From Caldanaerobacter subterraneus (GTDB lineage: Bacteria; Bacillota; Thermoanaerobacteria; Thermoanaerobacterales; Thermoanaerobacteraceae), in assembly GCF_004345675.1 (NCBI RefSeq), contig NZ_SLWU01000010.1, positions 1 to 64,000 on the forward strand: DNA of 64,000 bases, read 5' to 3'. Made by a program: the position numbers and the translations under genes. Each line of letters opens with the position of its first letter. Within the stretch, counting starts at the first letter, position 1. Below are positions 1-64,000 of this stretch, piece after piece. The notes beneath the pieces are model-generated. The model saw only the letters and a list, made by a program, of their open reading frames with translations, searched no databases and was not told the origin of the DNA.

Positions 1-1
1 C

Positions 2-593
2 TTGGCCTCTAAACTCGCTCCGCTTGTTAAGTCTATCAACCTCCCTTTGTCAAGCCTTGTTGTTATTGATGAGACTTACATAAAGGTCAAAGGTAGGTGG
101 CATTACCTTTTTACTGCCTGTGATGGCTTGAGAGGTTTTATTATCTCACAGCACCTTTCTCCTCGCTGCTTTGACAATCCTTAAAGAGGTCATTGACCGT
201 TACAACAACCGAGAATTCATTTTAGTCACAGATAGAGCGCCTATTTATGATGTGGCAGTCCATTTCGCTTCGGTTTTCTTTGGAGCCAATATCCGTCATC
301 GACCTGTGTTGGGAATCTCTCCTCCACCCGGTGGTGACAGTCATACTTACAGACCGTATAAAAACCGTTTAGAACGCTTATTTGGCTCTTACAAGGCTCA
401 TTACAAGCGCCATAAGTCTTTTAGTTCTTTTGAAGGTGCCGTCGCTCATGCATTGCTATATCAGCTGTACTACAATCACTTGAAACCTCATGAGGCTTCC
501 GATGGCAAAGTATTTGCACCCCTTAAAGATAAACATGGCCACCAAGTGGATAATTGGGCTAAACTGATTCAATTGTTTGTTGAGCTTAATTAA
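2..593 (+). pseudogene. DDE transposase, truncated at the window edge and frameshifted
   Basis: Two overlapping frames together make the C-terminal two thirds of a DDE (retroviral-integrase fold, IS6/IS240-like) transposase. The first frame has the first catalytic Asp in VVIDETYIK and stops at 184. The second frame, readable from about 160, carries the second Asp in LVTDRAP and the Glu in KNRLERLFGSYK, then runs to the stop at 593. The frame is lost near 160, where the protein should continue from SPR into AALTILKEV, so a small deletion there has killed the gene. The family is assigned from motif spacing only. The 5' end and left terminal repeat lie outside the window. Confidence 0.8.
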
Positions 594-623
594 ACTCTAT
601 AATCTTGACAACTTTTATGTGGT

Positions 624-656
624 TAAGTTAGACTGTATTTGAAATAGTCTAGCTTA
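624..656. repeat. Inverted repeat downstream of the transposase
   Basis: An 11-base arm at 624-634 (TAAGTTAGACT) pairs with 646-656 (AGTCTAGCTTA) with one mismatch around an 11-base loop. It lies about 30 bases after the transposase stop. It may be a weak terminator or part of the element's right end. The other end is not in the window, so this cannot be decided here. Confidence 0.35.
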
Positions 657-795
657 CCATAGGGTGATGTTTGCCTTCTTTGCCCATAAAAGCTTAGATT
701 TTATTTACTTATAGTTTTTCCCTAGGTGTCATTTTAAGTTATTGATTTAATAATCACTAATTTCTTTGCTAACTACTACCTACAATTTCTATTTT

Positions 796-948
796 TTAGG
801 GAATCCTCATGTTCCTACTTGACGCTACCCCAATAACTATGGTAGTACTCAAAATATATACATTACACATTATTTTATAAAACAAAAGCGGGTAGCTACT
901 GGTAAAAAATATAGTCAGTAACCCCGCTAAAATTAAAATTGTAAACAT
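796..948 (-). other. Possible small hydrophobic ORF (50 codons)
   Basis: An ATG-initiated frame would encode a 50-residue peptide with a hydrophobic N-terminal half (MFTILILAGLL...) and a second hydrophobic patch near the C-terminus. No convincing Shine-Dalgarno precedes the ATG. Hydrophobic frames arise easily by chance in AT-rich DNA. It lies downstream of the 37-codon ORF on the same strand, which is the only contextual support. Confidence 0.15.
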
Positions 949-1054
949 ATGTTCTGGAACTTTTTGCTATTAATTATTTCTTACAAACTAAAAAGATGAC
1001 TTGTACTCCATTGTGCATAACACATGTTAATTATTTGCTTAATTTACCAATTTA

Positions 1055-1168
1055 TTATTTATCTATTATTGTGCTGTGCCAATGTCCATGTGCATGTTCC
1101 CCTAATATTTCAATTCGACAAAATAAAGGATGTTTTTTTATTAATTTTAACAATTTAATATTGCCCAC
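1055..1168 (-). CDS. Small ORF, 37 residues, His-rich C-terminus
   Basis: A GTG-initiated 37-codon frame has a GGAGG seven bases before the start. The N-terminal third is basic (MGNIKLLKLIKKH), there is one Cys, and the C-terminal part is His-rich (GEHAHGHWH). I do not recognise it. It lies at the end of a leader that resembles the leader of the lipoprotein gene at 11445-12050, behind a promoter with the same palindromic site (1430-1475), so it occupies the same position in its module. It could be a short regulated peptide or the start of a lost gene. Translation is inferred from the binding site and the module, not from homology. Confidence 0.4.
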   Translation of the reverse strand: MGNIKLLKLIKKHPLFCRIEILGEHAHGHWHSTIIDK

Positions 1169-1429
1169 GTCTTCACCTCCCTCCCTCTATTATCTTTTAT
1201 TTTCTCTTAATATCTTAGTTTTTCTTTAAATTTCTCATCACAACAAGAGCATCTCATGGCTTATATTGTTATTTCTTACTTATCTAACCATTAAATAAGT
1301 GAGTTTAATAAACCTCATATCCCCCTTTTCCCTTATTTAGGTTTTGCTAAATTTCAAAATCTTTATGGATTAAGAAATTATTGTTATATATTTTCCTCTG
1401 TATTCATTCTTTATTTATTCTTTATTTTC

Positions 1430-1475
1430 ATTATACAATGAAACTAATTACATGTCTACTATACTTTAGTATAGT
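1430..1475 (-). promoter_or_regulatory. Promoter with abutting palindromic site, module copy 1
   Basis: Reading the minus strand, the palindrome ACTATACTAAAGTATAGT (1458-1475) runs into a -35 box TAGACA (1453-1458), followed by a 17-base spacer and TATAAT (1430-1435). The same arrangement, with TACAAT, recurs at 12172-12215. A dyad just upstream of a poor -35 is the usual position of an activator site. The adjacent GAF/LuxR regulator is the obvious candidate protein, but this is inference. Confidence 0.6.
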
Positions 1476-1518
1476 TTTTATTATATTTCCAGTTAAGGTT
1501 TACATAAATAAGCAAAAA

Positions 1519-1536
1519 AATTATACTAAAGTATAG
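1519..1536. promoter_or_regulatory. Second palindrome, end of the regulator gene
   Basis: TATACTAAAGTATA (1522-1535) is the same 14-base dyad as at 1460-1473, centred 62 bases away. It lies between the regulator stop and the operator-promoter. On the minus strand it is followed by a run of T, so it could act as a weak intrinsic terminator for the regulator, as a second binding site allowing looping, or both. It is absent from the copy near 12,200, where the regulator gene is also missing. Confidence 0.45.
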
Positions 1537-1545
1537 TCTCAAATT

Positions 1546-2328
1546 TTAATCCAAATCCATCAATCCCAACCTAATTGCCTTTATTACTGCCTCTTTGATA
1601 TTTTTTACCCCAAGTTTCTCTACTATTTTTCTTTTGTGATATTTCACAGTCACAACCCCTATTCCCAGAGCTTCTGCTATGTCTAATTCTCTGTATCCCT
1701 TTGCCTCTAATGCCAGTATTTTTATCTGGCTGTCATTTAATTTTATCTTTATCTCATTTAGCTCTTTTTCTTTTATTCTCTTTCCATATTCAATTGCTAT
1801 TTTCTCAGCTAGCAGTTTTATTACCATTGATACTTCATCCGCAATTTTTTTATCAATGGTTGATATATCCACATAGCCTACTATTTCCCCATTTTCTACC
1901 ATTATAGGTGAAGCAATGCAGTGCCATTTTTTGAATATGTCACAGTAGTGCTCCTTAGGTCTTACATACACTACCCTCTTTAATCGTATTGCCATTGAAA
2001 TCGCATTTGTCCCACAGCTTTCTTCTCTAAAGGATACCCCCGGTTCAAAGCCTGAATCTTTTATACACTTTTTCTCTTCTGTATTGCATTTTACATCCAA
2101 CAAATATCCTTCAATGTCAGTAAGCAAAAATAGATATTCACCTTTTACCCAATCCTCTTCTACACTCATATGAAAAGCTTCTATGAGTTCTTTATTTTTA
2201 TGTATTTTCTTTTGCAAATCTTCTTGATTTAATATCACCAATGGCAGAGTTATTGAAGGGTCAATACCAATTTCCCTACACCGCTCATATGAAGAAATTA
2301 GTTCCTCCTGTGGGCATAAAAAATTCAT
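1546..2328 (-). CDS. GAF-domain/LuxR-type transcriptional regulator
   Basis: The protein has 260 residues. Its N-terminal 180 residues resemble the sensory half of AcoR-type activators: an opening SYERCREIGIDPS segment, then a GAF domain with FREESCGTNAIS and a C-terminal KEHYCDIFKKWHCIASPI block. Residues about 195-255 form a LuxR-type helix-turn-helix (ELDIAEALGIGVVTVKYHKRKI). AcoR proteins normally carry an AAA+ sigma-54 domain and a Fis helix-turn-helix; both are replaced here. Several Cys and His residues in the GAF could sense redox state or metal, which is speculative. A broken paralogue lies at 10373-10764. It probably controls its own module and neighbouring genes. Confidence 0.8.
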   Translation of the reverse strand: MNFLCPQEELISSYERCREIGIDPSITLPLVILNQEDLQKKIHKNKELIEAFHMSVEEDWVKGEYLFLLTDIEGYLLDVKCNTEEKKCIKDSGFEPGVSFREESCGTNAISMAIRLKRVVYVRPKEHYCDIFKKWHCIASPIMVENGEIVGYVDISTIDKKIADEVSMVIKLLAEKIAIEYGKRIKEKELNEIKIKLNDSQIKILALEAKGYRELDIAEALGIGVVTVKYHKRKIVEKLGVKNIKEAVIKAIRLGLMDLD

Positions 2329-2365
2329 TTTTTATACCCCCAAAAAGATTGAACTGTTTTTTAAT

Positions 2366-2430
2366 ATTATACAATATTTAGAGCAAAATTTGTGAAATTT
2401 GGAACGAAAGTGTCATTTTGGGAAACGAAA
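2366..2430 (-). promoter_or_regulatory. Regulator promoter with TTTCGTT direct repeats, copy 1
   Basis: On the minus strand two TTTCGTT boxes (2403-2409 and 2424-2430) lie exactly 21 bases apart, about two helical turns, just upstream of a weak promoter (TTCACA at 2391-2396, 19-base spacer, TATAAT at 2366-2371) that leads into the GAF/LuxR gene. The same element, with 21-base spacing kept, is found at 10841-10868 and 12373-12400. It looks like a site for an activator or autoregulator. Confidence 0.5.
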
Positions 2431-2530
2431 ATGCATTTTTTGCCTAATATTTTACAATTAGAAATAAAAAATGAGGAGAATAACCTCCTCTTTTCCTGGC
2501 ACTTAATAAATTTACTTAATCATTACAATA

Positions 2531-2560
2531 TTACTTTTTCAGAATTACTTGTGCTATAAT
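2531..2560 (+). promoter_or_regulatory. Probable promoter of the rhomboid gene
   Basis: TTACTT (2531-2536), an 18-base spacer and TATAAT (2555-2560) with a TGC extension form an extended -10 promoter. It is followed 74 bases later by the rhomboid start and its GGAGGG binding site. Confidence 0.5.
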
Positions 2561-2634
2561 CTTAATATAATTTTGATTTGATACGGAACTCGGTTTTCCT
2601 GCAAAGGTAGAATAAAAAAAGTGGAGGGTTAAAG

Positions 2635-3318
2635 ATGTTTCCAATCAGGGATAATATACCAAGCAGAAGACCACCCGTTATTACGCTCTCGCTCATAATA
2701 ATAAATTCGCTCATATTTTTCACTCTTTCAAGTGCTTCATACAGCACTTTTGCCGAGTTTGTTTACAAATACGGGCTTATACCGGCAAAAATTACAAAAC
2801 TGATTATATCCGGTGTACCGCTTTCCGGCAGCAACTTATACCCTTTTATCACCAGTATGTTTCTTCACGGTAACACATTTCACCTAATTAGCAACATGTG
2901 GATACTCTGGCTGTTCGGAGATAATGTTGAAGATAGGATGGGCCATATAAGATTCCTCATTTTCTACCTCCTTAGTGGGGTAATCGCAGGTGTATTTCAC
3001 CTGGTTTTTAATCCCATCTCACCAGTGCCGGTGGTAGGGGCTTCTGGAGCTATTGCAGGCATTATGGGTGCATATTTCGTATTATTCCCGTCGGCAAGGA
3101 TAATTACGCTGGTACCAAGCTTTTTCCTGGTTCCAGTCTTCCTTCCGATACCAGCCGTGGTCTACCTCTTCCTATGGTTCCTGACACAGCTCTATTCCGG
3201 CATGGTCTATTCTGTCATTGGTGGTACAACGGTTGGTGGAATAGCCTGGTGGGCGCATATAGGAGGATTTATCAGTGGTGTATTGTTAAATAGGTTGTTC
3301 CTTAGAGATAGGTATTAA
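2635..3318 (+). CDS. Rhomboid family intramembrane serine protease
   Basis: The 227-residue protein has about six membrane segments and the rhomboid signatures in order: HLISN with His83 and Asn87 (oxyanion site), GASG with catalytic Ser137, and AHIGG with catalytic His208. Rhomboids cleave membrane-spanning substrates within the bilayer; the substrate here is unknown. A GGAGGG box sits before the ATG. It is transcribed alone, away from the exporter genes that follow on the other strand. The dyad residues are complete, so the enzyme should be active. Confidence 0.93.
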   Translation: MFPIRDNIPSRRPPVITLSLIIINSLIFFTLSSASYSTFAEFVYKYGLIPAKITKLIISGVPLSGSNLYPFITSMFLHGNTFHLISNMWILWLFGDNVEDRMGHIRFLIFYLLSGVIAGVFHLVFNPISPVPVVGASGAIAGIMGAYFVLFPSARIITLVPSFFLVPVFLPIPAVVYLFLWFLTQLYSGMVYSVIGGTTVGGIAWWAHIGGFISGVLLNRLFLRDRY

Positions 3319-3363
3319 TTAACTCGTGCTCACAATGGCAATTCCCCCACAGTCCCAAGGAAG

Positions 3364-4143
3364 CTAATATGTACCCAATAATCCATTTTTTCTGGCGTAT
3401 CTACTACTTATGCCAAAAACTACCGAACCAACTATAAACCACAGCATACTTACAAGTATAAGCATCAGCCACTCATTGTAAGAAATAGCAATATTACTTA
3501 CGGATTTTCTTGCTATATCATTTCCCACTGTAAGAGGTATAATGCAACTAATTGCGCTAGAAGGAGATGTTTTACTCAATGTGTCTGTTACAAAAAGAAG
3601 TAGGATTTGTATAAGTAGTGTTAATTGATTAATTCTTTTTGCTATTAGGGAAAGTCCTCCCAAAATAAGACCCATGCCATACATTCCAACTAAGGTCATT
3701 AAAAGGGATAGTATAACTTTTCCATTTACTGTAATACTCACTCCTATAATTAGGTTTGAAAAAGCAATTATTACAGCAGCTACGATACTGCTTAATAGAA
3801 GGCTGCTAATTATATTTCCTGCTATAAGAAAAGGGTAAGGAATTACTGCCATAAATTTTTGTTCCAAAGTACCTTTAACTGCTTCTATACTAATTTCATT
3901 GCTTACTCCACTTATAGCTGCTATCGAATAGCTCCAAAAAATATACCCCAAAAGAAGGAGCGTTTTAGAATTTCCAGGATTGTTATAATATTCTCCTAAC
4001 ATACTACCCGTATCCATGAAAATAAGTCCAGCATAAAGAAGTGTTAACACTACAATATCACTGACCAAACCCATTTTATATGAAAAACTTTCCTTTAAAC
4101 TTCTTCTTATTTCAGCTATTACAATATTTAAATATTTGAACAT
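3364..4143 (-). CDS. ABC-2 type transporter permease
   Basis: This 259-residue protein has a cytoplasmic N-terminus followed by about six hydrophobic segments, typical of ABC-2 export permeases (for example after residues 27 and 60, and three near the C-terminus). It lies 2 bases after the ATPase gene at 4146-4874, with which it forms a two-gene exporter. Such pairs usually export drugs, lipids or peptides; the substrate cannot be told. Together with the other exporters nearby it suggests a resistance or peptide-export island. Confidence 0.8.
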   Translation of the reverse strand: MFKYLNIVIAEIRRSLKESFSYKMGLVSDIVVLTLLYAGLIFMDTGSMLGEYYNNPGNSKTLLLLGYIFWSYSIAAISGVSNEISIEAVKGTLEQKFMAVIPYPFLIAGNIISSLLLSSIVAAVIIAFSNLIIGVSITVNGKVILSLLMTLVGMYGMGLILGGLSLIAKRINQLTLLIQILLLFVTDTLSKTSPSSAISCIIPLTVGNDIARKSVSNIAISYNEWLMLILVSMLWFIVGSVVFGISSRYARKNGLLGTY

Positions 4144-4145
4144 AT

Positions 4146-4874
4146 TTAAGCCTCCTTTAAATTTGCATGTATTTTATATTTATTTTCTATGTCTTCTGCT
4201 GTAATATTGATATTTGCGAATTCATCAACGATGTTCCCATTGTTTATTATTATAAATCTGTCAACTGTCTTTCTCAAAAAATCTACATCATGAGAAGCAA
4301 TCAATATTGTTATTTTCATCTCCTCTCTCAAGGTCTTAACAGCACTGGTAAGTAAAATACGCGATTCTATATCTAATCCATTAGAAGGTTCATCCAAAAT
4401 TAAAAGCTCCGGTTCGTGAAGTAAAGAAGCAGTTATTGCTACTCTTTGTTTTTGACCCATTGAAAGCGTGTTTACTTTTCGTGTTAATAATTCTTTTGTT
4501 TTTAGAATGTCTGCGTATTTTTCTATATTTTTCTTTATTTCTCTCCCTGTTTTCCCTTTTATACTTCCAAAATAATAATAATTATCAAGAACCGAAATAG
4601 CCCAGTATAAATTTCTGTTGCCTTCGAGTACTACACCTATTTTCTCCATTATTTTCAATCGAGTTTTATCTCCCATTTTGATATTGGATATAATAACCTC
4701 ACCCGAATCAGGAATTGTTAAACCGCATATTATTTTAAGTAAAGTGGTTTTACCTGCTCCATTCGGACCAAGAAGTCCTACTATTTCCCCTTTATTTACA
4801 TCCATAGATACATTGTTTAAAGCTATAATCTTGCTTTTATTGTATTTTTTGTATAAATTTTTGACACTAAGCAA
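4146..4874 (-). CDS. ABC transporter ATP-binding protein (exporter type)
   Basis: The 242-residue nucleotide-binding subunit has Walker A GPNGAGKTT, signature LSMGQKQR, Walker B LLILDEPSNG and a switch His in IASHDVD. It partners the permease just downstream. The start is a TTG preceded by GGGAGGG. It begins only 5 bases after the end of an orphan coding fragment (4880-4990), so it was once the next gene in a longer operon whose upstream gene has been replaced by the MFS copy. Confidence 0.88.
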   Translation of the reverse strand: MLSVKNLYKKYNKSKIIALNNVSMDVNKGEIVGLLGPNGAGKTTLLKIICGLTIPDSGEVIISNIKMGDKTRLKIMEKIGVVLEGNRNLYWAISVLDNYYYFGSIKGKTGREIKKNIEKYADILKTKELLTRKVNTLSMGQKQRVAITASLLHEPELLILDEPSNGLDIESRILLTSAVKTLREEMKITILIASHDVDFLRKTVDRFIIINNGNIVDEFANINITAEDIENKYKIHANLKEA

Positions 4875-4879
4875 ATCTT

Positions 4880-4990
4880 TTATCCCTCCCTCTCATTATT
4901 AAGCACGAGAAAAGGCTCTGTGGGAAAAGTTTTTGTGCTTTCAACTGTATTTAAAATCTGTCCGTAAAGTAATGGCAATATTTTTTCTTG
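4880..4990 (-). pseudogene. C-terminal fragment of an unknown gene
   Basis: One frame is open from the end of the MFS duplication to a TAA at 4880-4882 and reads like protein (ILPLLYGQILNTVES then TFPTEPFLVLNNEREG). No start or binding site is present, and it begins where similarity between the two MFS copies ends. I read it as the last 35 or so codons of a gene whose front was replaced when the MFS cassette arrived. I do not recognise the family. Confidence 0.4.
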
Positions 4991-5015
4991 CCTCTTCCCC
5001 TATTGTCTAAAGTAC

Positions 5016-6215
5016 TCAAAGGCACAGCTCTTTTTCTAATCCTATTGCCCTTTTAAAAGGTATACTAGAAATTAAAGCTGTAATTAAAGATAAGAAAAGT
5101 GCAGCATAAAGCCCCTTTTTGTCACTTAAGACTCCAAAGGAGTAAGTACATAGAATTGTAGAAACACTAATAAACAAACTATATATTGAAATAATCGTTG
5201 CACGCTCTGAAGAAGGTATTAACTTATTAAAATAAGACATAAAAATCGGAGTGTGTGCAGAATATACTGCTGTATAAATAATATAAGGTATAAACGAATA
5301 CTTGGGAATCGCATACATCATAAATATAAACAATGCAGATGTAATACTGACAATCATTAGTGTGCGAGCTGCCCCTTTAAATCTTTCACCTATCCTGTCA
5401 GCATAACGGGGTACAAAAATACTAAGTACCATCGTTAATGCTAAAATAATACCAAACAATTCTACAGGTATGCCTGCCCTTTCGAAATAGGGCTGCCACA
5501 ACATTGACATGATTCCTGACGAAAAAAAGAAGAAAAAAGACCCGACTGTAATGGATAACAAAATCCTGTGTTTAAATAGATACACAGTTCCTTTAGCAAT
5601 TTTATTAAAATACTCTCTGTAACTGTATTCGTCCGTTTTTTTCTGTAATTTAGCTTCTTTGCCCGCTAAAAATACGTAAATAAAAACCAAAAAAATCCCT
5701 ATACCTTCTATTAGCCAGATTTCTCTAAAGATATTATAACGTACTAAAACGCTGCCTCCTAAAAATCCTATGGTACTACCTAAATAGTTAAAACTTGTAA
5801 GACGTCCCCAGTATTTTGTCAGGTCCATTTCTTTTTGACCCAAAAGAAACGAATCAGCAAACCAAGATTCAAAGGCTCCAGAGTTAAGAGTTGCTCCAAC
5901 TCCTGATAAGAAATATAAAAATAATAAAACTGTAAAAGAGGTGTTGAAATATATCCCAATAGAAGTTAAACTGCCAATCAATAAAGATAAAAGAACAGAA
6001 AATTTACGGCTATATGTATCAGCAAGAGCACCCGTAGGTATTTCGAATAACATGACCGCTATGTGGTTTATTATTATGAGGAGTGAAATTTGTGAAAAAT
6101 CTAAATTAATTTTATTAAAATATATTACCCAAAATGGTGCCATTAAAGATGTAAAAAAACTTGAAAACAATGTTACTGTCAAGAAAAATCGTTCATTCCT
6201 TTTTAAATTTTGCAT
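5016..6215 (-). CDS. MFS efflux transporter, copy 1
   Basis: The 399-residue major facilitator protein has about twelve membrane segments and motif A (GALADTYSRK) after helix 2. Drug/proton antiporters of the multidrug group have this form. It is nearly identical in DNA and protein to the gene at 8968-10161, differing by a handful of substitutions. The C-terminus is two residues longer because a TGC codon here is a TGA in the other copy. A GGAGGA binding site precedes the ATG. It follows the ABC-2 permease at 6236 by 20 bases, so it is probably co-transcribed with the exporter. Confidence 0.87.
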   Translation of the reverse strand: MQNLKRNERFFLTVTLFSSFFTSLMAPFWVIYFNKINLDFSQISLLIIINHIAVMLFEIPTGALADTYSRKFSVLLSLLIGSLTSIGIYFNTSFTVLLFLYFLSGVGATLNSGAFESWFADSFLLGQKEMDLTKYWGRLTSFNYLGSTIGFLGGSVLVRYNIFREIWLIEGIGIFLVFIYVFLAGKEAKLQKKTDEYSYREYFNKIAKGTVYLFKHRILLSITVGSFFFFFSSGIMSMLWQPYFERAGIPVELFGIILALTMVLSIFVPRYADRIGERFKGAARTLMIVSITSALFIFMMYAIPKYSFIPYIIYTAVYSAHTPIFMSYFNKLIPSSERATIISIYSLFISVSTILCTYSFGVLSDKKGLYAALFLSLITALISSIPFKRAIGLEKELCL

Positions 6216-6235
6216 TTATTTAAATCCTCCTCCCC

Positions 6236-7009
6236 CTATCCCCTTCCCTGATATTTTACAAGACCTCTTTGCCATAGTATAAGTGATATTCCTGAAAATA
6301 CAAGTAATAAAATTGCCTGATATATAAGTATTTCTTGAAAGCTTGAAAGTCCAATTAATATTCTTGCAGGAAAAGAGGAAAATATTATAACAGGTATAAT
6401 TGTCATAAATACCTTCCTTATGATGCCTGAATATATTACATCAGGATATTTAGCAAATTCCATCAAATCATCATATATATAAAACATGTTGTTTACTTCG
6501 TAAAACCAAAAGGAAAGAAGGCTTATACAAAAGTTTGAAACAGTATATATGATTAAAGATAAAATAAGTGAAATTATATAATAAACTAAGTTCATGCCTG
6601 TATGAATGTCATTCATCTTAAGTCCATAAATTAAAAGTATAAATCCAGGCAGTGCCCTCCATACTCTTCCAATATTCACTCTTTTAAGTAATATAAATGC
6701 AATTGTATTTACAGGCTTTAATAGGTAAATCTCCAAATTCCCTCCCTTTACAGTTTCAGGCAAACTCAATATACCTCCTCTAAAGGTCATGTTATAGACC
6801 TCAATAAGGATAAAATAGGTCCCAAGTAAGACATACACATCCCCTAAAGTAAAGCCTCCTATTTCACTGACATTCAAATATATCACTCTAAAAAGTAAAA
6901 GGATACCAATTAAATAAACCAGTTGGGTAAAAAAGTTGAAGAATACATCAACCCTAAAAGCCAAATCCATTTTTAGCCTCAATTTAAAAAGGGACTTTAT
7001 AAACCTCAT
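6236..7009 (-). CDS. ABC-2 family permease (COG3694-like)
   Basis: The 257-residue membrane protein has six hydrophobic segments and the KGGNLEIYLLKPVN motif seen in the second permease of the COG4586-COG4587-COG3694 exporter set. It is translated from an ATG behind GGGAGG and starts 4 bases after the partner permease. The three genes form one transporter with two different permeases and one ATPase. The family is common in Firmicutes and has no firm substrate. Confidence 0.82.
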   Translation of the reverse strand: MRFIKSLFKLRLKMDLAFRVDVFFNFFTQLVYLIGILLLFRVIYLNVSEIGGFTLGDVYVLLGTYFILIEVYNMTFRGGILSLPETVKGGNLEIYLLKPVNTIAFILLKRVNIGRVWRALPGFILLIYGLKMNDIHTGMNLVYYIISLILSLIIYTVSNFCISLLSFWFYEVNNMFYIYDDLMEFAKYPDVIYSGIIRKVFMTIIPVIIFSSFPARILIGLSSFQEILIYQAILLLVFSGISLILWQRGLVKYQGRG

Positions 7010-7013
7010 TTTA

Positions 7014-7805
7014 TTATCCTCCCGACGCAGTAAATCTCCTACTTCCTATTTTAAAGACTAAATGGCTTAATGATACTAAAACAAATATCCAAATTGCCAT
7101 TGAAACAAACTCAAAAACAATATCTAATCCCGATATTTTCCTTAAAAATATCTGTGCTGGTACATAGCCGCAAAACTTAAAGGGCAAAAAAAGCCAGAGG
7201 CTTTTAGCTGGCAGCAAATCCAGCGGAATCAGCATACCAGATAAAAGTGCAACAATCCCTTCAGAAAAATATATAATGTATGTACTTCTCTCAAACCAAA
7301 AACTCAAAAGGTTAAGTATATAACCATAACTAAACCCTATTACTATTCCACCCATCCAAAATAAAATACTTAAAAAATATGTACTGGCTTCCTTTGGAAT
7401 TACAACATAATCTTTTAGTATAATTGATACCACTATAACTCCTGCGATTCCAAAGATCCACTGTAAAATCCATGAGCCAATAAGCCTAAAAAGATAAAGA
7501 AGATAATGGTTCACGGGCTTTGTAAGCCAAAGGCTTAAACTTCCATCTTTTATACTTTCCCCTATTTCTATCCAAGCAGAATAAGGAGTATTCATTACAA
7601 AAAATTGTGTCACAATAAAATATGTAACCATATCTGAAAGGTTATATCCTCCAATGCTTCCTCCATGGGAAAGTATTGTCTTCCAGAGGAAGAAAAGGGC
7701 TAAAGGCGGAATGAGGACAACTGTTAAGTAAAATAGTGAATTTGCTTTGTATTGAAGCATTCTCTTTATTTCACATTTTGCACCTTCTAAATACAGTCTA
7801 ATCAT
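7014..7805 (-). CDS. ABC-2 family permease (COG4587-like)
   Basis: The first permease of the three-gene exporter has about 263 residues and six membrane segments, with the DGSLSLWLTKPVN motif after helix 2. I chose the ATG at 7805 because GGGGAAGGA precedes it; it overlaps the end of the ATPase gene by 8 bases, giving translational coupling. A longer start at 7820 is possible. It pairs with the permease at 6236. Confidence 0.82.
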   Translation of the reverse strand: MIRLYLEGAKCEIKRMLQYKANSLFYLTVVLIPPLALFFLWKTILSHGGSIGGYNLSDMVTYFIVTQFFVMNTPYSAWIEIGESIKDGSLSLWLTKPVNHYLLYLFRLIGSWILQWIFGIAGVIVVSIILKDYVVIPKEASTYFLSILFWMGGIVIGFSYGYILNLLSFWFERSTYIIYFSEGIVALLSGMLIPLDLLPAKSLWLFLPFKFCGYVPAQIFLRKISGLDIVFEFVSMAIWIFVLVSLSHLVFKIGSRRFTASGG

Positions 7806-8814
7806 TTTCCTTCCCCTCACTGTAGAATCTATACACCACTTCTTCTAATGTTGGATCCATAATCTCAATATCTGAAATATTGTATTTGTTTAAAATTTCT
7901 TTCGCCACATCCTTTGAAATGCTTTCTTCTGCACTAATTGTAAGGCAGTTTTCTTCCTTTGATATGACTGATACACCTTCTATACTCAGGAATTTCTTTT
8001 CTAGACTTTCATCAAATACCTCATCAAAACAGATTTTTATAAATTTCCTGCCAAATATTTTTTTCTTCAGCCCCTCAATATCTCCATCATATAATTTCCG
8101 ACCTTTATCAATCATTATAACCCTTGAAGCACATTTTTCTATATCTTTCATATTATGGCTTGTGAGGATTACAGTAGCCTTATAATCCTTTACATACTCT
8201 TTTAAAAAATTGTGAAGTTCATTTTGTGAAAATATGTCAAGCCCTAAAGTTGGTTCGTCTAATAAAATTAACTTTGGCTCCCATAGCAAATTTGCAACTA
8301 TCTCCGCTTTTTTTCTCTGCCCATGGGAAAGGTTTCTCACAGGACTTTTTAAAATATCTTCTATCTTCATCATTTCAGAAAGTTTGTCTACTCTATTTTT
8401 ATATTCGCTATACGAAAGATTGTAAATTTCTTTTATAAAATAAAAGCCGTCCAAAACAGGTAGGTCCCATGCTACTTCTTCAAGAAATCCCCTTGATGCC
8501 ATAATAAAGCTTACTTTAGATAAAAATTTTTTACTCCTTTTGTATGGAATTTCATCAAGCACACGAACTTCTCCTTCTGTAGGGAAAAGGACTCCTGCAA
8601 GAATTTTCAAAGTAGTAGTTTTGCCTGCCCCATTTGGTCCTATATATCCTACAATTTCTCCTTCTCCTACATTAAAAGAAACTCCTCTTAATGCTTCAAC
8701 TTCTTCATATAAAGGTTTAAATATACTCTTTACACTTTCTATAAGGCCTGCCTCTTTCACCTGTCTTCTATAAATTTTTGTAAGATTGGCTACTTCAATT
8801 ACATACCTACTCAT
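7798..8814 (-). CDS. ABC transporter ATP-binding protein (COG4586-like)
   Basis: The 338-residue ATPase has Walker A GPNGAGKTT, signature LSHGQRKK, Walker B LILLDEPTLG and a C-terminal extension of about 90 residues typical of this exporter group. It is the first gene of the set and overlaps the first permease. A promoter upstream is not obvious; a gene tail (8853-8945) and the second MFS gene lie immediately upstream on the same strand, so transcription may come through them. Confidence 0.88.
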   Translation of the reverse strand: MSRYVIEVANLTKIYRRQVKEAGLIESVKSIFKPLYEEVEALRGVSFNVGEGEIVGYIGPNGAGKTTTLKILAGVLFPTEGEVRVLDEIPYKRSKKFLSKVSFIMASRGFLEEVAWDLPVLDGFYFIKEIYNLSYSEYKNRVDKLSEMMKIEDILKSPVRNLSHGQRKKAEIVANLLWEPKLILLDEPTLGLDIFSQNELHNFLKEYVKDYKATVILTSHNMKDIEKCASRVIMIDKGRKLYDGDIEGLKKKIFGRKFIKICFDEVFDESLEKKFLSIEGVSVISKEENCLTISAEESISKDVAKEILNKYNISDIEIMDPTLEEVVYRFYSEGKEND

Positions 8815-8852
8815 TTTTCTCCTCTGCCTTTCAAAAATTATGTTTAAAATCC

Positions 8853-8945
8853 TTATTCCCTCTTTATAAATAAATCAACATCTATCCACTTAACTTTACC
8901 TAATACATCAAGTAACCTGTCAATTTCTTTTGCAAATCTTCTTCC
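8853..8945 (-). pseudogene. C-terminal fragment of an unknown gene
   Basis: Directly after the second MFS cassette one frame stays open for about 30 codons to a TAA at 8853-8855 and reads RFAKEIDRLLDVLG then KVKWIDVDLFIKRE. It has no start and begins where the MFS similarity ends. It differs from the tail beside the first MFS copy (4880-4990). I interpret it as the remaining end of a gene displaced by the duplication; the family is unknown. Confidence 0.4.
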
Positions 8946-8967
8946 CTATTGTCTAAAGTACTCAAAG

Positions 8968-10161
8968 TCACAGCTCTTTTTCTAATCCTATTGCCCTTTT
9001 AAAAGGTATACTGGAAATTAAAGCTGTAATTAAAGATAAGAAAAGTGCAGCATAAAGACCCTTTTTGTCACTTAAGACTCCAAAGGAGTAAGTACATAGA
9101 ATTGTAGAAACACTAATAAACAAACTATATATTGAAATAATCGTTGCACGCTCTGAAGAAGGTATTAACTTATTAAAATAAGACATAAAAATCGGAGTGT
9201 GTGCAGAATATACTGCTGTATAAATAATATAAGGTATAAACGAATACTTGGGAATCGCATACATCATAAATATAAACAATGCAGATGTAATACTGACAAT
9301 CATTAGTGTGCGAGCTGCCCCTTTAAATCTTTCAGCTATCCTGTCAGCATAACGGGGCACAAAAATACTAAGTACCATCGTTAATGCTAAAATAATACCA
9401 AACAATTCTACAGGTATGCCTGCCCTTTCGAAATAGGGCTGCCACAACATTGACATGATTCCTGACGAAAAAAAGAAGAAAAAAGACCCGACTGTAATGG
9501 ATAACAAAATCCTGTGTTTAAATAGATACACAGTTCCTTTAGCAATTTTATTAAAATACTCTCTGTAACTGTATTCGTCCGTTTTTTTCTGTAATTTAGC
9601 TTCTTTGCCCGCTAAAAATACGTAAATAAAAACCAAAAAAATCCCTATACCTTCTATTAGCCAGATTTCTCTAAAGATATTATAACGTACTAAAACGCTG
9701 CCTCCTAAAAATCCTATCGTACTACCTAAATAGTTAAAACTTGTAAGACGTCCCCAGTATTTTGTCAGGTCTATTTCTTTTTGACCGAAAAGAAATGAAT
9801 CAGCAAACCAAGATTCAAAGGCTCCAGAATTAAGAGTTGCTCCAACTCCTGATAAGAAATATAAAAATAATAAAACTGTAAAAGAGGTGTTGAAATATAT
9901 CCCAATAGAAGTTAAACTGCCAATCAATAAAGATAAAAGAACAGAAAATTTACGGCTATATGTATCAGCAAAAGCACCCGTAGGTATTTCAAATAATGTG
10001 ACCGCTATGTGGTTTATTATTATGAGGAGTGAAATTTGTGAAAAATCTAAATTAATTTTATTAAAATATATTACCCAAAATGGTGCCATTAAAGATGTAA
10101 AAAAACTTGAAAACAATGTTACTGTCAAGAAAAATCGTTCATTCCTTTTTAAATTTTGCAT
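8968..10161 (-). CDS. MFS efflux transporter, copy 2
   Basis: The 397-residue near-duplicate of the gene at 5016-6215 keeps motif A and the same membrane layout. Differences are few, for example Phe for Leu in LFGQKE, Ile for Met in the next residues, Thr for Met near residue 55, and Ala for Gly in DRIAERF. The repeated DNA runs from about 18 bases before the start to about 22 bases after the stop. Such close similarity means a recent duplication or gene conversion. It should have the same efflux role. Confidence 0.86.
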   Translation of the reverse strand: MQNLKRNERFFLTVTLFSSFFTSLMAPFWVIYFNKINLDFSQISLLIIINHIAVTLFEIPTGAFADTYSRKFSVLLSLLIGSLTSIGIYFNTSFTVLLFLYFLSGVGATLNSGAFESWFADSFLFGQKEIDLTKYWGRLTSFNYLGSTIGFLGGSVLVRYNIFREIWLIEGIGIFLVFIYVFLAGKEAKLQKKTDEYSYREYFNKIAKGTVYLFKHRILLSITVGSFFFFFSSGIMSMLWQPYFERAGIPVELFGIILALTMVLSIFVPRYADRIAERFKGAARTLMIVSITSALFIFMMYAIPKYSFIPYIIYTAVYSAHTPIFMSYFNKLIPSSERATIISIYSLFISVSTILCTYSFGVLSDKKGLYAALFLSLITALISSIPFKRAIGLEKEL

Positions 10162-10275
10162 TTATTTAAATCCTCCTCTGAAGGAATAAATTTACCAAGT
10201 GTAATGTGAAAATCAAAAGCTCTATTTAAACCATTTCTAACACTTATGTCTTTAAAAGTACGCAGAGAAGCAAAC
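10149..10275 (-). pseudogene. Orphan coding fragment upstream of MFS copy 2
   Basis: A frame overlapping the MFS start reads FASLRTFKDISVRN then GLNRAFDFHITLG and KFIPSEEDLNKCKI before a TAA at 10149-10151. It looks like real protein but has no start; upstream it runs into the inverted repeat at 10273-10340. The second MFS gene starts inside it. I take it as the end of a lost gene that once preceded the transporter; I do not recognise the family. Confidence 0.35.
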
Positions 10276-10340
10276 AAAGAGGACGGTTCTTCCTTTTTGA
10301 ATAATTTAAAATTGAGACAAAATGAACCGTCTCCTTTGTC
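10273..10340. repeat. Inverted repeat with ACGGTTC arms
   Basis: Arms of about 16 bases at 10273-10288 and 10324-10340 (core GACGGTTC / GAACCGTC, ending in ACAAAG / CTTTGT) pair nearly perfectly around a 35-base AT-rich centre. The same arm sequence recurs in the hairpin at 15521-15555. It sits exactly where the truncated regulator copy and the orphan fragment meet, so it may mark the break. It looks like a small dispersed repeat. Confidence 0.5.
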
Positions 10341-10372
10341 TGCTCTGAAATAAATCCGTTAACAGAAGAGTT

Positions 10373-10764
10373 ATGTCACAGTAGTGCTCCTTAGGTCTTA
10401 CATACACTACCCTCTTTAATCGCATTGCCATTGAAATTGCATTTGTACCACAGCTTTCTTCTCTAAAGGATACCCCCGGTTCAAAGCCTGAATTTTTTAT
10501 ACACTTTTTCTCTTTTGTGCTGCATTTTACATCCAATAAATCTCCTTCAATGTCAGTAAGCAAAAATAGATATTCACCTTTTACCCAATCCTCTTCTACA
10601 CTCATATGAAAAGCTTCTATGAGTTCTTTATTTTTATGTATTTTCTTTTGCAAATCTCCTGAATTCAGTACCACTAATGGCACAGTTATTGAAGGCTCAA
10701 TACCTATTTTACTACATCGCTTATATGAAGAAATTAGTTCCTACTGTGAACATAAAAAATTCAC
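10373..10764 (-). pseudogene. Broken copy of the GAF/LuxR regulator
   Basis: This stretch matches the first half of the gene at 1546-2328, down to the CGTNAISMA and KEHYCDI motifs. It starts with GTG, has an in-frame TAG at codon 8 (10741-10743) where the intact copy has Glu, and loses all similarity at about 10373, before the end of the GAF domain. The helix-turn-helix is gone. The upstream control element (10841-10868) is still present. It is a decayed paralogue and should not make a functional protein. Confidence 0.85.
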
Positions 10765-10840
10765 TTTTTATACCTCCCCTGAAATTTAAAGGGCTTTTTA
10801 AATATTATAAAATATTTAAAATAAAACTTGTGAATTTTAG

Positions 10841-10868
10841 AGCGAAAGTGTCATTTTTGGAAGCGAAA
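10841..10868 (-). promoter_or_regulatory. TTTCGCT direct repeats, regulator element copy 2
   Basis: Two TTTCGCT boxes (10841-10847 and 10862-10868, minus strand) keep the 21-base spacing and surrounding sequence of the element upstream of the intact regulator at 2403-2430. They now sit in front of a pseudogene. Confidence 0.5.
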
Positions 10869-10982
10869 ATATATTTTTCGCCTAATATTTACCATTCTTA
10901 TCACCTAATAAAAAATGGACAGATTTTTTTCTGTCCTTATAGATAAATTTTACAAAATTAATATTTGGATTATATTTCTAAA

Positions 10983-11405
10983 TTATTTAAATAAAACCAT
11001 CTCTTCAGGGTTAACAGGATGTATAGAAGTTATATATGCCCAAAGCCCAAACCAACCATCATAATAAATATCTGAGGAATTAATATAGTTACTATAATCT
11101 AGACTAAGAGATATTTGGCTCCCGCAATATTTGCATTGGCATGGTATTCCCCACCATGTACCAACTGTCCTATTGGAAGAATCCTTTAGCGTTATAGAAG
11201 TATTTCGGCCTGAACGGTAAAAATGATGCTTGCCATCAGGTGAACCACCTGGACAGTAAACTACATACAAAGGTTCAATTTGACTCTTAATTTTACTTGT
11301 ATCTTTTAGAGGAATTATGTTGTCATTACCTACATTAGCAAATACAATACCAGATGACAAAACAATTAAAACAGCTACTGAAAAAAACATAAGTATCTTT
11401 TTCAT
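10983..11405 (-). CDS. Small secreted protein with a Cys cluster, unknown family
   Basis: The 140-residue protein has a clear signal peptide (MKKILMFFSVAVLIVLSSG, cleavage likely after IVFA), so the mature form is about 115 residues. The mature part has CPGGSPDGKHHFYRSG near its start and a GIPCQCKYCGS cluster in the middle, giving four Cys that could bind metal or form disulfides, then an aromatic-rich C-terminus. I do not recognise the family. It is 39 bases downstream of the lipoprotein gene on the same strand and very likely shares its module promoter at 12172-12215. Confidence 0.7.
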   Translation of the reverse strand: MKKILMFFSVAVLIVLSSGIVFANVGNDNIIPLKDTSKIKSQIEPLYVVYCPGGSPDGKHHFYRSGRNTSITLKDSSNRTVGTWWGIPCQCKYCGSQISLSLDYSNYINSSDIYYDGWFGLWAYITSIHPVNPEEMVLFK

Positions 11406-11444
11406 AGGAAATCCACTTCTTCCTTAATTACATAATTCGCATTT

Positions 11445-12050
11445 TTAATTTTCTAATGGGTCAAATTTTGTTATATATTGAACTAATTTGTTGTTGAATT
11501 TATTATATTCCATTTTTTCAAATGGGATATTATTTGAATACAAAGCCTGGTCAATGTATTGTATTTTCCAATCATTATTTTCTTTTACAAAAGCATATTT
11601 TCTAGTAATAACTATACCAGTAATATTTTCTTTGTTTTTCGGCATGTACGGCTGAATAATGTTTGCTTTCGTAAACACATACTTGTATTTTCCATCACTG
11701 TATATTTTTGAAATTTCTACTTCAACTTTATCTTCTTTATTCTCCTTTATGTATTTCTCCCTTATATTTTTTAACTGTTCATCAGTAAAATTTCTTATGT
11801 CTATTTCCGCATATTTTCTCTCATAGTGTTTATTTTCATCAAATGCATTAACAAATAAGTCTTTCAGTCCTTTTAAATATTCCTCATACGTCAAAAAGTA
11901 GTTTGAAAATTTGTGATCTAAGATTTCAACTTTTTTGACTGTATTAATTATATAGTCATCGGTTTTTGTATCAGTACTTTCCGTATTACAAGCTGTAAAC
12001 AACAAAGTACTCAAAACAAATATCATTAAAATTATACTTATTTTTTTCAA
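11445..12050 (-). CDS. Lipoprotein of unknown function
   Basis: The 201-residue protein starts with TTG behind AAGGTGATGG and has a lipoprotein signal with lipobox LLFTAC (lipidated Cys21). The mature part is highly charged and Lys-rich, with KYAFVKENNDWKIQYIDQ near the C-terminus, a pattern seen in small NTF2-like or DUF4829-type lipoproteins; that placement is weak. It is the first gene after the module copy at 12060-12440, whose promoter and leader match those of the 37-codon ORF at 1055-1168. It may act with the secreted protein that follows. Confidence 0.7.
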   Translation of the reverse strand: MKKISIILMIFVLSTLLFTACNTESTDTKTDDYIINTVKKVEILDHKFSNYFLTYEEYLKGLKDLFVNAFDENKHYERKYAEIDIRNFTDEQLKNIREKYIKENKEDKVEVEISKIYSDGKYKYVFTKANIIQPYMPKNKENITGIVITRKYAFVKENNDWKIQYIDQALYSNNIPFEKMEYNKFNNKLVQYITKFDPLEN

Positions 12051-12171
12051 TAACCATCACCTTACTCTATTATATTCTATTTTCTCTTAATATCTTGGTT
12101 TTTTAAATTTCTAATCTCAACAAGAGCATCTCCTCCTTCTTTTCCTAAATTTCTATACTTTTTCCATTTTC

Positions 12172-12215
12172 ATTGTACAATAAAATAAATAGCATGTCTA
12201 CTATATTTTAGTATA
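12172..12215 (-). promoter_or_regulatory. Promoter with abutting palindromic site, module copy 3
   Basis: On the minus strand TATACTAAAATATA (12202-12215) runs into TAGACA (12195-12200), then a 17-base spacer and TACAAT (12172-12177). Layout and sequence match 1430-1475 with one change in the palindrome. The transcript would start near 12165 and lead, after a leader of about 115 bases, into the lipoprotein gene. Confidence 0.6.
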
Positions 12216-12372
12216 GTCTTTATTACATTACCAGTTAATGTTTACATAAATAAGCAAAACTTTAAAGCTAATGTCGGTTTGCAGTTTGGATTTTTTTACA
12301 TGTTCTCATTTATGAATTTTAAAACAACTTTTTAATATTAGACAATTTTTTAATAAAATTTATGAAATTTGG

Positions 12373-12400
12373 AACGAAAGTGTCATTTTGGAGAACAAAA
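12373..12400 (-). promoter_or_regulatory. TTTCGTT direct repeats, regulator element copy 3
   Basis: TTTCGTT (12373-12379) and TTTTGTT (12394-12400, minus strand) are again 21 bases apart within sequence matching 2401-2460. No regulator gene follows. Confidence 0.45.
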
Positions 12401-12461
12401 ATGCATTTTTCGTCTAATATTTTCCAATTAGAAAGTTATAGATTTAGATTTTTCCCTGGCG

Positions 12462-12470
12462 TGTTATAAT
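12462..12470 (+). promoter_or_regulatory. Extended -10 promoter of the acetyltransferase gene
   Basis: TGT followed by TATAAT (12465-12470) makes an extended -10 about 50 bases before the acetyltransferase start. No good -35 is visible. Confidence 0.4.
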
Positions 12471-12518
12471 AAAAATACACAGTAATCTTTGAAAGCGGGA
12501 TATGCGGGAGTGATAAAT

Positions 12519-13004
12519 ATGGAAAATATTGAGATTATCCCAGTTACTGAAAAATCAACTTTAAGCAATTTCAAAAAATATCTCATCAAACTCTACCTTG
12601 AAGCCTATTCTTCTTTTCCAGAATATGCGTATAATCATCCTAGAGAAGTAAAAGAATATCTTCAGTGGCTTTTTAACCACAGCCAGGGAGGATTCTTTGT
12701 AGCCTTGGAAGATACCATGCCTATAGGTTTTATATCTACTGACCCTTCATGGGAAGACCACTGGTTGGGGGAAAAAGTAGGAGAAATTCATGAAATAGTG
12801 GTAAGCCCCTCCTCCCAGAAAAAAGGAATAGGAACTCTACTCCTAAAAAAGGGAATAGAGTTCCTACAGGAAAAAGGCCATCACACAATAGGGCTTTGGG
12901 TGGGAATAGAAAACTCTAAAGCTCAAGATTTCTACAAGAAGCATGGCTTTACACCAGGTCCTCAGGCGGGTAAGTGGCTTAGAATGTATTTAAAACTCAA
13001 GTAA
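12519..13004 (+). CDS. GNAT family N-acetyltransferase
   Basis: The protein has about 161 residues when started at the ATG preceded by GGGAGTG; an upstream in-frame start at 12489 lacks a binding site. The acetyl-CoA loop motif is SQKKGIGTLLLKKG, followed by the NSKAQDFYKKHGF motif that ends many GNAT folds. It transfers an acetyl group to an unknown amine. Its last 15 bases overlap the convergent M20 peptidase gene. Confidence 0.85.
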   Translation: MENIEIIPVTEKSTLSNFKKYLIKLYLEAYSSFPEYAYNHPREVKEYLQWLFNHSQGGFFVALEDTMPIGFISTDPSWEDHWLGEKVGEIHEIVVSPSSQKKGIGTLLLKKGIEFLQEKGHHTIGLWVGIENSKAQDFYKKHGFTPGPQAGKWLRMYLKLK

Positions 13005-14093
13005 TCGGTAGAAAAATTTTTCAAGAAGTTCTTTTCCTTTTTCCAGTTCTTGAATATCTATATATTCAAAAGGAGTATGAGCCAAAGCTAAATCTCCTGG
13101 CCCCCATATCACAGGTTTTATACCTTTTGCCCAGAAATTGTGGGCGTCAGTCCAGCTCTCCATTATTTTAAATTTTGGTTCTTCATTGTAAACTTCTCTA
13201 TAAAGTTTTTGCAAGAATTGGCCAAAATCTGTGTCCTCATCCGTCTCCCACGAAGGAGCCCATTCTTCAACCAATTTGCAATGAACTTCTACATCTTTAT
13301 CATTTTCTAAAAGAGAATTTACTTCTTTTTCAACATCAGAAATAGGCACTTTAGGAGGTATGCGTATATCAAAGTTGAGGCGCGTCTCATGCGGTACAGA
13401 ATACTCTTCACTTCCTCCTGATATAAAAAGGGGAGTAATTTGGACAGGGATATCTGGTTTGTAAAGGGTATTAAGTTTTGAGAGAGCTTCTTCCATTTTT
13501 ATGATAAATCTTGAAGCCCATGTAATAGGATTTTTCCCTCTTTCAGGAATACTCCCATGGCTGGGAATACCTTTTATTATCAATTCATATTCCAACGCAC
13601 CACAGGAAGAAAAAGCTAATTTACTTTGTGTAGGTTCAAGCACTAGAGCATATTGTATAGAAGATGGCAAAGAACTGGCCAAATGGCACGATCCTTTCCC
13701 ACCCTTTTCTTCATCAGCTACAAATGCTATCCAAACACCGGCTCTCTCCCATGGAAATTCCCTTCCAAGTTTTTTTAAAACTTCTAATAAAATAGCCACT
13801 CCTCCGAGCACATCTGAGGCCCCTCTTCCGTATATTCGCCCATTTTCTTCTCCCTCTTTTGTTTGATAGCCCTCTATAACAGGGGGGACTACATCGTAGT
13901 GGACTTCTACTATAAACTTGGGAGAAGGACTTAAAGGCAGAAGAATATTATACATATCCTCCTCTACCACTTCCAATTTCCAGTCCAATCCTATAGATTG
14001 AAGGGCTGAAATAATGGGAATAAGTGCACCTCGCTGAGGGTCAGTAGAGGCTTTTCTAATAAGGGCTTTAAGCAGTTCTTTCGCCTCAATCAT
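12990..14093 (-). CDS. M20 family metallopeptidase (ArgE/DapE/ACY1 type)
   Basis: The 367-residue zinc enzyme has the M20 motifs in order: VEVHYDVVP with metal His and catalytic Asp, GRGASDVLGG with the bridging Asp, ADEEKGG with the catalytic Glu pair, LEPTQ, a dimerisation domain starting at KGIPSHGS, and a C-terminal metal His in LALAHTPFEY. Family members deacylate amino acids or cleave dipeptides; the substrate cannot be fixed from sequence. A GAGGTGAG box precedes the ATG. It is monocistronic and convergent with the acetyltransferase. Confidence 0.88.
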   Translation of the reverse strand: MIEAKELLKALIRKASTDPQRGALIPIISALQSIGLDWKLEVVEEDMYNILLPLSPSPKFIVEVHYDVVPPVIEGYQTKEGEENGRIYGRGASDVLGGVAILLEVLKKLGREFPWERAGVWIAFVADEEKGGKGSCHLASSLPSSIQYALVLEPTQSKLAFSSCGALEYELIIKGIPSHGSIPERGKNPITWASRFIIKMEEALSKLNTLYKPDIPVQITPLFISGGSEEYSVPHETRLNFDIRIPPKVPISDVEKEVNSLLENDKDVEVHCKLVEEWAPSWETDEDTDFGQFLQKLYREVYNEEPKFKIMESWTDAHNFWAKGIKPVIWGPGDLALAHTPFEYIDIQELEKGKELLEKFFYRLLEF

Positions 14094-14189
14094 GAGCTCT
14101 CACCTCTTTTACACGGGATAACACACTCTGCCCATATGGTAGCAAATTGATATGTTTAGGTCAAGCACTGAAAGTTTGAACAATGAATA

Positions 14190-14218
14190 TTGCAAAAACC
14201 CCTTATATTCTATATAAT
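14190..14218 (+). promoter_or_regulatory. Promoter of the isocitrate dehydrogenase gene
   Basis: TTGCAA (14190-14195), a 17-base spacer and TATAAT (14213-14218) form a near-consensus vegetative promoter, about 80 bases before the start codon. Confidence 0.7.
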
Positions 14219-14298
14219 AGAATCAAGCTGTGATAAAAAATCGCAATAAAGCATTTTAAAAATTTTATTGTTACATTTTAAACAAAGGGGAGAAGAAA

Positions 14299-15510
14299 AT
14301 GGCACAAAAAATTGAGATGAAGGTTCCTATTGTGGAAATGGACGGAGATGAAATGACAAGAATTATATGGAAATTAATAAAAGAAATGCTTATAAAGCCC
14401 TATGTAGATTTAAAGACAGAGTACTATGATTTGGGCATTAAAAACAGAGATGAAACAGAAGACCAGGTCACAGTTGATGCAGCATACGCAATAAAAAAAT
14501 ACGGAGTCGGGGTAAAATGCGCAACAATCACCCCAAATGCTGAAAGAGTAAAAGAATACAATTTGAAAAATATGTGGAAAAGCCCTAACGCTACTATACG
14601 ATCCATACTCGATGGGACAGTATTTCGCACACCTATTCTGGTTGAAGGAATAAAGCCGCTTGTAAGGACATGGAAAAAACCTATTACAATTGCAAGGCAT
14701 GCTTATGGGGATATTTATAAAGGGGTAGAATACAGAATCCCTGAAAAAGGTAAGGCAGAGCTTGTCTTTACTTCTGAAAAAGGAGAAGAGATAAGGCATG
14801 CAATACACGAGTTTGAAACTCCTGGCGTCATATTAGGTATGCACAACACTGATGAGTCAATAAAAAGTTTTGCGAGAGCATGTTTTAATTACGCTTTAGA
14901 TACGAAGCAGGATTTGTGGTTTGCGACTAAAGACACCATTTCAAAAATATACGACCACAGATTTAAAGACATATTCCAGGAAATATATGAAAATGAATAT
15001 AAAGAAAAATTTGAGGAAGCAGGAATTGAATATTTCTACACTCTTATTGACGATGCAGTAGCCCGTGTACTGAGGTCTGAAGGTGGAATGATTTGGGCAT
15101 GCAAAAATTATGACGGCGATGTAATGTCAGATATGGTGGCAACAGCCTTTGGTAGTCTTGCCATGATGACATCAGTATTAGTCTCTCCTGATGGAAAATA
15201 CGAATTTGAAGCAGCTCATGGAACAGTTACAAGGCATTATTATAAATACCTTAAAGGAGAAGAAACTTCTACTAATCCCATTGCTACAATTTTCGCATGG
15301 ACAGGCGCTTTGAAAAAGAGAGGAGAACTTGACGGAATAAAAGACCTTGTCAATTTTGCTAATAAGCTTGAAAAAGCCTCACTTAAAACGGTTGAAAAAG
15401 GGATAATGACAAAAGACTTAGCTATGCTATCTGAATTGCCAAATAAAACTGTTGTAAACACGGAAACTTTCCTCATTGAAATTAAAAAAACTTTAGAAGA
15501 GATGCTGTAA
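14299..15510 (+). CDS. icd: NADP-dependent isocitrate dehydrogenase (eukaryotic-like subfamily)
   Basis: The 403-residue protein converts isocitrate to 2-oxoglutarate and CO2. It has the eukaryotic-type start ([16 protein letters not shown]), [12 protein letters not shown], the substrate loop [17 protein letters not shown], and the nucleotide-binding [11 protein letters not shown] region. This is the homodimeric subfamily otherwise known from mitochondria and some bacteria, distinct from the E. coli-type enzyme. AAGGGGAG precedes the ATG. It has its own promoter and ends in a hairpin, so it is monocistronic. In anaerobes without a full citric acid cycle it serves glutamate synthesis and NADPH supply. 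Confidence 0.95.
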
Positions 15511-15520
15511 ATACATGAAA

Positions 15521-15555
15521 AGGGACGGTCCTCAGATAAAAGGAACCGTCCCCTT
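15521..15555. terminator. Hairpin with ACGGTCC arms, likely bidirectional terminator
   Basis: AGGGACGGTCC (15521-15531) pairs with GGAACCGTCCCCT (15542-15554) apart from one extra base, between the convergent icd and Yip1-family genes. The arms resemble the inverted repeat at 10273-10340, so this may be a member of a dispersed repeat family used as terminator. Confidence 0.6.
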
Positions 15556-15565
15556 TGTTTGATTT

Positions 15566-16276
15566 TTAGTCCAGCAGTTTATAGTAATCAATATTCACAA
15601 ACACTGTCACAAGAAAAGCGAAAACCGTAACCCATGTGACATCGCTATTGTTCATTCTGCTGGACATTTTTATTCCTATCCACACAATCACAAACTGCCA
15701 TATCATAAATGGGTCAATACTTCTTAAAAAGCCATAGGTTGTAGTCCCTTTTAAGGAAGGAAATAAAAGCGCTGGAGACATATCAACCAAGAGCTCCCCT
15801 GTAAAAAAGGAAGCAATGAAGCATATCAGAAAATATATTAAGACCGGCGTATAGGCATAACCTGTAATTGAAAATAATTCCGACACATCAGCCCTTCCTC
15901 TAAATACCCATTTTATAATAGCATATACTGCAAGGACAACAAAAAGCCATGAAAGCAGGTTATTTATCAGAGTGGAAGTGATTACAGATTTTGGAGCCAA
16001 TTTCATCGCCAATTCTATTTCCTGAGGAGTAAAACCAGCATCTGGCTGGGATAATCTCATTTTCAAAAGTTCCCTTATATGTTTTACATAAACGGGATAA
16101 CGCAAAAGATAAAGAAATACTATTCCTCCAATTTTTACTACGGCAGGATAAACTAATTTAGGCTGATACATTAAATTTTTTATTGTCACCGAAGGCTTAA
16201 ATAAAATCCCGTAAATTCTCTCGAAAAAATTCAAGTTTTTTATGTCTTCCTCTGTCTCAATTTTAAAAAAAGCCAA
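15566..16276 (-). CDS. Yip1-family membrane protein
   Basis: The 236-residue integral membrane protein has about five hydrophobic helices and the short cytoplasmic start (NFFERIYGILFKPSVTIKNL) and SITGYAYTPVLIYF motif of Yip1 domain proteins. Its function in bacteria is unknown. The TTG start is chosen because AAAGGAGG stands eight bases before it and it gives the usual N-terminus. It is a single-gene unit. Confidence 0.8.
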   Translation of the reverse strand: MAFFKIETEEDIKNLNFFERIYGILFKPSVTIKNLMYQPKLVYPAVVKIGGIVFLYLLRYPVYVKHIRELLKMRLSQPDAGFTPQEIELAMKLAPKSVITSTLINNLLSWLFVVLAVYAIIKWVFRGRADVSELFSITGYAYTPVLIYFLICFIASFFTGELLVDMSPALLFPSLKGTTTYGFLRSIDPFMIWQFVIVWIGIKMSSRMNNSDVTWVTVFAFLVTVFVNIDYYKLLD

Positions 16277-16355
16277 CTGAGCTTCCTCCTTTAATCTAAA
16301 ATTAAGTCCACAGATTAAATTCTACATTTTTATAAAAAATCCTTCAAGAAAATTT

Positions 16356-16383
16356 TTGCCAATCAAATAAAAGACTATATAAA
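16356..16383 (+). promoter_or_regulatory. Promoter of the nfeD remnant
   Basis: TTGCCA (16356-16361), a 16-base spacer and TATAAA (16378-16383) precede the GTG start and its AAAGGGGG box. The promoter appears intact although the gene is not. Confidence 0.5.
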
Positions 16384-16426
16384 ATTTTTCATTTATGTTA
16401 AAATGTCATTAAAGGGGGAACAGAAA

Positions 16427-16925
16427 GTGTTTACCATGAGGAAAATTTTGTTGACCACAATCTTGTTAGTTTTCATCATCCTGCCACCTTCTTTTCTGGA
16501 AGCAACAACAACCCAAAATCCTGTATATGTACTCACTGTAGACGGGCCAATCGTACCGGTTGTTGCAGACTACATTGAAAATGGCTTTAAAGCAGCAGAA
16601 AGAGATGGAGCAAGTTGCATAGTAATTGAACTCTCTACACCAGGAGGCCTTTACACTACTACTCAGAAAATTGTAACACAAATATTAAACTCCCCTATCC
16701 CTGTAGTTGTATACGTATCTCCTGCAGGCGCGTGGGCAGGTTCTGCTGGAACGTTTATAACCCTTTCAGCAAACATTGCAGCAATGGCTCCGGGAAGTAG
16801 AATTGGCGCTGCGCACCCCGTGTCAATTGAAGATGACTCTGCTATGTCAGAAATTCAAAGGCAAAAAATAACGCATGATGCTGCTGCGTGGATAAGGAGC
16901 ATTGCAGAAAATAGAGGAAGAGACC
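16427..16925 (+). pseudogene. nfeD 5' remnant (N-terminal serine protease domain)
   Basis: After a signal peptide the frame has the NfeD/ClpP-class protease signatures: ELSTPGGLYTTTQKIV, the catalytic segment SPAGAWAGSAGTFI (Ser between Gly/Ala) and GSRIGAAHPV, then the start of the helix that carries the catalytic Lys. Coding similarity stops in RGRD at about 16922, so the rest of the protease, the membrane segments and the C-terminal OB domain are missing. The DNA then continues in another frame as a slipin fragment. GTG at 16427 follows AAAGGGGG at eight bases. A truncated product of about 170 residues might still be made but lacks its normal partner domains. Confidence 0.85.
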
Positions 16926-17055
16926 CCAGCCATGGGGAGTCAAAGTCAATTTAGTTGAAATAAGAGATGTAGAATTGCCTCAGAGCATGCAAAGGGCCAT
17001 GGCAGCACAGGCAGAAGCAGAAAGAGAACGCCGTGCAAAAATAATAAGTGCTGAA
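16924..17055 (+). pseudogene. Slipin (SPFH/stomatin-like) internal fragment
   Basis: In the frame starting at 16924 the DNA encodes [20 protein letters not shown], then [19 protein letters not shown] and IISAE, the C-terminal half of the SPFH domain and the start of the coiled coil of bacterial slipins. Similarity ends at 17055, eight bases before the cobS stop. Slipin and NfeD are normally neighbours and work together in membranes. Here a deletion has joined the front of nfeD to the middle of slipin, and the rest of slipin was lost at the cobS side. Confidence 0.85.
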
Positions 17056-17063
17056 CAAATAAG

Positions 17064-17810
17064 TTATAAAATTGAAAAATATATAAAAGCTATAAGCTCA
17101 ACAAACTCATTAACTGCTCCCAAAGTATCTCCCGTCATTCCACCTATTTTTTTAGAAATATATTTTGAAATAAGGTAAGTAAATGAAAGAGAAATCACGT
17201 ATAAAAGCGCCAAGTCTTTTAAAGGCATCACAAAATAACCTGCTATTGTAGAAATCAGTAAAGCTATGACAAATTCCCTTAAGCCAGCCCTTTCAAGTAA
17301 TAATCCTCCAAGCCCTTTTCCACCTCTTGCAGACTTGCTTATTGCAATTGAAAACACCACAGATAATCTAGCAATGACAGGTGAAACTAAAAGCGCAGAA
17401 AACAAAAGGCTTTGTCTTATATCACTTAAAAATAAGATTTTCAAGATCACCATGAAAACCAAAGCTAAAACTCCATTTGTTCCAAGCCTTGAATCCTTCA
17501 TTATTTCAATGATTTTTTCTCTGTCCTTGTTGCTAAAAAGTCCATCAAAAGTGTCTGCCAGCCCATCTATATGCATTCCTCTTGTAAGGATGTAAGAAAA
17601 AGCAACAAGGAATGTCATAACAATTTCCCGGGAAAACAAATCTTTTAGAAGAAGGTAAGCGATGTATAAAATACCACCTATCAAAAGGCCTACTACAGGA
17701 AAATAAGAAGCTATTTTATAAATCTTATCCTCTTTAACATCGATATTTATTGGTATGGGAATACCTGTCATAAATTGTATTGAAAGTATTAAAGCCTTAA
17801 GTTCTTCCAT
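17064..17810 (-). CDS. cobS: Adenosylcobinamide-GDP ribazoletransferase
   Basis: CobS joins adenosylcobinamide-GDP with alpha-ribazole (or its phosphate) to give adenosylcobalamin (phosphate), the last step of B12 assembly, in the membrane. The 248-residue protein has several membrane helices, [17 protein letters not shown] with the conserved Asp-rich segment, and [12 protein letters not shown]. The ATG follows AAGGGG by six bases. It is the last gene of the riboswitch-controlled operon, 4 bases after cobU. Confidence 0.93.
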
Positions 17811-17814
17811 ACAA

Positions 17815-18363
17815 TTACCCCTTTATCTTAATAGGAATGCCTGATATCATAAGGTACACCTCTTTTGATGCTTCTGCTACTTTTTTATTCATTCTGCCTG
17901 CTATATCTCTAAAAATCCTCCCAAGTTTATACTCAGGAACCAGCCCCATTCCTACCTCATTTGTGACAATTATTATTTCTACGCCATTTGATACAATCAA
18001 TATTTTATCTACCTCTTGACTTATCCTATCTTCTATTTCATCAATTTGCTCTAAAGTAGAATTTTCCCATGTCAAATCTACTTCCATTAGGAGATTGCTT
18101 ATCATAACAGTGAGGCAGTCAATCAATACAACCTTCTTTTCTCTTTTTAAAATTTCCTTATCAAGGTCTTTATAAGCTTCTACTGTCTCCCATGAGGAGG
18201 GTCTTCTTTCTCTGTGTCTTTTTATCCTTTCTTTCATTTCCTCATCTACTGGAAGAGATGTTGCTATATATAAAACTTCATCTTTCCCCTTTTCATAAGC
18301 CAGTTTTTCTGCAAATTCACTTTTTCCTGACCTGGCACCGCCTGTTACCATTATCAATCCCAT
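17815..18363 (-). CDS. cobU: Adenosylcobinamide kinase / adenosylcobinamide-phosphate guanylyltransferase
   Basis: CobU phosphorylates adenosylcobinamide and transfers GMP to it. The 182-residue protein has the P-loop GGARSGKSEFAEK at its start, YIATSLPVDEEMKERIKRHR with the guanylylation His, VLIDCLTVMISNL, and VTNEVGMGLVPEYKLGRIFRD. It overlaps the cobD stop by one base. Its product is the substrate of CobS just downstream. Confidence 0.94.
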   Translation of the reverse strand: MGLIMVTGGARSGKSEFAEKLAYEKGKDEVLYIATSLPVDEEMKERIKRHRERRPSSWETVEAYKDLDKEILKREKKVVLIDCLTVMISNLLMEVDLTWENSTLEQIDEIEDRISQEVDKILIVSNGVEIIIVTNEVGMGLVPEYKLGRIFRDIAGRMNKKVAEASKEVYLMISGIPIKIKG

Positions 18364-19466
18364 TACACTACGACCCTCTCTTTATCTGGCATGACACCTT
18401 CTTCGTACAATCCTCTTAAAGCCTCTATAAGGCACATATTGTCTTCCCTTCTTTTTACAGCCACTCTGAAAAATCTCTTGTCAAGATACCTGAAATTAGA
18501 GGCATCTCTTATAAGAATCCCCTTTTTCAATAGCTTCTCTTTTACTTCGTCTACAGTACCTGCCTTTAATTTGAGGAGAATAAAGTTTACTTTTGTATCA
18601 AAAGCTACTAAATAATCTATTGTCCTTAGTGAAAAGAGCATGTACTCTATTTCAGCATTTACGTACTCTCTGGTTTTTTCTATATATTCTCTGTCTTTAA
18701 AAAGCCATCTTCCAACAGCTTCGGCAAAGGCATTTACTGTCCACGGTTCTTTGTATTCCTCTAACTTTTGTATTAAAGAAGGGCTGCCAATTCCATATCC
18801 CAACCTTATTCCCGGCATTCCAAAAAATTTTGTGACGGCCCTTACAACAAAAAGTTTGTCGTGCTTTTTAACAAGAGGAAGCGCCTCATATTTTTTGTAG
18901 TCCTTCATAAATTCTATAAAAGCTTCATCTATCAAAACCGGGATATTCATAAGTTCCGCCTTTTTCAGCAAAATCCCTATCTCTTCCCTTATAATCCCCT
19001 GCCCCGTAGGATTATTGGGATTGCCCAAAATCAAGCTGTCTGCCTCTTCTATTTTTGAAAGCACTTTTGCAAAATTTACCTTAAACCCCTCTTCCTCCTC
19101 CAGCTTAAGGTATACAGGTTCTCCTCCGTTTAGCTTTACAGCCCTCTCATACTCCAGAAAAGAGGGAGAGGGAATAAGGGGTTTTTTCAGCTTAAAAGCT
19201 CTGACAAAGAGATGTATAAGCTCTGCTGCACCATTTCCGACAATTATATTTTCTCTATCGCAGCCGACATACTCTGCTATAGCTTCTTTGAGCCTTCTAT
19301 ACTTTATATCCGGATATCTGGATAAATCTACTTCTTTTATGGCTTCCCAAATCCACTCAGGAGGTCCGAGAGGATTTATATTTGAACTAAAATCTATCAG
19401 ATTTCCTTGATAATCATAGATATTTCCGCCGTGCTCATAGGGCTTCATTTTCTCACCTTCTTTCAC
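18363..19466 (-). CDS. cobD: L-threonine-O-3-phosphate decarboxylase (PLP enzyme)
   Basis: This 367-residue class I aminotransferase-fold protein is the CobD (Salmonella naming) type, making (R)-1-aminopropan-2-ol phosphate for the nucleotide-loop linker. It has NINPLGPP at the start, the GNPNNPTG motif, a PLP Asp in VLIDEAFIEF, and the PLP Lys in RAVTKFFGMPGIRLGYG. The fold is shared with histidinol-phosphate aminotransferase, but its place between cobU and cbiB decides for CobD. It overlaps cblS by 4 bases. Confidence 0.88.
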   Translation of the reverse strand: MKEGEKMKPYEHGGNIYDYQGNLIDFSSNINPLGPPEWIWEAIKEVDLSRYPDIKYRRLKEAIAEYVGCDRENIIVGNGAAELIHLFVRAFKLKKPLIPSPSFLEYERAVKLNGGEPVYLKLEEEEGFKVNFAKVLSKIEEADSLILGNPNNPTGQGIIREEIGILLKKAELMNIPVLIDEAFIEFMKDYKKYEALPLVKKHDKLFVVRAVTKFFGMPGIRLGYGIGSPSLIQKLEEYKEPWTVNAFAEAVGRWLFKDREYIEKTREYVNAEIEYMLFSLRTIDYLVAFDTKVNFILLKLKAGTVDEVKEKLLKKGILIRDASNFRYLDKRFFRVAVKRREDNMCLIEALRGLYEEGVMPDKERVVV

Positions 19467-20191
19467 TCTATGATGCCTATATGTGTTACAGGCTTGTCTG
19501 TCATGGTTTTTATAAACTTTGCATCTTCTTCTCTGTAAACTACAAGGCAGCAGGTGGCGGGTCCTGCCGATTTAAAAAGGTCAATATTAAGCCCCTCGTC
19601 TTCCTTGATTCTGAATCCATAAAGGTCCTCTAAAACTCCAAGTTCATAGGCTATTCCTTTAGAACCAACAGGTATGGCTTCCACTACTTCTTTTGTCTGA
19701 GAAATTTTTATATAGTCCTTTAGAGTCATTACATCTTCTGCGCCTAGAACTTCACTTCCAACCCTTGGATATCCTATAAGAACTACATGCATTCCTTTTC
19801 TCGCTTTTTTTATTTTTAAACCCTCTTTCCTTGCCCTCCCAACAGCTGTAATTCCTATTCCCGTCATGGAGGTAGGAAAGTTCTCTTCTGTACTGCCTGT
19901 CAAAACTACCTCCAAGCCATTTTCCTCAAGCTCTTTCTTTATGCCTTTTAAAATTTTCTCGCCTGTCGGGTACATTTCAACAGAAAGCGTATCAGAAACT
20001 ACAAGAGGTGTTGCACCCACAGATAGCAATTCCGAGAGAGCAACTTTTAGCGTAGTCCTCCCCACAATTTCTTCATCAACTTTCAAGATGTCATTTTCCT
20101 TACTCCCTATAGCTCCAAGGCTATCACAAGATACGACAAAAGCCACATCTTTCTCATAGATTATCACCAAATCCCTGTATCTCTCTATCAC
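19463..20191 (-). CDS. cblS: Probable alpha-ribazole kinase
   Basis: The 242-residue protein is related to AIR synthase, ThiL and HypE-type ATP-using enzymes: VVSCDSLGAIGSKENDI at the N-terminus resembles their ATP/metal segment, with VGRTTLKVALSELLSVGATP and TGSTEENFPTSMTGIGITAVG following. In Listeria and Geobacillus a protein of this family, CblS, phosphorylates alpha-ribazole, and its gene neighbours the transporter gene cblT, as here. The GTG start overlaps the cblT end region. The role is inferred from family and position. Confidence 0.78.
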   Translation of the reverse strand: MIERYRDLVIIYEKDVAFVVSCDSLGAIGSKENDILKVDEEIVGRTTLKVALSELLSVGATPLVVSDTLSVEMYPTGEKILKGIKKELEENGLEVVLTGSTEENFPTSMTGIGITAVGRARKEGLKIKKARKGMHVVLIGYPRVGSEVLGAEDVMTLKDYIKISQTKEVVEAIPVGSKGIAYELGVLEDLYGFRIKEDEGLNIDLFKSAGPATCCLVVYREEDAKFIKTMTDKPVTHIGIIE

Positions 20192-20194
20192 TTC

Positions 20195-20677
20195 TCATTG
20201 CTCCTTCTTTGAAAGTATTTTATATATTAAAGCCGCAAGGGATATGTTTATAAAGGAGGCAATTGTCAGCGGGAATACCCATGCTATAAAAAATCCCCAT
20301 CCAAACATTGGAACAAAGAGCAGCGTAGCTAGTGGACCGTTCAAGAGGGTTGTGAGAACTATAGCTACATAAACATTAAATTTCTTGTAAAAGACACGGA
20401 AGAGATAAGCGTATACAGCCATCTGCAATGCTATGTAGAGGTGATTTAAAACTCCCAGAGGGAAACCGGATGTAACCGCAGTTAAAAGATGTCCCAAAGC
20501 TATGACAATAGCTCCATACAAGCTTCCCAGATACAAAGCCGCAAAATATCCAGGCATTGAATCAAAGGCGACCGTGTTAAAGATTTTAATCAAAGCCCCT
20601 ACAGCTGACAGAGCTATTAACATGGCAACTAAAGTGAGAGTCTTCACATTCCCTAAAGATACCTCTTTTTCTTTCAT
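20195..20677 (-). CDS. cblT: Probable alpha-ribazole transporter, ECF-type membrane protein
   Basis: The 160-residue protein has about five membrane helices in the pattern of ECF substrate-binding (S) components, with SAVGALIKIFNTVAFDSMPG and the LLTAVTSGFPLG loop. CblT proteins of Firmicutes bring in alpha-ribazole; the gene lies directly before cblS. The general ECF module would have to be encoded elsewhere. GAGGGGAG precedes the ATG. The presence of cblT-cblS gives a route to the lower ligand that bypasses CobT, for which no gene is seen here. Confidence 0.8.
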   Translation of the reverse strand: MKEKEVSLGNVKTLTLVAMLIALSAVGALIKIFNTVAFDSMPGYFAALYLGSLYGAIVIALGHLLTAVTSGFPLGVLNHLYIALQMAVYAYLFRVFYKKFNVYVAIVLTTLLNGPLATLLFVPMFGWGFFIAWVFPLTIASFINISLAALIYKILSKKEQ

Positions 20678-20691
20678 TCAAATCTCCCCTC

Positions 20692-21642
20692 TCAAATCAA
20701 TTTTTTAAAGAAATTTTCGAGTAGATAAAATACGATTAACCCTATAAAAGAGGTCATATACATTATTTTTACGCTGTCTTTTATGTGTTTTAAAGATAAA
20801 TCAACTTTTTTGTCTCCTAACCTAGGCTTTATAACAGGCTTTCCAAAATAGTAATTTAACCCTCCCAGCTCTACACCCAGCGCTCCAGCCAAAGCAGCTT
20901 CCCCATGGGCGCTATTGGGACTCTCGTGCTTTAACCTATCCCTCATAAAAATCCTGAAACTGTTTTTGTAGTCATAACCCAGTAAAAAGGAAGAGATTAC
21001 TATCAGAAGACCAGTTATTCTCGCAGGTATGAAGTTCAAAATATCATCTAATTTAGCAGAAGCAAAGCCTAGGTCTTTGTACTTTTCATTTTTATATCCC
21101 ACCATAGAATCCAGGGTACTTGCAGCTTTATAAAGCATTGCAAGAGGGGCTCCTCCTAAAAATGCGTAAAACATCGGAGCTATTATTCCGTCTGAGATAT
21201 TTTCTGAAACTGTCTCCAAAACTCCTCTTATTATGTCTTTTTCCTCTAATTTTTCAGTATCCCTGCTCACTATGAGAGAAAGTTTTTTCCGAGCAGTTTC
21301 TAAATCTTTCTCTTCTAAAGGTTTAAAAACTCTGTAAGCCGCTTTTGCCAGGTCTTTTGTCGCAAGAGTTGTGTATATGAGCACTACTTCGAGGAAATAT
21401 TGAAAGTAACAATTTATAAAGCCCGCCAAATAGATGAGAAGATATGTCACAAAATACGCTACAGCAGTTGTAAAAAGGCACATGACAAACCCTGCAATTT
21501 TTAAAGCTTTTTCACCTTTTGCGTATTTTCTTATTATCCTTTCTTCTTTTGATATAAGAGATCCTATCAGCCTTACAGGATGAGGATAACCCTCAGGGTC
21601 TCCTAAAATCAAATCGAGAATATATGCAAGATACACTTTCAT
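20692..21642 (-). CDS. cbiB: Adenosylcobinamide-phosphate synthase
   Basis: CbiB attaches aminopropanol (phosphate) to adenosylcobyric acid. The 316-residue membrane protein begins with the family motif [20 protein letters not shown] and contains [35 protein letters not shown] and the [21 protein letters not shown] block. The start overlaps the cbiP stop by 4 bases. It uses the products of CbiP and CobD encoded in the same operon. Confidence 0.95.
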
Positions 21643-23165
21643 CTGTCTCTATACCTCTCCATTATTTGGTATATCCTTTCCATGTCAAGGGAGTTTCTCA
21701 CAATATCTGCAAGCCTGTCATATTCTTTTTCTCTAAATTCTTTGTAATTGATGACCTCTTCTAAAGGAGTAAGCCCTTTTTCTTTCCTTACAATGTTTAT
21801 AAATTTCTTCGTAAAAAGGCTGTTTTCAAAAATGCCGTGAATATATGTCCCGAATACTCTACCATCTTCACTCACTGCTCCATCCAGAACTTTTACTTTT
21901 TCTTTATTCCTTTCCACGACAATAGAAAAGTGCTTCCCTTTTCCCAAAATGTAGCTTTCTCCCATGTGTATCTCGTATCCTGTCACAAAAAGTCCTTTCA
22001 AAGATGAAAGAATATCCGGCAGTTCTTCTCCCAAGAACGCTTTAGTCTCTGAAGTAGTTTTTTCACGCTCAATCACTGTCTCTATACTAAGAAGTCCCAA
22101 CCCTTCCATTTCCTCTGTATCGCTCTCTATGTGATAGGGGTCTTTTATTACTTTTCCAAGCATCTGAAATCCACCGCATATCCCAATTATGAATTTCCCT
22201 TTCCCCCTCAAGTTTAAAATCTCTTTATCCAAGCCATAATCTTTTAAAACCTTTAAATCCCCTATCGTGTTTTTGGTTCCCGGTATTATCAAAACATCAC
22301 AATCCCCTATTCTTTCTCCTTTGTTCACATACTTTATCTTTACACCTGGAATTTTTGTAAGAGGGTCAAAATCAGTAAAATTGGATATGTGAGGAAGGTT
22401 TATTATAGCTACATCCACTTCTCCCTGGGCACATTTTGTATAAAATCTGTCAGTAGCCCCGTCTTCTTCATCAATGTGCACATCCATATAGGGTATAACT
22501 CCTAGCACTTCTTTTTGTATTATATTTTCAAGCATTTTAAGCCCCGGCTTTAATATTTCTATATCTCCCCTGAATTTGTTTATTATAACTCCTTCTACGC
22601 GATTTCTTTCTTTTTCATCGAGAAGAAGCAAAGTACCGGCAATTGAAGCAAACACTCCTCCTCTATCTATGTCGCCAACAAGTAGCACTGGCGCATTTAC
22701 CAGCTCTGCCAAGCCCATGTTGACAATATCCTTCTCTTTTAAGTTTATCTCTGCAGGACTTCCTGCTCCTTCTATGACCACCACGTCATTTCTTTTGGCA
22801 AGAAAGTCAAAGTCCTCTTTTATGAGTTCCAAAAGCTTGGGTCTGAACTTAAAGTATTCTTCTGCACTCATGTTTTCATAGACTCTTCCTCTTAAGACAA
22901 CCTGGCTTTTCTTGTCAGAGCTAGGCTTTAGAAGTATTGGATTCATGTGATAGGAAGGCTTTATTCCTGCCGCTTCTGCCTGAACAGCCTGAGCTCTCCC
23001 TATTTCCAGCCCTTCTTCTGTAATATAGGAGTTCAAAGCCATATTTTGAGATTTGAAAGGCGCAACTTTAAGTCCATCCTGTTTGAATATCCTGCACAAA
23101 GCTGTGACAATAAGGCTTTTACCCACTGAAGAGGCCGTACCCTGTATCATAAGTTTCAACGCCAT
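21639..23165 (-). CDS. cbiP: Cobyric acid synthase
   Basis: CbiP (CobQ) amidates four side chains of adenosylcobyrinate a,c-diamide using glutamine and ATP. The protein of about 508 residues has a dethiobiotin-synthetase-like P-loop [39 protein letters not shown], and a C-terminal class I glutaminase with the Cys in [12 protein letters not shown] start it at the ATG behind GGGAGGAAATAGT; a longer frame begins at 23180. It is tightly linked to cbiA and cbiB. Confidence 0.95.
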
Positions 23166-23166
23166 A

Positions 23167-24525
23167 CTATTTCCTCCCAAAAGATGAACACCTGTCTAAA
23201 AATCTCTTCACTCCTTCTTTGTATGTGTATAAGTTTATGTGAACAAAACTTGCGAGACAGTTTTTATGCACAAATCCACATTCCCACTTCTCTTCCTTGC
23301 CCGGTCTATTCACAATATAAGAGGCATTTTGTGAAAAACCTTCTATGCGAGAATAGTGAAACTCATGTCCCTTTATCCTTTCACCTTTTTTGAAGAGCAC
23401 ATTATCCATGGTAATTTCAGCTTCCACATATCCAAACCTCTGCAATTTTTTTGTCATCACTACTTCAAAGTCGTAAACTCCCACCATGCTGTATCTATTC
23501 CCCTCTAAATCCCTTATGCCTTTTGAAAGATACATAAGTCCCCCGCATTCAGCGTAAACAGGCATGCCTTTTTCAACAGCTTCTTTTATTTCTCTCAACA
23601 TACTCTCATTTTCACTGAGCCTTTTCGCAAAAACCTCTGGAAACCCACCCCCAATGTAAAGTCCCTCAGTTCCTTCTGGAAGTCTTTCATCATCAAGAGG
23701 GCTGAAAGGAATAAGATGTGCCCCCATTTCCTCTAAGGTTTCAAGACTTTCTTTGTAGTAAAAGTTAAAAGCCTCGTCATAAGCATAAGCTATTTTTACC
23801 TTTTTCTCTTTCAGGACTCTATCTTCCTTTTCAATAAAATCAGGCGGCTTAACTGTCAAATTCATCAATTTTTCCACATCAATGCAATTTTCAATATAGC
23901 CATATAATTTTTCCAATTTTTTATCTAAATTTTCTGTCTCATATACAGGTAAAAGTCCTAAATGCCTTTCAGGAAGCTCAAGTTCCACATCTTTAGGAAG
24001 ATAACCAAAAACTTCAATATTCAAATCCCTCTCTATAACCTCTTTTAAGAGGGTGTAGTGCCTTTCACTTCCAACTTTATTCAGAATAACTCCTCTTATG
24101 TCTACATCTTTGTCGTAATAGATATATCCCATTATTAAAGCCGAGACACTAGCTGCCATAGAAGAAGCATCCACCACGAGCACAACAGGCACATTTACAA
24201 GCTTTGCTATGTGGGCACTGCTTCCTCTTGATGTCGTATCTATCCCGTCGTAAAGCCCCATGACCCCTTCTATTATTGAAACATCCGCACGTGATGCATT
24301 TTTATAAAACAAATTTTTGAGATTCTCCTCTCCCAGCATAAAAAGGTCGAGATTCACTGAAAAATTCCTTGTCACATACCTGTGGTAGGCAGTATCTATA
24401 TAGTCAGGTCCAACTTTGAAAGGCCTAACATTATACTTCTTTGAAAGAACGCCCATGATCCCAAGACTTAAAGTAGTCTTACCTGCCCCCGAATGGGTTC
24501 CAGCTATCATGAAAGCTCTACACAA
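23167..24525 (-). CDS. cbiA: Cobyrinic acid a,c-diamide synthase
   Basis: CbiA amidates the a and c side chains of cobyrinic acid with glutamine. The 452-residue protein has an N-terminal ATPase domain ([35 protein letters not shown]) and a C-terminal class I glutaminase domain (GGGFPEVFA, Cys in [11 protein letters not shown]). The first possible start is a TTG overlapping btuD; an ATG five codons later is an alternative. It comes first among the assembly genes of the operon. Confidence 0.94.
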
Positions 24526-25318
24526 CTTTCAGCTTCTCCTTTCCATTTAAAGAAGGTATGATGTAAGGGGTTCTGGTAATCGGGTCTTCAAATATCTGAA
24601 CATCTATTGAAAATGCCAGTTTTATATTTTCAAAGGTAAGCACCTTTTTAGGCTCCCCTTTTGCCATTATAGTACCTTCCCTCATTATGACGATTTCGTC
24701 ACAAAACTGAGATGCCAAATTAACATCATGCAGTACGGATATTACAAGTATGCCGTTTAAGCTCAATTCTTTTGCAATTGATAAAACTTCTATCTGGTAC
24801 TTTATGTCAAGATGGGAGACCGGTTCATCCATGAGCAAAATCTTCGGCCTCTGCGCTAAAGCCCTTGCTATATACACTCTCTGCCTTTCTCCTCCGGAAA
24901 GCTCCCTCACTGGCTTATCTTTGAACTGCCACGTGTTTGTCATTTCCATCGCTTCTCTCACAATTTCTTTGTCTTCTTTTCCTTCTGACTGAAATCTTCT
25001 AAGGTAGGGAATCCTCCCCATCATCACTATGTCATAACATGTAAACTCAAAATCGTATATTATATCCTGTGGCACATATCCTATAAGCTTTGCCCTTTCC
25101 TTCACACTTAAGCTTCGTATGTTTTTCCCAAATATTAGCACACTCCCCTTGTCAGGCTTAAGATATCCTGAAATATTTCTTAAAAGAGTGGTCTTCCCGC
25201 TCCCATTCGCTCCTATTATTCCTATCATTTCACTTTTGTCCACTTTTAAATTTATCCCTTTTAATACCCGCTTCTGCCCATAAGAAAAGTAGAGGTCTTT
25301 CACTTCTAAAATAGACAT
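24518..25318 (-). CDS. btuD: Corrinoid ABC importer, ATP-binding protein
   Basis: The FepC/BtuD-type ATPase of about 266 residues has Walker A GANGSGKTT, signature LSGGERQR, Walker B ILLMDEPVSHLD and the switch His in SVLHDVNLA. I start it at the ATG behind AAGGA; a frame six codons longer overlaps btuC. It forms the B12/corrinoid importer with the permease and binding protein upstream. Iron-siderophore systems look similar, but the riboswitch and B12 genes fix the role. Confidence 0.9.
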   Translation of the reverse strand: MSILEVKDLYFSYGQKRVLKGINLKVDKSEMIGIIGANGSGKTTLLRNISGYLKPDKGSVLIFGKNIRSLSVKERAKLIGYVPQDIIYDFEFTCYDIVMMGRIPYLRRFQSEGKEDKEIVREAMEMTNTWQFKDKPVRELSGGERQRVYIARALAQRPKILLMDEPVSHLDIKYQIEVLSIAKELSLNGILVISVLHDVNLASQFCDEIVIMREGTIMAKGEPKKVLTFENIKLAFSIDVQIFEDPITRTPYIIPSLNGKEKLKVV

Positions 25319-25322
25319 AATA

Positions 25323-26315
25323 TCACATTCCTTCATTTTTTTGCTTGCTCCTTACAAGGAGATACAGGAAAAAGGGCCCTCCAAAAGTCGCCGTAATTAT
25401 CCCTATTGGCATCTCTACAGGCTTTAAAATCACTCTCGCCAAAAGGTCTGCAAAGGTGAGAAAAGAAGCGCCAAAAAGAGCACTAAAGGGAACCAGAACT
25501 CTGTTGTCAGGTCCTACAATAAACCTTGAAATATGTGGAACTATAAGCCCTACAAAGCCTATAATTCCTCCAACAGAGACACAAGAAGCTGTCACCAATG
25601 ACCCCAGGACAAGTATAATTTTCTTGACAAGCTCCGCATTTACACCTAAATGCTCTGCAGATTCTTCCCCTGTTAAAATGGCATTTACATCCCTTGAAAA
25701 TGCGTACATAACAAAAGAACCTATGAGTATTAAAGGCGAAGAGTAGATAACCTGTGGCCAGCTCACAAGGCCAAAACCCCCCATAGTCCAGAAGACAATC
25801 CGTGAAAACTGGTCATGGTTTAAAAGCATGAGCAAAGAGATTATGGCAGACATAAAAGCACTTATAGCAATTCCAGCCAGAAGCATTGTGGTCATTGAAA
25901 GCCTGGAACCCGTCCTTGACACAGTGTACACAAAAAATATTGTCAAAAGGGCTGTTATGAAAGCCATAGAGCTTAAGCCAAATATGCCTAAACCCATTAT
26001 TATGGCAATTGTGGCTCCAAAAGCTGCACCTGAAGATATACCCAAAACATAAGGGTCTGCCATGGGATTTCTCAGGAGCCCCTGGAAAAAAGCTCCCACA
26101 ACAGATAGTCCCATGCCCACAAGAGCTGATTCTATAACTCTTGGAAGCCTTAATGTAAGTATAATGCGCCTGTTGACTTCATCCCCTTTCCCCAAAAGCA
26201 CATTTAGTATTTCCTGCAGGGGGATTTTAACCGCCCCTGCAGAAATTGAAAGAGCCATTATCAAAAGAAGAAGGAAAAATGCTGATGTAAAGTAAAAACC
26301 TCTCTTAGCCTTCAC
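25323..26315 (-). CDS. btuC: Corrinoid ABC importer, permease
   Basis: The 330-residue FecCD-family permease has about ten membrane helices with GAFFQGLLRNPMADPYVLG and the late GFVGLIVPHISR motif that contacts the ATPase. It starts 1 base after btuF ends, and its end is joined to btuD. It transports corrinoids across the cytoplasmic membrane. Confidence 0.92.
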   Translation of the reverse strand: MKAKRGFYFTSAFFLLLLIMALSISAGAVKIPLQEILNVLLGKGDEVNRRIILTLRLPRVIESALVGMGLSVVGAFFQGLLRNPMADPYVLGISSGAAFGATIAIIMGLGIFGLSSMAFITALLTIFFVYTVSRTGSRLSMTTMLLAGIAISAFMSAIISLLMLLNHDQFSRIVFWTMGGFGLVSWPQVIYSSPLILIGSFVMYAFSRDVNAILTGEESAEHLGVNAELVKKIILVLGSLVTASCVSVGGIIGFVGLIVPHISRFIVGPDNRVLVPFSALFGASFLTFADLLARVILKPVEMPIGIITATFGGPFFLYLLVRSKQKNEGM

Positions 26316-26316
26316 T

Positions 26317-27261
26317 TTATTTAAATGCCTCCGGATGTAAGAATTTTGCTACTTCTTCAAGCCCTAATACAATCCTATTTGTTCCTCTTACAATTATGTC
26401 GTCATTGGACACCACAAATACCTTGTCATTTTTCACGGCATTTGTGTCCTTGTATCCAGCCATATTTTTAAGGTCCTTCACATCTCCAGCATGAGGTGAT
26501 GTTATTATGACATCAGGGTTTTTCTTCACCAGCTCTTCAATGCTGTACTGAGCCCATCCGTTCACATCGGATGCCACATTTTCTCCACCTGCGAGGTTTA
26601 TAATCTCGTCTATGAAAGTGCCTTTTCCTGCAGTCCAGTTGCCATCAAGAGAGACCAGGTAAAATACTTTTACTTTTGGAAGGTCTTTTACCTTATCTCT
26701 TATCTCTTTTATTTTATTCTTCACATCGTTTATGACTTCTTCCGCCTTCTTCTCATTTCCTGTTATTTTACCAAGAAGTTCTATCGACTGATATATTTGA
26801 TCAAAATTCTGAGCATCCAGCACTACAACTGGTATACCCATCTTCTCCAAAGATTCCATCTGTTCTTTCCCTGATAATCTGGAAGCAAATATTATGTCAG
26901 GCTTTTGAGCCGTTATCGCCTCTATGTTGGGTCCTTTAAAACCTCCCACTTTGGGTATGTCCTTCACTTCTTCAGGATAATTGTCAAAATCAGTAACTCC
27001 AACTACTTTGCTCCCTGCCCCTATTGCAAACAGAAGCTCTGTGACTGAAGGCACCAAAGATACAATTCTCTCTGGTTGCTTTTCAATCGTCACTTCTCTG
27101 CCAAGAAAGTCTGTAATTTTCAGCGGAAACTGTGTCTTTACCTCTTCGGCTGGTTTCGCTGTTTCCTGGGGCTTTGTAGCATTTTGAGTAGAACAAGCAG
27201 CAAGTGAAAATACTAAAGCAAATATTACAAGAAACGCAACTATCCCTTTGAATCTTTTCAT
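26317..27261 (-). CDS. btuF: Corrinoid ABC importer, substrate-binding lipoprotein
   Basis: The protein of about 314 residues has a lipoprotein signal with Cys23 in SLAACST and a periplasmic-binding-protein type III fold (PERIVSLVPSVTELLFAIG, VGGFKGPNIEAI, IITSPHAGDV). BtuF members hold vitamin B12 or cobinamide. I chose the ATG behind AGGAGGG rather than the upstream frame start at 27300, which lies in the terminator hairpin. It is the first gene under riboswitch 1. Confidence 0.92.
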   Translation of the reverse strand: MKRFKGIVAFLVIFALVFSLAACSTQNATKPQETAKPAEEVKTQFPLKITDFLGREVTIEKQPERIVSLVPSVTELLFAIGAGSKVVGVTDFDNYPEEVKDIPKVGGFKGPNIEAITAQKPDIIFASRLSGKEQMESLEKMGIPVVVLDAQNFDQIYQSIELLGKITGNEKKAEEVINDVKNKIKEIRDKVKDLPKVKVFYLVSLDGNWTAGKGTFIDEIINLAGGENVASDVNGWAQYSIEELVKKNPDVIITSPHAGDVKDLKNMAGYKDTNAVKNDKVFVVSNDDIIVRGTNRIVLGLEEVAKFLHPEAFK

Positions 27262-27298
27262 AAGTACCCTCCTATCTAAAAATTTTGTCTTATCTATC

Positions 27299-27334
27299 AA
27301 AAAAGGCCTACCCCTTGCGGAGGTAGACCTTTTT
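27299..27334 (-). terminator. Riboswitch 1 expression-platform terminator
   Basis: On the minus strand AAAGGTCTACCTCC pairs with GGGGTAGGCCTTT around GCAA and is followed by a run of T, just before the btuF binding site. Its position between aptamer and gene suggests B12-dependent premature termination. Confidence 0.7.
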
Positions 27335-27391
27335 CACTTAAAAACACACAAAGGCCGTTCAACCTTCCCTCCGAAGGCGAACTTTTAAAAA

Positions 27392-27608
27392 CCTTATGGC
27401 AGGTCTCCTGGCTCGGGACTCATCCTCCACCCTGCCTTCCCATCCGGCACTCAACTGAACGCAATTTCTCTCCCTCTTTTCTCCTTACTAACGCGCTCAG
27501 TTGAGTGCCGGACAGTGGCTTACTAGGGCTTCGTCCTCCCTCACAGTAGCGGGGGCTGCGCGGGATTCTCACCCGTCTTCCCTTTTAACCCATCACGGGA
27601 CCATAAGG
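27392..27608 (-). ncRNA. Cobalamin riboswitch 1 (btuF-cobS operon)
   Basis: The minus strand shows the cobalamin aptamer: closing stem CCTTATGG / CCATAAGG at the two ends, GGGAAGACGGGTGAGAATCCC, GCGCAGCCCCCGCTACTGTGA, and the B12 box GCCACTG (27513-27519) followed by the GGGAAGGC...GAGTCCCGAGCCAGGAGACC 3' part. A peripheral stem of 15 perfect pairs (CCGGCACTCAACTGA and its complement) is present. It controls the long uptake and assembly operon. It is nearly identical to riboswitch 2 at 28314-28530. Confidence 0.95.
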
Positions 27609-27632
27609 CTTTTTATATTCAGTTTTAATTTC

Positions 27633-27661
27633 ATTTTAACTCTTACTTTTGAGTAAGTCAA
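27633..27661 (-). promoter_or_regulatory. Promoter of riboswitch 1
   Basis: On the minus strand TTGACT (27656-27661), a 17-base spacer and TAAAAT (27633-27638) lie just upstream of the aptamer and 7 bases after the cobO stop. Confidence 0.6.
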
Positions 27662-27667
27662 TTAATC

Positions 27668-28198
27668 TCAAATCTCTATACCCACCCTCGCCGGAACACC
27701 TTTCTTGTAATAATGTTTTATCTCCTTCATCTCTGTCACAAGGTCAGCCTTTTCTATGATTTCTTGAGGAGCACTCCTTCCTGTCAAAATTAGTTCCACA
27801 CTCTTTGGCTTTTCCTCTATCAACCTCAACACATCTTCCACACTTAAAAGTCCTGAGTGTATGGCTGCCATCGCCTCATCTACAATCACAATATCATACT
27901 CTCCACTTTTTAATATTCTAAGAAGCTCTTCATACTCTTCTCTAACCTTGCTCTTCAGTTCTTTCAGTTCTTCTTCTGTCATATCCCATGTAAATTTCTT
28001 AGACTCTGCAAATCTTTTTATCTCAAAATTAGGCTTTAGAAGTTCTGCCGATTTCAACTCCCCTGTAGCCATCCCTTTTAAAAATTGAAACATTATAACT
28101 TTCATGCCCCTTCCAACTGCCCTGAAAGCAAGTCCCAAAGCTGCAGTAGTCTTCCCCTTGCCGTCCCCAGTGTATACCTGCACATAGCCTTTTTTCAT
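27668..28198 (-). CDS. cobO: Cob(I)alamin adenosyltransferase
   Basis: This CobA/CobO/BtuR-family enzyme adds the adenosyl group from ATP to the cobalt of corrinoids. The protein of about 176 residues has the P-loop GDGKGKTTAALG, FQFLKGMATGE and VIVDEAMAAIHSGLLSVEDV. The ATG at 28198 is preceded by AAAGGAG. It has its own riboswitch and promoter, and no terminator separates it from riboswitch 1 downstream, so some read-through into btuF is possible. Confidence 0.94.
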   Translation of the reverse strand: MKKGYVQVYTGDGKGKTTAALGLAFRAVGRGMKVIMFQFLKGMATGELKSAELLKPNFEIKRFAESKKFTWDMTEEELKELKSKVREEYEELLRILKSGEYDIVIVDEAMAAIHSGLLSVEDVLRLIEEKPKSVELILTGRSAPQEIIEKADLVTEMKEIKHYYKKGVPARVGIEI

Positions 28199-28227
28199 AG
28201 AAAAAACTCCTTTCAAAAATTTTATAT

Positions 28228-28261
28228 AAAAAAGGCCTTCCCTTCAGAGGAAGACCTTTTT
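28228..28261 (-). terminator. Riboswitch 2 expression-platform terminator
   Basis: On the minus strand AAAAGGTCTTCCTC pairs with GAAGGGAAGGCCTTTT, followed by T-rich sequence, directly before the cobO ribosome binding site. It matches the platform of riboswitch 1 in layout but not in exact sequence. Confidence 0.7.
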
Positions 28262-28313
28262 GCACAAAACTTCAAAAAGGTTCAACCTTCCCTCCGAAGG
28301 CGAACTTCTAAAA

Positions 28314-28530
28314 CCTTATGGCAGGTCTCCTGGCTCGGGACTCATCCTCCACCCTGCCTTCCCACCCGGCACTCAACTGAACGCAATTTCTCTCCCTCTT
28401 TTCTCCTTACTAACGCTTCAAGTTGCGTGCCGGACAGTGGCTTACTAGGGCTTCGTCCTCCCTCACAGTAGCGGGGGCTGCGCGGGATTCTCACCCGTCT
28501 TCCCTTTTAACCCATCATAGGACCATAAGG
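28314..28530 (-). ncRNA. Cobalamin riboswitch 2 (cobO)
   Basis: A second full cobalamin aptamer has the same closing stem, the same core and a B12 box (GCCACTG, 28435-28441). It differs from riboswitch 1 mainly in the peripheral stem, where the perfect 15-base pairing is broken by a few changes, and at a few single sites. It controls cobO alone. Confidence 0.95.
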
Positions 28531-28555
28531 CTTTAATATTTAGTTTCACATTTTT

Positions 28556-28584
28556 ATTCTAAACCTTTTCAGTTTTTTAGTCAA
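28556..28584 (-). promoter_or_regulatory. Promoter of riboswitch 2
   Basis: On the minus strand TTGACT (28579-28584), a 17-base spacer and TAGAAT (28556-28561) stand just before the aptamer, in the same arrangement as for riboswitch 1. Confidence 0.6.
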
Positions 28585-28587
28585 GCC

Positions 28588-29886
28588 TTAACTTTTCATC
28601 ACCTTTCCAATTTCTTTTATAAATTCCTCCACTTCTTCCCTTTTAGGATAGTATTTCCCATACCTTACCTTTTCATAAAGTCGACTTACCCTTTCCATTG
28701 GTTCCCTTACATTTTCAAAAGAAGCCGTAACTTTCTCGTATACGTCCTTTACAGAATAATTCCCTCTTTCTAAGGCTTTCTTTTGATAAAGAGATATCAA
28801 AAGTTTTTTGTAATAAAACCTAACCTTTTCCCTGTTATCCCTATAAAACTTTATTTTTTCCACCGCCTTCAAAATCCTGTTTCTGGCCTCTCTAAATTTT
28901 TTAACAAAGGGCGCATCCTTAAGATTTATATCAATCTCTTTCTCTTCTACAAAATCTCTTTCCCGTTTCTCTACTTCAATTCTGCTTATAACCCTTATTA
29001 TGAGGATAATGAGTAAAACTATTACAGTTAAAGCAATCAGAAAAGCCGCCATGTGCAGTAAATTAGAAAGCCAGGTATAATCCTGAGGCGTTTCCTCCTG
29101 TAAAAAGTTCTCTGGATTCTTGCCTTCTTTATAAAAGCTTTCCATAGCCTTTTTAAAAAATTCCCTATCAAAAGGAATCAGACTAAAAATTTTGGAAAGC
29201 ATCCAGAACATCCCATAAGCAAGGTAGGTGGATAATAAAACAAACACTTTCCCAATTACAGTATATATTTCGTAAATAATATGAGTCACTGAAGGTAGAG
29301 AAAATGCAAAAGTAGCTAACAGTACTAGCCCAAAACCTATCCACTCAAATAGAGAAATTCTCCCTTCACTGCCGTGATATTTCAAAGCCTTTACCTCAAG
29401 GAGGAGAAAAATGCTCAAAAGTATATACAAAATCGTGTATTTTTGTATCATGGCAATTTCCTGTGGGGGGAGGTAATAGGCAAATAAATTTAAGAAAAAG
29501 AGCCACATTAAATTCCTGTAAAAAATTTTTATATTCATTACGTCTTCTACCATTGTACTTTTAATTTTCGCCCCTCTATACCATAAAAACAAAAATACAA
29601 TAAAGTCTGCCATAAGCTGATAGTAATTTTCACTCACTTTTACGCTCAGTAAAAGACTTGAAAAAATACCCACAGCCAAACTAAAGGTCCTATAAAGTTT
29701 TATATCCCAATACTCTAATGCATTCACAATTCCCGAAACAAAAGAGAGGACAAAAAAGGCTAAAAAAGGCACCGCCTTTTCTTGAACGATAAGGCCGTTT
29801 AGCAAAGTAAAAACTAAAAATATAAGCAAACCTTCTAAAATTGTCGCAAATATTTTAACAAACTTTTCCCTATCCCACCACTTCAA
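28588..29886 (-). CDS. Membrane protein with DUF4129-like C-terminus
   Basis: The protein has about 433 residues. The N-terminal 200 residues contain many hydrophobic helices, a further helix lies in the middle, and the C-terminal 90 residues (KVRFYYKKLLISLYQKK... SRLYEKVRYG) resemble the DUF4129 domain found in transglutaminase/DUF58 operons. I prefer the TTG at 29886, which follows GAGGGG by seven bases and overlaps the DUF58 stop slightly; the frame is open to 29943. It is the third gene of a MoxR-DUF58 operon. The role is unknown, possibly envelope or protein-complex assembly. Confidence 0.7.
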   Translation of the reverse strand: MKWWDREKFVKIFATILEGLLIFLVFTLLNGLIVQEKAVPFLAFFVLSFVSGIVNALEYWDIKLYRTFSLAVGIFSSLLLSVKVSENYYQLMADFIVFLFLWYRGAKIKSTMVEDVMNIKIFYRNLMWLFFLNLFAYYLPPQEIAMIQKYTILYILLSIFLLLEVKALKYHGSEGRISLFEWIGFGLVLLATFAFSLPSVTHIIYEIYTVIGKVFVLLSTYLAYGMFWMLSKIFSLIPFDREFFKKAMESFYKEGKNPENFLQEETPQDYTWLSNLLHMAAFLIALTVIVLLIILIIRVISRIEVEKRERDFVEEKEIDINLKDAPFVKKFREARNRILKAVEKIKFYRDNREKVRFYYKKLLISLYQKKALERGNYSVKDVYEKVTASFENVREPMERVSRLYEKVRYGKYYPKREEVEEFIKEIGKVMKS

Positions 29887-31027
29887 TTTCTTTCCCCTCT
29901 TCACTATAGTAAAAGAGCTTTGCATTATGAGGAACATTCTCAATTCCCTTTGAACTCATGTATACAAGCATTACATCCTTATCCCCAAAAAACCTCTCTA
30001 GGAGAGACAACATCCCTTCATCCACAAAAGGCGTTACAACCAAAAGGTCTGTTCCCCATGAAAGAGTTTTAGAAAGATAACTTGCCATATCCTCTACGCT
30101 GTATTTTTTCAAAAAAGATAGGCCTGCAAAAATTTCTAAAAGCCTTGCAATCTGGCCCTCCCCTGCCGAAGGCTCCACAAATGTGTAGTCCCCTTCTGCA
30201 AGACATATTGCATTCGTAGAAAATCCCACAGGAATCCCTTCTTTTATTAAATTAACGGATAAAGTCGCCGCCACTTCTATCGCTCTCTCAAATTTTTCTA
30301 TTTCTTCTACCCTAAACACATACCTGTGAAAATCCACGTTAAAAAAGAGCACTATTTTCTTATCAGCTGTATAGTCATACTTGTTAACCTTAAGTTTCTG
30401 AGTCTTTGCAGTGACTTTCCAGTTTATACTCTTAAAGCTGTCTGAAGTCGTGTAATCTCTCACTCCACTTATTATGACAGGATCTTCTATTATCCACCTT
30501 CTCACAAATAAATCCCCGTAAAGAGAATTAGCGATAAGCCTAAAACTTTTTAAATCAATTAGCCTGGGATAAACGATAAGTCTTGCAGGAGCTGGAAGCT
30601 CTACTTCGTACTCTTCTGCCCCGAATAAATCTGTTGAAAAAGCCTTTATACCATCAAAAAGGTTGTATATGCCTCTTTTTGTAGCCACCACCTCAAACTT
30701 ACGCGTCACTTTTTGAAAAGGAAGCATTGAAAGAACGGTATTGTGAAGGTATTTGACCTTATCCTGTTTTTCCACCAGTTTAGATTTTTTCATGCTGAGC
30801 TCTACGGGTATTTTCTGTTGCAACTTGAGATAGGTAATGGGGAAAAATTTCTTATTGTGTATGGTAAGTTTTAATGCAGTTTTTTCGCCTGGAAAAACTG
30901 CCTTTCTCTCAAATTCCCTCTCAATTATCAAATTTTTAAATATGTTTTTTTTGTAAAGATTTGACTGCAAAGCCACCAAGGCAACTATGACGAGTATAAA
31001 CCACAAGGCATTCATATTAAAAACCAC
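29870..31027 (-). CDS. DUF58 domain protein
   Basis: The 385-residue protein has one N-terminal membrane segment, a beta-rich domain, and a DUF58/VWA-like core with RDYTTSDSFKSINWKVTAKTQ, the typical DUF58 signature. DUF58 proteins are almost always encoded next to a MoxR AAA+ ATPase, as here, 8 bases downstream. They are thought to act with the ATPase as a chaperone-like complex at the membrane. Confidence 0.85.
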   Translation of the reverse strand: MVFNMNALWFILVIVALVALQSNLYKKNIFKNLIIEREFERKAVFPGEKTALKLTIHNKKFFPITYLKLQQKIPVELSMKKSKLVEKQDKVKYLHNTVLSMLPFQKVTRKFEVVATKRGIYNLFDGIKAFSTDLFGAEEYEVELPAPARLIVYPRLIDLKSFRLIANSLYGDLFVRRWIIEDPVIISGVRDYTTSDSFKSINWKVTAKTQKLKVNKYDYTADKKIVLFFNVDFHRYVFRVEEIEKFERAIEVAATLSVNLIKEGIPVGFSTNAICLAEGDYTFVEPSAGEGQIARLLEIFAGLSFLKKYSVEDMASYLSKTLSWGTDLLVVTPFVDEGMLSLLERFFGDKDVMLVYMSSKGIENVPHNAKLFYYSEEGKEIEVVG

Positions 31028-31034
31028 CTGTAAA

Positions 31035-32024
31035 TTATTTTTCTAAAGGAACAGGTACTTCCTCTAGAATTCTACCTATAACCTCTTCTGCCTTTATATC
31101 TCTTAGCTTCCCTGAACCTTTTAAAATAATCCTGTGAGCTAGAACAAAAGGCGCTATATACCTTACATCGTCTGGTGTCACAAAATCACGGCCTTTTACG
31201 TAAGCGTAAGCTTGACTGGTCTTATAAAGAAACAGAGTAGCTCTGGGACTTGCCCCTAGTTCTATTTCCTCCATATTGCGCGTTTTTTCTACAATATCCA
31301 ATATATACTCCGACACGTCTTTATCCACATACACCTCTTTGTACTCTTCCTGCATTTTCAGCACATCCTCTTTTGTGCATACAGGCTTTAACTCTTCCAA
31401 AGGATTTTTCTTGTCAAAAACCTCGATTATCCTTTTCTCCTCTTCTCTCTTTGGATAACCCATTTTTACCTTCATCAAAAACCTGTCTATCTGAGCTTCA
31501 GGAAGAGGAAAAGTACCATAGCTTTCTATAGGATTTTGAGTAGCTATAACGAAAAAAGGTCTATCGAGTTTATATGTCACGCCGTCTACTGTCACCTGTC
31601 TTTCTTCCATGCACTCTAAAAGGCTGGACTGAGTCCTGGGGGTTGCCCTGTTTATCTCATCAGCCAGCAAAATATTTGTAAAGATAGGACCTTTTTTAAA
31701 CTCAAAATCGCCTATCTTCTGGTTAAAAACATTTATTCCTGTCAAATCCCCTGGCAAAAGGTCGGGAGTAAACTGCACCCTTTTAAAATCGCAGTCTATT
31801 GACCTTGCCAAAGCCTTAGCTAAACTAGTCTTCCCTACTCCCGGTACGTCTTCTAAAAGAACATGACCTGAAGCTATCAAGGCTGTCAGCATGAGGTCTA
31901 TTACCTCACTCTTCCCTATTATGACTTTTTCTATATTCTTTCTTATTCTCTCTATCACTTCTGACTGTTCCAATTCCATCACCTTTTCAAAAAATTTTTC
32001 GCCTCTCTTTATTATAGAAAACAT
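31035..32024 (-). CDS. MoxR family AAA+ ATPase
   Basis: The ATPase of up to 329 residues has Walker A EDVPGVGKTSLAKAL, VQFTPDLLPGDLTG, Walker B ILLADEINRATPRTQSSLLE, and sensor segments ATQNPIESYGTFPLPEAQIDRF. MoxR proteins remodel or activate partner proteins, often VWA or DUF58 partners like the next gene. The N-terminus is uncertain: ATG at 31979 follows AAAAGGTG closely and gives a more usual length, while the frame extends to 32024. It is divergent from the zur operon. Confidence 0.9.
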   Translation of the reverse strand: MFSIIKRGEKFFEKVMELEQSEVIERIRKNIEKVIIGKSEVIDLMLTALIASGHVLLEDVPGVGKTSLAKALARSIDCDFKRVQFTPDLLPGDLTGINVFNQKIGDFEFKKGPIFTNILLADEINRATPRTQSSLLECMEERQVTVDGVTYKLDRPFFVIATQNPIESYGTFPLPEAQIDRFLMKVKMGYPKREEEKRIIEVFDKKNPLEELKPVCTKEDVLKMQEEYKEVYVDKDVSEYILDIVEKTRNMEEIELGASPRATLFLYKTSQAYAYVKGRDFVTPDDVRYIAPFVLAHRIILKGSGKLRDIKAEEVIGRILEEVPVPLEK

Positions 32025-32053
32025 TTACTGAAATTTCAATAAGAATCTGGATA

Positions 32054-32083
32054 TTGACATACCTTTTAAATCGTAATATAATC
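32054..32083 (+). promoter_or_regulatory. Promoter and probable Zur site of the zinc operon
   Basis: TTGACA (32054-32059), a 17-base spacer and TATAAT (32077-32082) make a consensus promoter. AAATCGTAAT (32068-32077) is identical to one half of the Bacillus Zur box, and it covers the spacer and -10. The second half is poorly conserved, so the operator assignment is tentative. Confidence 0.6.
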
Positions 32084-32127
32084 TTAATTGAGAAAACTTT
32101 CTTATTTAATAAAAGGTTGTGATTAAA

Positions 32128-32544
32128 GTGCAGAAAGAGGAAGCTTTAAAAAAATTAAAAGCACATAATTACAAGCTTACGCCTCAGAGAGAATTAATAC
32201 TTGACATAATGCTTTCCAACCAGGGCTATTTGTCTGTAAAAGATGTGTACGAAAAAGTAAGAGAAGTCTTCCCTCAGGTTAGCATTGACACTGTGTACAG
32301 GACTTTAAGCCTTTTAAAGAGCTTGAATATTTTAAATGAGGCGGTAATTGGAAATAATATTATGTACGTGGTAAAAAAACAGCTTCACAATCACACAATG
32401 AGGTGTTTAAAATGCGGCAGAGTATTTGAAATGGAAATATGCCCTCTTGAGCTTTTGATGGACCAGATAAAAGATTTTGAAGTCGTAGACCACAAAATAG
32501 AAATTGTAGGATACTGCAAAGAATGCAGATCAAATCCAAACTGA
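32128..32544 (+). CDS. zur: Fur-family metalloregulator, probably Zur
   Basis: The regulator of about 138 residues has a winged helix (LTPQRELILDIMLSN, SIDTVYRTLSLLKS) and the two CxxC structural zinc pairs (CLKCGRVFEM and GYCKECRSN), with HNHTMRC in the metal sensor region. GTG at 32128 is 11 bases from AAAAGG; a GTG three codons earlier is too close. It is first in an operon with a metal importer, so zinc control is most likely, although Fur-type iron or Mnt-like control cannot be excluded by sequence. Confidence 0.8.
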   Translation: MQKEEALKKLKAHNYKLTPQRELILDIMLSNQGYLSVKDVYEKVREVFPQVSIDTVYRTLSLLKSLNILNEAVIGNNIMYVVKKQLHNHTMRCLKCGRVFEMEICPLELLMDQIKDFEVVDHKIEIVGYCKECRSNPN

Positions 32545-32564
32545 GAAATGGAGGCTTTCAAATT

Positions 32565-33443
32565 ATGAAAAAACTAGTAATGGCTTTAGTCTTAGCTTCA
32601 ATGATTTTTACACTGGTTTCTTGCAGCACCACTGCTAATTCATCTAAGCCTTTGGTATACGCTTCTTTTTATCCAATTTATGACCTTACCTTAAAAATAG
32701 CAGGAGATAAACTAGAAGTAAAAACCATAATTCCTCCGGGAGTTGAACCTCACGATTGGGAACCCTCAACAAAAGATGTCGCTGAGATGACAAAGGCAAA
32801 AGCTATTCTGTATTTGGGCTTAGGAATGGACTCATGGATAGAAAAGGTCAAACCTAATGCACCAAATGTAGTCTTTTATGAAGTATCCAAAGGAGTCACT
32901 CCTATAATGGAAGGAAATCAGCCAAATCCTCATATATGGCTTTCTCCAAAAGAAGCTTCAATAATGGCAAAAAATATAAATGATGCCTTAAAACAGACTT
33001 TCCCAGAGTACAAAGATTATTTTGAGCAAAATTATCAAAGCCTAAAAAATACCTTGGAAGAGTTAGACAAGAAATACACTGATGCTCTGTCAAACACAAA
33101 GCACAAGACGTTTATAGTCTACCATAGCGCCTTTGAATACCTCGCAAGAGATTACAATTTAAAAGAAGAAGCATTAGTAGGGGCAAATGAGGAAGTAGAA
33201 GTAAGCCCTGCTAGAATGGCTGAAATTATAAACATAATAAGGGAAAAACAGATAAAATACATTTTTACAGAGCCCCTGACTTCTCCTAAACCTATCCAAA
33301 CTATAGCCAAAGAAACTGGAGCCAGGGTTTTATCCCTTAATCCTATTGAAGGGCTTACGAAAGAAGAAGCAAAGCAATACAAAGACTACATAGCTTTGAT
33401 GAAAGAAAATCTAGAAAATTTAAAAAAGGCGCTAAATGAATAA
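32565..33443 (+). CDS. znuA: Metal ABC importer, substrate-binding lipoprotein 1
   Basis: This cluster A-I metal-binding protein has about 292 residues. The lipobox is LVSC (Cys20), and it begins with SKPLVYASFYPIYDLTLKIAG. Metal ligands are probably the His of PHDWEPS, the His of NPHIWLSP, the His of VYHSAFEYLA and an acidic residue near EEVEVSPARM. ATG follows GGAGG at about nine bases. The frame overlaps the regulator end. Zinc or manganese is the expected ligand; the long His loop of typical ZnuA is absent. Confidence 0.85.
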   Translation: MKKLVMALVLASMIFTLVSCSTTANSSKPLVYASFYPIYDLTLKIAGDKLEVKTIIPPGVEPHDWEPSTKDVAEMTKAKAILYLGLGMDSWIEKVKPNAPNVVFYEVSKGVTPIMEGNQPNPHIWLSPKEASIMAKNINDALKQTFPEYKDYFEQNYQSLKNTLEELDKKYTDALSNTKHKTFIVYHSAFEYLARDYNLKEEALVGANEEVEVSPARMAEIINIIREKQIKYIFTEPLTSPKPIQTIAKETGARVLSLNPIEGLTKEEAKQYKDYIALMKENLENLKKALNE

Positions 33444-33468
33444 AATGATAAGGGAGGCCACAAAAAGT

Positions 33469-34350
33469 ATGAAGAAATTTTTAGCAATTTTAATCGCTTT
33501 TACACTAATACTTAGCCTTGCCTCCTGCACAGCAAAGCCAAGTGAAACATCCAAGCCTTTAGTGTATGCCTCCTTCTATCCAATTTATGACCTGACATCT
33601 AAAATAGCAGGAGACAAACTAACCGTAAAGAACATAATACCTTTTAATGAAAGCCCTCACGGTTGGGAACCCAGCGCTAAAGAAATGACAGAAATAGCAA
33701 AAGCAAAAGCGGTAATATATTTGGGAATGACGATGGAAGACCCGTGGATCAATAAAGTAAAAGAAGCAGCGCCAAATACTGAATTTTTTGAAGTGTCCAA
33801 GGGGATTGAGCCTATAAAAAAGGGAAACGCCATAAACCCGCATCCATGGCTTTCTCCTAAAGAAGCATTGATAATCATAAAAAATATAAAAGACGCTCTG
33901 GTAGATATCGATCCTTCTAATAAAGATTATTTTGAAAAAAATTATCAAAACCTAAAATCAGAAATTGAAAATCTTGATAAACAATACAGGGAAGAACTTT
34001 CAAAGACAAGATTAAAAACCATCGTCCTCTTCCACAGCGCTTTTGCATATGTAGCAAGAGACTATGGATTAAAGCAGGAGCCCTTGGTTGGGATGAGCGA
34101 TGAGGCAGAGCCAAGTCCTGCGAGGATAAGTGAATTAGTTGACTTAATTAAAAAAGAGGGCATAAAATATGTATTTGTGGAAGGAATGGCACCTGCAAAA
34201 CCAATGGAAACCATAGCTAAGGAAAGTGGAGCACAGATAATGAGAATAAGTACAATAGGCACTTTAAGCAAGGAGGATATGGAGAGAAATGCAGATTTTA
34301 TCTCTCTCATGAAGGAAAATCTAGAAAAACTAAAAAAAGGATTGGAGTAG
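33469..34350 (+). CDS. Metal ABC importer, substrate-binding lipoprotein 2
   Basis: A tandem paralogue of the preceding gene has about 293 residues, lipobox SLASC (Cys20) and the same layout with all ligand His kept (SPHGWEPS, NPHPWLSP, LFHSAFAYVA). The acidic loop differs (MSDEAEPSPARIS) and the FTEPLTSPK segment has become FVEGMAPAK, so metal choice or affinity may differ. ATG follows GGGAGG. Both feed the single ATPase-permease pair downstream. Confidence 0.85.
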   Translation: MKKFLAILIAFTLILSLASCTAKPSETSKPLVYASFYPIYDLTSKIAGDKLTVKNIIPFNESPHGWEPSAKEMTEIAKAKAVIYLGMTMEDPWINKVKEAAPNTEFFEVSKGIEPIKKGNAINPHPWLSPKEALIIIKNIKDALVDIDPSNKDYFEKNYQNLKSEIENLDKQYREELSKTRLKTIVLFHSAFAYVARDYGLKQEPLVGMSDEAEPSPARISELVDLIKKEGIKYVFVEGMAPAKPMETIAKESGAQIMRISTIGTLSKEDMERNADFISLMKENLEKLKKGLE

Positions 34351-34357
34351 ATGAAAA

Positions 34358-35131
34358 ATGAGTTATATCGAGGTTAAAAATGTAAATTTTGCTTACGATG
34401 GAAGGCAGGTCCTTCGCAACGTCTCTTTAAAAATTGAAAAAGGCGAGTTTGTAGGGATTATTGGTCCTAACGGCTCAGGGAAAAGTACCCTAGTAAAAGT
34501 AATGGTAGGCAATCTCGTGCCTTCCACTGGGGAAGTCCTGTATGAAGGTGTAAACCTCCAGAACATAAAGGACCGCTCCTTTATAAGCTACCTTCCCCAG
34601 CGTTCTTTTTCCTTTAACTCTTCTTTTCCGGCAAGCGTAGAGGAAGTTGTGTCTATGGGCCTTTACGCCAGGAAAGGGTTATTTAAAAGGCTTTCAAAGG
34701 AAGACTGGGAAAAAGTGTATGAAGCCTTAAAAATAGTGGACATGTTTGAATTTAGAAGCCGCTTAATTGGGAGACTTTCAGGAGGACAGCTTCAGAGGGT
34801 TTTCATAGCAAGGTCCATAGTATCTGAGCCGCAGATACTTTTTCTAGACGAACCCACAACAGGAATTGACGCTAAATCAGAAAAGGCTCTTTACGAGCTT
34901 TTGGAAAAGCTCAACAAAGAAAGAGGAATAACAATTGTCATGATGACTCACGACATCATGGCTATAACAAACAAGGCCCACAGAATCATATGTATGACTG
35001 ACGGCAAAATAAACGAAAAATGCGAAGCTATCGATATAGAAAAGCACGACTTTACTTCTTTCCTCTACGAATATCCTGTGAAGAAAGTAAAGCATCAGCA
35101 TAATAATAATGGGAGTGTAGAACATGTTTGA
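34358..35131 (+). CDS. znuC: Metal ABC importer, ATP-binding protein
   Basis: The 257-residue ATPase has Walker A GPNGSGKSTL, signature LSGGQLQR, Walker B ILFLDEPTTG and switch His in MMTHDIM. The C-terminus contains HQHNN, possibly metal-contacting. It lies 7 bases after the second binding protein and overlaps the permease by 8 bases. Confidence 0.9.
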   Translation: MSYIEVKNVNFAYDGRQVLRNVSLKIEKGEFVGIIGPNGSGKSTLVKVMVGNLVPSTGEVLYEGVNLQNIKDRSFISYLPQRSFSFNSSFPASVEEVVSMGLYARKGLFKRLSKEDWEKVYEALKIVDMFEFRSRLIGRLSGGQLQRVFIARSIVSEPQILFLDEPTTGIDAKSEKALYELLEKLNKERGITIVMMTHDIMAITNKAHRIICMTDGKINEKCEAIDIEKHDFTSFLYEYPVKKVKHQHNNNGSVEHV

Positions 35132-35915
35132 CATTTTTTCTTACGAATTTATGAGGAGAGCTTTTATAGCAGGGGCTATAATAGCAGTGATAGCCCCTTT
35201 AGTGGGAAATTTCTTGGTACTAAGAAGGCTTTCCCAAATGGGGCATGCTCTGTCCCATGTGGCTTTAGCGGGAGTAGCAGCTGGAATTTTGGCCGGCATT
35301 GACCCTACTATAGGATCAATTGCCATAGTCCTTCTAGCCGCCTTTGGAATAGAAGGACTGAGAAAAACCTATTTTCAGTATTCTGAGCTTTCAATTGCTA
35401 TAATTGTATCTGCAGGAATGGCAGTTGCGATAATACTCTTAAATTTTGCAAGAGGCGGAGCAGTCAATGTAATGAACTACCTCTTTGGTAGCATTGTATC
35501 TGTAACATATACAGATGTTGTGTTAATTTCCACCTTAGGCCTTTTAGTCATTCTCACTATAGCGCTTTTTTACAAGGAACTTTTGTACATCACTTTTGAC
35601 GAAGAAGCTGCCACAATATCAGGATTACCTGTGTCAGCTATAAACTTTCTCTTCACAATTTTAGTAGCTCTAACAGTAGCACTAGCAATGAGAATTGTAG
35701 GAGCGCTTTTGGTGTCGAGCTTAATGGTCACACCCTCTGCCGCCAGTTTAAAAATCGCTCAAAGCTTTAAACAAGCCATAATCTACTCGATTATCTTCTC
35801 CTTTATATCAGTGTTCGCTGGAATTATACTCTCTTTTTACTTCGATTTATCACCAGGTGGAACAATAATACTCATTTCCCTCGCTATAATGGGAATAACA
35901 TCGTTAAAAAAATAA
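35124..35915 (+). CDS. znuB: Metal ABC importer, permease
   Basis: The 263-residue ABC-3 family permease has about eight membrane helices, starting with FMRRAFIAGAIIAVIAPLVG and containing MGHALSHVALAGVAAG and MRIVGALLVSSLMVTPSAA. It completes the zinc/manganese importer and is the last gene of the zur operon, followed at once by a terminator. Confidence 0.92.
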   Translation: MFDIFSYEFMRRAFIAGAIIAVIAPLVGNFLVLRRLSQMGHALSHVALAGVAAGILAGIDPTIGSIAIVLLAAFGIEGLRKTYFQYSELSIAIIVSAGMAVAIILLNFARGGAVNVMNYLFGSIVSVTYTDVVLISTLGLLVILTIALFYKELLYITFDEEAATISGLPVSAINFLFTILVALTVALAMRIVGALLVSSLMVTPSAASLKIAQSFKQAIIYSIIFSFISVFAGIILSFYFDLSPGGTIILISLAIMGITSLKK

Positions 35916-35942
35916 AAGGTGGAGCATAGCGCTCCACTTTAA
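35916..35942. terminator. Terminator between znuB and the VOC gene
   Basis: GTGGAGC (35919-35925) pairs with GCTCCAC (35930-35937), with A-rich and T-rich flanks on both sides, between convergent genes. It probably works in both directions. Confidence 0.75.
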
Positions 35943-36391
35943 TAATTTTCTAAAAGTTCAATCATGACTTTCAATGCTCTCAAAGTATCTATATAAGCGT
36001 ATCTTCCCCCTTCAAAATCCCCTTTTTGAATTACTTTCATGCCTTTTCTATAAAGTTCTTCTACTTTTCTGTCCATGTCTTTTACAACGAAAGCTATGTG
36101 ATGAATTCCCTCCCCATTTTTATCGAGAAACTCTCTCCAAGTGCTCGGATTCTCATCAGGCTCTATCAATTCCAGTTGTAATGGCCCCAGCTCAAAAAAT
36201 GCAAGTTTGGCTCTTGCTTTTGTAGGTCTTCCATTAAATTTGGTATGGGCTTTGCTGTAATCATCTGTCCAAAACCACTGAGGCTTTTCTACCCCAAAAA
36301 ATTCTGCGTAATTTTGCAAAGATTCTTCAATATCCCTCACTACAATACCTATTTGCACTGTATTCCGCATATCTAGAATATTTTTGCTCAT
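35939..36391 (-). CDS. VOC (glyoxalase/dioxygenase fold) family protein
   Basis: The protein of about 150 residues has two babbab halves: VQIGIVVRDIEESLQNYAEFFG and GIHHIAFVVKDMDRKVEEL. The pattern is like methylmalonyl-CoA epimerase or glyoxalase, and the final segment has the usual acidic ligand (VMIELLENY). The substrate is unknown. I start it at the ATG behind GAGGTG; the frame opens further to 36448 and into the GH5 end. It is the last gene of the glycosidase strand and may be co-transcribed. Confidence 0.78.
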   Translation of the reverse strand: MSKNILDMRNTVQIGIVVRDIEESLQNYAEFFGVEKPQWFWTDDYSKAHTKFNGRPTKARAKLAFFELGPLQLELIEPDENPSTWREFLDKNGEGIHHIAFVVKDMDRKVEELYRKGMKVIQKGDFEGGRYAYIDTLRALKVMIELLENY

Positions 36392-36428
36392 TTTAGTCAC
36401 CTCTTCAGTTTTATAGTTTTTGATAAAG

Positions 36429-37571
36429 TTACTTTCCTCTTGCCTCACGAGAAATAGGTTTATAGGGAATTCCTTTTATTCTTGCTCTTACATATTCTCC
36501 TGAGAGACTCAATTGATTTACAGCCCATGCTTTACCATCACCAGGATTTAAATTAGTAGATGTTAAAAATGCTGCTGAAACTTCATTCTTATTTGCCAAA
36601 GACCAATTTATCCAGCTTATATTATTGGCATTTAAAAATTCAAGCCATTTATCTGCTTCATCTAAATATGGACCTCCATCACCACTAGCTTCACTGGTAC
36701 CCCATTCACTTACAAAAATAGGTACACCTTTTTCCAATGCTTTAGCCATATTGCCAAAAACATATCCGGGCTTACCGTGTTCTTCTACTTTATGAGTACC
36801 TGTATAAAAATGTACAGAATACATTACATTGGGATCATTTATTGGTTCCTCTGCCGCTAAATCCGGGCGTTGACTCCAGTTAGGAGAACCTACAATAATT
36901 ATATTTTGGTTCCCCATATCTCTCAGCATTTGAATTATCGGTTCAGCATAGTTTTTAACTTTTTTCCACCCCTCAACATCATTTGTCACTCCTGGAGGGG
37001 TTGGATTGGGCTCATTTGCTAATTCATAAATTATATGAAGGTCATTTGGATATTTAGTAGCTATTTCCTTGAAGAAATCTTTTGCGCCACTGTATATGTC
37101 CGCATTAGGGTCTCCCGGATTTAAAACATGCCAGTCAACTATTACATACATATCATTTTGAATTGCTAAATTTATTCCTTCTATAACCTTATCTTTAACA
37201 CTTGGATTTGTAGCATAACCACCTTCACCAACGTACATAGCAAGTCTAATCACGTTTGATTCCCAATCTCTTGACAATCCAGAAAAAGCATTATGATTAA
37301 TAATCTCTGAAAACCACTGCAATCCGTGTGTACTCATTCCTCTTAGCTGTATTGGATTGCCATACTGGTCCCCCAATATTTTTCTTCCATCTTTTTCTAT
37401 AATCTTAAGCCTACCCGCTACTGAAGGTTTTTTTACTAAAGCATTCCCCATCAAATGCGGAAATTTTTCTCTCTCATAACAGCTAAAAGTTAAAGAAGTA
37501 TCTTTTAAAATTAAATACATGATTATAATGATTATCACAAGCACACCAGTAAAAGCATACCATTTATTCAT
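36429..37571 (-). CDS. GH5 family endoglucanase/mannanase, membrane-anchored
   Basis: The 380-residue protein has an uncleaved-looking N-terminal anchor (VLVIIIIIMYLILK) and a GH5 barrel: QLRGMSTHGLQWF, Arg109 in NVIRLAMYV, VIVDWHVLNPGDP, acid/base Glu187 in ANEPNP, HFYTGTH and nucleophile Glu289 in VSEWGTS. The motif order is that of subfamily 2 cellulases. It would cut beta-1,4-glucan or glucomannan at the cell surface and supply oligosaccharides to the importer encoded upstream. It follows the GH1 gene with an 83-base gap. Confidence 0.88.
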   Translation of the reverse strand: MNKWYAFTGVLVIIIIIMYLILKDTSLTFSCYEREKFPHLMGNALVKKPSVAGRLKIIEKDGRKILGDQYGNPIQLRGMSTHGLQWFSEIINHNAFSGLSRDWESNVIRLAMYVGEGGYATNPSVKDKVIEGINLAIQNDMYVIVDWHVLNPGDPNADIYSGAKDFFKEIATKYPNDLHIIYELANEPNPTPPGVTNDVEGWKKVKNYAEPIIQMLRDMGNQNIIIVGSPNWSQRPDLAAEEPINDPNVMYSVHFYTGTHKVEEHGKPGYVFGNMAKALEKGVPIFVSEWGTSEASGDGGPYLDEADKWLEFLNANNISWINWSLANKNEVSAAFLTSTNLNPGDGKAWAVNQLSLSGEYVRARIKGIPYKPISREARGK

Positions 37572-37654
37572 AGTCTCATCTCACTCCATTTAAGGGTATT
37601 TGCTTAGAAATAAAGAGGCAGAACAATTTATACCCTGCCTCATAGATGCTGTAT

Positions 37655-38995
37655 TCATTCGATTACACCTTTTTCTATTACCCCTTTGTACCAAAATGCA
37701 CTATCTTTTAATATTCTTTTTTGTGTCTCATAATCCACATAAACTATTCCAAATCTCTTTGAATATCCATGTGCCCATTCAAAATTATCTAACAAAGACC
37801 ATACAAAGTATCCTTTCAAATTGCCGCCTTCTTCTATGAACCTCGCTATTGCCTTCAGATGTTCTTTTATGTATTCTATTCTTTCATAATCATGCACTCG
37901 TCCATCTTCTGTTACTTCATCTTTAAATGCTACTCCATTTTCCGTAATGTACATAGGCAGTTTCGTGTATTCTCTGTCTAACCTCTTTAAAAGGTCATAC
38001 AAGGACTCTGGGCTTATCTCCCATCCCATCTCTGTCTTTTTACCTGGCCCCGGTACATTCTCTGCTTTTAACATGGAATCTTCGTTGTATTTTACAATAC
38101 TCCTTGTATAATAATTGACTCCAAGAAAATCTATTGGAACACTTATGGTCTCTAAATCTCCTTCTCTTATAAAATCAAATTCTCCAATTATTTTACTATA
38201 TAATTCCATCATATCCTCTGGATAATTGCCTTTAAATATTGGATCTAAAAACCACCTATTTGCAAATCCATCTGCATATTGGACTGCTAATTTGTCTTCT
38301 TCTTTTTCACTCGCCGGATATGCAGGTGTCAGATTTAACGTTATACCTATTTGCGCCCCTTTCAGATTCATGTCCCTAAATACTTTTACGGCCTCTCCGT
38401 GAGAAAGCAATATATGATGAGCTGCTATCAAGGCCTCTCTCCAATCCTTATGGCCTGGCGCATGCTCCCCTATCCCATAGCTTAATATTGATGAACACCA
38501 AGGCTCGTTATGGGTTATCCATAAAGGTATCACATCCCCTAATTCTTCAAAAAGCTTTGATGCATATTCTACATACCATTTCACACTCTCTCTATTTAGC
38601 CATCCTCCGTTCTTTTCATACGCCCATTGAGGCAAATCCCAATGATAAATTGTCGCTACCGGTATTATCTCTCTTTTCAACAGTTCATCTACCAGCCTCT
38701 TGTAAAAGTCCATTCCTTTCGGGTTGTACTTGCCTTCTTCAGGGAAAATTCTTGGCCATGCTATGGAAAATCTATAGGCTTTAACTCCTATTTCTTTCAT
38801 TATCTGTACGTCTTCTTTATATCTGTGGTAATGATCACAAGCTACATCTCCTGTATGGCCTTGATATGTTTTCCCTTCTGTCTTGGAAAATGTATCCCAT
38901 ATAGAAGGAGTTCTTCCATCTTCATTTACTGCTCCTTCTATTTGGTATGATGACGTAGCTACTCCCCAAGTAAAATCTTTTGGAAATTTTACCAA
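37655..38995 (-). CDS. bglA: GH1 beta-glucosidase
   Basis: The enzyme of about 446 residues has the usual MVKFPKDFTWG start from TTG (AGGAG eight bases before), acid/base Glu164 in THNEPW, nucleophile Glu352 in YITENGVAF, and DNFEWAHGYSKRFG. The Glu in this last motif marks enzymes acting on free, not 6-phosphorylated, sugars. It is intracellular and would split cellobiose or glucomannan oligosaccharides imported by the Opp-type transporter. The C-terminus ends in a short tandem repeat (KGVIEKGVIE). Confidence 0.93.
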   Translation of the reverse strand: MVKFPKDFTWGVATSSYQIEGAVNEDGRTPSIWDTFSKTEGKTYQGHTGDVACDHYHRYKEDVQIMKEIGVKAYRFSIAWPRIFPEEGKYNPKGMDFYKRLVDELLKREIIPVATIYHWDLPQWAYEKNGGWLNRESVKWYVEYASKLFEELGDVIPLWITHNEPWCSSILSYGIGEHAPGHKDWREALIAAHHILLSHGEAVKVFRDMNLKGAQIGITLNLTPAYPASEKEEDKLAVQYADGFANRWFLDPIFKGNYPEDMMELYSKIIGEFDFIREGDLETISVPIDFLGVNYYTRSIVKYNEDSMLKAENVPGPGKKTEMGWEISPESLYDLLKRLDREYTKLPMYITENGVAFKDEVTEDGRVHDYERIEYIKEHLKAIARFIEEGGNLKGYFVWSLLDNFEWAHGYSKRFGIVYVDYETQKRILKDSAFWYKGVIEKGVIE

Positions 38996-39035
38996 TTCTA
39001 TCACTCCTATTCTTTAATGATTTTTGGTACAATTT

Positions 39036-41507
39036 TTATATATTTGCTATTAACTGAGTAATGTCAAAAATTTTAATCTCTTTTAACTTACCTGAATAAC
39101 TTACCTCATATTTTTTATCTGGCATCATATTTAAACAATTATCTGACAACTCCATATCATCCTCCGTTTCTATAAATACTCCAAAAGCAGGAACATTTGT
39201 TCTTAAAATTATTTTATTCTCCCTTACTTCATAATCGATTTTTGGCTTTGCTAAATCCAGATCTCTGAATTTGCCAAATACTTTATAATTCTCATAAACC
39301 GTATCATCAGTGATTATTTCTACATACACAACGCTATTCAATAACTCCCCGTTCTTCTCCACCGGCAGCGTACACCCTGGGATCGCTATAGGCATTTCTT
39401 TTACTCTATATCCAATATTCAAATCTTCAAAACTGTAATGGGCTATTTTTGTAACATCATTTGCTATTAATCTAGCTTTTAGCTTTTTTTCTGCAAGTTC
39501 TTCGCCATTTAATTTGAAAACTTTTACAACAACTTCTACTTCTTTATCGTATGGCAAATCACTTATTCCATAAACTGTTACACCATTAACTTCCTCTTCT
39601 ACATAAGGTAGAATTTCTGCATAAAATCTTTTGGAATAATAGTACAAAGCCTTTTTTCTCTTGTAATAATCGACTGCAGACCAGCTGGCTACAGGCCAGC
39701 AATCATCAAACTGCCAGTAAAGAGCACCTGCTGTTTTAAATTTTCTTAACCTCCAGTGTTCCACTCCTGTCTTTATAGCCTCTGCTTGATTAAACTGGGT
39801 CAAATAGACAAAGCTCTTAAGGTCTTTGGGAAATCCCAACCGGCCTACCATAAACCTTACCAGTCTTTCCATTCCCTCGACCATTTTGTTGTGAGAAATC
39901 ATGACTGGGCTCAATATTTTCCTCTCTTCTGGCGCCGTATAAGATAAAACCGTCCTCCAATCAGGCATCGCCTGAAAACCAAATTCACTTATGAACCTGC
40001 CCCTGTCTTTTCTATATTCTTCATAGTCCACCCATCCGCTCCATACATTCCACTGATGCCTATCCCCTTCTGCTTCGCTATTCGGGTCTTCTCCTCCATA
40101 AGGGCTCGATACCCAATAAGGCCTTGATGGGTCCAGCTTTGCGCATACTTTAGGCAGTATCTCCTTGTAAATGTAATTGCCCAGGTATTTTGGATCCCCC
40201 TTATTCCACCAGGAATGAAATCCCCAATTATTCTCGTTATTCCCGCACCAAAGCACAATAGAGGGATGATTTCTAAGGCTTAATATCACTTTCTCAGCCT
40301 CTTCTTTTGCTAATTTCTGGAACCATTCAAACTGGTCGGGATACTCTGCGCAGGCGTACATGAAGTCCTGCCACACCATTATTCCCATCTCATCGCAGGC
40401 TTCGTAAAATGCCTCGTCTTCGTATATCCCTCCTCCCCATATTCTCAGCATGTTCATATTTGCTTCTTTTGCAAGCCTTATATATTCGTAATAATCTTTT
40501 CTGCTAAGCCTTGGCAATAAATTATCAGCTGGTATCCAGTTGGCTCCCTTTGCAAAGACTCTTACACCGTTTATTTCAAAAATGAAGCTTTCCCCTTCTT
40601 CATCTTTTTCCCTTATCAATCTAATCGTTCTTATCCCACTTCTAAAACTTTTTTCATCTAATATTTCTGCACCTGAGAAAAGCCTTATTTTTATTTCATA
40701 AAGATGCTGGTCCCCTAAACCATTGGGATACCATAATTTAGGATTGTCTACTTTTATCCTCAGGTCTATTCTGTCCTTTTCAACTTTAGTTCTTGTTTTG
40801 ATAATAGATATATCTTTTTCAATAAGCTCTACTTCCGCCTCAAAATCACCACGTACATATCTTTCAATATCTGCGCTTATTACAACATAAGCCTTATCAT
40901 CTTCAATTTTTTCCGTATAAAAGTATGGATTCTTAATTTCTGCGTGTTTTACTAATCTTATATATACACCTCTCCAAAGACCCACCTGTACAATTCTTGG
41001 TCCCCAGTCCCATCCAAATGAATACTGGGCTTTCCTCACATAAGGCCTTCCACTGTCTCCCGACCATTCTAGTTTGACAGGACTTACCTTTTCCATCAAC
41101 TTTACAGTTTTTGTTATAGATTTGAAGTAAACCTCTAAAATATTTATCCCTTCTCTTATTACGCCCTTTATGTCAAATTCATAAGGTATGAACATGTTTT
41201 GCGTTTTACCGAGATACACGCCGTTTAAGTATACATCTGCAAAAGTATCCACTCCTTCAAACACCAACTTCACTGCGTCATATTCATTTAAATGCTCTGT
41301 GCTTAATGTAAATTCTTTTTTGTAAACCCATTCTTTGTCTTCTAACTTGTGAAACTCTATTTCATTCATTCTATAATAAGGGTCTTGCAATTTTCCTAAC
41401 TTTATCAAATCCAGCTGAACACACCCTGGAACTTGCTCTTCATACCATACATCCGTTCCAATCTCCTTAAAATGCCACTTCCCATTCAGTGAAATTCTCT
41501 TCTCCAT
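39036..41507 (-). CDS. GH2 beta-mannosidase
   Basis: The protein of about 823 residues has a jelly-roll sugar-binding domain (ISLNGKWHFKEIG, DTFADVYLNGVYLG), an Ig-like domain and a barrel with NMLRIWGGGIYEDEAFYEACD, acid/base Glu425 in CGNNENNWG and nucleophile Glu508 in ISEFGFQAMP. The GANWIPAD and NNENNWG motifs are those of beta-mannosidases rather than beta-galactosidases. Started at the ATG behind AAAGGTGA; the frame is ten codons longer. It removes mannose from imported manno-oligosaccharides and sits between transporter and GH1 genes. Confidence 0.92.
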   Translation of the reverse strand: MEKRISLNGKWHFKEIGTDVWYEEQVPGCVQLDLIKLGKLQDPYYRMNEIEFHKLEDKEWVYKKEFTLSTEHLNEYDAVKLVFEGVDTFADVYLNGVYLGKTQNMFIPYEFDIKGVIREGINILEVYFKSITKTVKLMEKVSPVKLEWSGDSGRPYVRKAQYSFGWDWGPRIVQVGLWRGVYIRLVKHAEIKNPYFYTEKIEDDKAYVVISADIERYVRGDFEAEVELIEKDISIIKTRTKVEKDRIDLRIKVDNPKLWYPNGLGDQHLYEIKIRLFSGAEILDEKSFRSGIRTIRLIREKDEEGESFIFEINGVRVFAKGANWIPADNLLPRLSRKDYYEYIRLAKEANMNMLRIWGGGIYEDEAFYEACDEMGIMVWQDFMYACAEYPDQFEWFQKLAKEEAEKVILSLRNHPSIVLWCGNNENNWGFHSWWNKGDPKYLGNYIYKEILPKVCAKLDPSRPYWVSSPYGGEDPNSEAEGDRHQWNVWSGWVDYEEYRKDRGRFISEFGFQAMPDWRTVLSYTAPEERKILSPVMISHNKMVEGMERLVRFMVGRLGFPKDLKSFVYLTQFNQAEAIKTGVEHWRLRKFKTAGALYWQFDDCWPVASWSAVDYYKRKKALYYYSKRFYAEILPYVEEEVNGVTVYGISDLPYDKEVEVVVKVFKLNGEELAEKKLKARLIANDVTKIAHYSFEDLNIGYRVKEMPIAIPGCTLPVEKNGELLNSVVYVEIITDDTVYENYKVFGKFRDLDLAKPKIDYEVRENKIILRTNVPAFGVFIETEDDMELSDNCLNMMPDKKYEVSYSGKLKEIKIFDITQLIANI

Positions 41508-41521
41508 AAAAATCACCTTTT

Positions 41522-42460
41522 TTACATTTTTACACAAGCTACATAATGGTCTTCTTCCACTAACTTAAGCTTCGGCCTTACGCAATTTAAATCTGCCAAC
41601 GGACATCTATCTATATACTTGCATAACCCTTCTTTCCAGGCTGCACGAGACTTATCAAAATCCTCAACGCTTATCCTGTCTTCTTCCCATTTTCTATCTA
41701 ATTGCGGTATAGAATCTAAAAGCATTCTAGTATAAGGATGCATTGGATTGGAAAACACTTTTTCTATAGACCCTGATTCTACAACAGAGCCCTTGTACAA
41801 AACTACTATCTTATCGCTCATATAATAAGCCTGTGAAAGATCGTGGGTAATAAAGAGTATAGAAGCGCCTATCTCCTTCAAGCTCAGCAAAGCCTCCAAT
41901 ACATCTACTCGGGTTGAAGCATCCAACATACTTGTAATTTCATCGGCAATCAGTACATCGACATCCATGAGCAAGGCCCTTGCTATTAACAACCTCTGGA
42001 GCTGTCCTCCGCTTAATTGGTGAATGTATTTATTTAAAACATCTCCTACATTAAGCCCCACCTTTTTTAATACCTCTTCTACTCTCCCTTCCCATTCAGA
42101 GGAAGAAACTTCTTTTTTAAATGACTGCTTTATTAGCTTAAAAATTCTGTCTACTTTGAATATGGGGTTAAAGGAAGAGTAGGGGTCTTGAAAAATGCCC
42201 TGTACTTTTGAATAAAACTCTTTATTGTTCTTTATTTTATAGATGTCCTTATCGTTTAGAAGGATTTGACCGCCACTGGGTTTTAATAGCTTTAACATCA
42301 TCTTGCCAATTGTAGATTTACCACTTCCACTCTCTCCTACCAAAGCTAAAATTTCGCTTTTTTTTATTTCAAAATCTACTCCATCTACTGCCACTATTGT
42401 GTTTTTAGAAAATATCCCTCCTGAAGTAAATACCTTTGTGAGATTTTCTACCCTAATCAT
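41522..42460 (-). CDS. Oligosaccharide/oligopeptide ABC importer ATPase (OppF type)
   Basis: The ATPase of about 312 residues has Walker A GESGSGKST, signature LSGGQLQR, Walker B VLIADEITSMLD and the C-terminal Cys-rich domain (CKYIDRCPLADLNC) that holds an iron-sulfur-like site in Opp ATPases. Opp-type importers in thermophiles often carry beta-oligosaccharides rather than peptides, which fits the glycosidases here. Starts 21 bases into the open frame, behind GAAGG. Confidence 0.88.
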   Translation of the reverse strand: MIRVENLTKVFTSGGIFSKNTIVAVDGVDFEIKKSEILALVGESGSGKSTIGKMMLKLLKPSGGQILLNDKDIYKIKNNKEFYSKVQGIFQDPYSSFNPIFKVDRIFKLIKQSFKKEVSSSEWEGRVEEVLKKVGLNVGDVLNKYIHQLSGGQLQRLLIARALLMDVDVLIADEITSMLDASTRVDVLEALLSLKEIGASILFITHDLSQAYYMSDKIVVLYKGSVVESGSIEKVFSNPMHPYTRMLLDSIPQLDRKWEEDRISVEDFDKSRAAWKEGLCKYIDRCPLADLNCVRPKLKLVEEDHYVACVKM

Positions 42461-43410
42461 CTTCCCTTCACCTTCCAACAAGCAACGTATCTCCCTGGTT
42501 CAACTTCCACAAGTGGCGGTTCATTTAAACACTCGTCACTGGCAAAAGGACACCTATCTTTAAATCTGCAACCTTCCGGTGGGTTTATAAGATTAGGGGG
42601 ATGACCAGGAATTCCCTCTAACTTTTGATGTGTATGTCTAATCCCCGCATTTGGCAAAGATTTAATTAAAGCCTTTGTATACGGATGGAGAGGATTTTTC
42701 ATTATCTCTTCCGTAGGACCAATCTCCACTACTTTACCTGCGTACATTATAGCTATCCTGTCCGCTATTTGATACAAAACCGCTATGTCGTGAGTAATAA
42801 AAACTATAGAATTTACAATCTTTTCATCCCTAAATTCTTTAAACATGAGAGAAACTGCTTTCTGTGAAGAAACATCCAGCGCAGAAGTGACTTCATCTGC
42901 TATCAAAAGGTCTGGATTTAACAAAGTAGATATTACTAAAACTAACCTTTGCTTCATTCCACCTGATAGCTCAAAAGGGTACATATTAAGTATATCTTTA
43001 GATAATTTAACCATTCTAAGCCTTTCATGTAGCCTTCCTTCTATCTCCTCGTATTTTACCCTATGCTGACCAACCAAATCCTTTATTATTCCCCCTATTT
43101 TACGAGTTGGATTTAAAGCATCCATAGCATACTGGGGTATAAGAGAAATTTTTTTATAGCGATATTTTCTCATCTCAACAGTATTGTCAATCGGTAATCT
43201 CTCGCCATTTAGTCTAACCTCACCAGAGACGTATTTCATTGGTGGCTTTAAAAGGATCAAGGAATTCCCCAGGGTCGACTTGCCACATCCTGATTCGCCA
43301 GCTATCCCCAGTATTTCTCTGTCATTTATCGTAAAAGTCACGTCGTCTAATGCTTTAGCGTCTCCGCGCAAAGTTTTATAATATATTTTCAAACCCTTTA
43401 TCTCTACCAA
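42457..43410 (-). CDS. Oligosaccharide/oligopeptide ABC importer ATPase (OppD type)
   Basis: The ATPase of about 317 residues has Walker A GESGCGKST, signature LSGGMKQR, Walker B LLIADEVTSALD and the C-terminal CRFKDRCPFASDEC motif. TTG at 43410 stands nine bases after GGAGG and is preferred to the GTG at 43419. It overlaps the second ATPase gene by 4 bases and forms a heterodimer with it. Confidence 0.88.
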   Translation of the reverse strand: MVEIKGLKIYYKTLRGDAKALDDVTFTINDREILGIAGESGCGKSTLGNSLILLKPPMKYVSGEVRLNGERLPIDNTVEMRKYRYKKISLIPQYAMDALNPTRKIGGIIKDLVGQHRVKYEEIEGRLHERLRMVKLSKDILNMYPFELSGGMKQRLVLVISTLLNPDLLIADEVTSALDVSSQKAVSLMFKEFRDEKIVNSIVFITHDIAVLYQIADRIAIMYAGKVVEIGPTEEIMKNPLHPYTKALIKSLPNAGIRHTHQKLEGIPGHPPNLINPPEGCRFKDRCPFASDECLNEPPLVEVEPGRYVACWKVKGR

Positions 43411-43415
43411 ATTGG

Positions 43416-44258
43416 TCACTCCTCCCTAAGCCTTGGATTGAATATCTCATCAAGGCCTATATTGAGAAAGTACAGCGAACTTACTATCATCGTTATTGCC
43501 AACCCCGGAGGAATAAACCACCACCATATTCCCAATTGAATTGCATTCCACAGCACGGAGTACTGGAGCATCAATCCAAGAGAAATCCCTCTTGTAGGTC
43601 CCAAACCTATAAAATCCAGTCCCACTGCTGCAAGTATCGCACCTGCAAATTGGAGAATAAATACCATCACTACATAGGACATCATATTTGGTGCTATTTC
43701 TTCTAAAACTATTTTTAAAGGTGGTAAAGCCGTTATCTTCGCCAGATTCACGAATTCCCTTGACTTCAAAGAAAGAGTTTGAGCTCGCACAGCCCTTGCA
43801 GTCCAAGGCCAAGCCGTCAAACCTATTATCACACTTTGAATTCCTATCCCTCTGTAAGGGAGATAAGCAGCAATTATTATAAGAAGAGCTAAAGTTGGAA
43901 TCACTATCAAGATATTTGTAAGCATCATCAAAATCTCATCTATCCAGCCGCCTTTATACCCTGCTATAAAACCGATTAAAAGCCCTATTATAGTAGCTAA
44001 TCCTCCTCCAAACAGCCCAATAAAAAATGTGGACCTTAACCCATATACAAACTGAGTAAAAACATCTTGACCAAAGGTGGTCGTCCCCAGCCAGTTATCT
44101 TTATTAGGAGGCAAATTGCTCATACTCACATATTCAAGAGGATCTTTATAGTGAGAAAGGTAGGGACCAATTGTAGCCAATATCAAGAAAAAAAGCAGTA
44201 TACTAAGGCCTATTTTAAATTTCGTATTTTTAAATGCAAAATACATAAACTCTTTCAT
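43416..44258 (-). CDS. ABC importer permease (OppC type)
   Basis: The 280-residue permease has an N-terminal OppC leader and six helices, with LGTTTFGQDVFTQFVYGLR and the EEIAPNMMSYVVM loop that contacts the ATPase. It overlaps the preceding permease by 4 bases (ATGA). Confidence 0.88.
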   Translation of the reverse strand: MKEFMYFAFKNTKFKIGLSILLFFLILATIGPYLSHYKDPLEYVSMSNLPPNKDNWLGTTTFGQDVFTQFVYGLRSTFFIGLFGGGLATIIGLLIGFIAGYKGGWIDEILMMLTNILIVIPTLALLIIIAAYLPYRGIGIQSVIIGLTAWPWTARAVRAQTLSLKSREFVNLAKITALPPLKIVLEEIAPNMMSYVVMVFILQFAGAILAAVGLDFIGLGPTRGISLGLMLQYSVLWNAIQLGIWWWFIPPGLAITMIVSSLYFLNIGLDEIFNPRLREE

Positions 44259-45247
44259 ACATTTTCTCCTCCAAGTCCTAGTCTGATCCTTGGATCAACT
44301 ATCATATAAAGTATGTCTACCAGAAAGTTAGCAAGTAATACCCCAATGATTATGAATAAAAACACTCCTTGGACCAAAAAATAATCCTGGTTTAATATTC
44401 CTTGCAACAATATATATCCCATTCCTGGATAAGCAAAAACTACCTCTGTCGCTATGGAACCTGCGACAATTGTACCCAATTGAAGAGCCAAACCAGTAAT
44501 CTGTGGAAGTATAGCATTTTTAAAAGCGTATCGCCTTATAAGCCCTTCGGATGCACCTAGAGCTTCTAAATACCTTGAATAATTCGCTTCAAGCTCATAT
44601 ATTATCAAGTTTCTCATGCCTATTGCCCAACCGCCAATTTGCACAATAAATAAAGACAAGAAAGGTAATATCCAGTGCTTTAAGAAGTCTGCTACAAACT
44701 GCCACGACCAATTAGGTCTCATGCTAAAACTGTAAGCACCTGCAATTGGAAAAATCCCTAATAGGACGCCAAAAGCCCACGCTAAAAGTATTCCAAGCCA
44801 CATATATGGAATTGAAGTGATAATATAAAATACAGGTAACATACTGGAATCAAGGCTCCTGTGCCTTGCTGCTGCAGCCCCTATATAGTTCCCCACTATC
44901 CAGCTCAAAAGAATAGAGGGCAGCAAAACTACAAGTGTATAAGGTATGGCCTGAGCGATAACTGATAAAACAGGTTTAGGATATAGATATATGCTTATAC
45001 CCAAATCACCTTTAAATATAGCCATCCAGAAATTCAGATACTGCTTCCACAAAGGCAAATCCAATCCAAAAGCTTTAATCAAATATCCATACATTACTTT
45101 TGCCGACTCTGGTAACCCCGAAAATCTTGATACTAATACAAGAATGGGGTCCCCAGGCATAAACCTGGGGATCAGCCAGTCGATTGTCACTGCAAAAAAG
45201 AAAGTCAAAATGTAGATGTACAATTTCTTAATCAAATACCGTAACAT
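44255..45247 (-). CDS. ABC importer permease (OppB type)
   Basis: The 330-residue permease has the family opening (LIKKLYIYILTFFFAVTIDW), a large extracellular loop and GASEGLIRRYAFKNAILPQI as ATPase contact. It is the partner of the OppC-type permease and follows the binding-protein gene by 17 bases. Confidence 0.88.
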   Translation of the reverse strand: MLRYLIKKLYIYILTFFFAVTIDWLIPRFMPGDPILVLVSRFSGLPESAKVMYGYLIKAFGLDLPLWKQYLNFWMAIFKGDLGISIYLYPKPVLSVIAQAIPYTLVVLLPSILLSWIVGNYIGAAAARHRSLDSSMLPVFYIITSIPYMWLGILLAWAFGVLLGIFPIAGAYSFSMRPNWSWQFVADFLKHWILPFLSLFIVQIGGWAIGMRNLIIYELEANYSRYLEALGASEGLIRRYAFKNAILPQITGLALQLGTIVAGSIATEVVFAYPGMGYILLQGILNQDYFLVQGVFLFIIIGVLLANFLVDILYMIVDPRIRLGLGGENV

Positions 45248-45264
45248 CTATATACCCCCATTTA

Positions 45265-47016
45265 TTATTGCGAAGCTTTCGGTTTTATTTTCATCATCAT
45301 CATTGTACCGCCTGTCTGCCATCTGCCTCCCCAAGTTACTGGGTAAGCATATGGGTCATGTTCTGTTGGCCAATTTTCCCATGCTGCATTTGATGCCTGG
45401 AACCAGAGACCATTGTACCAAAGCGGTATGGCCGGTATGTTCTTTAAGAATACTTCTTCCAATTTTGAAGCAGCCTTTTTAGCTTCATCTGTTCCAGGTT
45501 TTGCTTCATTTAAAGCTGCCACCATATCCTGCAACCCTTCTACATCAAAGCGCCCAAAGTTACCATTGTATTGAGCATCTCCTGTTATAGGATTGAAGAG
45601 CCAGTTGTAAAGCGTCCATGGTGTTGAGGTTACTTGGCTTCCGAAGTTGTTGAAAGATAAATCAAATGTCCCTTTAGTTAAATCTTCCCAATATTTGCTA
45701 TAATCAGGGAATTTTGCTTCTGCATCAATTCCTACAGCCTTTAACTGGTCTGCAACAATCTTAGCTGCTTCCATCCAGTCAGTCCAACCATACGGAACGC
45801 TAATTTCTAATTTAAACTTCTTGCCATCTGGAGTTGTCCTCACTCCATCGTTACCCAATTTAAATCCTGCAGCATCCAAAATCGCTTTTGCTTTATTAGG
45901 ATCATAGCTAAATCCATACTGTGAAACTACGTTCTTATCATAATATTCTTCCCAAGACTTAGCAGGCACAAAACCTAGAGGATTTGAAGGTTCAACCTGA
46001 TTTTCGTACACCTTTTCAGCTATTACTTTTGGATTTATAGCATAAGCCATGGCGCGTCTTAGTTCTACATTGCTAAGAGGTTCTTTAGTCACATTGATAA
46101 ACATAAACACTGTATTATCAGGAATCATGTATGGTGGATTGTCATAGAAAGTCGTTATTCCATAATTAGCTTTTAACGTCGGTATACCAGGGAGGAAGAA
46201 ATTACTTACATCCAGTTCTCCTTTCATCAACATTCCGAGAGCTACGTTATTACTTGGAACAATTAAGTACACTATTCTCTTAGGTTGTGGAGTAAGTCCC
46301 AGAGCTTTTATACCCCACCAGTTATCATTTCTCTTATATACCATGCGGTCATTGCTGTAAGTATCAAATAAGTAAGGTCCTGAACCAATTGCCTTTTCAT
46401 TAGCACCATTCAGCAAATCATCTTTAGATTTATTCTGCCAAATATGTTTTGGTATAATAGGAATTTGATATAAGTTATATTGCCATTCGTGATAATGGGA
46501 AGTTGAAAATTTAAATACCACAGTCTTATTATCAGGAGTATCTACAGATTGCAACCATTGCCACATTGGGCTATAATAGATTTCAGGGTGTTCTTTTGCT
46601 ATTTCAAAAGTGAATTTTACATCCTCTGAAGTCAAAGGCTGACCATCTGACCAAGTAAGTCCATCTCTTAATGTTACTTGATAAGTATTATCAGAGGTCC
46701 ATTCACCTTTTTCGGCTAACCATGGAATGAATTCGTTTTTAAGCGGGTCATAATTAAACAAAGTTTCGTAAATCAATCCTACTGTACCTGTTACTGCATT
46801 CCATGGTGTAAGCGGATTCCAGTTGCTCGGTGGTGCCCACAATCCGCCTCCAGCATAAAGAGTTTCATTTCTCTGATAGGTAGTTTCTTGGGCAGGTTGC
46901 TGGGCTGTTTCACTTTGCTGGGTTTTATCAGCTGCTTCCTGGCTCTTTTGTCCACAGCCTGCCAGTGCACCCGTCACCAACATTAAAACCAATAATACAC
47001 TTAAGAGCCTTCGCAC
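45265..47016 (-). CDS. ABC importer substrate-binding lipoprotein (family 5)
   Basis: The 583-residue SBP_bac_5 protein has lipobox ALAGC (Cys21), WNPLTPWNAVTGTVGLIYETLFNYD and TLRDGLTWSDGQPLTSEDVKF. This family is named for peptides, but orthologous Thermotoga-type proteins bind cello- and manno-oligosaccharides, which suits the operon. GTG start with AGGGGG upstream. It is the first gene of the transporter-glycosidase operon and lies behind a promoter overlapped by a LacI-type operator. Confidence 0.88.
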   Translation of the reverse strand: MRRLLSVLLVLMLVTGALAGCGQKSQEAADKTQQSETAQQPAQETTYQRNETLYAGGGLWAPPSNWNPLTPWNAVTGTVGLIYETLFNYDPLKNEFIPWLAEKGEWTSDNTYQVTLRDGLTWSDGQPLTSEDVKFTFEIAKEHPEIYYSPMWQWLQSVDTPDNKTVVFKFSTSHYHEWQYNLYQIPIIPKHIWQNKSKDDLLNGANEKAIGSGPYLFDTYSNDRMVYKRNDNWWGIKALGLTPQPKRIVYLIVPSNNVALGMLMKGELDVSNFFLPGIPTLKANYGITTFYDNPPYMIPDNTVFMFINVTKEPLSNVELRRAMAYAINPKVIAEKVYENQVEPSNPLGFVPAKSWEEYYDKNVVSQYGFSYDPNKAKAILDAAGFKLGNDGVRTTPDGKKFKLEISVPYGWTDWMEAAKIVADQLKAVGIDAEAKFPDYSKYWEDLTKGTFDLSFNNFGSQVTSTPWTLYNWLFNPITGDAQYNGNFGRFDVEGLQDMVAALNEAKPGTDEAKKAASKLEEVFLKNIPAIPLWYNGLWFQASNAAWENWPTEHDPYAYPVTWGGRWQTGGTMMMMKIKPKASQ

Positions 47017-47108
47017 CTCACAATCCCCCTTTTGAAATAGTTTTCAAAGTCTATAAATTTTTTAAATATACCTTTTCTTTTTATCACCCCTTTCTCAATT
47101 TTTAGATT

Positions 47109-47129
47109 AAAAAGGCTTTAAGCCTTTTT
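47109..47129 (-). terminator. Hairpin after lacI and in the transporter leader
   Basis: AAAAAGGCTT pairs with AAGCCTTTTT. On the minus strand it follows the regulator gene and has T-rich sequence, so it can end the lacI transcript. The start predicted from the -10 at 47139-47144 lies just before it, so it would also form the very 5' end of the transporter mRNA. Confidence 0.55.
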
Positions 47130-47138
47130 ATACCATAT

Positions 47139-47168
47139 ATTATACAAAAATCCAATAAACACGTGTTT
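47139..47168 (-). promoter_or_regulatory. Transporter operon promoter with LacI-type operator
   Basis: AAACACGTGTTT (47157-47168) is a perfect 12-base palindrome followed by AC, lying over the -35 region of a TATAAT at 47139-47144 (minus strand). The same AACACGTGTTTAC occurs at 48378-48390 upstream of the regulator gene. It is typical of a LacI/GalR-family operator, so the adjacent regulator probably represses both units. Confidence 0.65.
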
Positions 47169-47200
47169 ACAAAAGAGTATAGAAACAAAAATGTTGACCT

Positions 47201-48286
47201 TCATCTTGATAAAAGATATTCTTTCTTTTCATTTTCTTCTTTTATCTCAATTCTTTTACAAGATTCTCTTTCTACCAGTTTTACAGGTACTACAAATTTA
47301 GCTTTAATTGCTATCTCTTCCTCGACTGACCTAATAAGATTTTCTACTGCTAACTCTGCCATTTGCAATAAAGAAACGCTCATCGTCGTTAAAGCAGGTT
47401 TCAAATAGCGAGATATAGTAATATCATCAAAACCAATTATAGAAACATCATCTGGAATTTTGTATCCCATCTCTTCTAAAGCCTGCATAGCTCCTATAGC
47501 CATCTGATCATTTGAAGCAAAAATCGCCGTGGGTTTTGCTTTTTTGAATAATTTATATGCAGCCTTATAACCGCTTTCTTCAACAAAATCCCCTTTTACT
47601 ACCAGACTACTTTTAAATGGAATTCCCGCTTCTTTCAATGCTTTCTTGTATCCTTCTAATCTTGCAAAACCAGAGAGCTTTTCCATATCACCTGTTATAT
47701 GGGCAATTTCCCTGTGACCCAGACTTATCAAGTACTTTGTAGCTTCATAGGCTCCAGTCACATTATCCATGTTGACTATGATACTTTTATTGAATGGGTC
47801 ATTCTCATCATCTCTTATTTCCTGGTCAATCACTGCCGTCTTAAGCCCTGCCTCAATAAGATTTTTTATTTCGGGGTCATCATTTTTTACACCAATAAAA
47901 ATTGCTCCATTGATAGTCTTATTGTAAAAGACTTCCCTCACTTTTTTATAATCTTTCGGTTTATAAACAGTAATGACAAGAACATTATATCCTAGCTGAT
48001 TTGCAAAATCGATAACCGCAGTTGTAAAAGGTCCAAAGTAAACATTGTCATAAACCTTATGAATATCACTATTCCTCTTCAAATCTACAATCACAAGGCC
48101 AATCGTCTTAGAGCTTTTTCCTCTCAACATGCGAGCTGAAGCATGAGGAACATAGTTATATTCCTTAATAGCTTTTAACACTTTTTCCTTAGTTTCAGGC
48201 GAAACATTGGGATAATTATTTATGACTCTTGACACAGTACTGCGAGACACACCGGCAATCCTAGCAATGTCTTTGCTATTAATCAT
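47201..48286 (-). CDS. LacI-family transcriptional regulator
   Basis: The 361-residue repressor has an N-terminal helix-turn-helix (KDIARIAGVSRSTVSRVINN), the hinge helix (SARMLRGKSS) and a periplasmic-binding-protein-like sensor domain (DDVSIIGFDDITISRYLKP). The C-terminal tail of about 25 residues is very rich in Glu and Lys. It should sense a sugar from the beta-mannan/glucan pathway encoded downstream. AGAGGAG precedes the ATG. Copies of its likely operator lie before its own gene and before the transporter gene. Confidence 0.9.
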   Translation of the reverse strand: MINSKDIARIAGVSRSTVSRVINNYPNVSPETKEKVLKAIKEYNYVPHASARMLRGKSSKTIGLVIVDLKRNSDIHKVYDNVYFGPFTTAVIDFANQLGYNVLVITVYKPKDYKKVREVFYNKTINGAIFIGVKNDDPEIKNLIEAGLKTAVIDQEIRDDENDPFNKSIIVNMDNVTGAYEATKYLISLGHREIAHITGDMEKLSGFARLEGYKKALKEAGIPFKSSLVVKGDFVEESGYKAAYKLFKKAKPTAIFASNDQMAIGAMQALEEMGYKIPDDVSIIGFDDITISRYLKPALTTMSVSLLQMAELAVENLIRSVEEEIAIKAKFVVPVKLVERESCKRIEIKEENEKKEYLLSR

Positions 48287-48322
48287 AACAATTCTCCTCT
48301 ATTTCTATATTGTTTGTTATAG

Positions 48323-48351
48323 ATTATAGAGTAACTTTTCGCATTTTTCAA
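48323..48351 (-). promoter_or_regulatory. lacI proximal promoter candidate
   Basis: TTGAAA (48346-48351), 17-base spacer and TATAAT (48323-48328) on the minus strand, just before the regulator's binding site. The operator lies upstream of this promoter. Confidence 0.5.
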
Positions 48352-48376
48352 CAAAAACTCTTAAAATAAATTTCAT

Positions 48377-48426
48377 GAACACGTGTTTACGAGATAATTA
48401 TATATTACCCCTTACCTAAAAGTCAA
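48377..48426 (-). promoter_or_regulatory. lacI distal promoter with operator at the start site
   Basis: TTGACT (48421-48426), an 18-base spacer and TATAAT (48397-48402) precede the palindrome AACACGTGTT (48378-48387), which would cover the first transcribed bases. This placement suggests autorepression. Confidence 0.55.
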
Positions 48427-48495
48427 TATGGTTTTTGTATTTTCATGTATTTTCAAATTGTCAGACATCTTATAACTTGCAAGGGGATAAGAATT

Positions 48496-49236
48496 TTATC
48501 CCCTTGCGTACTCAAACACCTCTGTATATTCGCTCATGAAAATATCTATAGGGAGCACCCAGTAACCTCCATTGTAGTCTATGTCTATCCCTGCAATTTC
48601 ATAATATCCTCTCCATGGAACCAAAGAACAGTACCAGGCTGTAGGGTTGTTTTTATGGGCGCTCCAGTAATACCTTTCTCCTACGTGTTTTGAAAGTTCT
48701 TCAACTATTTCAATCCTCTGTTTGAAAGTTGTCCCTGGAACAAAAAGCCCCCATGCTTCTCCAAAATTTTCGTAATAAAACCGAATAGATTCGTATATTA
48801 CTCCTTTGTCAGGTTCTGCAGTGAGCAAACACTCATCATCAATACTTCCATGATATCTTCTGCTGTCAAATATAGCAGCATGCCTTATAGCTCCCTGTAT
48901 GTGAAAGCCCAGACTTGTCGCAAGTACTATATCTCCAATAGTGAATTTTTCAAAAGAAAGCCTGTTTGTGTAAACCTTCTTCTTATTAGACTTTCCAGGA
49001 ATTCTTAATCCAAATACCTCTTCATAGTCTATTTCTTTCATAAGTTCATACAAACTCATCTTATAGCTTTTTTCTTGCCATTCTTCATCATAAGGTTTAG
49101 AAATCATTATTAGGTTTCCAATTTTTAAAAAACGGTGATAAAACTTTTCTTTTGGTATAATGCTTCTTCTTTTGATTTCTTCTTTATACTGAAATTCTAA
49201 CAAATCGATCCCTTTGTATTTCCTAACCTCCTCCAT
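48496..49236 (-). CDS. YycO/YiiX-like permuted NlpC/P60-papain fold protein
   Basis: The 246-residue protein has a poorly conserved N-terminal 95 residues, then the permuted papain-like pattern: GDIVLATSLGFHIQGAIRHAAIF with the catalytic His, and WYCSLVPWRGYYEIAGIDID with the catalytic Cys, ending in GGYWVLPIDIFMS. Relatives act as amidases or hydrolases on cell wall or lipid substrates; none is certain here. No signal peptide is seen, so it should be cytoplasmic. It is a single gene behind AAAGGAG. Confidence 0.75.
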   Translation of the reverse strand: MEEVRKYKGIDLLEFQYKEEIKRRSIIPKEKFYHRFLKIGNLIMISKPYDEEWQEKSYKMSLYELMKEIDYEEVFGLRIPGKSNKKKVYTNRLSFEKFTIGDIVLATSLGFHIQGAIRHAAIFDSRRYHGSIDDECLLTAEPDKGVIYESIRFYYENFGEAWGLFVPGTTFKQRIEIVEELSKHVGERYYWSAHKNNPTAWYCSLVPWRGYYEIAGIDIDYNGGYWVLPIDIFMSEYTEVFEYARG

Positions 49237-49393
49237 TTATACATCATCTCCTTTTGTAATAACATAATGTGCCCTACTTTCCCGTATGTGCCTGTCCTAA
49301 GTTTTTACAAAAAATTATTAGCTTTGACCTATGGATAATATAAAAATAACTGATGCATTTTAAATTGCATTATATGTAAAAAAGGTTTAAAAT

Positions 49394-49411
49394 TAGGGTG
49401 TAAGCCCTAAA
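49394..49411 (+). other. Leader hairpin before the ferredoxin gene
   Basis: TTAGGG pairs with CCCTAA around TGTAAG, about 20 bases before the ferredoxin start. Too short to call a riboswitch; it may stabilise or terminate the leader. Confidence 0.3.
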
Positions 49412-49428
49412 AAATTTGAGGTGATAGA

Positions 49429-49674
49429 ATGACTGATGTCAATATTTTTAAGCCAGGAGCTGAGATAACAATAGACGACAAAAAGTGCATAGGTTGTAGA
49501 AGATGTGTAGAAGTATGCCCTGAAGATGTATATGAACTTGTAAAGAGGGAAGGAGAAACGAATCCGAACAGAGAATACAAATCTATAGCCTTATATCCTG
49601 AAAAGTGCATACTATGCCTTTCTTGTTTGGAAATCTGCCCGACTAATGCCATATATATTTTTGGCAAACAATAG
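49429..49674 (+). CDS. 2[4Fe-4S] ferredoxin
   Basis: The 81-residue protein has two cluster motifs, CIGCRRCVEVCP and CILCLSCLEICP, each with CxxCxxC and a distant Cys-Pro, and a segment of about 20 residues between them. It carries electrons at low potential. GAGGTGAT precedes the ATG. It is 12 bases from the DUF169 gene and surely co-transcribed, so it probably serves that protein. Confidence 0.9.
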   Translation: MTDVNIFKPGAEITIDDKKCIGCRRCVEVCPEDVYELVKREGETNPNREYKSIALYPEKCILCLSCLEICPTNAIYIFGKQ

Positions 49675-49686
49675 GAGGTTGTTAAA

Positions 49687-50481
49687 ATGGCCGGTCCACT
49701 TTTAGAAGAGCAACTCATAAAGCCAAAACATGACTGGAAAGACTTAACTTCAAAAATAGTAAAAAAATTAAAGCTAAAATATGAACCTGTAGGTGTATTT
49801 TTGGTACCATCTGTTCACAAAGAAAGGTATGAGAAGTTTTTTGAAGATATCCCAAGGCCCAATGGCAGATTAACTTACTGCCAGGCGGTTGAAACAGTAA
49901 GAGGTTCAACAAATTACTCTGGATTACCTGAACCGCCTGATGCTTTAAGGCTTAAGGCAGAAGATTTTATGTGCGCTGCAGGAGCTGCAAATCTTGGACT
50001 ATACGATTTGCCTGAACCTATTAAAAACGGGGAAAGAGATTTTTTGCTAAGAAGATTTTATTCATTAGAAACTTCAAGAATAACAAGAGAGAAAATACCA
50101 AGACTAGAACCTGGAAGCATTTCCGAAGTTATCGTATTTAAACTTCCAAAAGCTCCTGTAGAGCCACAGGTGGTGTTAATGTTTGGAGTACCAGCACAAA
50201 TACTCGCTTTAGAAGGGCATTATCTGATGAAAAAAGGCGGGAGGCTTAATATAGACTTACTTGGAACCTGTGGAGTATGTTCTGAAATGACAGTATCCCC
50301 TCTTGTGAATAGAAAAATGAACTTCTCCCTTCTCTGTGGCGGTGCAAGAGCCCATGCCTTTCACGACCCAACAGAAATGGGAGCAGGTATACCCGCTGAA
50401 GAATTCCCTGACTTGGTAGAAAACCTTCTAAATAGGCAAAACATCCCAATGAGACAGACGTTGCCTGAAAATTTAAGATAA
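49687..50481 (+). CDS. DUF169 family protein
   Basis: The 264-residue protein has the DUF169 signatures: YEPVGVFLV near the start, RLTYCQAVETVRGS with a conserved Cys, EDFMCAAGAANLGL with a second Cys, and late LGTCGVCSEM and SLLCGGARAHAF with three more. The conserved Cys residues and the ferredoxin partner suggest a redox or metal-cluster protein. Its reaction is unknown. AGGAGG precedes the ATG, and a strong terminator follows. Confidence 0.85.
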   Translation: MAGPLLEEQLIKPKHDWKDLTSKIVKKLKLKYEPVGVFLVPSVHKERYEKFFEDIPRPNGRLTYCQAVETVRGSTNYSGLPEPPDALRLKAEDFMCAAGAANLGLYDLPEPIKNGERDFLLRRFYSLETSRITREKIPRLEPGSISEVIVFKLPKAPVEPQVVLMFGVPAQILALEGHYLMKKGGRLNIDLLGTCGVCSEMTVSPLVNRKMNFSLLCGGARAHAFHDPTEMGAGIPAEEFPDLVENLLNRQNIPMRQTLPENLR

Positions 50482-50507
50482 AAATCCTGCTCTCGCAGGA
50501 TTTTTTA
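50480..50507. terminator. Terminator after the DUF169 gene
   Basis: AAATCCTGC pairs with GCAGGATTT around TCTC, with A and T runs on both sides, between convergent genes; probably bidirectional. Confidence 0.85.
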
Positions 50508-51476
50508 TTACCCTTTTTCGTAAATTTTAGGAATACCTTCTAAAAATTCTTTTATTTCTTTATAACTTTCCATTTTAAATACTGCTTCTCTCATTCGTGC
50601 ACTGCCTGGAAGGCCTTTTAAATACCAAGCGATGTGCTTTCTCATTTCTACCACACCTGTTCTTTCACCTTTATACTCAACCATCATAGTAAGATGCCTT
50701 ATCATAAGGTCTACTTTTTCCTTTATTGTAGGTTCAGGCAAAAGTTCACCCGTTTTAAGATAATGGACAGTCCTTTTAAATATCCACGGATTGCCCTGGG
50801 CTCCTCTCCCAATCATTACGGCATCGCAACCTGTTTCATCAAGCATTCTTTTTGCATCTTCTGGCGTAAATATATCTCCATTGCCTATTACAGGTATCTT
50901 TACGCTTTCCTTGACTTTTTTAATTATCTCCCAGTCAGCTTTTCCTGAATAAAACTGTTCTCTTGTCCTCCCGTGTACCGCTACAGCTTTAATGCCTACT
51001 CTCTCAGCAATTTGTGCAATCTCTACTGCATTTACATTATTATCATTCCATCCTTTTCTTATTTTTACAGTTACTGGTTTATATGAAGCCTTTACCACCG
51101 CCTCCATCACTTTTTCAGCCAAATCCGGTTTTAACATTAAAGCTGCTCCATCTCCATTTTTTACTATCTTTGGAGTAGGGCATCCCATGTTTATATCAAT
51201 GATTAACGCTTTGCTTTCATTCAACCTTCTTGCAATCTCTCCCATAATCTCGGGGTCAGAGCCAAATATCTGAATGGCTACTTTTTCCCCATCGTCAATA
51301 TCCAAAAGTGCCTTTGTATTTTCACTCCCATAGTAAAGCCCTTTAGCGCTTACCATTTCAGTATAAGTAAGTCCTGCACCCATTTCCTGACATATCAATC
51401 TGAACGGCTTATCTGTAACTCCTGCCATAGGTGATAAAAATACGTTATTTTCTAAAACTACATCCCCTATTTTCAA
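50508..51476 (-). CDS. dusB: tRNA-dihydrouridine synthase
   Basis: This FMN enzyme reduces uridines in the tRNA D-loop. The protein of about 322 residues has [36 protein letters not shown] with the catalytic Cys, [18 protein letters not shown] and [14 protein letters not shown] start at TTG 51476, which gives the usual [11 protein letters not shown] start and lies 10 bases from AAAGGGG; the frame opens to 51536. Confidence 0.93.
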
Positions 51477-51543
51477 CAGAGCTTCAACCCCTTTAACGAA
51501 TGTTTCCTTCATATATTCTATCATATTTTGATACAAAAATAAT

Positions 51544-51567
51544 AAGGGAGTGGAAAACCACTCCCTT
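51544..51567 (-). terminator. Terminator of the double 5'-nucleotidase gene
   Basis: AAGGGAGTGG pairs perfectly with CCACTCCCTT around four A, 5 bases past the stop codon, with a T-rich tail on the minus strand. Confidence 0.85.
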
Positions 51568-51571
51568 TAGT

Positions 51572-54500
51572 TTATTTTGTATATTTTGCATATACATATC
51601 CAAATCCGCCATTGTAGAGTACTTGATACCATCCGTTGTACTCTCCAACCACTTTAAGCTCCGTTCCGTATGGCACTGCTCCTATCTTTCTCGCATTGAT
51701 AGAATTGTTTACTCTTACATTTAGTCCACTCTTAGCAGTGACCTTAACAGCTTTTAGCACAACAACATTTGACGGATTCGGAGTTGCAGCAACATACTTG
51801 CTGTAAATATATCCTGTCTTTCCGTTGTAGTTAATCTTATACCAGCCATTTACTTCTTCAAGCAGTGTAACAACTTTACCTGCAGGAAGCACTCCTATTA
51901 CCTTATATCCAAGCCCTGCGCCTTCTCTCACATTAAGTGCTGATGCTGTGACAATTCCGTAATTGTAAACTGGCTGAGAAGCTGTCTGTTGTTCTGTCTG
52001 CTGTGATGGCTGAGTTGTACCCTGGCTTACTTCTGCTTCTTCCTGTACTGGCGTCGTTGAGATGTACCAATCGCTCTCAACCACAGGGCTTATCGTGCCG
52101 TGCTCCTGTATATATCTTATCATCAAATTCCTTACCTGTCCGTCATCACCATATACTTTTGCAGAGTCAAACACAACTTCTGGATTCGTTATTCCAGCAG
52201 CCTGCATAAATCCACCGCCACCGTTGAACCTGTAGTTATTTATTGCGACAGTGAATACATCATCATCTTTTACAAGTTTGCCATTTACTTTGAGGTTTTT
52301 GATTCTGTGTCCTGCCGGCTGTGTCAAATCTATCACATAGCTTGCACCGTACAGCTGGTCGAGGTTGTAATCAGGTATATTGAGTGTCGGATCTTTTGTT
52401 ATTGGATCATTTGGTGAAGACACTTGTTTGTAATACCTTGCTGACCACTCCAACCAAGCCTTTAACTGCTTTCCAGTCATCTTTATTCCATAGAGGTAGT
52501 TCTCATAAACATACACGCCCATTATATCCTGTATAGTGATGTCACCTTTTAATATCTTAGCTGAGCTGCTCAAAGGTGCTGCAATTGAGAGGTCTGTCTT
52601 TGCATAGTATTTCTGCACTTTGTTTATAAGGTCCATTATTGCTGTAGGCTTTATTGTTTGTTCTGTGCCCAAGAAATCGCCTGTTGCAACCCCAATCTTT
52701 GTGCCAATGTATTTTAATGTAGCATCGTGATATGGCTGTGCCAAGTTTATTATCTCAGGGTCTGCCTGTATTGAATCGTCCATTTTTATTGTAGTGCTCC
52801 ATTTGTCTGCAATTACCCATTTGCCCTGATCGTTCTTTGTGATATCAAAGTATATCTGTGATACATATTCACCCCACTTGCGAGGCTGTGTAACTATTAC
52901 AGTCTGTCCTGATGGATTCTTGTAGTTATGCTGCGGTATATTAACATGAGTATGCCCTGCAACTATTGCATCTATTCCATCGACATTCGTTGCCACTGCA
53001 ATTACCTGGTTTTCTGGTATTATGTCTGTTGGTTTTTCTTCACCAGAGTGCATTGTGACCACTACAATATCTGCCCCTGCTTCTCTTAATTTTGGCACCC
53101 ATTTCTTAGCTTCATCTACAAGGTCATTGAAGTGAAGTCCTGCGTAATTTTCTTTGTTTTCCCATGCAGGTATCATCTTAGTTGTTAGTCCCAGGATACC
53201 TACTCTGACAGGTCCTTGAGGTGTATTAAATGTTTTGATGTAATAAGCGTCTACATAATTTGTTCCATCATCTTTGTAGGTATTAGCAGAAAGAACATGT
53301 ATTCCTTCGTTTCTCATATCCTTTATTACTCTGTTTAATACTTCAAGTCCATAGTTAAACTCGTGGTTTCCTAATGTCCAAGTATCATACTTCATTGCGC
53401 CCATCACTTTTGCAAGTGGATACTCTGTCTTCGTGTCTATCTTGTTATAGTAGTAAGATAATGGTGTACCCTGTATTGTATCTCCATTGTCAACAAGCAC
53501 TACATAAGGATACTTTTCTCTCACTTGCTTTACATAAGTTGAAACTTTTGCCAATCCTCTGTTAGCAGGCTTAGCCGTGTTGTAATCCCATGGGAATATA
53601 TTGCCATGTATATCAGATGTAGCAAGAACTGTGATTAATGTACCCTCTTTTGTAGCAGGAGCAATTCTTCCGTCTATTACTGAAGTTATTGTCCCCTGCT
53701 CTTTTACTGCTTCAATGAAAGCATCTCTTACAAGTTTGTAAGTATCGACATAGCTCTTCTTTACCTCAGGGTCAGTAAATCCTGTAAAACCGTCTCCACC
53801 TGTACCCATAAAATTATTTGTAGCAACAAGGTAGGACTTATTCATGTCTATAGGTGTACCGTCAGATTTTCTCATGTCAAATACTCTGTGCATTGAAGGC
53901 CTGGTGGGGTCGTATTTGAAGGAAAGTCCTGCAACCTGTATACCCTTTCCTCCGTCTTGAACTGCCTGTTCAAGAATTGTCTTAATCTGAGCACCTGTCA
54001 TCTTCATCGTAACTATTGTGTTATCAAAAGGCATTAACTGATACATCATTCCAACGGTTATATCGCCTTTTGGAATGTCAATCCTAAGGCCACCGTTATT
54101 GGCAAATCCAAAATCTGCATTGACTGCCTTCCTTGTCACTTCAGCTGCCCAGTTACCAAGCAATGAATCCCCATAGGGTTTAGCACTCTGAGTTCTTGTC
54201 AAATCTATTGCCGCTTTGCCTATAACTTCATTAAATATAGGTCCTACATCTTCATTGGCTTTGTCAACTATTGCCTGTACCTCTGGGTCAATATACTTAG
54301 GGTCTATATTTGGTGTGGAATAAATCTTAGTAAGGTCAATGTATTGCATGTCACCAGCTGTGACAGTTCCATCTTCATTAACTGTAATCTTCAGGTGAAT
54401 AATTCCCTTCCCGTAATTTGCAGCAACTCCAACTGGTATTCCGTTAACCCTTGTAGTAACTATAGTATGAGTATGTCCGCCAAATATAGCATCTACACCT

Positions 54501-55261
54501 TTTACCTGTTTTGCAAAGTCTATGAGGTTGCCAGTTACATTTCCAGAGCTATCTTTATATGCTCCCATGTGAGCCAAAACCACAACAATCTTTACACCTT
54601 GCTGTCTTAGCTGCTGTGCAAGGTCATTTACAATTGGCACAGGGTCTTTAAAATCTACATTTTGTATAAATGCCGGCATTATTATAGTGGGGAATTCCTT
54701 GTTGTCTACAATACCTATTATTCCAATCTTTACTCCATCTCTTTCAATAACAACATATGGTTTTACATAGCTCACTGGCTTGCCTGTGGTTTTGTCATAC
54801 ACGTTTGCAGCAAGAACTGGAATTGTGGAATTCTTCAAAGTAGCATTCTGCGTGTCAATTACTGACTCAATACCCCAGTCATACTCATGATTGCCAAGAG
54901 CCATTGCATCAAATCCGATGTTTTTCATCATCTCAATGACTGGCTTGCCCCTTAGCACATTAGAAAGTGGCGTTCCTTGGAACATATCCCCGCCGGACAA
55001 AATCACTGTTCTGTCGGGGTTTTGTGCTTTTATGTCTTTAATTTGTTTTGCCATTACAGCTGCTATCTGCTGCTTGTACAAAGTGCCATCAGATGTCTTA
55101 CCATCATTTTGTAGGTAACCGTGGAAGTCTGTTACTTCAATGAAATCGAAGGTCTTGGAGGTTGCAGCAAATGCGATTTGTGGCACTGACGGGAAAATGA
55201 GGCTAAAAATCAATAGAGCTGCAACCAGAATGGAAAGAAGACGTGACCTTTGACTAAACAT
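51572..55261 (-). CDS. Secreted double-headed 5'-nucleotidase / cyclic phosphodiesterase with SH3 repeats
   Basis: The 1229-residue exported protein has a signal peptide (to about residue 33) and two complete 5'-nucleotidase units. Unit 1: metallophosphatase with TDFHGYL (Asp45, His47), GNHEYDW (123-129) and GGHTHT (261-266), then a C-terminal substrate domain with NNGG (388) and GTGGDGF (486-492). Unit 2: SDIHGN (Asp550), GNHEFNYG (631-638), AGHTHVN (768-774) and its own substrate domain (to about 1045). A Gln/Thr linker leads to two SH3-type wall-binding repeats (1103-1158, 1171-1227). It should free phosphate and nucleosides outside the cell. A Pho box precedes the gene. Confidence 0.93.
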   Translation of the reverse strand: MFSQRSRLLSILVAALLIFSLIFPSVPQIAFAATSKTFDFIEVTDFHGYLQNDGKTSDGTLYKQQIAAVMAKQIKDIKAQNPDRTVILSGGDMFQGTPLSNVLRGKPVIEMMKNIGFDAMALGNHEYDWGIESVIDTQNATLKNSTIPVLAANVYDKTTGKPVSYVKPYVVIERDGVKIGIIGIVDNKEFPTIIMPAFIQNVDFKDPVPIVNDLAQQLRQQGVKIVVVLAHMGAYKDSSGNVTGNLIDFAKQVKGVDAIFGGHTHTIVTTRVNGIPVGVAANYGKGIIHLKITVNEDGTVTAGDMQYIDLTKIYSTPNIDPKYIDPEVQAIVDKANEDVGPIFNEVIGKAAIDLTRTQSAKPYGDSLLGNWAAEVTRKAVNADFGFANNGGLRIDIPKGDITVGMMYQLMPFDNTIVTMKMTGAQIKTILEQAVQDGGKGIQVAGLSFKYDPTRPSMHRVFDMRKSDGTPIDMNKSYLVATNNFMGTGGDGFTGFTDPEVKKSYVDTYKLVRDAFIEAVKEQGTITSVIDGRIAPATKEGTLITVLATSDIHGNIFPWDYNTAKPANRGLAKVSTYVKQVREKYPYVVLVDNGDTIQGTPLSYYYNKIDTKTEYPLAKVMGAMKYDTWTLGNHEFNYGLEVLNRVIKDMRNEGIHVLSANTYKDDGTNYVDAYYIKTFNTPQGPVRVGILGLTTKMIPAWENKENYAGLHFNDLVDEAKKWVPKLREAGADIVVVTMHSGEEKPTDIIPENQVIAVATNVDGIDAIVAGHTHVNIPQHNYKNPSGQTVIVTQPRKWGEYVSQIYFDITKNDQGKWVIADKWSTTIKMDDSIQADPEIINLAQPYHDATLKYIGTKIGVATGDFLGTEQTIKPTAIMDLINKVQKYYAKTDLSIAAPLSSSAKILKGDITIQDIMGVYVYENYLYGIKMTGKQLKAWLEWSARYYKQVSSPNDPITKDPTLNIPDYNLDQLYGASYVIDLTQPAGHRIKNLKVNGKLVKDDDVFTVAINNYRFNGGGGFMQAAGITNPEVVFDSAKVYGDDGQVRNLMIRYIQEHGTISPVVESDWYISTTPVQEEAEVSQGTTQPSQQTEQQTASQPVYNYGIVTASALNVREGAGLGYKVIGVLPAGKVVTLLEEVNGWYKINYNGKTGYIYSKYVAATPNPSNVVVLKAVKVTAKSGLNVRVNNSINARKIGAVPYGTELKVVGEYNGWYQVLYNGGFGYVYAKYTK

Positions 55262-55323
55262 TTACATCCTCCCTTTACTTTTAGAATGTGGGTTAAAAAA
55301 TGTGAAAATCTAGAACTGTTTTA

Positions 55324-55377
55324 AGTATAACAAAAAAGTGTTAAATTGAAGTTAAACTAGTATTAATTTTGTGTAAA
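55324..55377 (-). promoter_or_regulatory. Pho box and promoter of the 5'-nucleotidase gene
   Basis: On the minus strand four hexamers stand with 5-base gaps, an exact 11-base period: TTTACA (55372-55377), TTAATA (55361-55366), TTAACT (55350-55355), TTAACA (55339-55344). Nine bases further is TATACT (55324-55329) as -10. This is the layout of Bacillus PhoP-activated promoters, where four TTAACA-like repeats fill about -22 to -60. It suggests induction by phosphate starvation. Confidence 0.75.
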
Positions 55378-55538
55378 TTAAATCATACATCAGATGTCAG
55401 ACAAGCTTTGATTTAATTATATAAAACACTTCTTTTGCCTTTCAATTTTGATATAGCGCAATTTTGCAAGAACTTTTTGGCCTTTGCTCTTATTTTCTCC
55501 CAATTTTATACGTTTTCTCTCTCTTGTAAACATTTTTA
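55378..55538. other. Spacer between mtlD terminator and Pho box
   Basis: No gene is visible. An 11-base palindrome ACATCAGATGT lies near 55387-55397. Nothing else stands out. Confidence 0.4.
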
Positions 55539-55571
55539 AGGGCATTTTGTGCCTTATCACAAAACGCCCTT
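55539..55571 (-). terminator. Terminator of the mannitol operon
   Basis: AAGGGCATTTTGTG pairs with CACAAAACGCCCTT (one mismatch) around CCTTA, overlapping the end region of mtlD, with T-rich sequence in the minus direction. Confidence 0.8.
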
Positions 55572-55572
55572 T

Positions 55573-56733
55573 TTATATTAATTTTCCTTTTAGCTCAAAG
55601 TACCTTTTCTCTATCTCTTCTACTAAATCACTTTCCTCTTCAAGTCCTGTAATAACACTTACAGCCTTTTTTATACCAAATTGTTCTACATATTCTCTCA
55701 CTTTAACGGCCTGTGTGTCTTCTTTGTAGTCAAATAAAAGCCCAGCAGCAATTCCATAGAGGATAAAGTTTGGCGTAATTCCAACTTCACTGCAAAGCTT
55801 TAAAGGTGCAATTAATCTATCTTCTGATGAAAGCTTTCTCAAAGGTTCCCTCCCTACTCTTGTAACCTCATCTTGTAAATATGGATTTTCAAACCTTTTA
55901 ATCACTTTTTCTGCATAGGCCATAAGAGATTCTTTATCTACATCATATTTTTTAGAAAGAGCAGTAGATATTTCTTCCTGCATTCCTTTCACTACGGCTC
56001 TTATGCTTTCCTCCTTTATAGCCTGATGAATATACGTATAGCCTTTTAAATAGCCCAAATAAGCCGTTGTAGCATGAGCCCCATTTAACAAAAATAATTT
56101 CCTTTCTATATAAGGCTTTAAATCGTCTACTAATTCTGCCCCCTCTATTTTTAGATTCCCCTTCACATTATTCTTTTCAATATCCCATTCAAAAAACTCT
56201 TCTACTGCCACATCCACAGGAAGTTCCTTATCAACTTTAACCGCTGGAACAATTCTATCAACTGCCGTATTGGGAAAACCGACTTTTAGATTGAGATAAG
56301 AAATAAAATCGTCGCTTTCCCCTTTTACTACGCTCTCTTTTAAAACATCAGTAGCAAAAAGAGCATTTTCACAAGCCATTATGTTAAGATATTTTTCACT
56401 TTTTTCTTTTCTCGCCTTTAAGTATTTCTTTAACCTTTCACCAATGGAAGAAAGGTTTGAAACACCTACAGAAGTAGTAACCACATCTGCTTCTAAAAAA
56501 GCATCAAGCACTTTATCCTCTTCTTCTAAATGCAAGGCTTTGACTCCTCTTACTTCTTCTTTTTCCACAGGGTCTTTCAGAATAATGACATTATACCTCT
56601 GGTACTTATTAATATTATCTACAATTTCTTTTGAAATATCTACAAAGGTAACTTCATATCCGGATTTATTAAGTAAATATCCAATAAATCCTCTCCCTAT
56701 ATTGCCTGCTCCAAAGTGAAGCGCCTTCGGCAT
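55573..56733 (-). CDS. mtlD: Mannitol-1-phosphate 5-dehydrogenase
   Basis: The NAD enzyme of about 386 residues turns mannitol 1-phosphate into fructose 6-phosphate. It has the Rossmann start [28 protein letters not shown] with the substrate region, and the catalytic Lys/Asn segment [22 protein letters not shown] at 56733 lies nine bases from AAAGGTG. It is the last gene of the mtlA-R-F-D operon. Confidence 0.95.
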
Positions 56734-56734
56734 T

Positions 56735-57175
56735 TTACTCATCACCTTTCTCCAGGATTTCTATTATCTCCTGTGGAGTCTTTGCATTTTTGAGCTTTTC
56801 TACATTTTCTTCGTACTGGCATGTCAAAGCTATCTTTGAAAGAATGTTAAGATGCTCATCTCCTTTACCTGCAATTCCTATCACAATATAGGCCCTGTTG
56901 CCATCTCCAAAATCCACCCCATCGGGATACTGAGCTATGACTATCCCCGATTTTTTGATGTATTTGACATATTCAGAAACCCCATGAGGTATAGCTACCC
57001 CATTTCCTATATAAGTCGTTATGTCTTCTTCTCTTTTCTTCATACCTTCGATATACTCTTTTTCAACATAGCCGTTTTCAACAAGGAGATTCCCTACCCT
57101 TTCAATAGCCTCTATTTTAGACTCTGAAGGAAGGTTTAAAAGTATGTTCTTTTCATTGAGTATTTCTCTGTCCAT
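56735..57175 (-). CDS. mtlF: PTS mannitol-specific EIIA component
   Basis: The 146-residue EIIA protein has the phosphorylated His in [14 protein letters not shown] and the [13 protein letters not shown] segment of the mannitol/fructose family. It passes phosphate from HPr to the EIIB domain of MtlA. GAGGCGAAG precedes the ATG. It is a free-standing EIIA, matching MtlA here, which ends after EIIB. Confidence 0.93.
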
Positions 57176-57186
57176 GACTTCGCCTC

Positions 57187-59220
57187 CTATGCCTCATTTA
57201 ATATTTTCACCAAAGCATTTCTTACATCTTTTACATCCCCAAGCCTTAAAATCTCACTAAAATTTTTGTCCTCAATCAAAGAAATGCTCACCTTTCCTAA
57301 CATCTCTAGTATATCACTTTTCTCTGTCTTACGCGCCAGCATAACCAAAAAAGTATCCACTTCTTCGTAGGCAAACCCTACGCTTTGAAGTTTCAAAGGG
57401 CTTTTCACCTTGTAAACTCCAAGAAAAGGAAGTACCATTTTATCACTTCGAGTGTGCAAAAGGGCAATTCGAGTACCAGGTATAACCACATTGCTCATTG
57501 CTTCCCTCTTAAGGAGAAGCTCTTTTATTTCTTCAGCATCTTCAGCAAGCATGGATTTTGACAGGTCTTGCCCAATTAGCTCTATCAGTCTTTCTGTGCT
57601 ATCAGCTTCTACTTCTTCTATTTTAAAATTTCTCAATATTTCATCTGCTACTTCAAAATTCTCTTCTACCTTTACTTTAGCCTCAAACTGCCCATCTTTC
57701 TGTTCCACTTTTTCGACAAGATTTTGTATATAATCTCTTATCTTCTCTTCATCTTCTTCTGTCAAAAAAGGAGATACAATTATTACTTTTGAATCTGCCT
57801 CTTCCAATCTTATAGTAGAAACTATCAAATCGTATTCCTGATACTTCCTCTTGAATTCCCAAATAGTTCCTATATTTAACTGGTTAATCTCTTTAAACTT
57901 GTTTTTCAATTTAGCAGAAAGTATTCGGGCAGTTCCAATTCCATTAGGGCAAATCACCATAACTTTAAGCTTCTTGGCCATTTCCTTTTGCCTTTCAATA
58001 GCCGCCCCTATGTGCATTGTAATGTATCCGATCTCTTCTTCTGGTACTATGATGTTGTACTTTGAAAAAACTATTTTACAGGCTCTTTCCACCGCACTGA
58101 ACAAATCTTTATAATAGCTTTTAATCTCCTCTATCAAAGGATTTGAAGCAACAAGACCCATCCTCAACCTGTAAAAAGCTGGTTCTAGATGCTGTGCTAA
58201 CCCTAAAAGAAGCTGCTCATCGCAGCGTATATTTACATTGAAAATCCTTGAAACTTCCTCTACGACCTCTTTTGACAGCTCCTCCAGAGTAATGCCCAAT
58301 TCTTCAAACCTATGCTGCTTGTACACATACTTTTTTGGGCTCAAGTGAATAGCTAAATATGCTATTTCTGACTCTGGCAGGTAGAAATCTTCCTCTTCAA
58401 GGATTTTTTCAACTTTCTTCATAAAATTGAACTCTTCTGACTGTAATATATCATTTATAAATTCTCTATCAAGTTCAATGGCCTTTCCTTCTTTGCTTCT
58501 GTAGATTGAAAGAAGTATATGAACAAACATGCCAAAATAATTTAAATCAGGCAGTTCTTCGTATACGGCTTCTTTAACCCTTTCACAGATACTTTTTACT
58601 TTTTCTACTAAATCTTTGCCAAATACTGAATCAAAAAAGGCTTTGAAGTACTTCCCTTTTTCTTCATCGTAAATAAATTGCAGCAGGTCTTCCATTGGCG
58701 TATAATTGTAAAATAGCTCTATAATGGCATTTCTTCTATCAACTTCACCGCCCTCTACTTTTATCCCATATCCTCTTCTTCTTATAAGATTAAGCTTTCT
58801 CATCCTAAGCCACTCTTCAATTTTATCGAGGTAAAGGCTTATTGTGCCTTCAACCACATTAAACTGATAGCTGAAATAGCCAGCTTTAATGGGTTCATCA
58901 GAAAGAAGAAGCTGAAGAGTCATCAAAACCTGCCTTTGATCAGGTGTTAAAAGCCATTGGAGAGGAATGGCGCCCAAAGAGCTGTAAACCCTTTTGAGCG
59001 TCTTTTCCTCTCCTTCTATGAATATCTTTCTCCCCTGTTCTACAATTTTTACATTAAAATCCCTTAAGCGTTCGTTTATTAATGCCACTTCTCTTGATAC
59101 AGTTCTTTCACTGACATCCATAAGATTGGCAAGGTCAGCTATTTCAAATGGTCCCTTTTCTATTAAATTTTTAAGGATAAACTTCTGCCTTACACTCAAA
59201 TCTTCCATGGCTTTCACCAT
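57187..59220 (-). CDS. mtlR: Mannitol operon activator with PTS regulation domains
   Basis: The 677-residue MtlR-type activator has in order: an N-terminal helix-turn-helix (EIADLANLMDVSERTVSREV), a second winged helix region, PRD1 (about 190-290), PRD2 (about 300-405, with QHLEPAFYRLRMGL and YITMHIGAAIE), an EIIB-like domain (MVICPNGIGTARILSAKLK) with Cys and an EIIA-like C-terminal domain (VVIPGTRIALLHTRS). Its activity is set by phosphorylation through the PTS. The exact start is uncertain (ATG at 59220 or four codons later). It lies 3 bases after mtlA. Confidence 0.92.
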   Translation of the reverse strand: MVKAMEDLSVRQKFILKNLIEKGPFEIADLANLMDVSERTVSREVALINERLRDFNVKIVEQGRKIFIEGEEKTLKRVYSSLGAIPLQWLLTPDQRQVLMTLQLLLSDEPIKAGYFSYQFNVVEGTISLYLDKIEEWLRMRKLNLIRRRGYGIKVEGGEVDRRNAIIELFYNYTPMEDLLQFIYDEEKGKYFKAFFDSVFGKDLVEKVKSICERVKEAVYEELPDLNYFGMFVHILLSIYRSKEGKAIELDREFINDILQSEEFNFMKKVEKILEEEDFYLPESEIAYLAIHLSPKKYVYKQHRFEELGITLEELSKEVVEEVSRIFNVNIRCDEQLLLGLAQHLEPAFYRLRMGLVASNPLIEEIKSYYKDLFSAVERACKIVFSKYNIIVPEEEIGYITMHIGAAIERQKEMAKKLKVMVICPNGIGTARILSAKLKNKFKEINQLNIGTIWEFKRKYQEYDLIVSTIRLEEADSKVIIVSPFLTEEDEEKIRDYIQNLVEKVEQKDGQFEAKVKVEENFEVADEILRNFKIEEVEADSTERLIELIGQDLSKSMLAEDAEEIKELLLKREAMSNVVIPGTRIALLHTRSDKMVLPFLGVYKVKSPLKLQSVGFAYEEVDTFLVMLARKTEKSDILEMLGKVSISLIEDKNFSEILRLGDVKDVRNALVKILNEA

Positions 59221-59223
59221 CAG

Positions 59224-60657
59224 CTATTTTTTAAGGCTTTTTACAAATTCGTCATACACGGTATTGTCAAGGAAATTCTTCACTGTCACAATCTTAGCAT
59301 GGGGCACAACCTGGGCTGCTCTTTCTGCCAGATTCTCCTGTGTGAATACTACATCCGCTTCTTTTGGTATCTGATTTACAGCTGAGTGCTTCACCTGTAT
59401 GTCAAAACCGGCTTCTTTGAGCTTCTTTCTCAAGATAGTTTCTCCCATAGCTGAAGAGCCCATACCTGCATCGCAGGCAAAAACTATGAGTTTGGGAAGT
59501 GTATCCATTTTCACTTCTGGTTTTGGCATTTCAACTTTTTCACCTTTGCTCTGGGCCTTGAGACCACTTACTATTGAACGTGCAAAACTCATGCTCTCCG
59601 CTGACATGCTCTCTTCGCTTGCCCTCTTTACAATAGGTGAAGCTATCAAGAAGGAAACCAGAGCTCCTACTGCTATACCTGCAAGTACAGGAAGTAATCC
59701 GCCTTTTGGAGCCATAGCTATTTCTGCAAATATGCTGCCAGGTGAAGGAGTTGCCACAAGTCCTGCTTTTGTGAGAACAAATGTTGCATCTGCAGCCATT
59801 CCGCCGCCTATGACAGCGAGAAGCAATGCAGGGTTCATTAAAACATACGGGAAGTATATTTCATGTATTCCACCAAAGAAGTGGATTATTATGGCGCCAG
59901 GAGCTGACTGTTTTGCGTCTCCCTTTCCAAAGAGCCAGTATGCCAAAAGCACTCCCAAACCTGGGCCTGGGTTTGTTTCAAGAAGGAAGAATATAGACTT
60001 TCCAAATTCTTTTACCTGTGCTACTCCAAGAGGAGCCAGTATACCGTGGTTTATGGCATTGTTCAGAAAGAGAACTTTTCCAGGTTCAATGAACAACGCT
60101 ATCAAAGGAAGTAATCCTTTGTCTGTAACCCACTGGGCAGCAGCACCAAGTCCAAGTGAGATAGCGTTCATAACAGGCTCTACGAATAAAAACGCTAAAA
60201 TTGCCAAAATCCCTCCTAAAATTCCTGCTGAGAAGTTATTCACAAGCATTTCAAATCCGGCTGGTACTTTGCCTTCCACCGTTTCGTCAAATTTTTTGAT
60301 TACATATCCTCCTAAAGGTCCCATTATCATAGCACCAATGAACATAGGCACAGAAGAACCTATAGCTACACCAGCTGTGGCAACAGCTCCAACAACTCCA
60401 CCTCTTACATCGTACACAAGTTTACCGCCTGTATAACCTATCAATATAGGCAAGAGGTACATTATCATGGGACCGACCAACTTAGCTAAGTGTTCGTTCG
60501 GAACCCATCCTGTCGGTATAAAGAATGCAGTGATAAGTCCCCATGCTATAAATGCGCCAATATTAGGTATTACCATTCCTGCCAAGAAGCCACCCAGTCT
60601 CTGTAATTTTACTCTTAGGCTTCCACCTTTTGTAGTAATCGCATTCACATTTTGCAT
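59224..60657 (-). CDS. mtlA: PTS mannitol-specific EIICB component
   Basis: The 477-residue permease has an EIIC domain of about eight membrane segments ([33 protein letters not shown] with the conserved Glu/His) and a C-terminal EIIB domain with the phosphorylated Cys in [14 protein letters not shown]. It imports and phosphorylates mannitol. The EIIA domain is separate (mtlF). It is the first gene of the mannitol operon. Confidence 0.95.
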
Positions 60658-60695
60658 ACCTTTTCCCTCCTTCTTTCAAAAACTTTTTTAACTAT

Positions 60696-60724
60696 ATTGT
60701 AATCCCCCTTCTTTTTTTATGCAA
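60696..60724 (-). promoter_or_regulatory. Promoter of the mannitol operon
   Basis: On the minus strand TTGCAT (60719-60724), a 17-base spacer and TACAAT (60696-60701) stand about 40 bases before mtlA. MtlR would be expected to bind upstream; no clear site is seen. Confidence 0.55.
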
Positions 60725-60780
60725 TTAAAAGAAACTCAGTCTTGTCATTCGTTTTCTATGACAAAATTGAAAAAAGAAAA

Positions 60781-60801
60781 AACCCCGGGAAAACCGGGGT
60801 T
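60781..60801 (-). terminator. Terminator of the cellobiose PTS operon
   Basis: AACCCCGG pairs perfectly with CCGGGGTT around GAAAA, and on the minus strand is followed by a T run. It overlaps the stop codon of the GH1 gene. Confidence 0.88.
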
Positions 60802-62194
60802 AATCGACAAAGCCATTATTTTCTGCCACTTCTTTAAACCAATAACCACTCTTTTTTATTGTACGCTTTTGCGTTTTTAAATCTACCGCTACGAGCCCAT
60901 AACGGTTTTTATACGCATTAAGCCACGACCAATTGTCCATAAATGTCCATACATGATATCCTTTGACATTGCATCCCTCTTCAATTGCTTTATGAACCCA
61001 TTTTAAATGCTCTTTTATAAATTCAATCCTATAGTCGTCTTGAATAATACCATCTTTTATAAAGCGTTCTTCCCCTTCCACTCCCATTCCATTTTCTGAA
61101 ATAAAACACTCTATGTTTCCATATTCATCTTTTATTCTTTTCAGAAGATCATATATCCCTTTTTCGTAGATTTCCCATCCTCTATAAGGATTCATTCTCC
61201 TACCTGGCATAATATACTCATCATAAAACCAATTGGGTGTAAATACACCATATGGATTTGGCATATTCTCTTTAGCTTTAACTCTAAGCGGCTGATAATA
61301 ATTTACTCCTAAATATTGTACAGTATTATCTTTTATTAATTCTAAATCTTCTTCCTTATATTCCGGCAAATGATTGTAAGCTTTTAAAACTTCTACTAAT
61401 TCTTTAGGATACTCCCCTTTAACGGAAGGGTCAAGAAAACTTCTATTATGAAACAAATCCGCAAGCTCCGCTGCTTTTAAATCTGCCGGATGATTACTTC
61501 TTGGATAAACAGGACTCAAGTTTAAAACAATACCTATTTTAGCATCATTTATTTTTAGTTTTTTAAATTCCTCTATTGCCCTCGCACTTGCTAATACTGT
61601 GCCATAACCGAATTGCACTGCTCTTTTAAAATCCACTATATCTGGATAATGGAAATTATATAAATACCCACCTAATACGGGAACTATCGGTTCATTAAAT
61701 GTTATCCATCTTTTTACTCTATCACCAAACAACTCAAAACATGTCTTAGCATATTCAGCAAAATATTCTACTACTTTTCTATTCTCAAAACCTCCAATAT
61801 TTTGCATTTCTATAGGCATGTCAAAGTGAAAAAGGGTAGCAAAAGGTTCGATACCATTTTCCAAGAGCTCATTAATAACATTGTTGTAAAATTCTACTGC
61901 TTTTTCGTTAACTTTACCTGTGCCACCAGGAATTAGACGAGACCATGAAATAGAAAATCTAAATGAATTGTGCCCCAACTCTTTCATAAGTTTTATATCT
62001 TCTTTATATCTATGATAAAAATCAGATGTTACTTGAGACCCTATTCCATTAAAAAAGCGATTAGGTTCTTTCTGATACCAATAATCCCATACATTCATCC
62101 CTTTACCGTCTTCATCTGCAGCCCCTTCAATTTGCACTGCTGATGTTGCCGAACCCCACCAAAAACCTTCTGGAAATCTGTATTCTTTAGACAT
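60800..62194 (-). CDS. GH1 glycosidase, probably 6-phospho-beta-glucosidase
   Basis: The protein of about 464 residues has acid/base Glu168 in TFNEPI and nucleophile Glu367 in ISENGMG. In the motif where beta-glucosidases have DNFEW, this protein has DNWSW (Ser423) with Tyr432 nine residues on, as in 6-phospho-glycosidases, where Ser, Lys and Tyr hold the phosphate; the Lys is one place earlier than usual (Lys429). HFDMP replaces the usual HWDLP. The ATG behind AGGAG is used; the open frame extends far upstream. It is the last gene of a PTS operon, which supports a phosphorylated substrate. Confidence 0.85.
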   Translation of the reverse strand: MSKEYRFPEGFWWGSATSAVQIEGAADEDGKGMNVWDYWYQKEPNRFFNGIGSQVTSDFYHRYKEDIKLMKELGHNSFRFSISWSRLIPGGTGKVNEKAVEFYNNVINELLENGIEPFATLFHFDMPIEMQNIGGFENRKVVEYFAEYAKTCFELFGDRVKRWITFNEPIVPVLGGYLYNFHYPDIVDFKRAVQFGYGTVLASARAIEEFKKLKINDAKIGIVLNLSPVYPRSNHPADLKAAELADLFHNRSFLDPSVKGEYPKELVEVLKAYNHLPEYKEEDLELIKDNTVQYLGVNYYQPLRVKAKENMPNPYGVFTPNWFYDEYIMPGRRMNPYRGWEIYEKGIYDLLKRIKDEYGNIECFISENGMGVEGEERFIKDGIIQDDYRIEFIKEHLKWVHKAIEEGCNVKGYHVWTFMDNWSWLNAYKNRYGLVAVDLKTQKRTIKKSGYWFKEVAENNGFVD

Positions 62195-62267
62195 AGGAAT
62201 TTCACTCCTCATGTTAAAGTGATTTTGAAACATAATTCTAGAAAACAAAGAGAGGTAATTTCTATTA

Positions 62268-63579
62268 TTACTTATATTGCGGTAAATATTCTTTATTCTG
62301 TTCAATTATATCATCAAGTATCTTTTTAGCAATAGTGGCAGATGGCACTAAAGGATGTATTGTTAACGCTTGTAAAGCCGCATAATAATCCCCTCTTACC
62401 CCTGCTTCAATTGTAAGTTCTTCATATGCTTTAACAACTTGCATCAAACCCCTTATTTTTGGTGATACATGCCCAATAGTTATAGGATGAGCACCATTTT
62501 TATCAACTACTGCATTTGTTTCTATTACCACATCATCCGGCAAATCTGCAATCGTCCCATTGTTTCTCACATTAACCACATGTATATCTTTCTTATCATT
62601 ATATATTGAACTTATCAAAGAACATGCAACATCAGAATAATGTGCTCCACCTCTTTTCTCAAGCTGTGGAGGCTTAACATCTAAATTAGGATCTTTATAA
62701 AGATCAAACAATTCTTTTTCTAGTTTTTTAACAACTTCTCCTCTTGTTCCTACAGTAGCAGCTTCTTCTTTTTGTTCTTTTAACATTTGATCAGTTAAAT
62801 AGTAATACCTATGATAAGGACAAGGGTACATTCCAAGAGATTTGATAAATTCGGGATCCCAAGGAAGTTCTGGTATGTTTTTCATACTTAACGATCTGGC
62901 TGATTCATACATCCCTATTAACTTCTCTGTTATATCTTCTCCATCTAGATAGACATTTGTTCCCCATACCAAATGATTAAGCCCAGTAAATCTAATATAG
63001 ATTCGCTTTGGATCAACCCCCATAAGATTTGCAATTCCATAAACCATACCTATTGGCACATTGCATACGCCTATAGCTTTTATTTTAGTGTACTTTAATA
63101 CTGTTTCAGTGATTACTCCAGAAGGATTTGTAAAATTGATAAGCCATGCATCTGGAGCGTATTTTTCAATATCTTTACATATATCCAATATAACCGGTAT
63201 TGTCCTCTGCGCTTTTGCAAAACCACCTGGTCCAGTAGTTTCCTGCCTTATCACATCATATTTTAGCGGAATCTTCTCGTCTCTTATCCTAGCGTCTATT
63301 CCTCCTACTCTAACCTGGGTAATTACAAAATCAGCCCCTTCAATGGCTTCTTTTCTATCCAAAGTTAAATGAATGGTTATATTAACACCTGCTTTTTTTT
63401 ACCATTCTTCTTGCCAAATTACCTACTATTTCAAGCTTTTCTTTTCCCTCTTCTATATCCATTAAGTAAATGTTTTTTACAGGCAACTCATTATACCTTT
63501 TTATAAAACCTTCGATCAACTCAGGGGTATAACTAGACCCTCCTCCAATAACTGCAATTTTCAAACCCTTTTTCGACAA
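62268..63579 (-). pseudogene. GH4 6-phospho-beta-glucosidase gene with a one-base frameshift
   Basis: Two frames make one LicH-like GH4 protein of about 437 residues. The first (from 63579) has the NAD motif VIGGGSSYTPELIEG and ends early after ARRMVKK. The second carries DRKEAIEGADFVITQVRVGG, GGFAKAQRTIPVI, NFTNPSG, the metal Cys in GVCNVPIG and His in LNHLVW. Removing one base from the run of eight T at 63393-63400 restores a continuous frame (KKAGVNITIHLTLD). GH4 enzymes use NAD and a divalent metal to split 6-phospho-glycosides. It may be a true mutation, a slippage site or a sequencing error. Confidence 0.88.
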
Positions 63580-63906
63580 TTATAAAGTAGCCCCCTTTGT
63601 TTGATAAATAATTTTATAGAGTTCCACCATCTCAGCTATTAATTCCTTTGCAAGAATCGCATTCATAAGATGATCCTCTGCATGAACTAAAAGAAGTGTT
63701 ACCTCTTGTTTTTCTCCCGCTGCTTCTTTGTGTATCATATCTGTTTGTACATGATGAGCCTCCAAAAGCTCTTCACCCGCTTTTTTTAGACATTCTTCTG
63801 CTTTCTCAAAATCTCCCTCTTTTGCATATTTTAAAGCTTCAAAAGCATTACTTCTTGCATTGCCTGCATGAGATATTATAGTGAATACAACTTGTTCTAA
63901 GTCCAT
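63580..63906 (-). CDS. PTS lactose/cellobiose-type EIIA component
   Basis: The 108-residue three-helix protein has the phosphorylated His75 in LLVHAEDHLMNA and the N-terminal AGNARSNAFEAL segment. It feeds the cellobiose-type EIIB encoded just upstream. AGGAGG precedes the ATG, and its stop is adjacent to the GH4 start. Confidence 0.94.
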   Translation of the reverse strand: MDLEQVVFTIISHAGNARSNAFEALKYAKEGDFEKAEECLKKAGEELLEAHHVQTDMIHKEAAGEKQEVTLLLVHAEDHLMNAILAKELIAEMVELYKIIYQTKGATL

Positions 63907-63924
63907 TTTGACGCCTCCTATTGT

Positions 63925-64000
63925 TCATTTATTCTTTAGTGCCTCTAGTGCTAAGTCCAAAGTCTTAGCTCCATCAATCATTCCATATACATGAGGAGGA
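63925..64000 (-). CDS. PTS lactose/cellobiose-type EIIB component, 3' end only
   Basis: The last 24 codons of a frame entering from beyond the window read PPHVYGMIDGAKTLDLAL then EALKNK and stop at 63925-63927. VYGMIDGAK with a following hydrophobic helix is the C-terminal pattern of cellobiose-type EIIB proteins. The Cys-containing part lies outside. It stands 19 bases upstream of EIIA. Confidence 0.75.
   Translation of the reverse strand, partial: PPHVYGMIDGAKTLDLALEALKNK

Follow-up and report, generated by a model that had tools for sequence, protein, structure and literature searches.

It is textbook knowledge that secreted nucleotidases come under phosphate control (PMC4415409, PMC8475336); yfkN of Bacillus subtilis, a member of a phosphate-starvation regulon (PMC8475336), encodes a secreted nucleotide phosphoesterase with two domains. 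We analyzed a stretch of DNA of 64,000 nucleotides (64 kb; hereafter, the window) in which a site resembling the B. subtilis PhoP box, a tandem array of TT(A/C/T)A(C/T)A hexamers, precedes a gene for a secreted nucleotidase. The likeness to the B. subtilis box extends to the hexamer, the 11-bp period, the number of copies (four), the place before the -10 element, and the pst genes as co-target. The system differs from the B. subtilis Pho regulon in its Thermoanaerobacter host, in that a box before phoPR was not found, and in its kinase, which is PnpS-type by model. That the Pho box of the nucleotidase gene is an ordinary instance of a familiar site type is well supported.

The gene downstream of the box and the elements that flank its transcription unit are as follows (window positions):

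51572 to 55261, minus strand: regulated gene, encoding a secreted double nucleotidase of 1229 amino acids, assigned by sequence
51544 to 51567, minus strand: intrinsic terminator after the nucleotidase gene, preceding a tRNA-dihydrouridine-synthase-like ORF downstream
55538 to 55571, no strand assigned: inverted repeat AAGGGC...GCCCTT, between an upstream mannitol-1-P dehydrogenase-like gene and promoter P1 (see below)

The encoded protein carries two metallophosphoesterase/5'-nucleotidase pairs, comprising an N-terminal UshA-like half (residues ~32-523) and a C-terminal CpdB-like half (~541-1093), plus two SH3 domains. It is thus a secreted phosphate-releasing enzyme of the kind that an earlier note on this DNA had proposed, and it resembles B. 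subtilis YfkN in being secreted, in having two nucleotidase halves, and in its phosphate-type control. However, the order of the halves is reversed relative to YfkN (CpdB then UshA), SH3 domains are present at the terminus, and the protein falls under the NCBIfam cut-offs for YfkN-type proteins and is not recognized by the YfkN model. The CpdB-UshA order is retained in two relatives (G020 and G022). The T-run of the upstream inverted repeat lies on the plus strand only, so that minus-strand transcription from upstream could still read through into the nucleotidase gene.

Between positions 55377 and 55324, the minus strand reads TTTACA-caaaa-TTAATA-ctagt-TTAACT-tcaat-TTAACA-cttttttgt-TATACT, with the following elements:

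55339 to 55377, minus strand: Pho box of four hexamers with an 11-bp period, assigned by sequence and by conservation in orthologues
55377 to 55372, minus strand: hexamer TTTACA
55366 to 55361, minus strand: hexamer TTAATA
55355 to 55350, minus strand: hexamer TTAACT
55344 to 55339, minus strand: hexamer TTAACA
55324 to 55329, minus strand: TATACT, the -10 element of promoter P2, separated from the last repeat by 9 bp

The four hexamers, their 11-base steps, the 9-base gap, and TATACT are all as the earlier note had described them, on the minus strand. Taking transcription to start ~7 nt below TATACT, the box would span about -60 to -22, which agrees with the Bacillus PhoP-like placement (about -22 to -60) claimed in that note. 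The place of the P2 -35 element at 17-bp spacing is occupied by ACTTCA, which does not match a -35 element, and P2 is absent from the sigma-70-like matches, as would be expected for an activator-dependent promoter.

A motif scan of the kind suggested in the note returned this box as the top site in the window, with agreement to four TTHAYA repeats at 23/24 positions, and no other site in the 64 kb matched at more than 21. The high AT content of the region and the degeneracy of the hexamer could in principle generate such periodicity in intergenic DNA by chance. Yet order-2 Markov copies of the window yielded a mean of 0.017 matches as good as this box, the best score among 3000 order-1 copies of the 311-bp intergenic region stayed below 22, and boxes at ≤1 mismatch, of which the real genome has five, were absent from eight order-4 Markov genomes of 2.58 Mb each (model built from 200 kb of the genome's loci). 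Comparison between Thermoanaerobacter and Thermoanaerobacterium points the same way, with identity of 79% in the repeats and 80% in the -10 element as opposed to 13% in the spacers and 19% in the upstream flank. We therefore assign a negligible probability to chance periodicity. The retention of hexamers amid diverged sequence is the pattern of a binding site, a contrast that common descent alone would not yield.

In six of seven further genomes from two genera, the boxes at ≤1 mismatch, which were the top matches, comprised the nucleotidase site and pstS- and pstC-type sites, the latter two assigned by sequence and spacing; one of these genomes (G006) has the pstC-type site in an extra copy. 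The seventh genome, Thermoanaerobacterium G015, carries a nucleotidase box with two mismatches, and three other sites appear there. The 9-bp step from box to -10 element is retained in most nucleotidase orthologues, and the third spacer is longer by one base at one orthologous locus (L006). Among more distant relatives, G011 has four repeats with no -10 element at 9 bp, and G029 and G031 have three repeats followed by 9 bp and TATAGT. Further boxes occur around a second nucleotidase cluster in G015, and a box precedes a solute-binding ABC operon in both G015 and G006.

The window's own genome (G000) encodes a phoP-phoR-pstS-pstC-pstA-pstB-phoU cluster in a single direction on contig C8 (positions 8360-14860), in which the following genes were located:

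C8, 14138 to 14860: phoP
C8, 12775 to 14166: phoR
C8, 11822 to 12736: pstS
C8, 8360 to 9046: phoU

PhoR scores above the curated cut-off for PnpS, the Gram-positive phosphate-type kinase (417.6 versus 400 bits), and PstS, PstB, and PhoU likewise pass their curated cut-offs. PhoP is the genome's best PhoB match, yet it falls under the curated cut-off (263.6 versus 296.2) and also under that for YycF (273.3 versus 340), and its naming consequently depends on linkage to its neighbors. The PhoPR regulon predicted in the earlier note is supported by a PhoP/PhoR pair beside pstSCAB-phoU, with the regulator named by linkage. The note had also anticipated matches at the pst and phoPR promoters. The former were recovered: the pstS box, unlike any other four-repeat box in the genome, has no mismatches, and it lies 9 bp from the -10 element TACAAT; a box between pstS and pstC has one mismatch. 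The latter was not, in that no box was found upstream of phoP at ≤3 mismatches. The start of phoP lies 21 bp after an nrdR-like gene, and an autoregulatory box before phoPR is not demanded of every Pho target.

Three other genes in this genome are weaker candidate Pho targets. Pho-like sites precede a phosphodiester glycosidase gene (C13:29058-29100) and a PhoH2-like gene (C1:124104-124146). Three perfect repeats followed by 9 bp and TATAAT lie upstream of the gene for an EAL/GGDEF protein (C21:40366-40408), with a site also in G006; by its sequence, this site makes a link between phosphate and c-di-GMP possible. A box at C7:5993 was rejected as a Pho promoter, since it is directed toward the 3' end of a gene convergent with it and lacks a -10 element at the 9-bp distance.

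With eight full-length OmpR-family regulators encoded in the genome, the repeats could instead be bound by a regulator other than PhoP, either WalR/YycF (C29:4504) or one adjacent to htrA (C32). When reverse-complemented, the repeats read TGTWAA-N5-TGTWAA, which we take to resemble the WalR consensus, and a YycF-like protein is indeed present, scoring 328 bits against a cut-off of 340. Moreover, two tandem sites, each of three TTNANA repeats positioned 9 bp from TATAAT, precede an htrA-like gene (C32:20381-20594) and adjoin another OmpR-family pair, and related genomes show similar pairs of sites at their htrA promoters. However, the sites at htrA consist of three repeats with spacers rich in TTTG, the orientation of the nucleotidase repeats toward the gene matches that of Pho sites, and the top four-repeat matches are consistently pstS, pstC, and the nucleotidase gene between genomes. 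The htrA sites probably represent a separate regulon that shares the 11-bp repeat grammar. This indicates that the grammar is a trait of the regulator family and that attribution to PhoP depends on the accompanying genes; on those grounds, binding by another OmpR-family regulator appears unlikely.

Upstream of the Pho box is a second module:

55416 to 55445, minus strand: promoter P1, TTGAAA-18-TATAAT, sigma-A-like (11/12 consensus)
55387 to 55404, minus strand: candidate GntR operator TTGTCTGACATCTGATGT, with core TGTCTGACA, located 11 bp downstream of the P1 -10 element

P1, which is 92 bp upstream of P2, is conserved in Thermoanaerobacter orthologues. Its presence raises the alternative that PhoP binds the box to repress or insulate, for example by blocking read-through from P1, rather than to activate P2. 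A transcript from P1 would indeed run through the box, which is located downstream of that promoter, and repression is also known for Pho regulators (PMC4415409). We nonetheless consider this very unlikely, given that the box is 9 bp from a good -10 element and that most orthologues, as well as pstS, share this spacing. Much the most probable reading, from sequence comparison, is that the four-repeat array is a true binding site for PhoP (PnpR-type) that activates P2 of the nucleotidase gene under phosphate limitation. At low phosphate, the PhoR/PnpS kinase would phosphorylate PhoP, which would then occupy the four 11-bp repeats head-to-tail along a single face of the helix and recruit RNA polymerase to P2, a promoter with a good -10 element but without a -35 element. 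Phosphate freed by the additional secreted nucleotidase would then be available to the Pst transporter, the genes of which bear the same box.

The candidate operator was invariant in all ten Thermoanaerobacter genomes searched. One copy of its 15-bp core, TTGTCTGACATCTRA, precedes the nucleotidase gene, and one inverted copy precedes a nucleoside (bmp) operon encoding a BMP/PnrA-type lipoprotein, an ABC transporter, a GntR/UTRA regulator, a cytidine deaminase, and phosphopentomutase-like and nucleoside-phosphorylase-like proteins. Across the family, 18 of 20 genomes carry the core before the bmp operon without a mismatch. The window's genome has the same bmp arrangement on contig C16, with one mismatch in the operator and 92% identity in the GntR protein. 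In that genome, transposase-like ORFs separate the gene for the BMP lipoprotein from the ABC transporter genes (C16:28982-30086), and the lipoprotein differs from that of relatives, with the operator retained apart from the one mismatch. The site is present at the nucleotidase gene in 19 family genomes with this gntR, and G011, which has no close GntR and is the one family member lacking this regulator, has no operator site at its nucleotidase gene either. In two other families, where the GntR is 52-58% identical, related TGTC(T/A)GAC-type motifs precede the gntR operons. P1 and the operator also occur without a Pho box before purine-nucleoside-phosphorylase-like and secreted tyrosine-phosphatase-like (SH3 domains) genes (G003:C13, G004:C10).

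The operon that bears the candidate operator encodes a GntR protein with a UTRA domain, a likeness to the HutC/UTRA subfamily. The operator core is GT-N3-AC, which is FadR-like, as opposed to the GT-N4-AC usual for the HutC subfamily (PMC4494728). UTRA regulators do not usually have such a core, which lowers our confidence in the pairing of this operator with this GntR. An RNA element or riboswitch was considered for the 18-mer and rejected, there being no Rfam match and its orientation relative to transcription being opposite at the two operons, an arrangement that a DNA operator fits. Two further sets of sequences were set aside: a one-mismatch 15-mer in G011 (C1:846665), which overlaps the start of a coding ORF, has no nucleoside gene, and was taken as chance; and copies of TTGTCTGACAATTTATGT (three mismatches), which are close to a tRNA gene and are not consistent with the operator reading.

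The enzyme yields phosphate and a nucleoside, so that the regulon of each product would own one promoter. We somewhat favor the interpretation that P1 and P2 form a two-input OR gate in which the phosphate input is the older and the nucleoside input was gained within the family; the phosphate input is read as older because G011, G029, and G031 have the box without the operator. In such a gate, GntR would repress P1 from a site at ~+6 to +23, and the presence of nucleosides, or of a derivative, would release P1.

No publication on a Thermoanaerobacter Pho regulon and no study of the GntR of the nucleoside operon were found in a search conducted mostly without subscription papers, which is weak evidence of absence, and a dual phosphate/nucleoside promoter arrangement was likewise not found in this limited search of the literature. 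If true, the arrangement would be a clean case of one gene sensing both products of its enzyme via two promoters, and a GntR-type nucleoside regulator would gain a defined 15-bp operator. The Pho box and its counterparts at the pst genes place a Pho regulon, with a short list of targets, in Thermoanaerobacter and Thermoanaerobacterium, thermophiles of interest for the production of ethanol and acetate.
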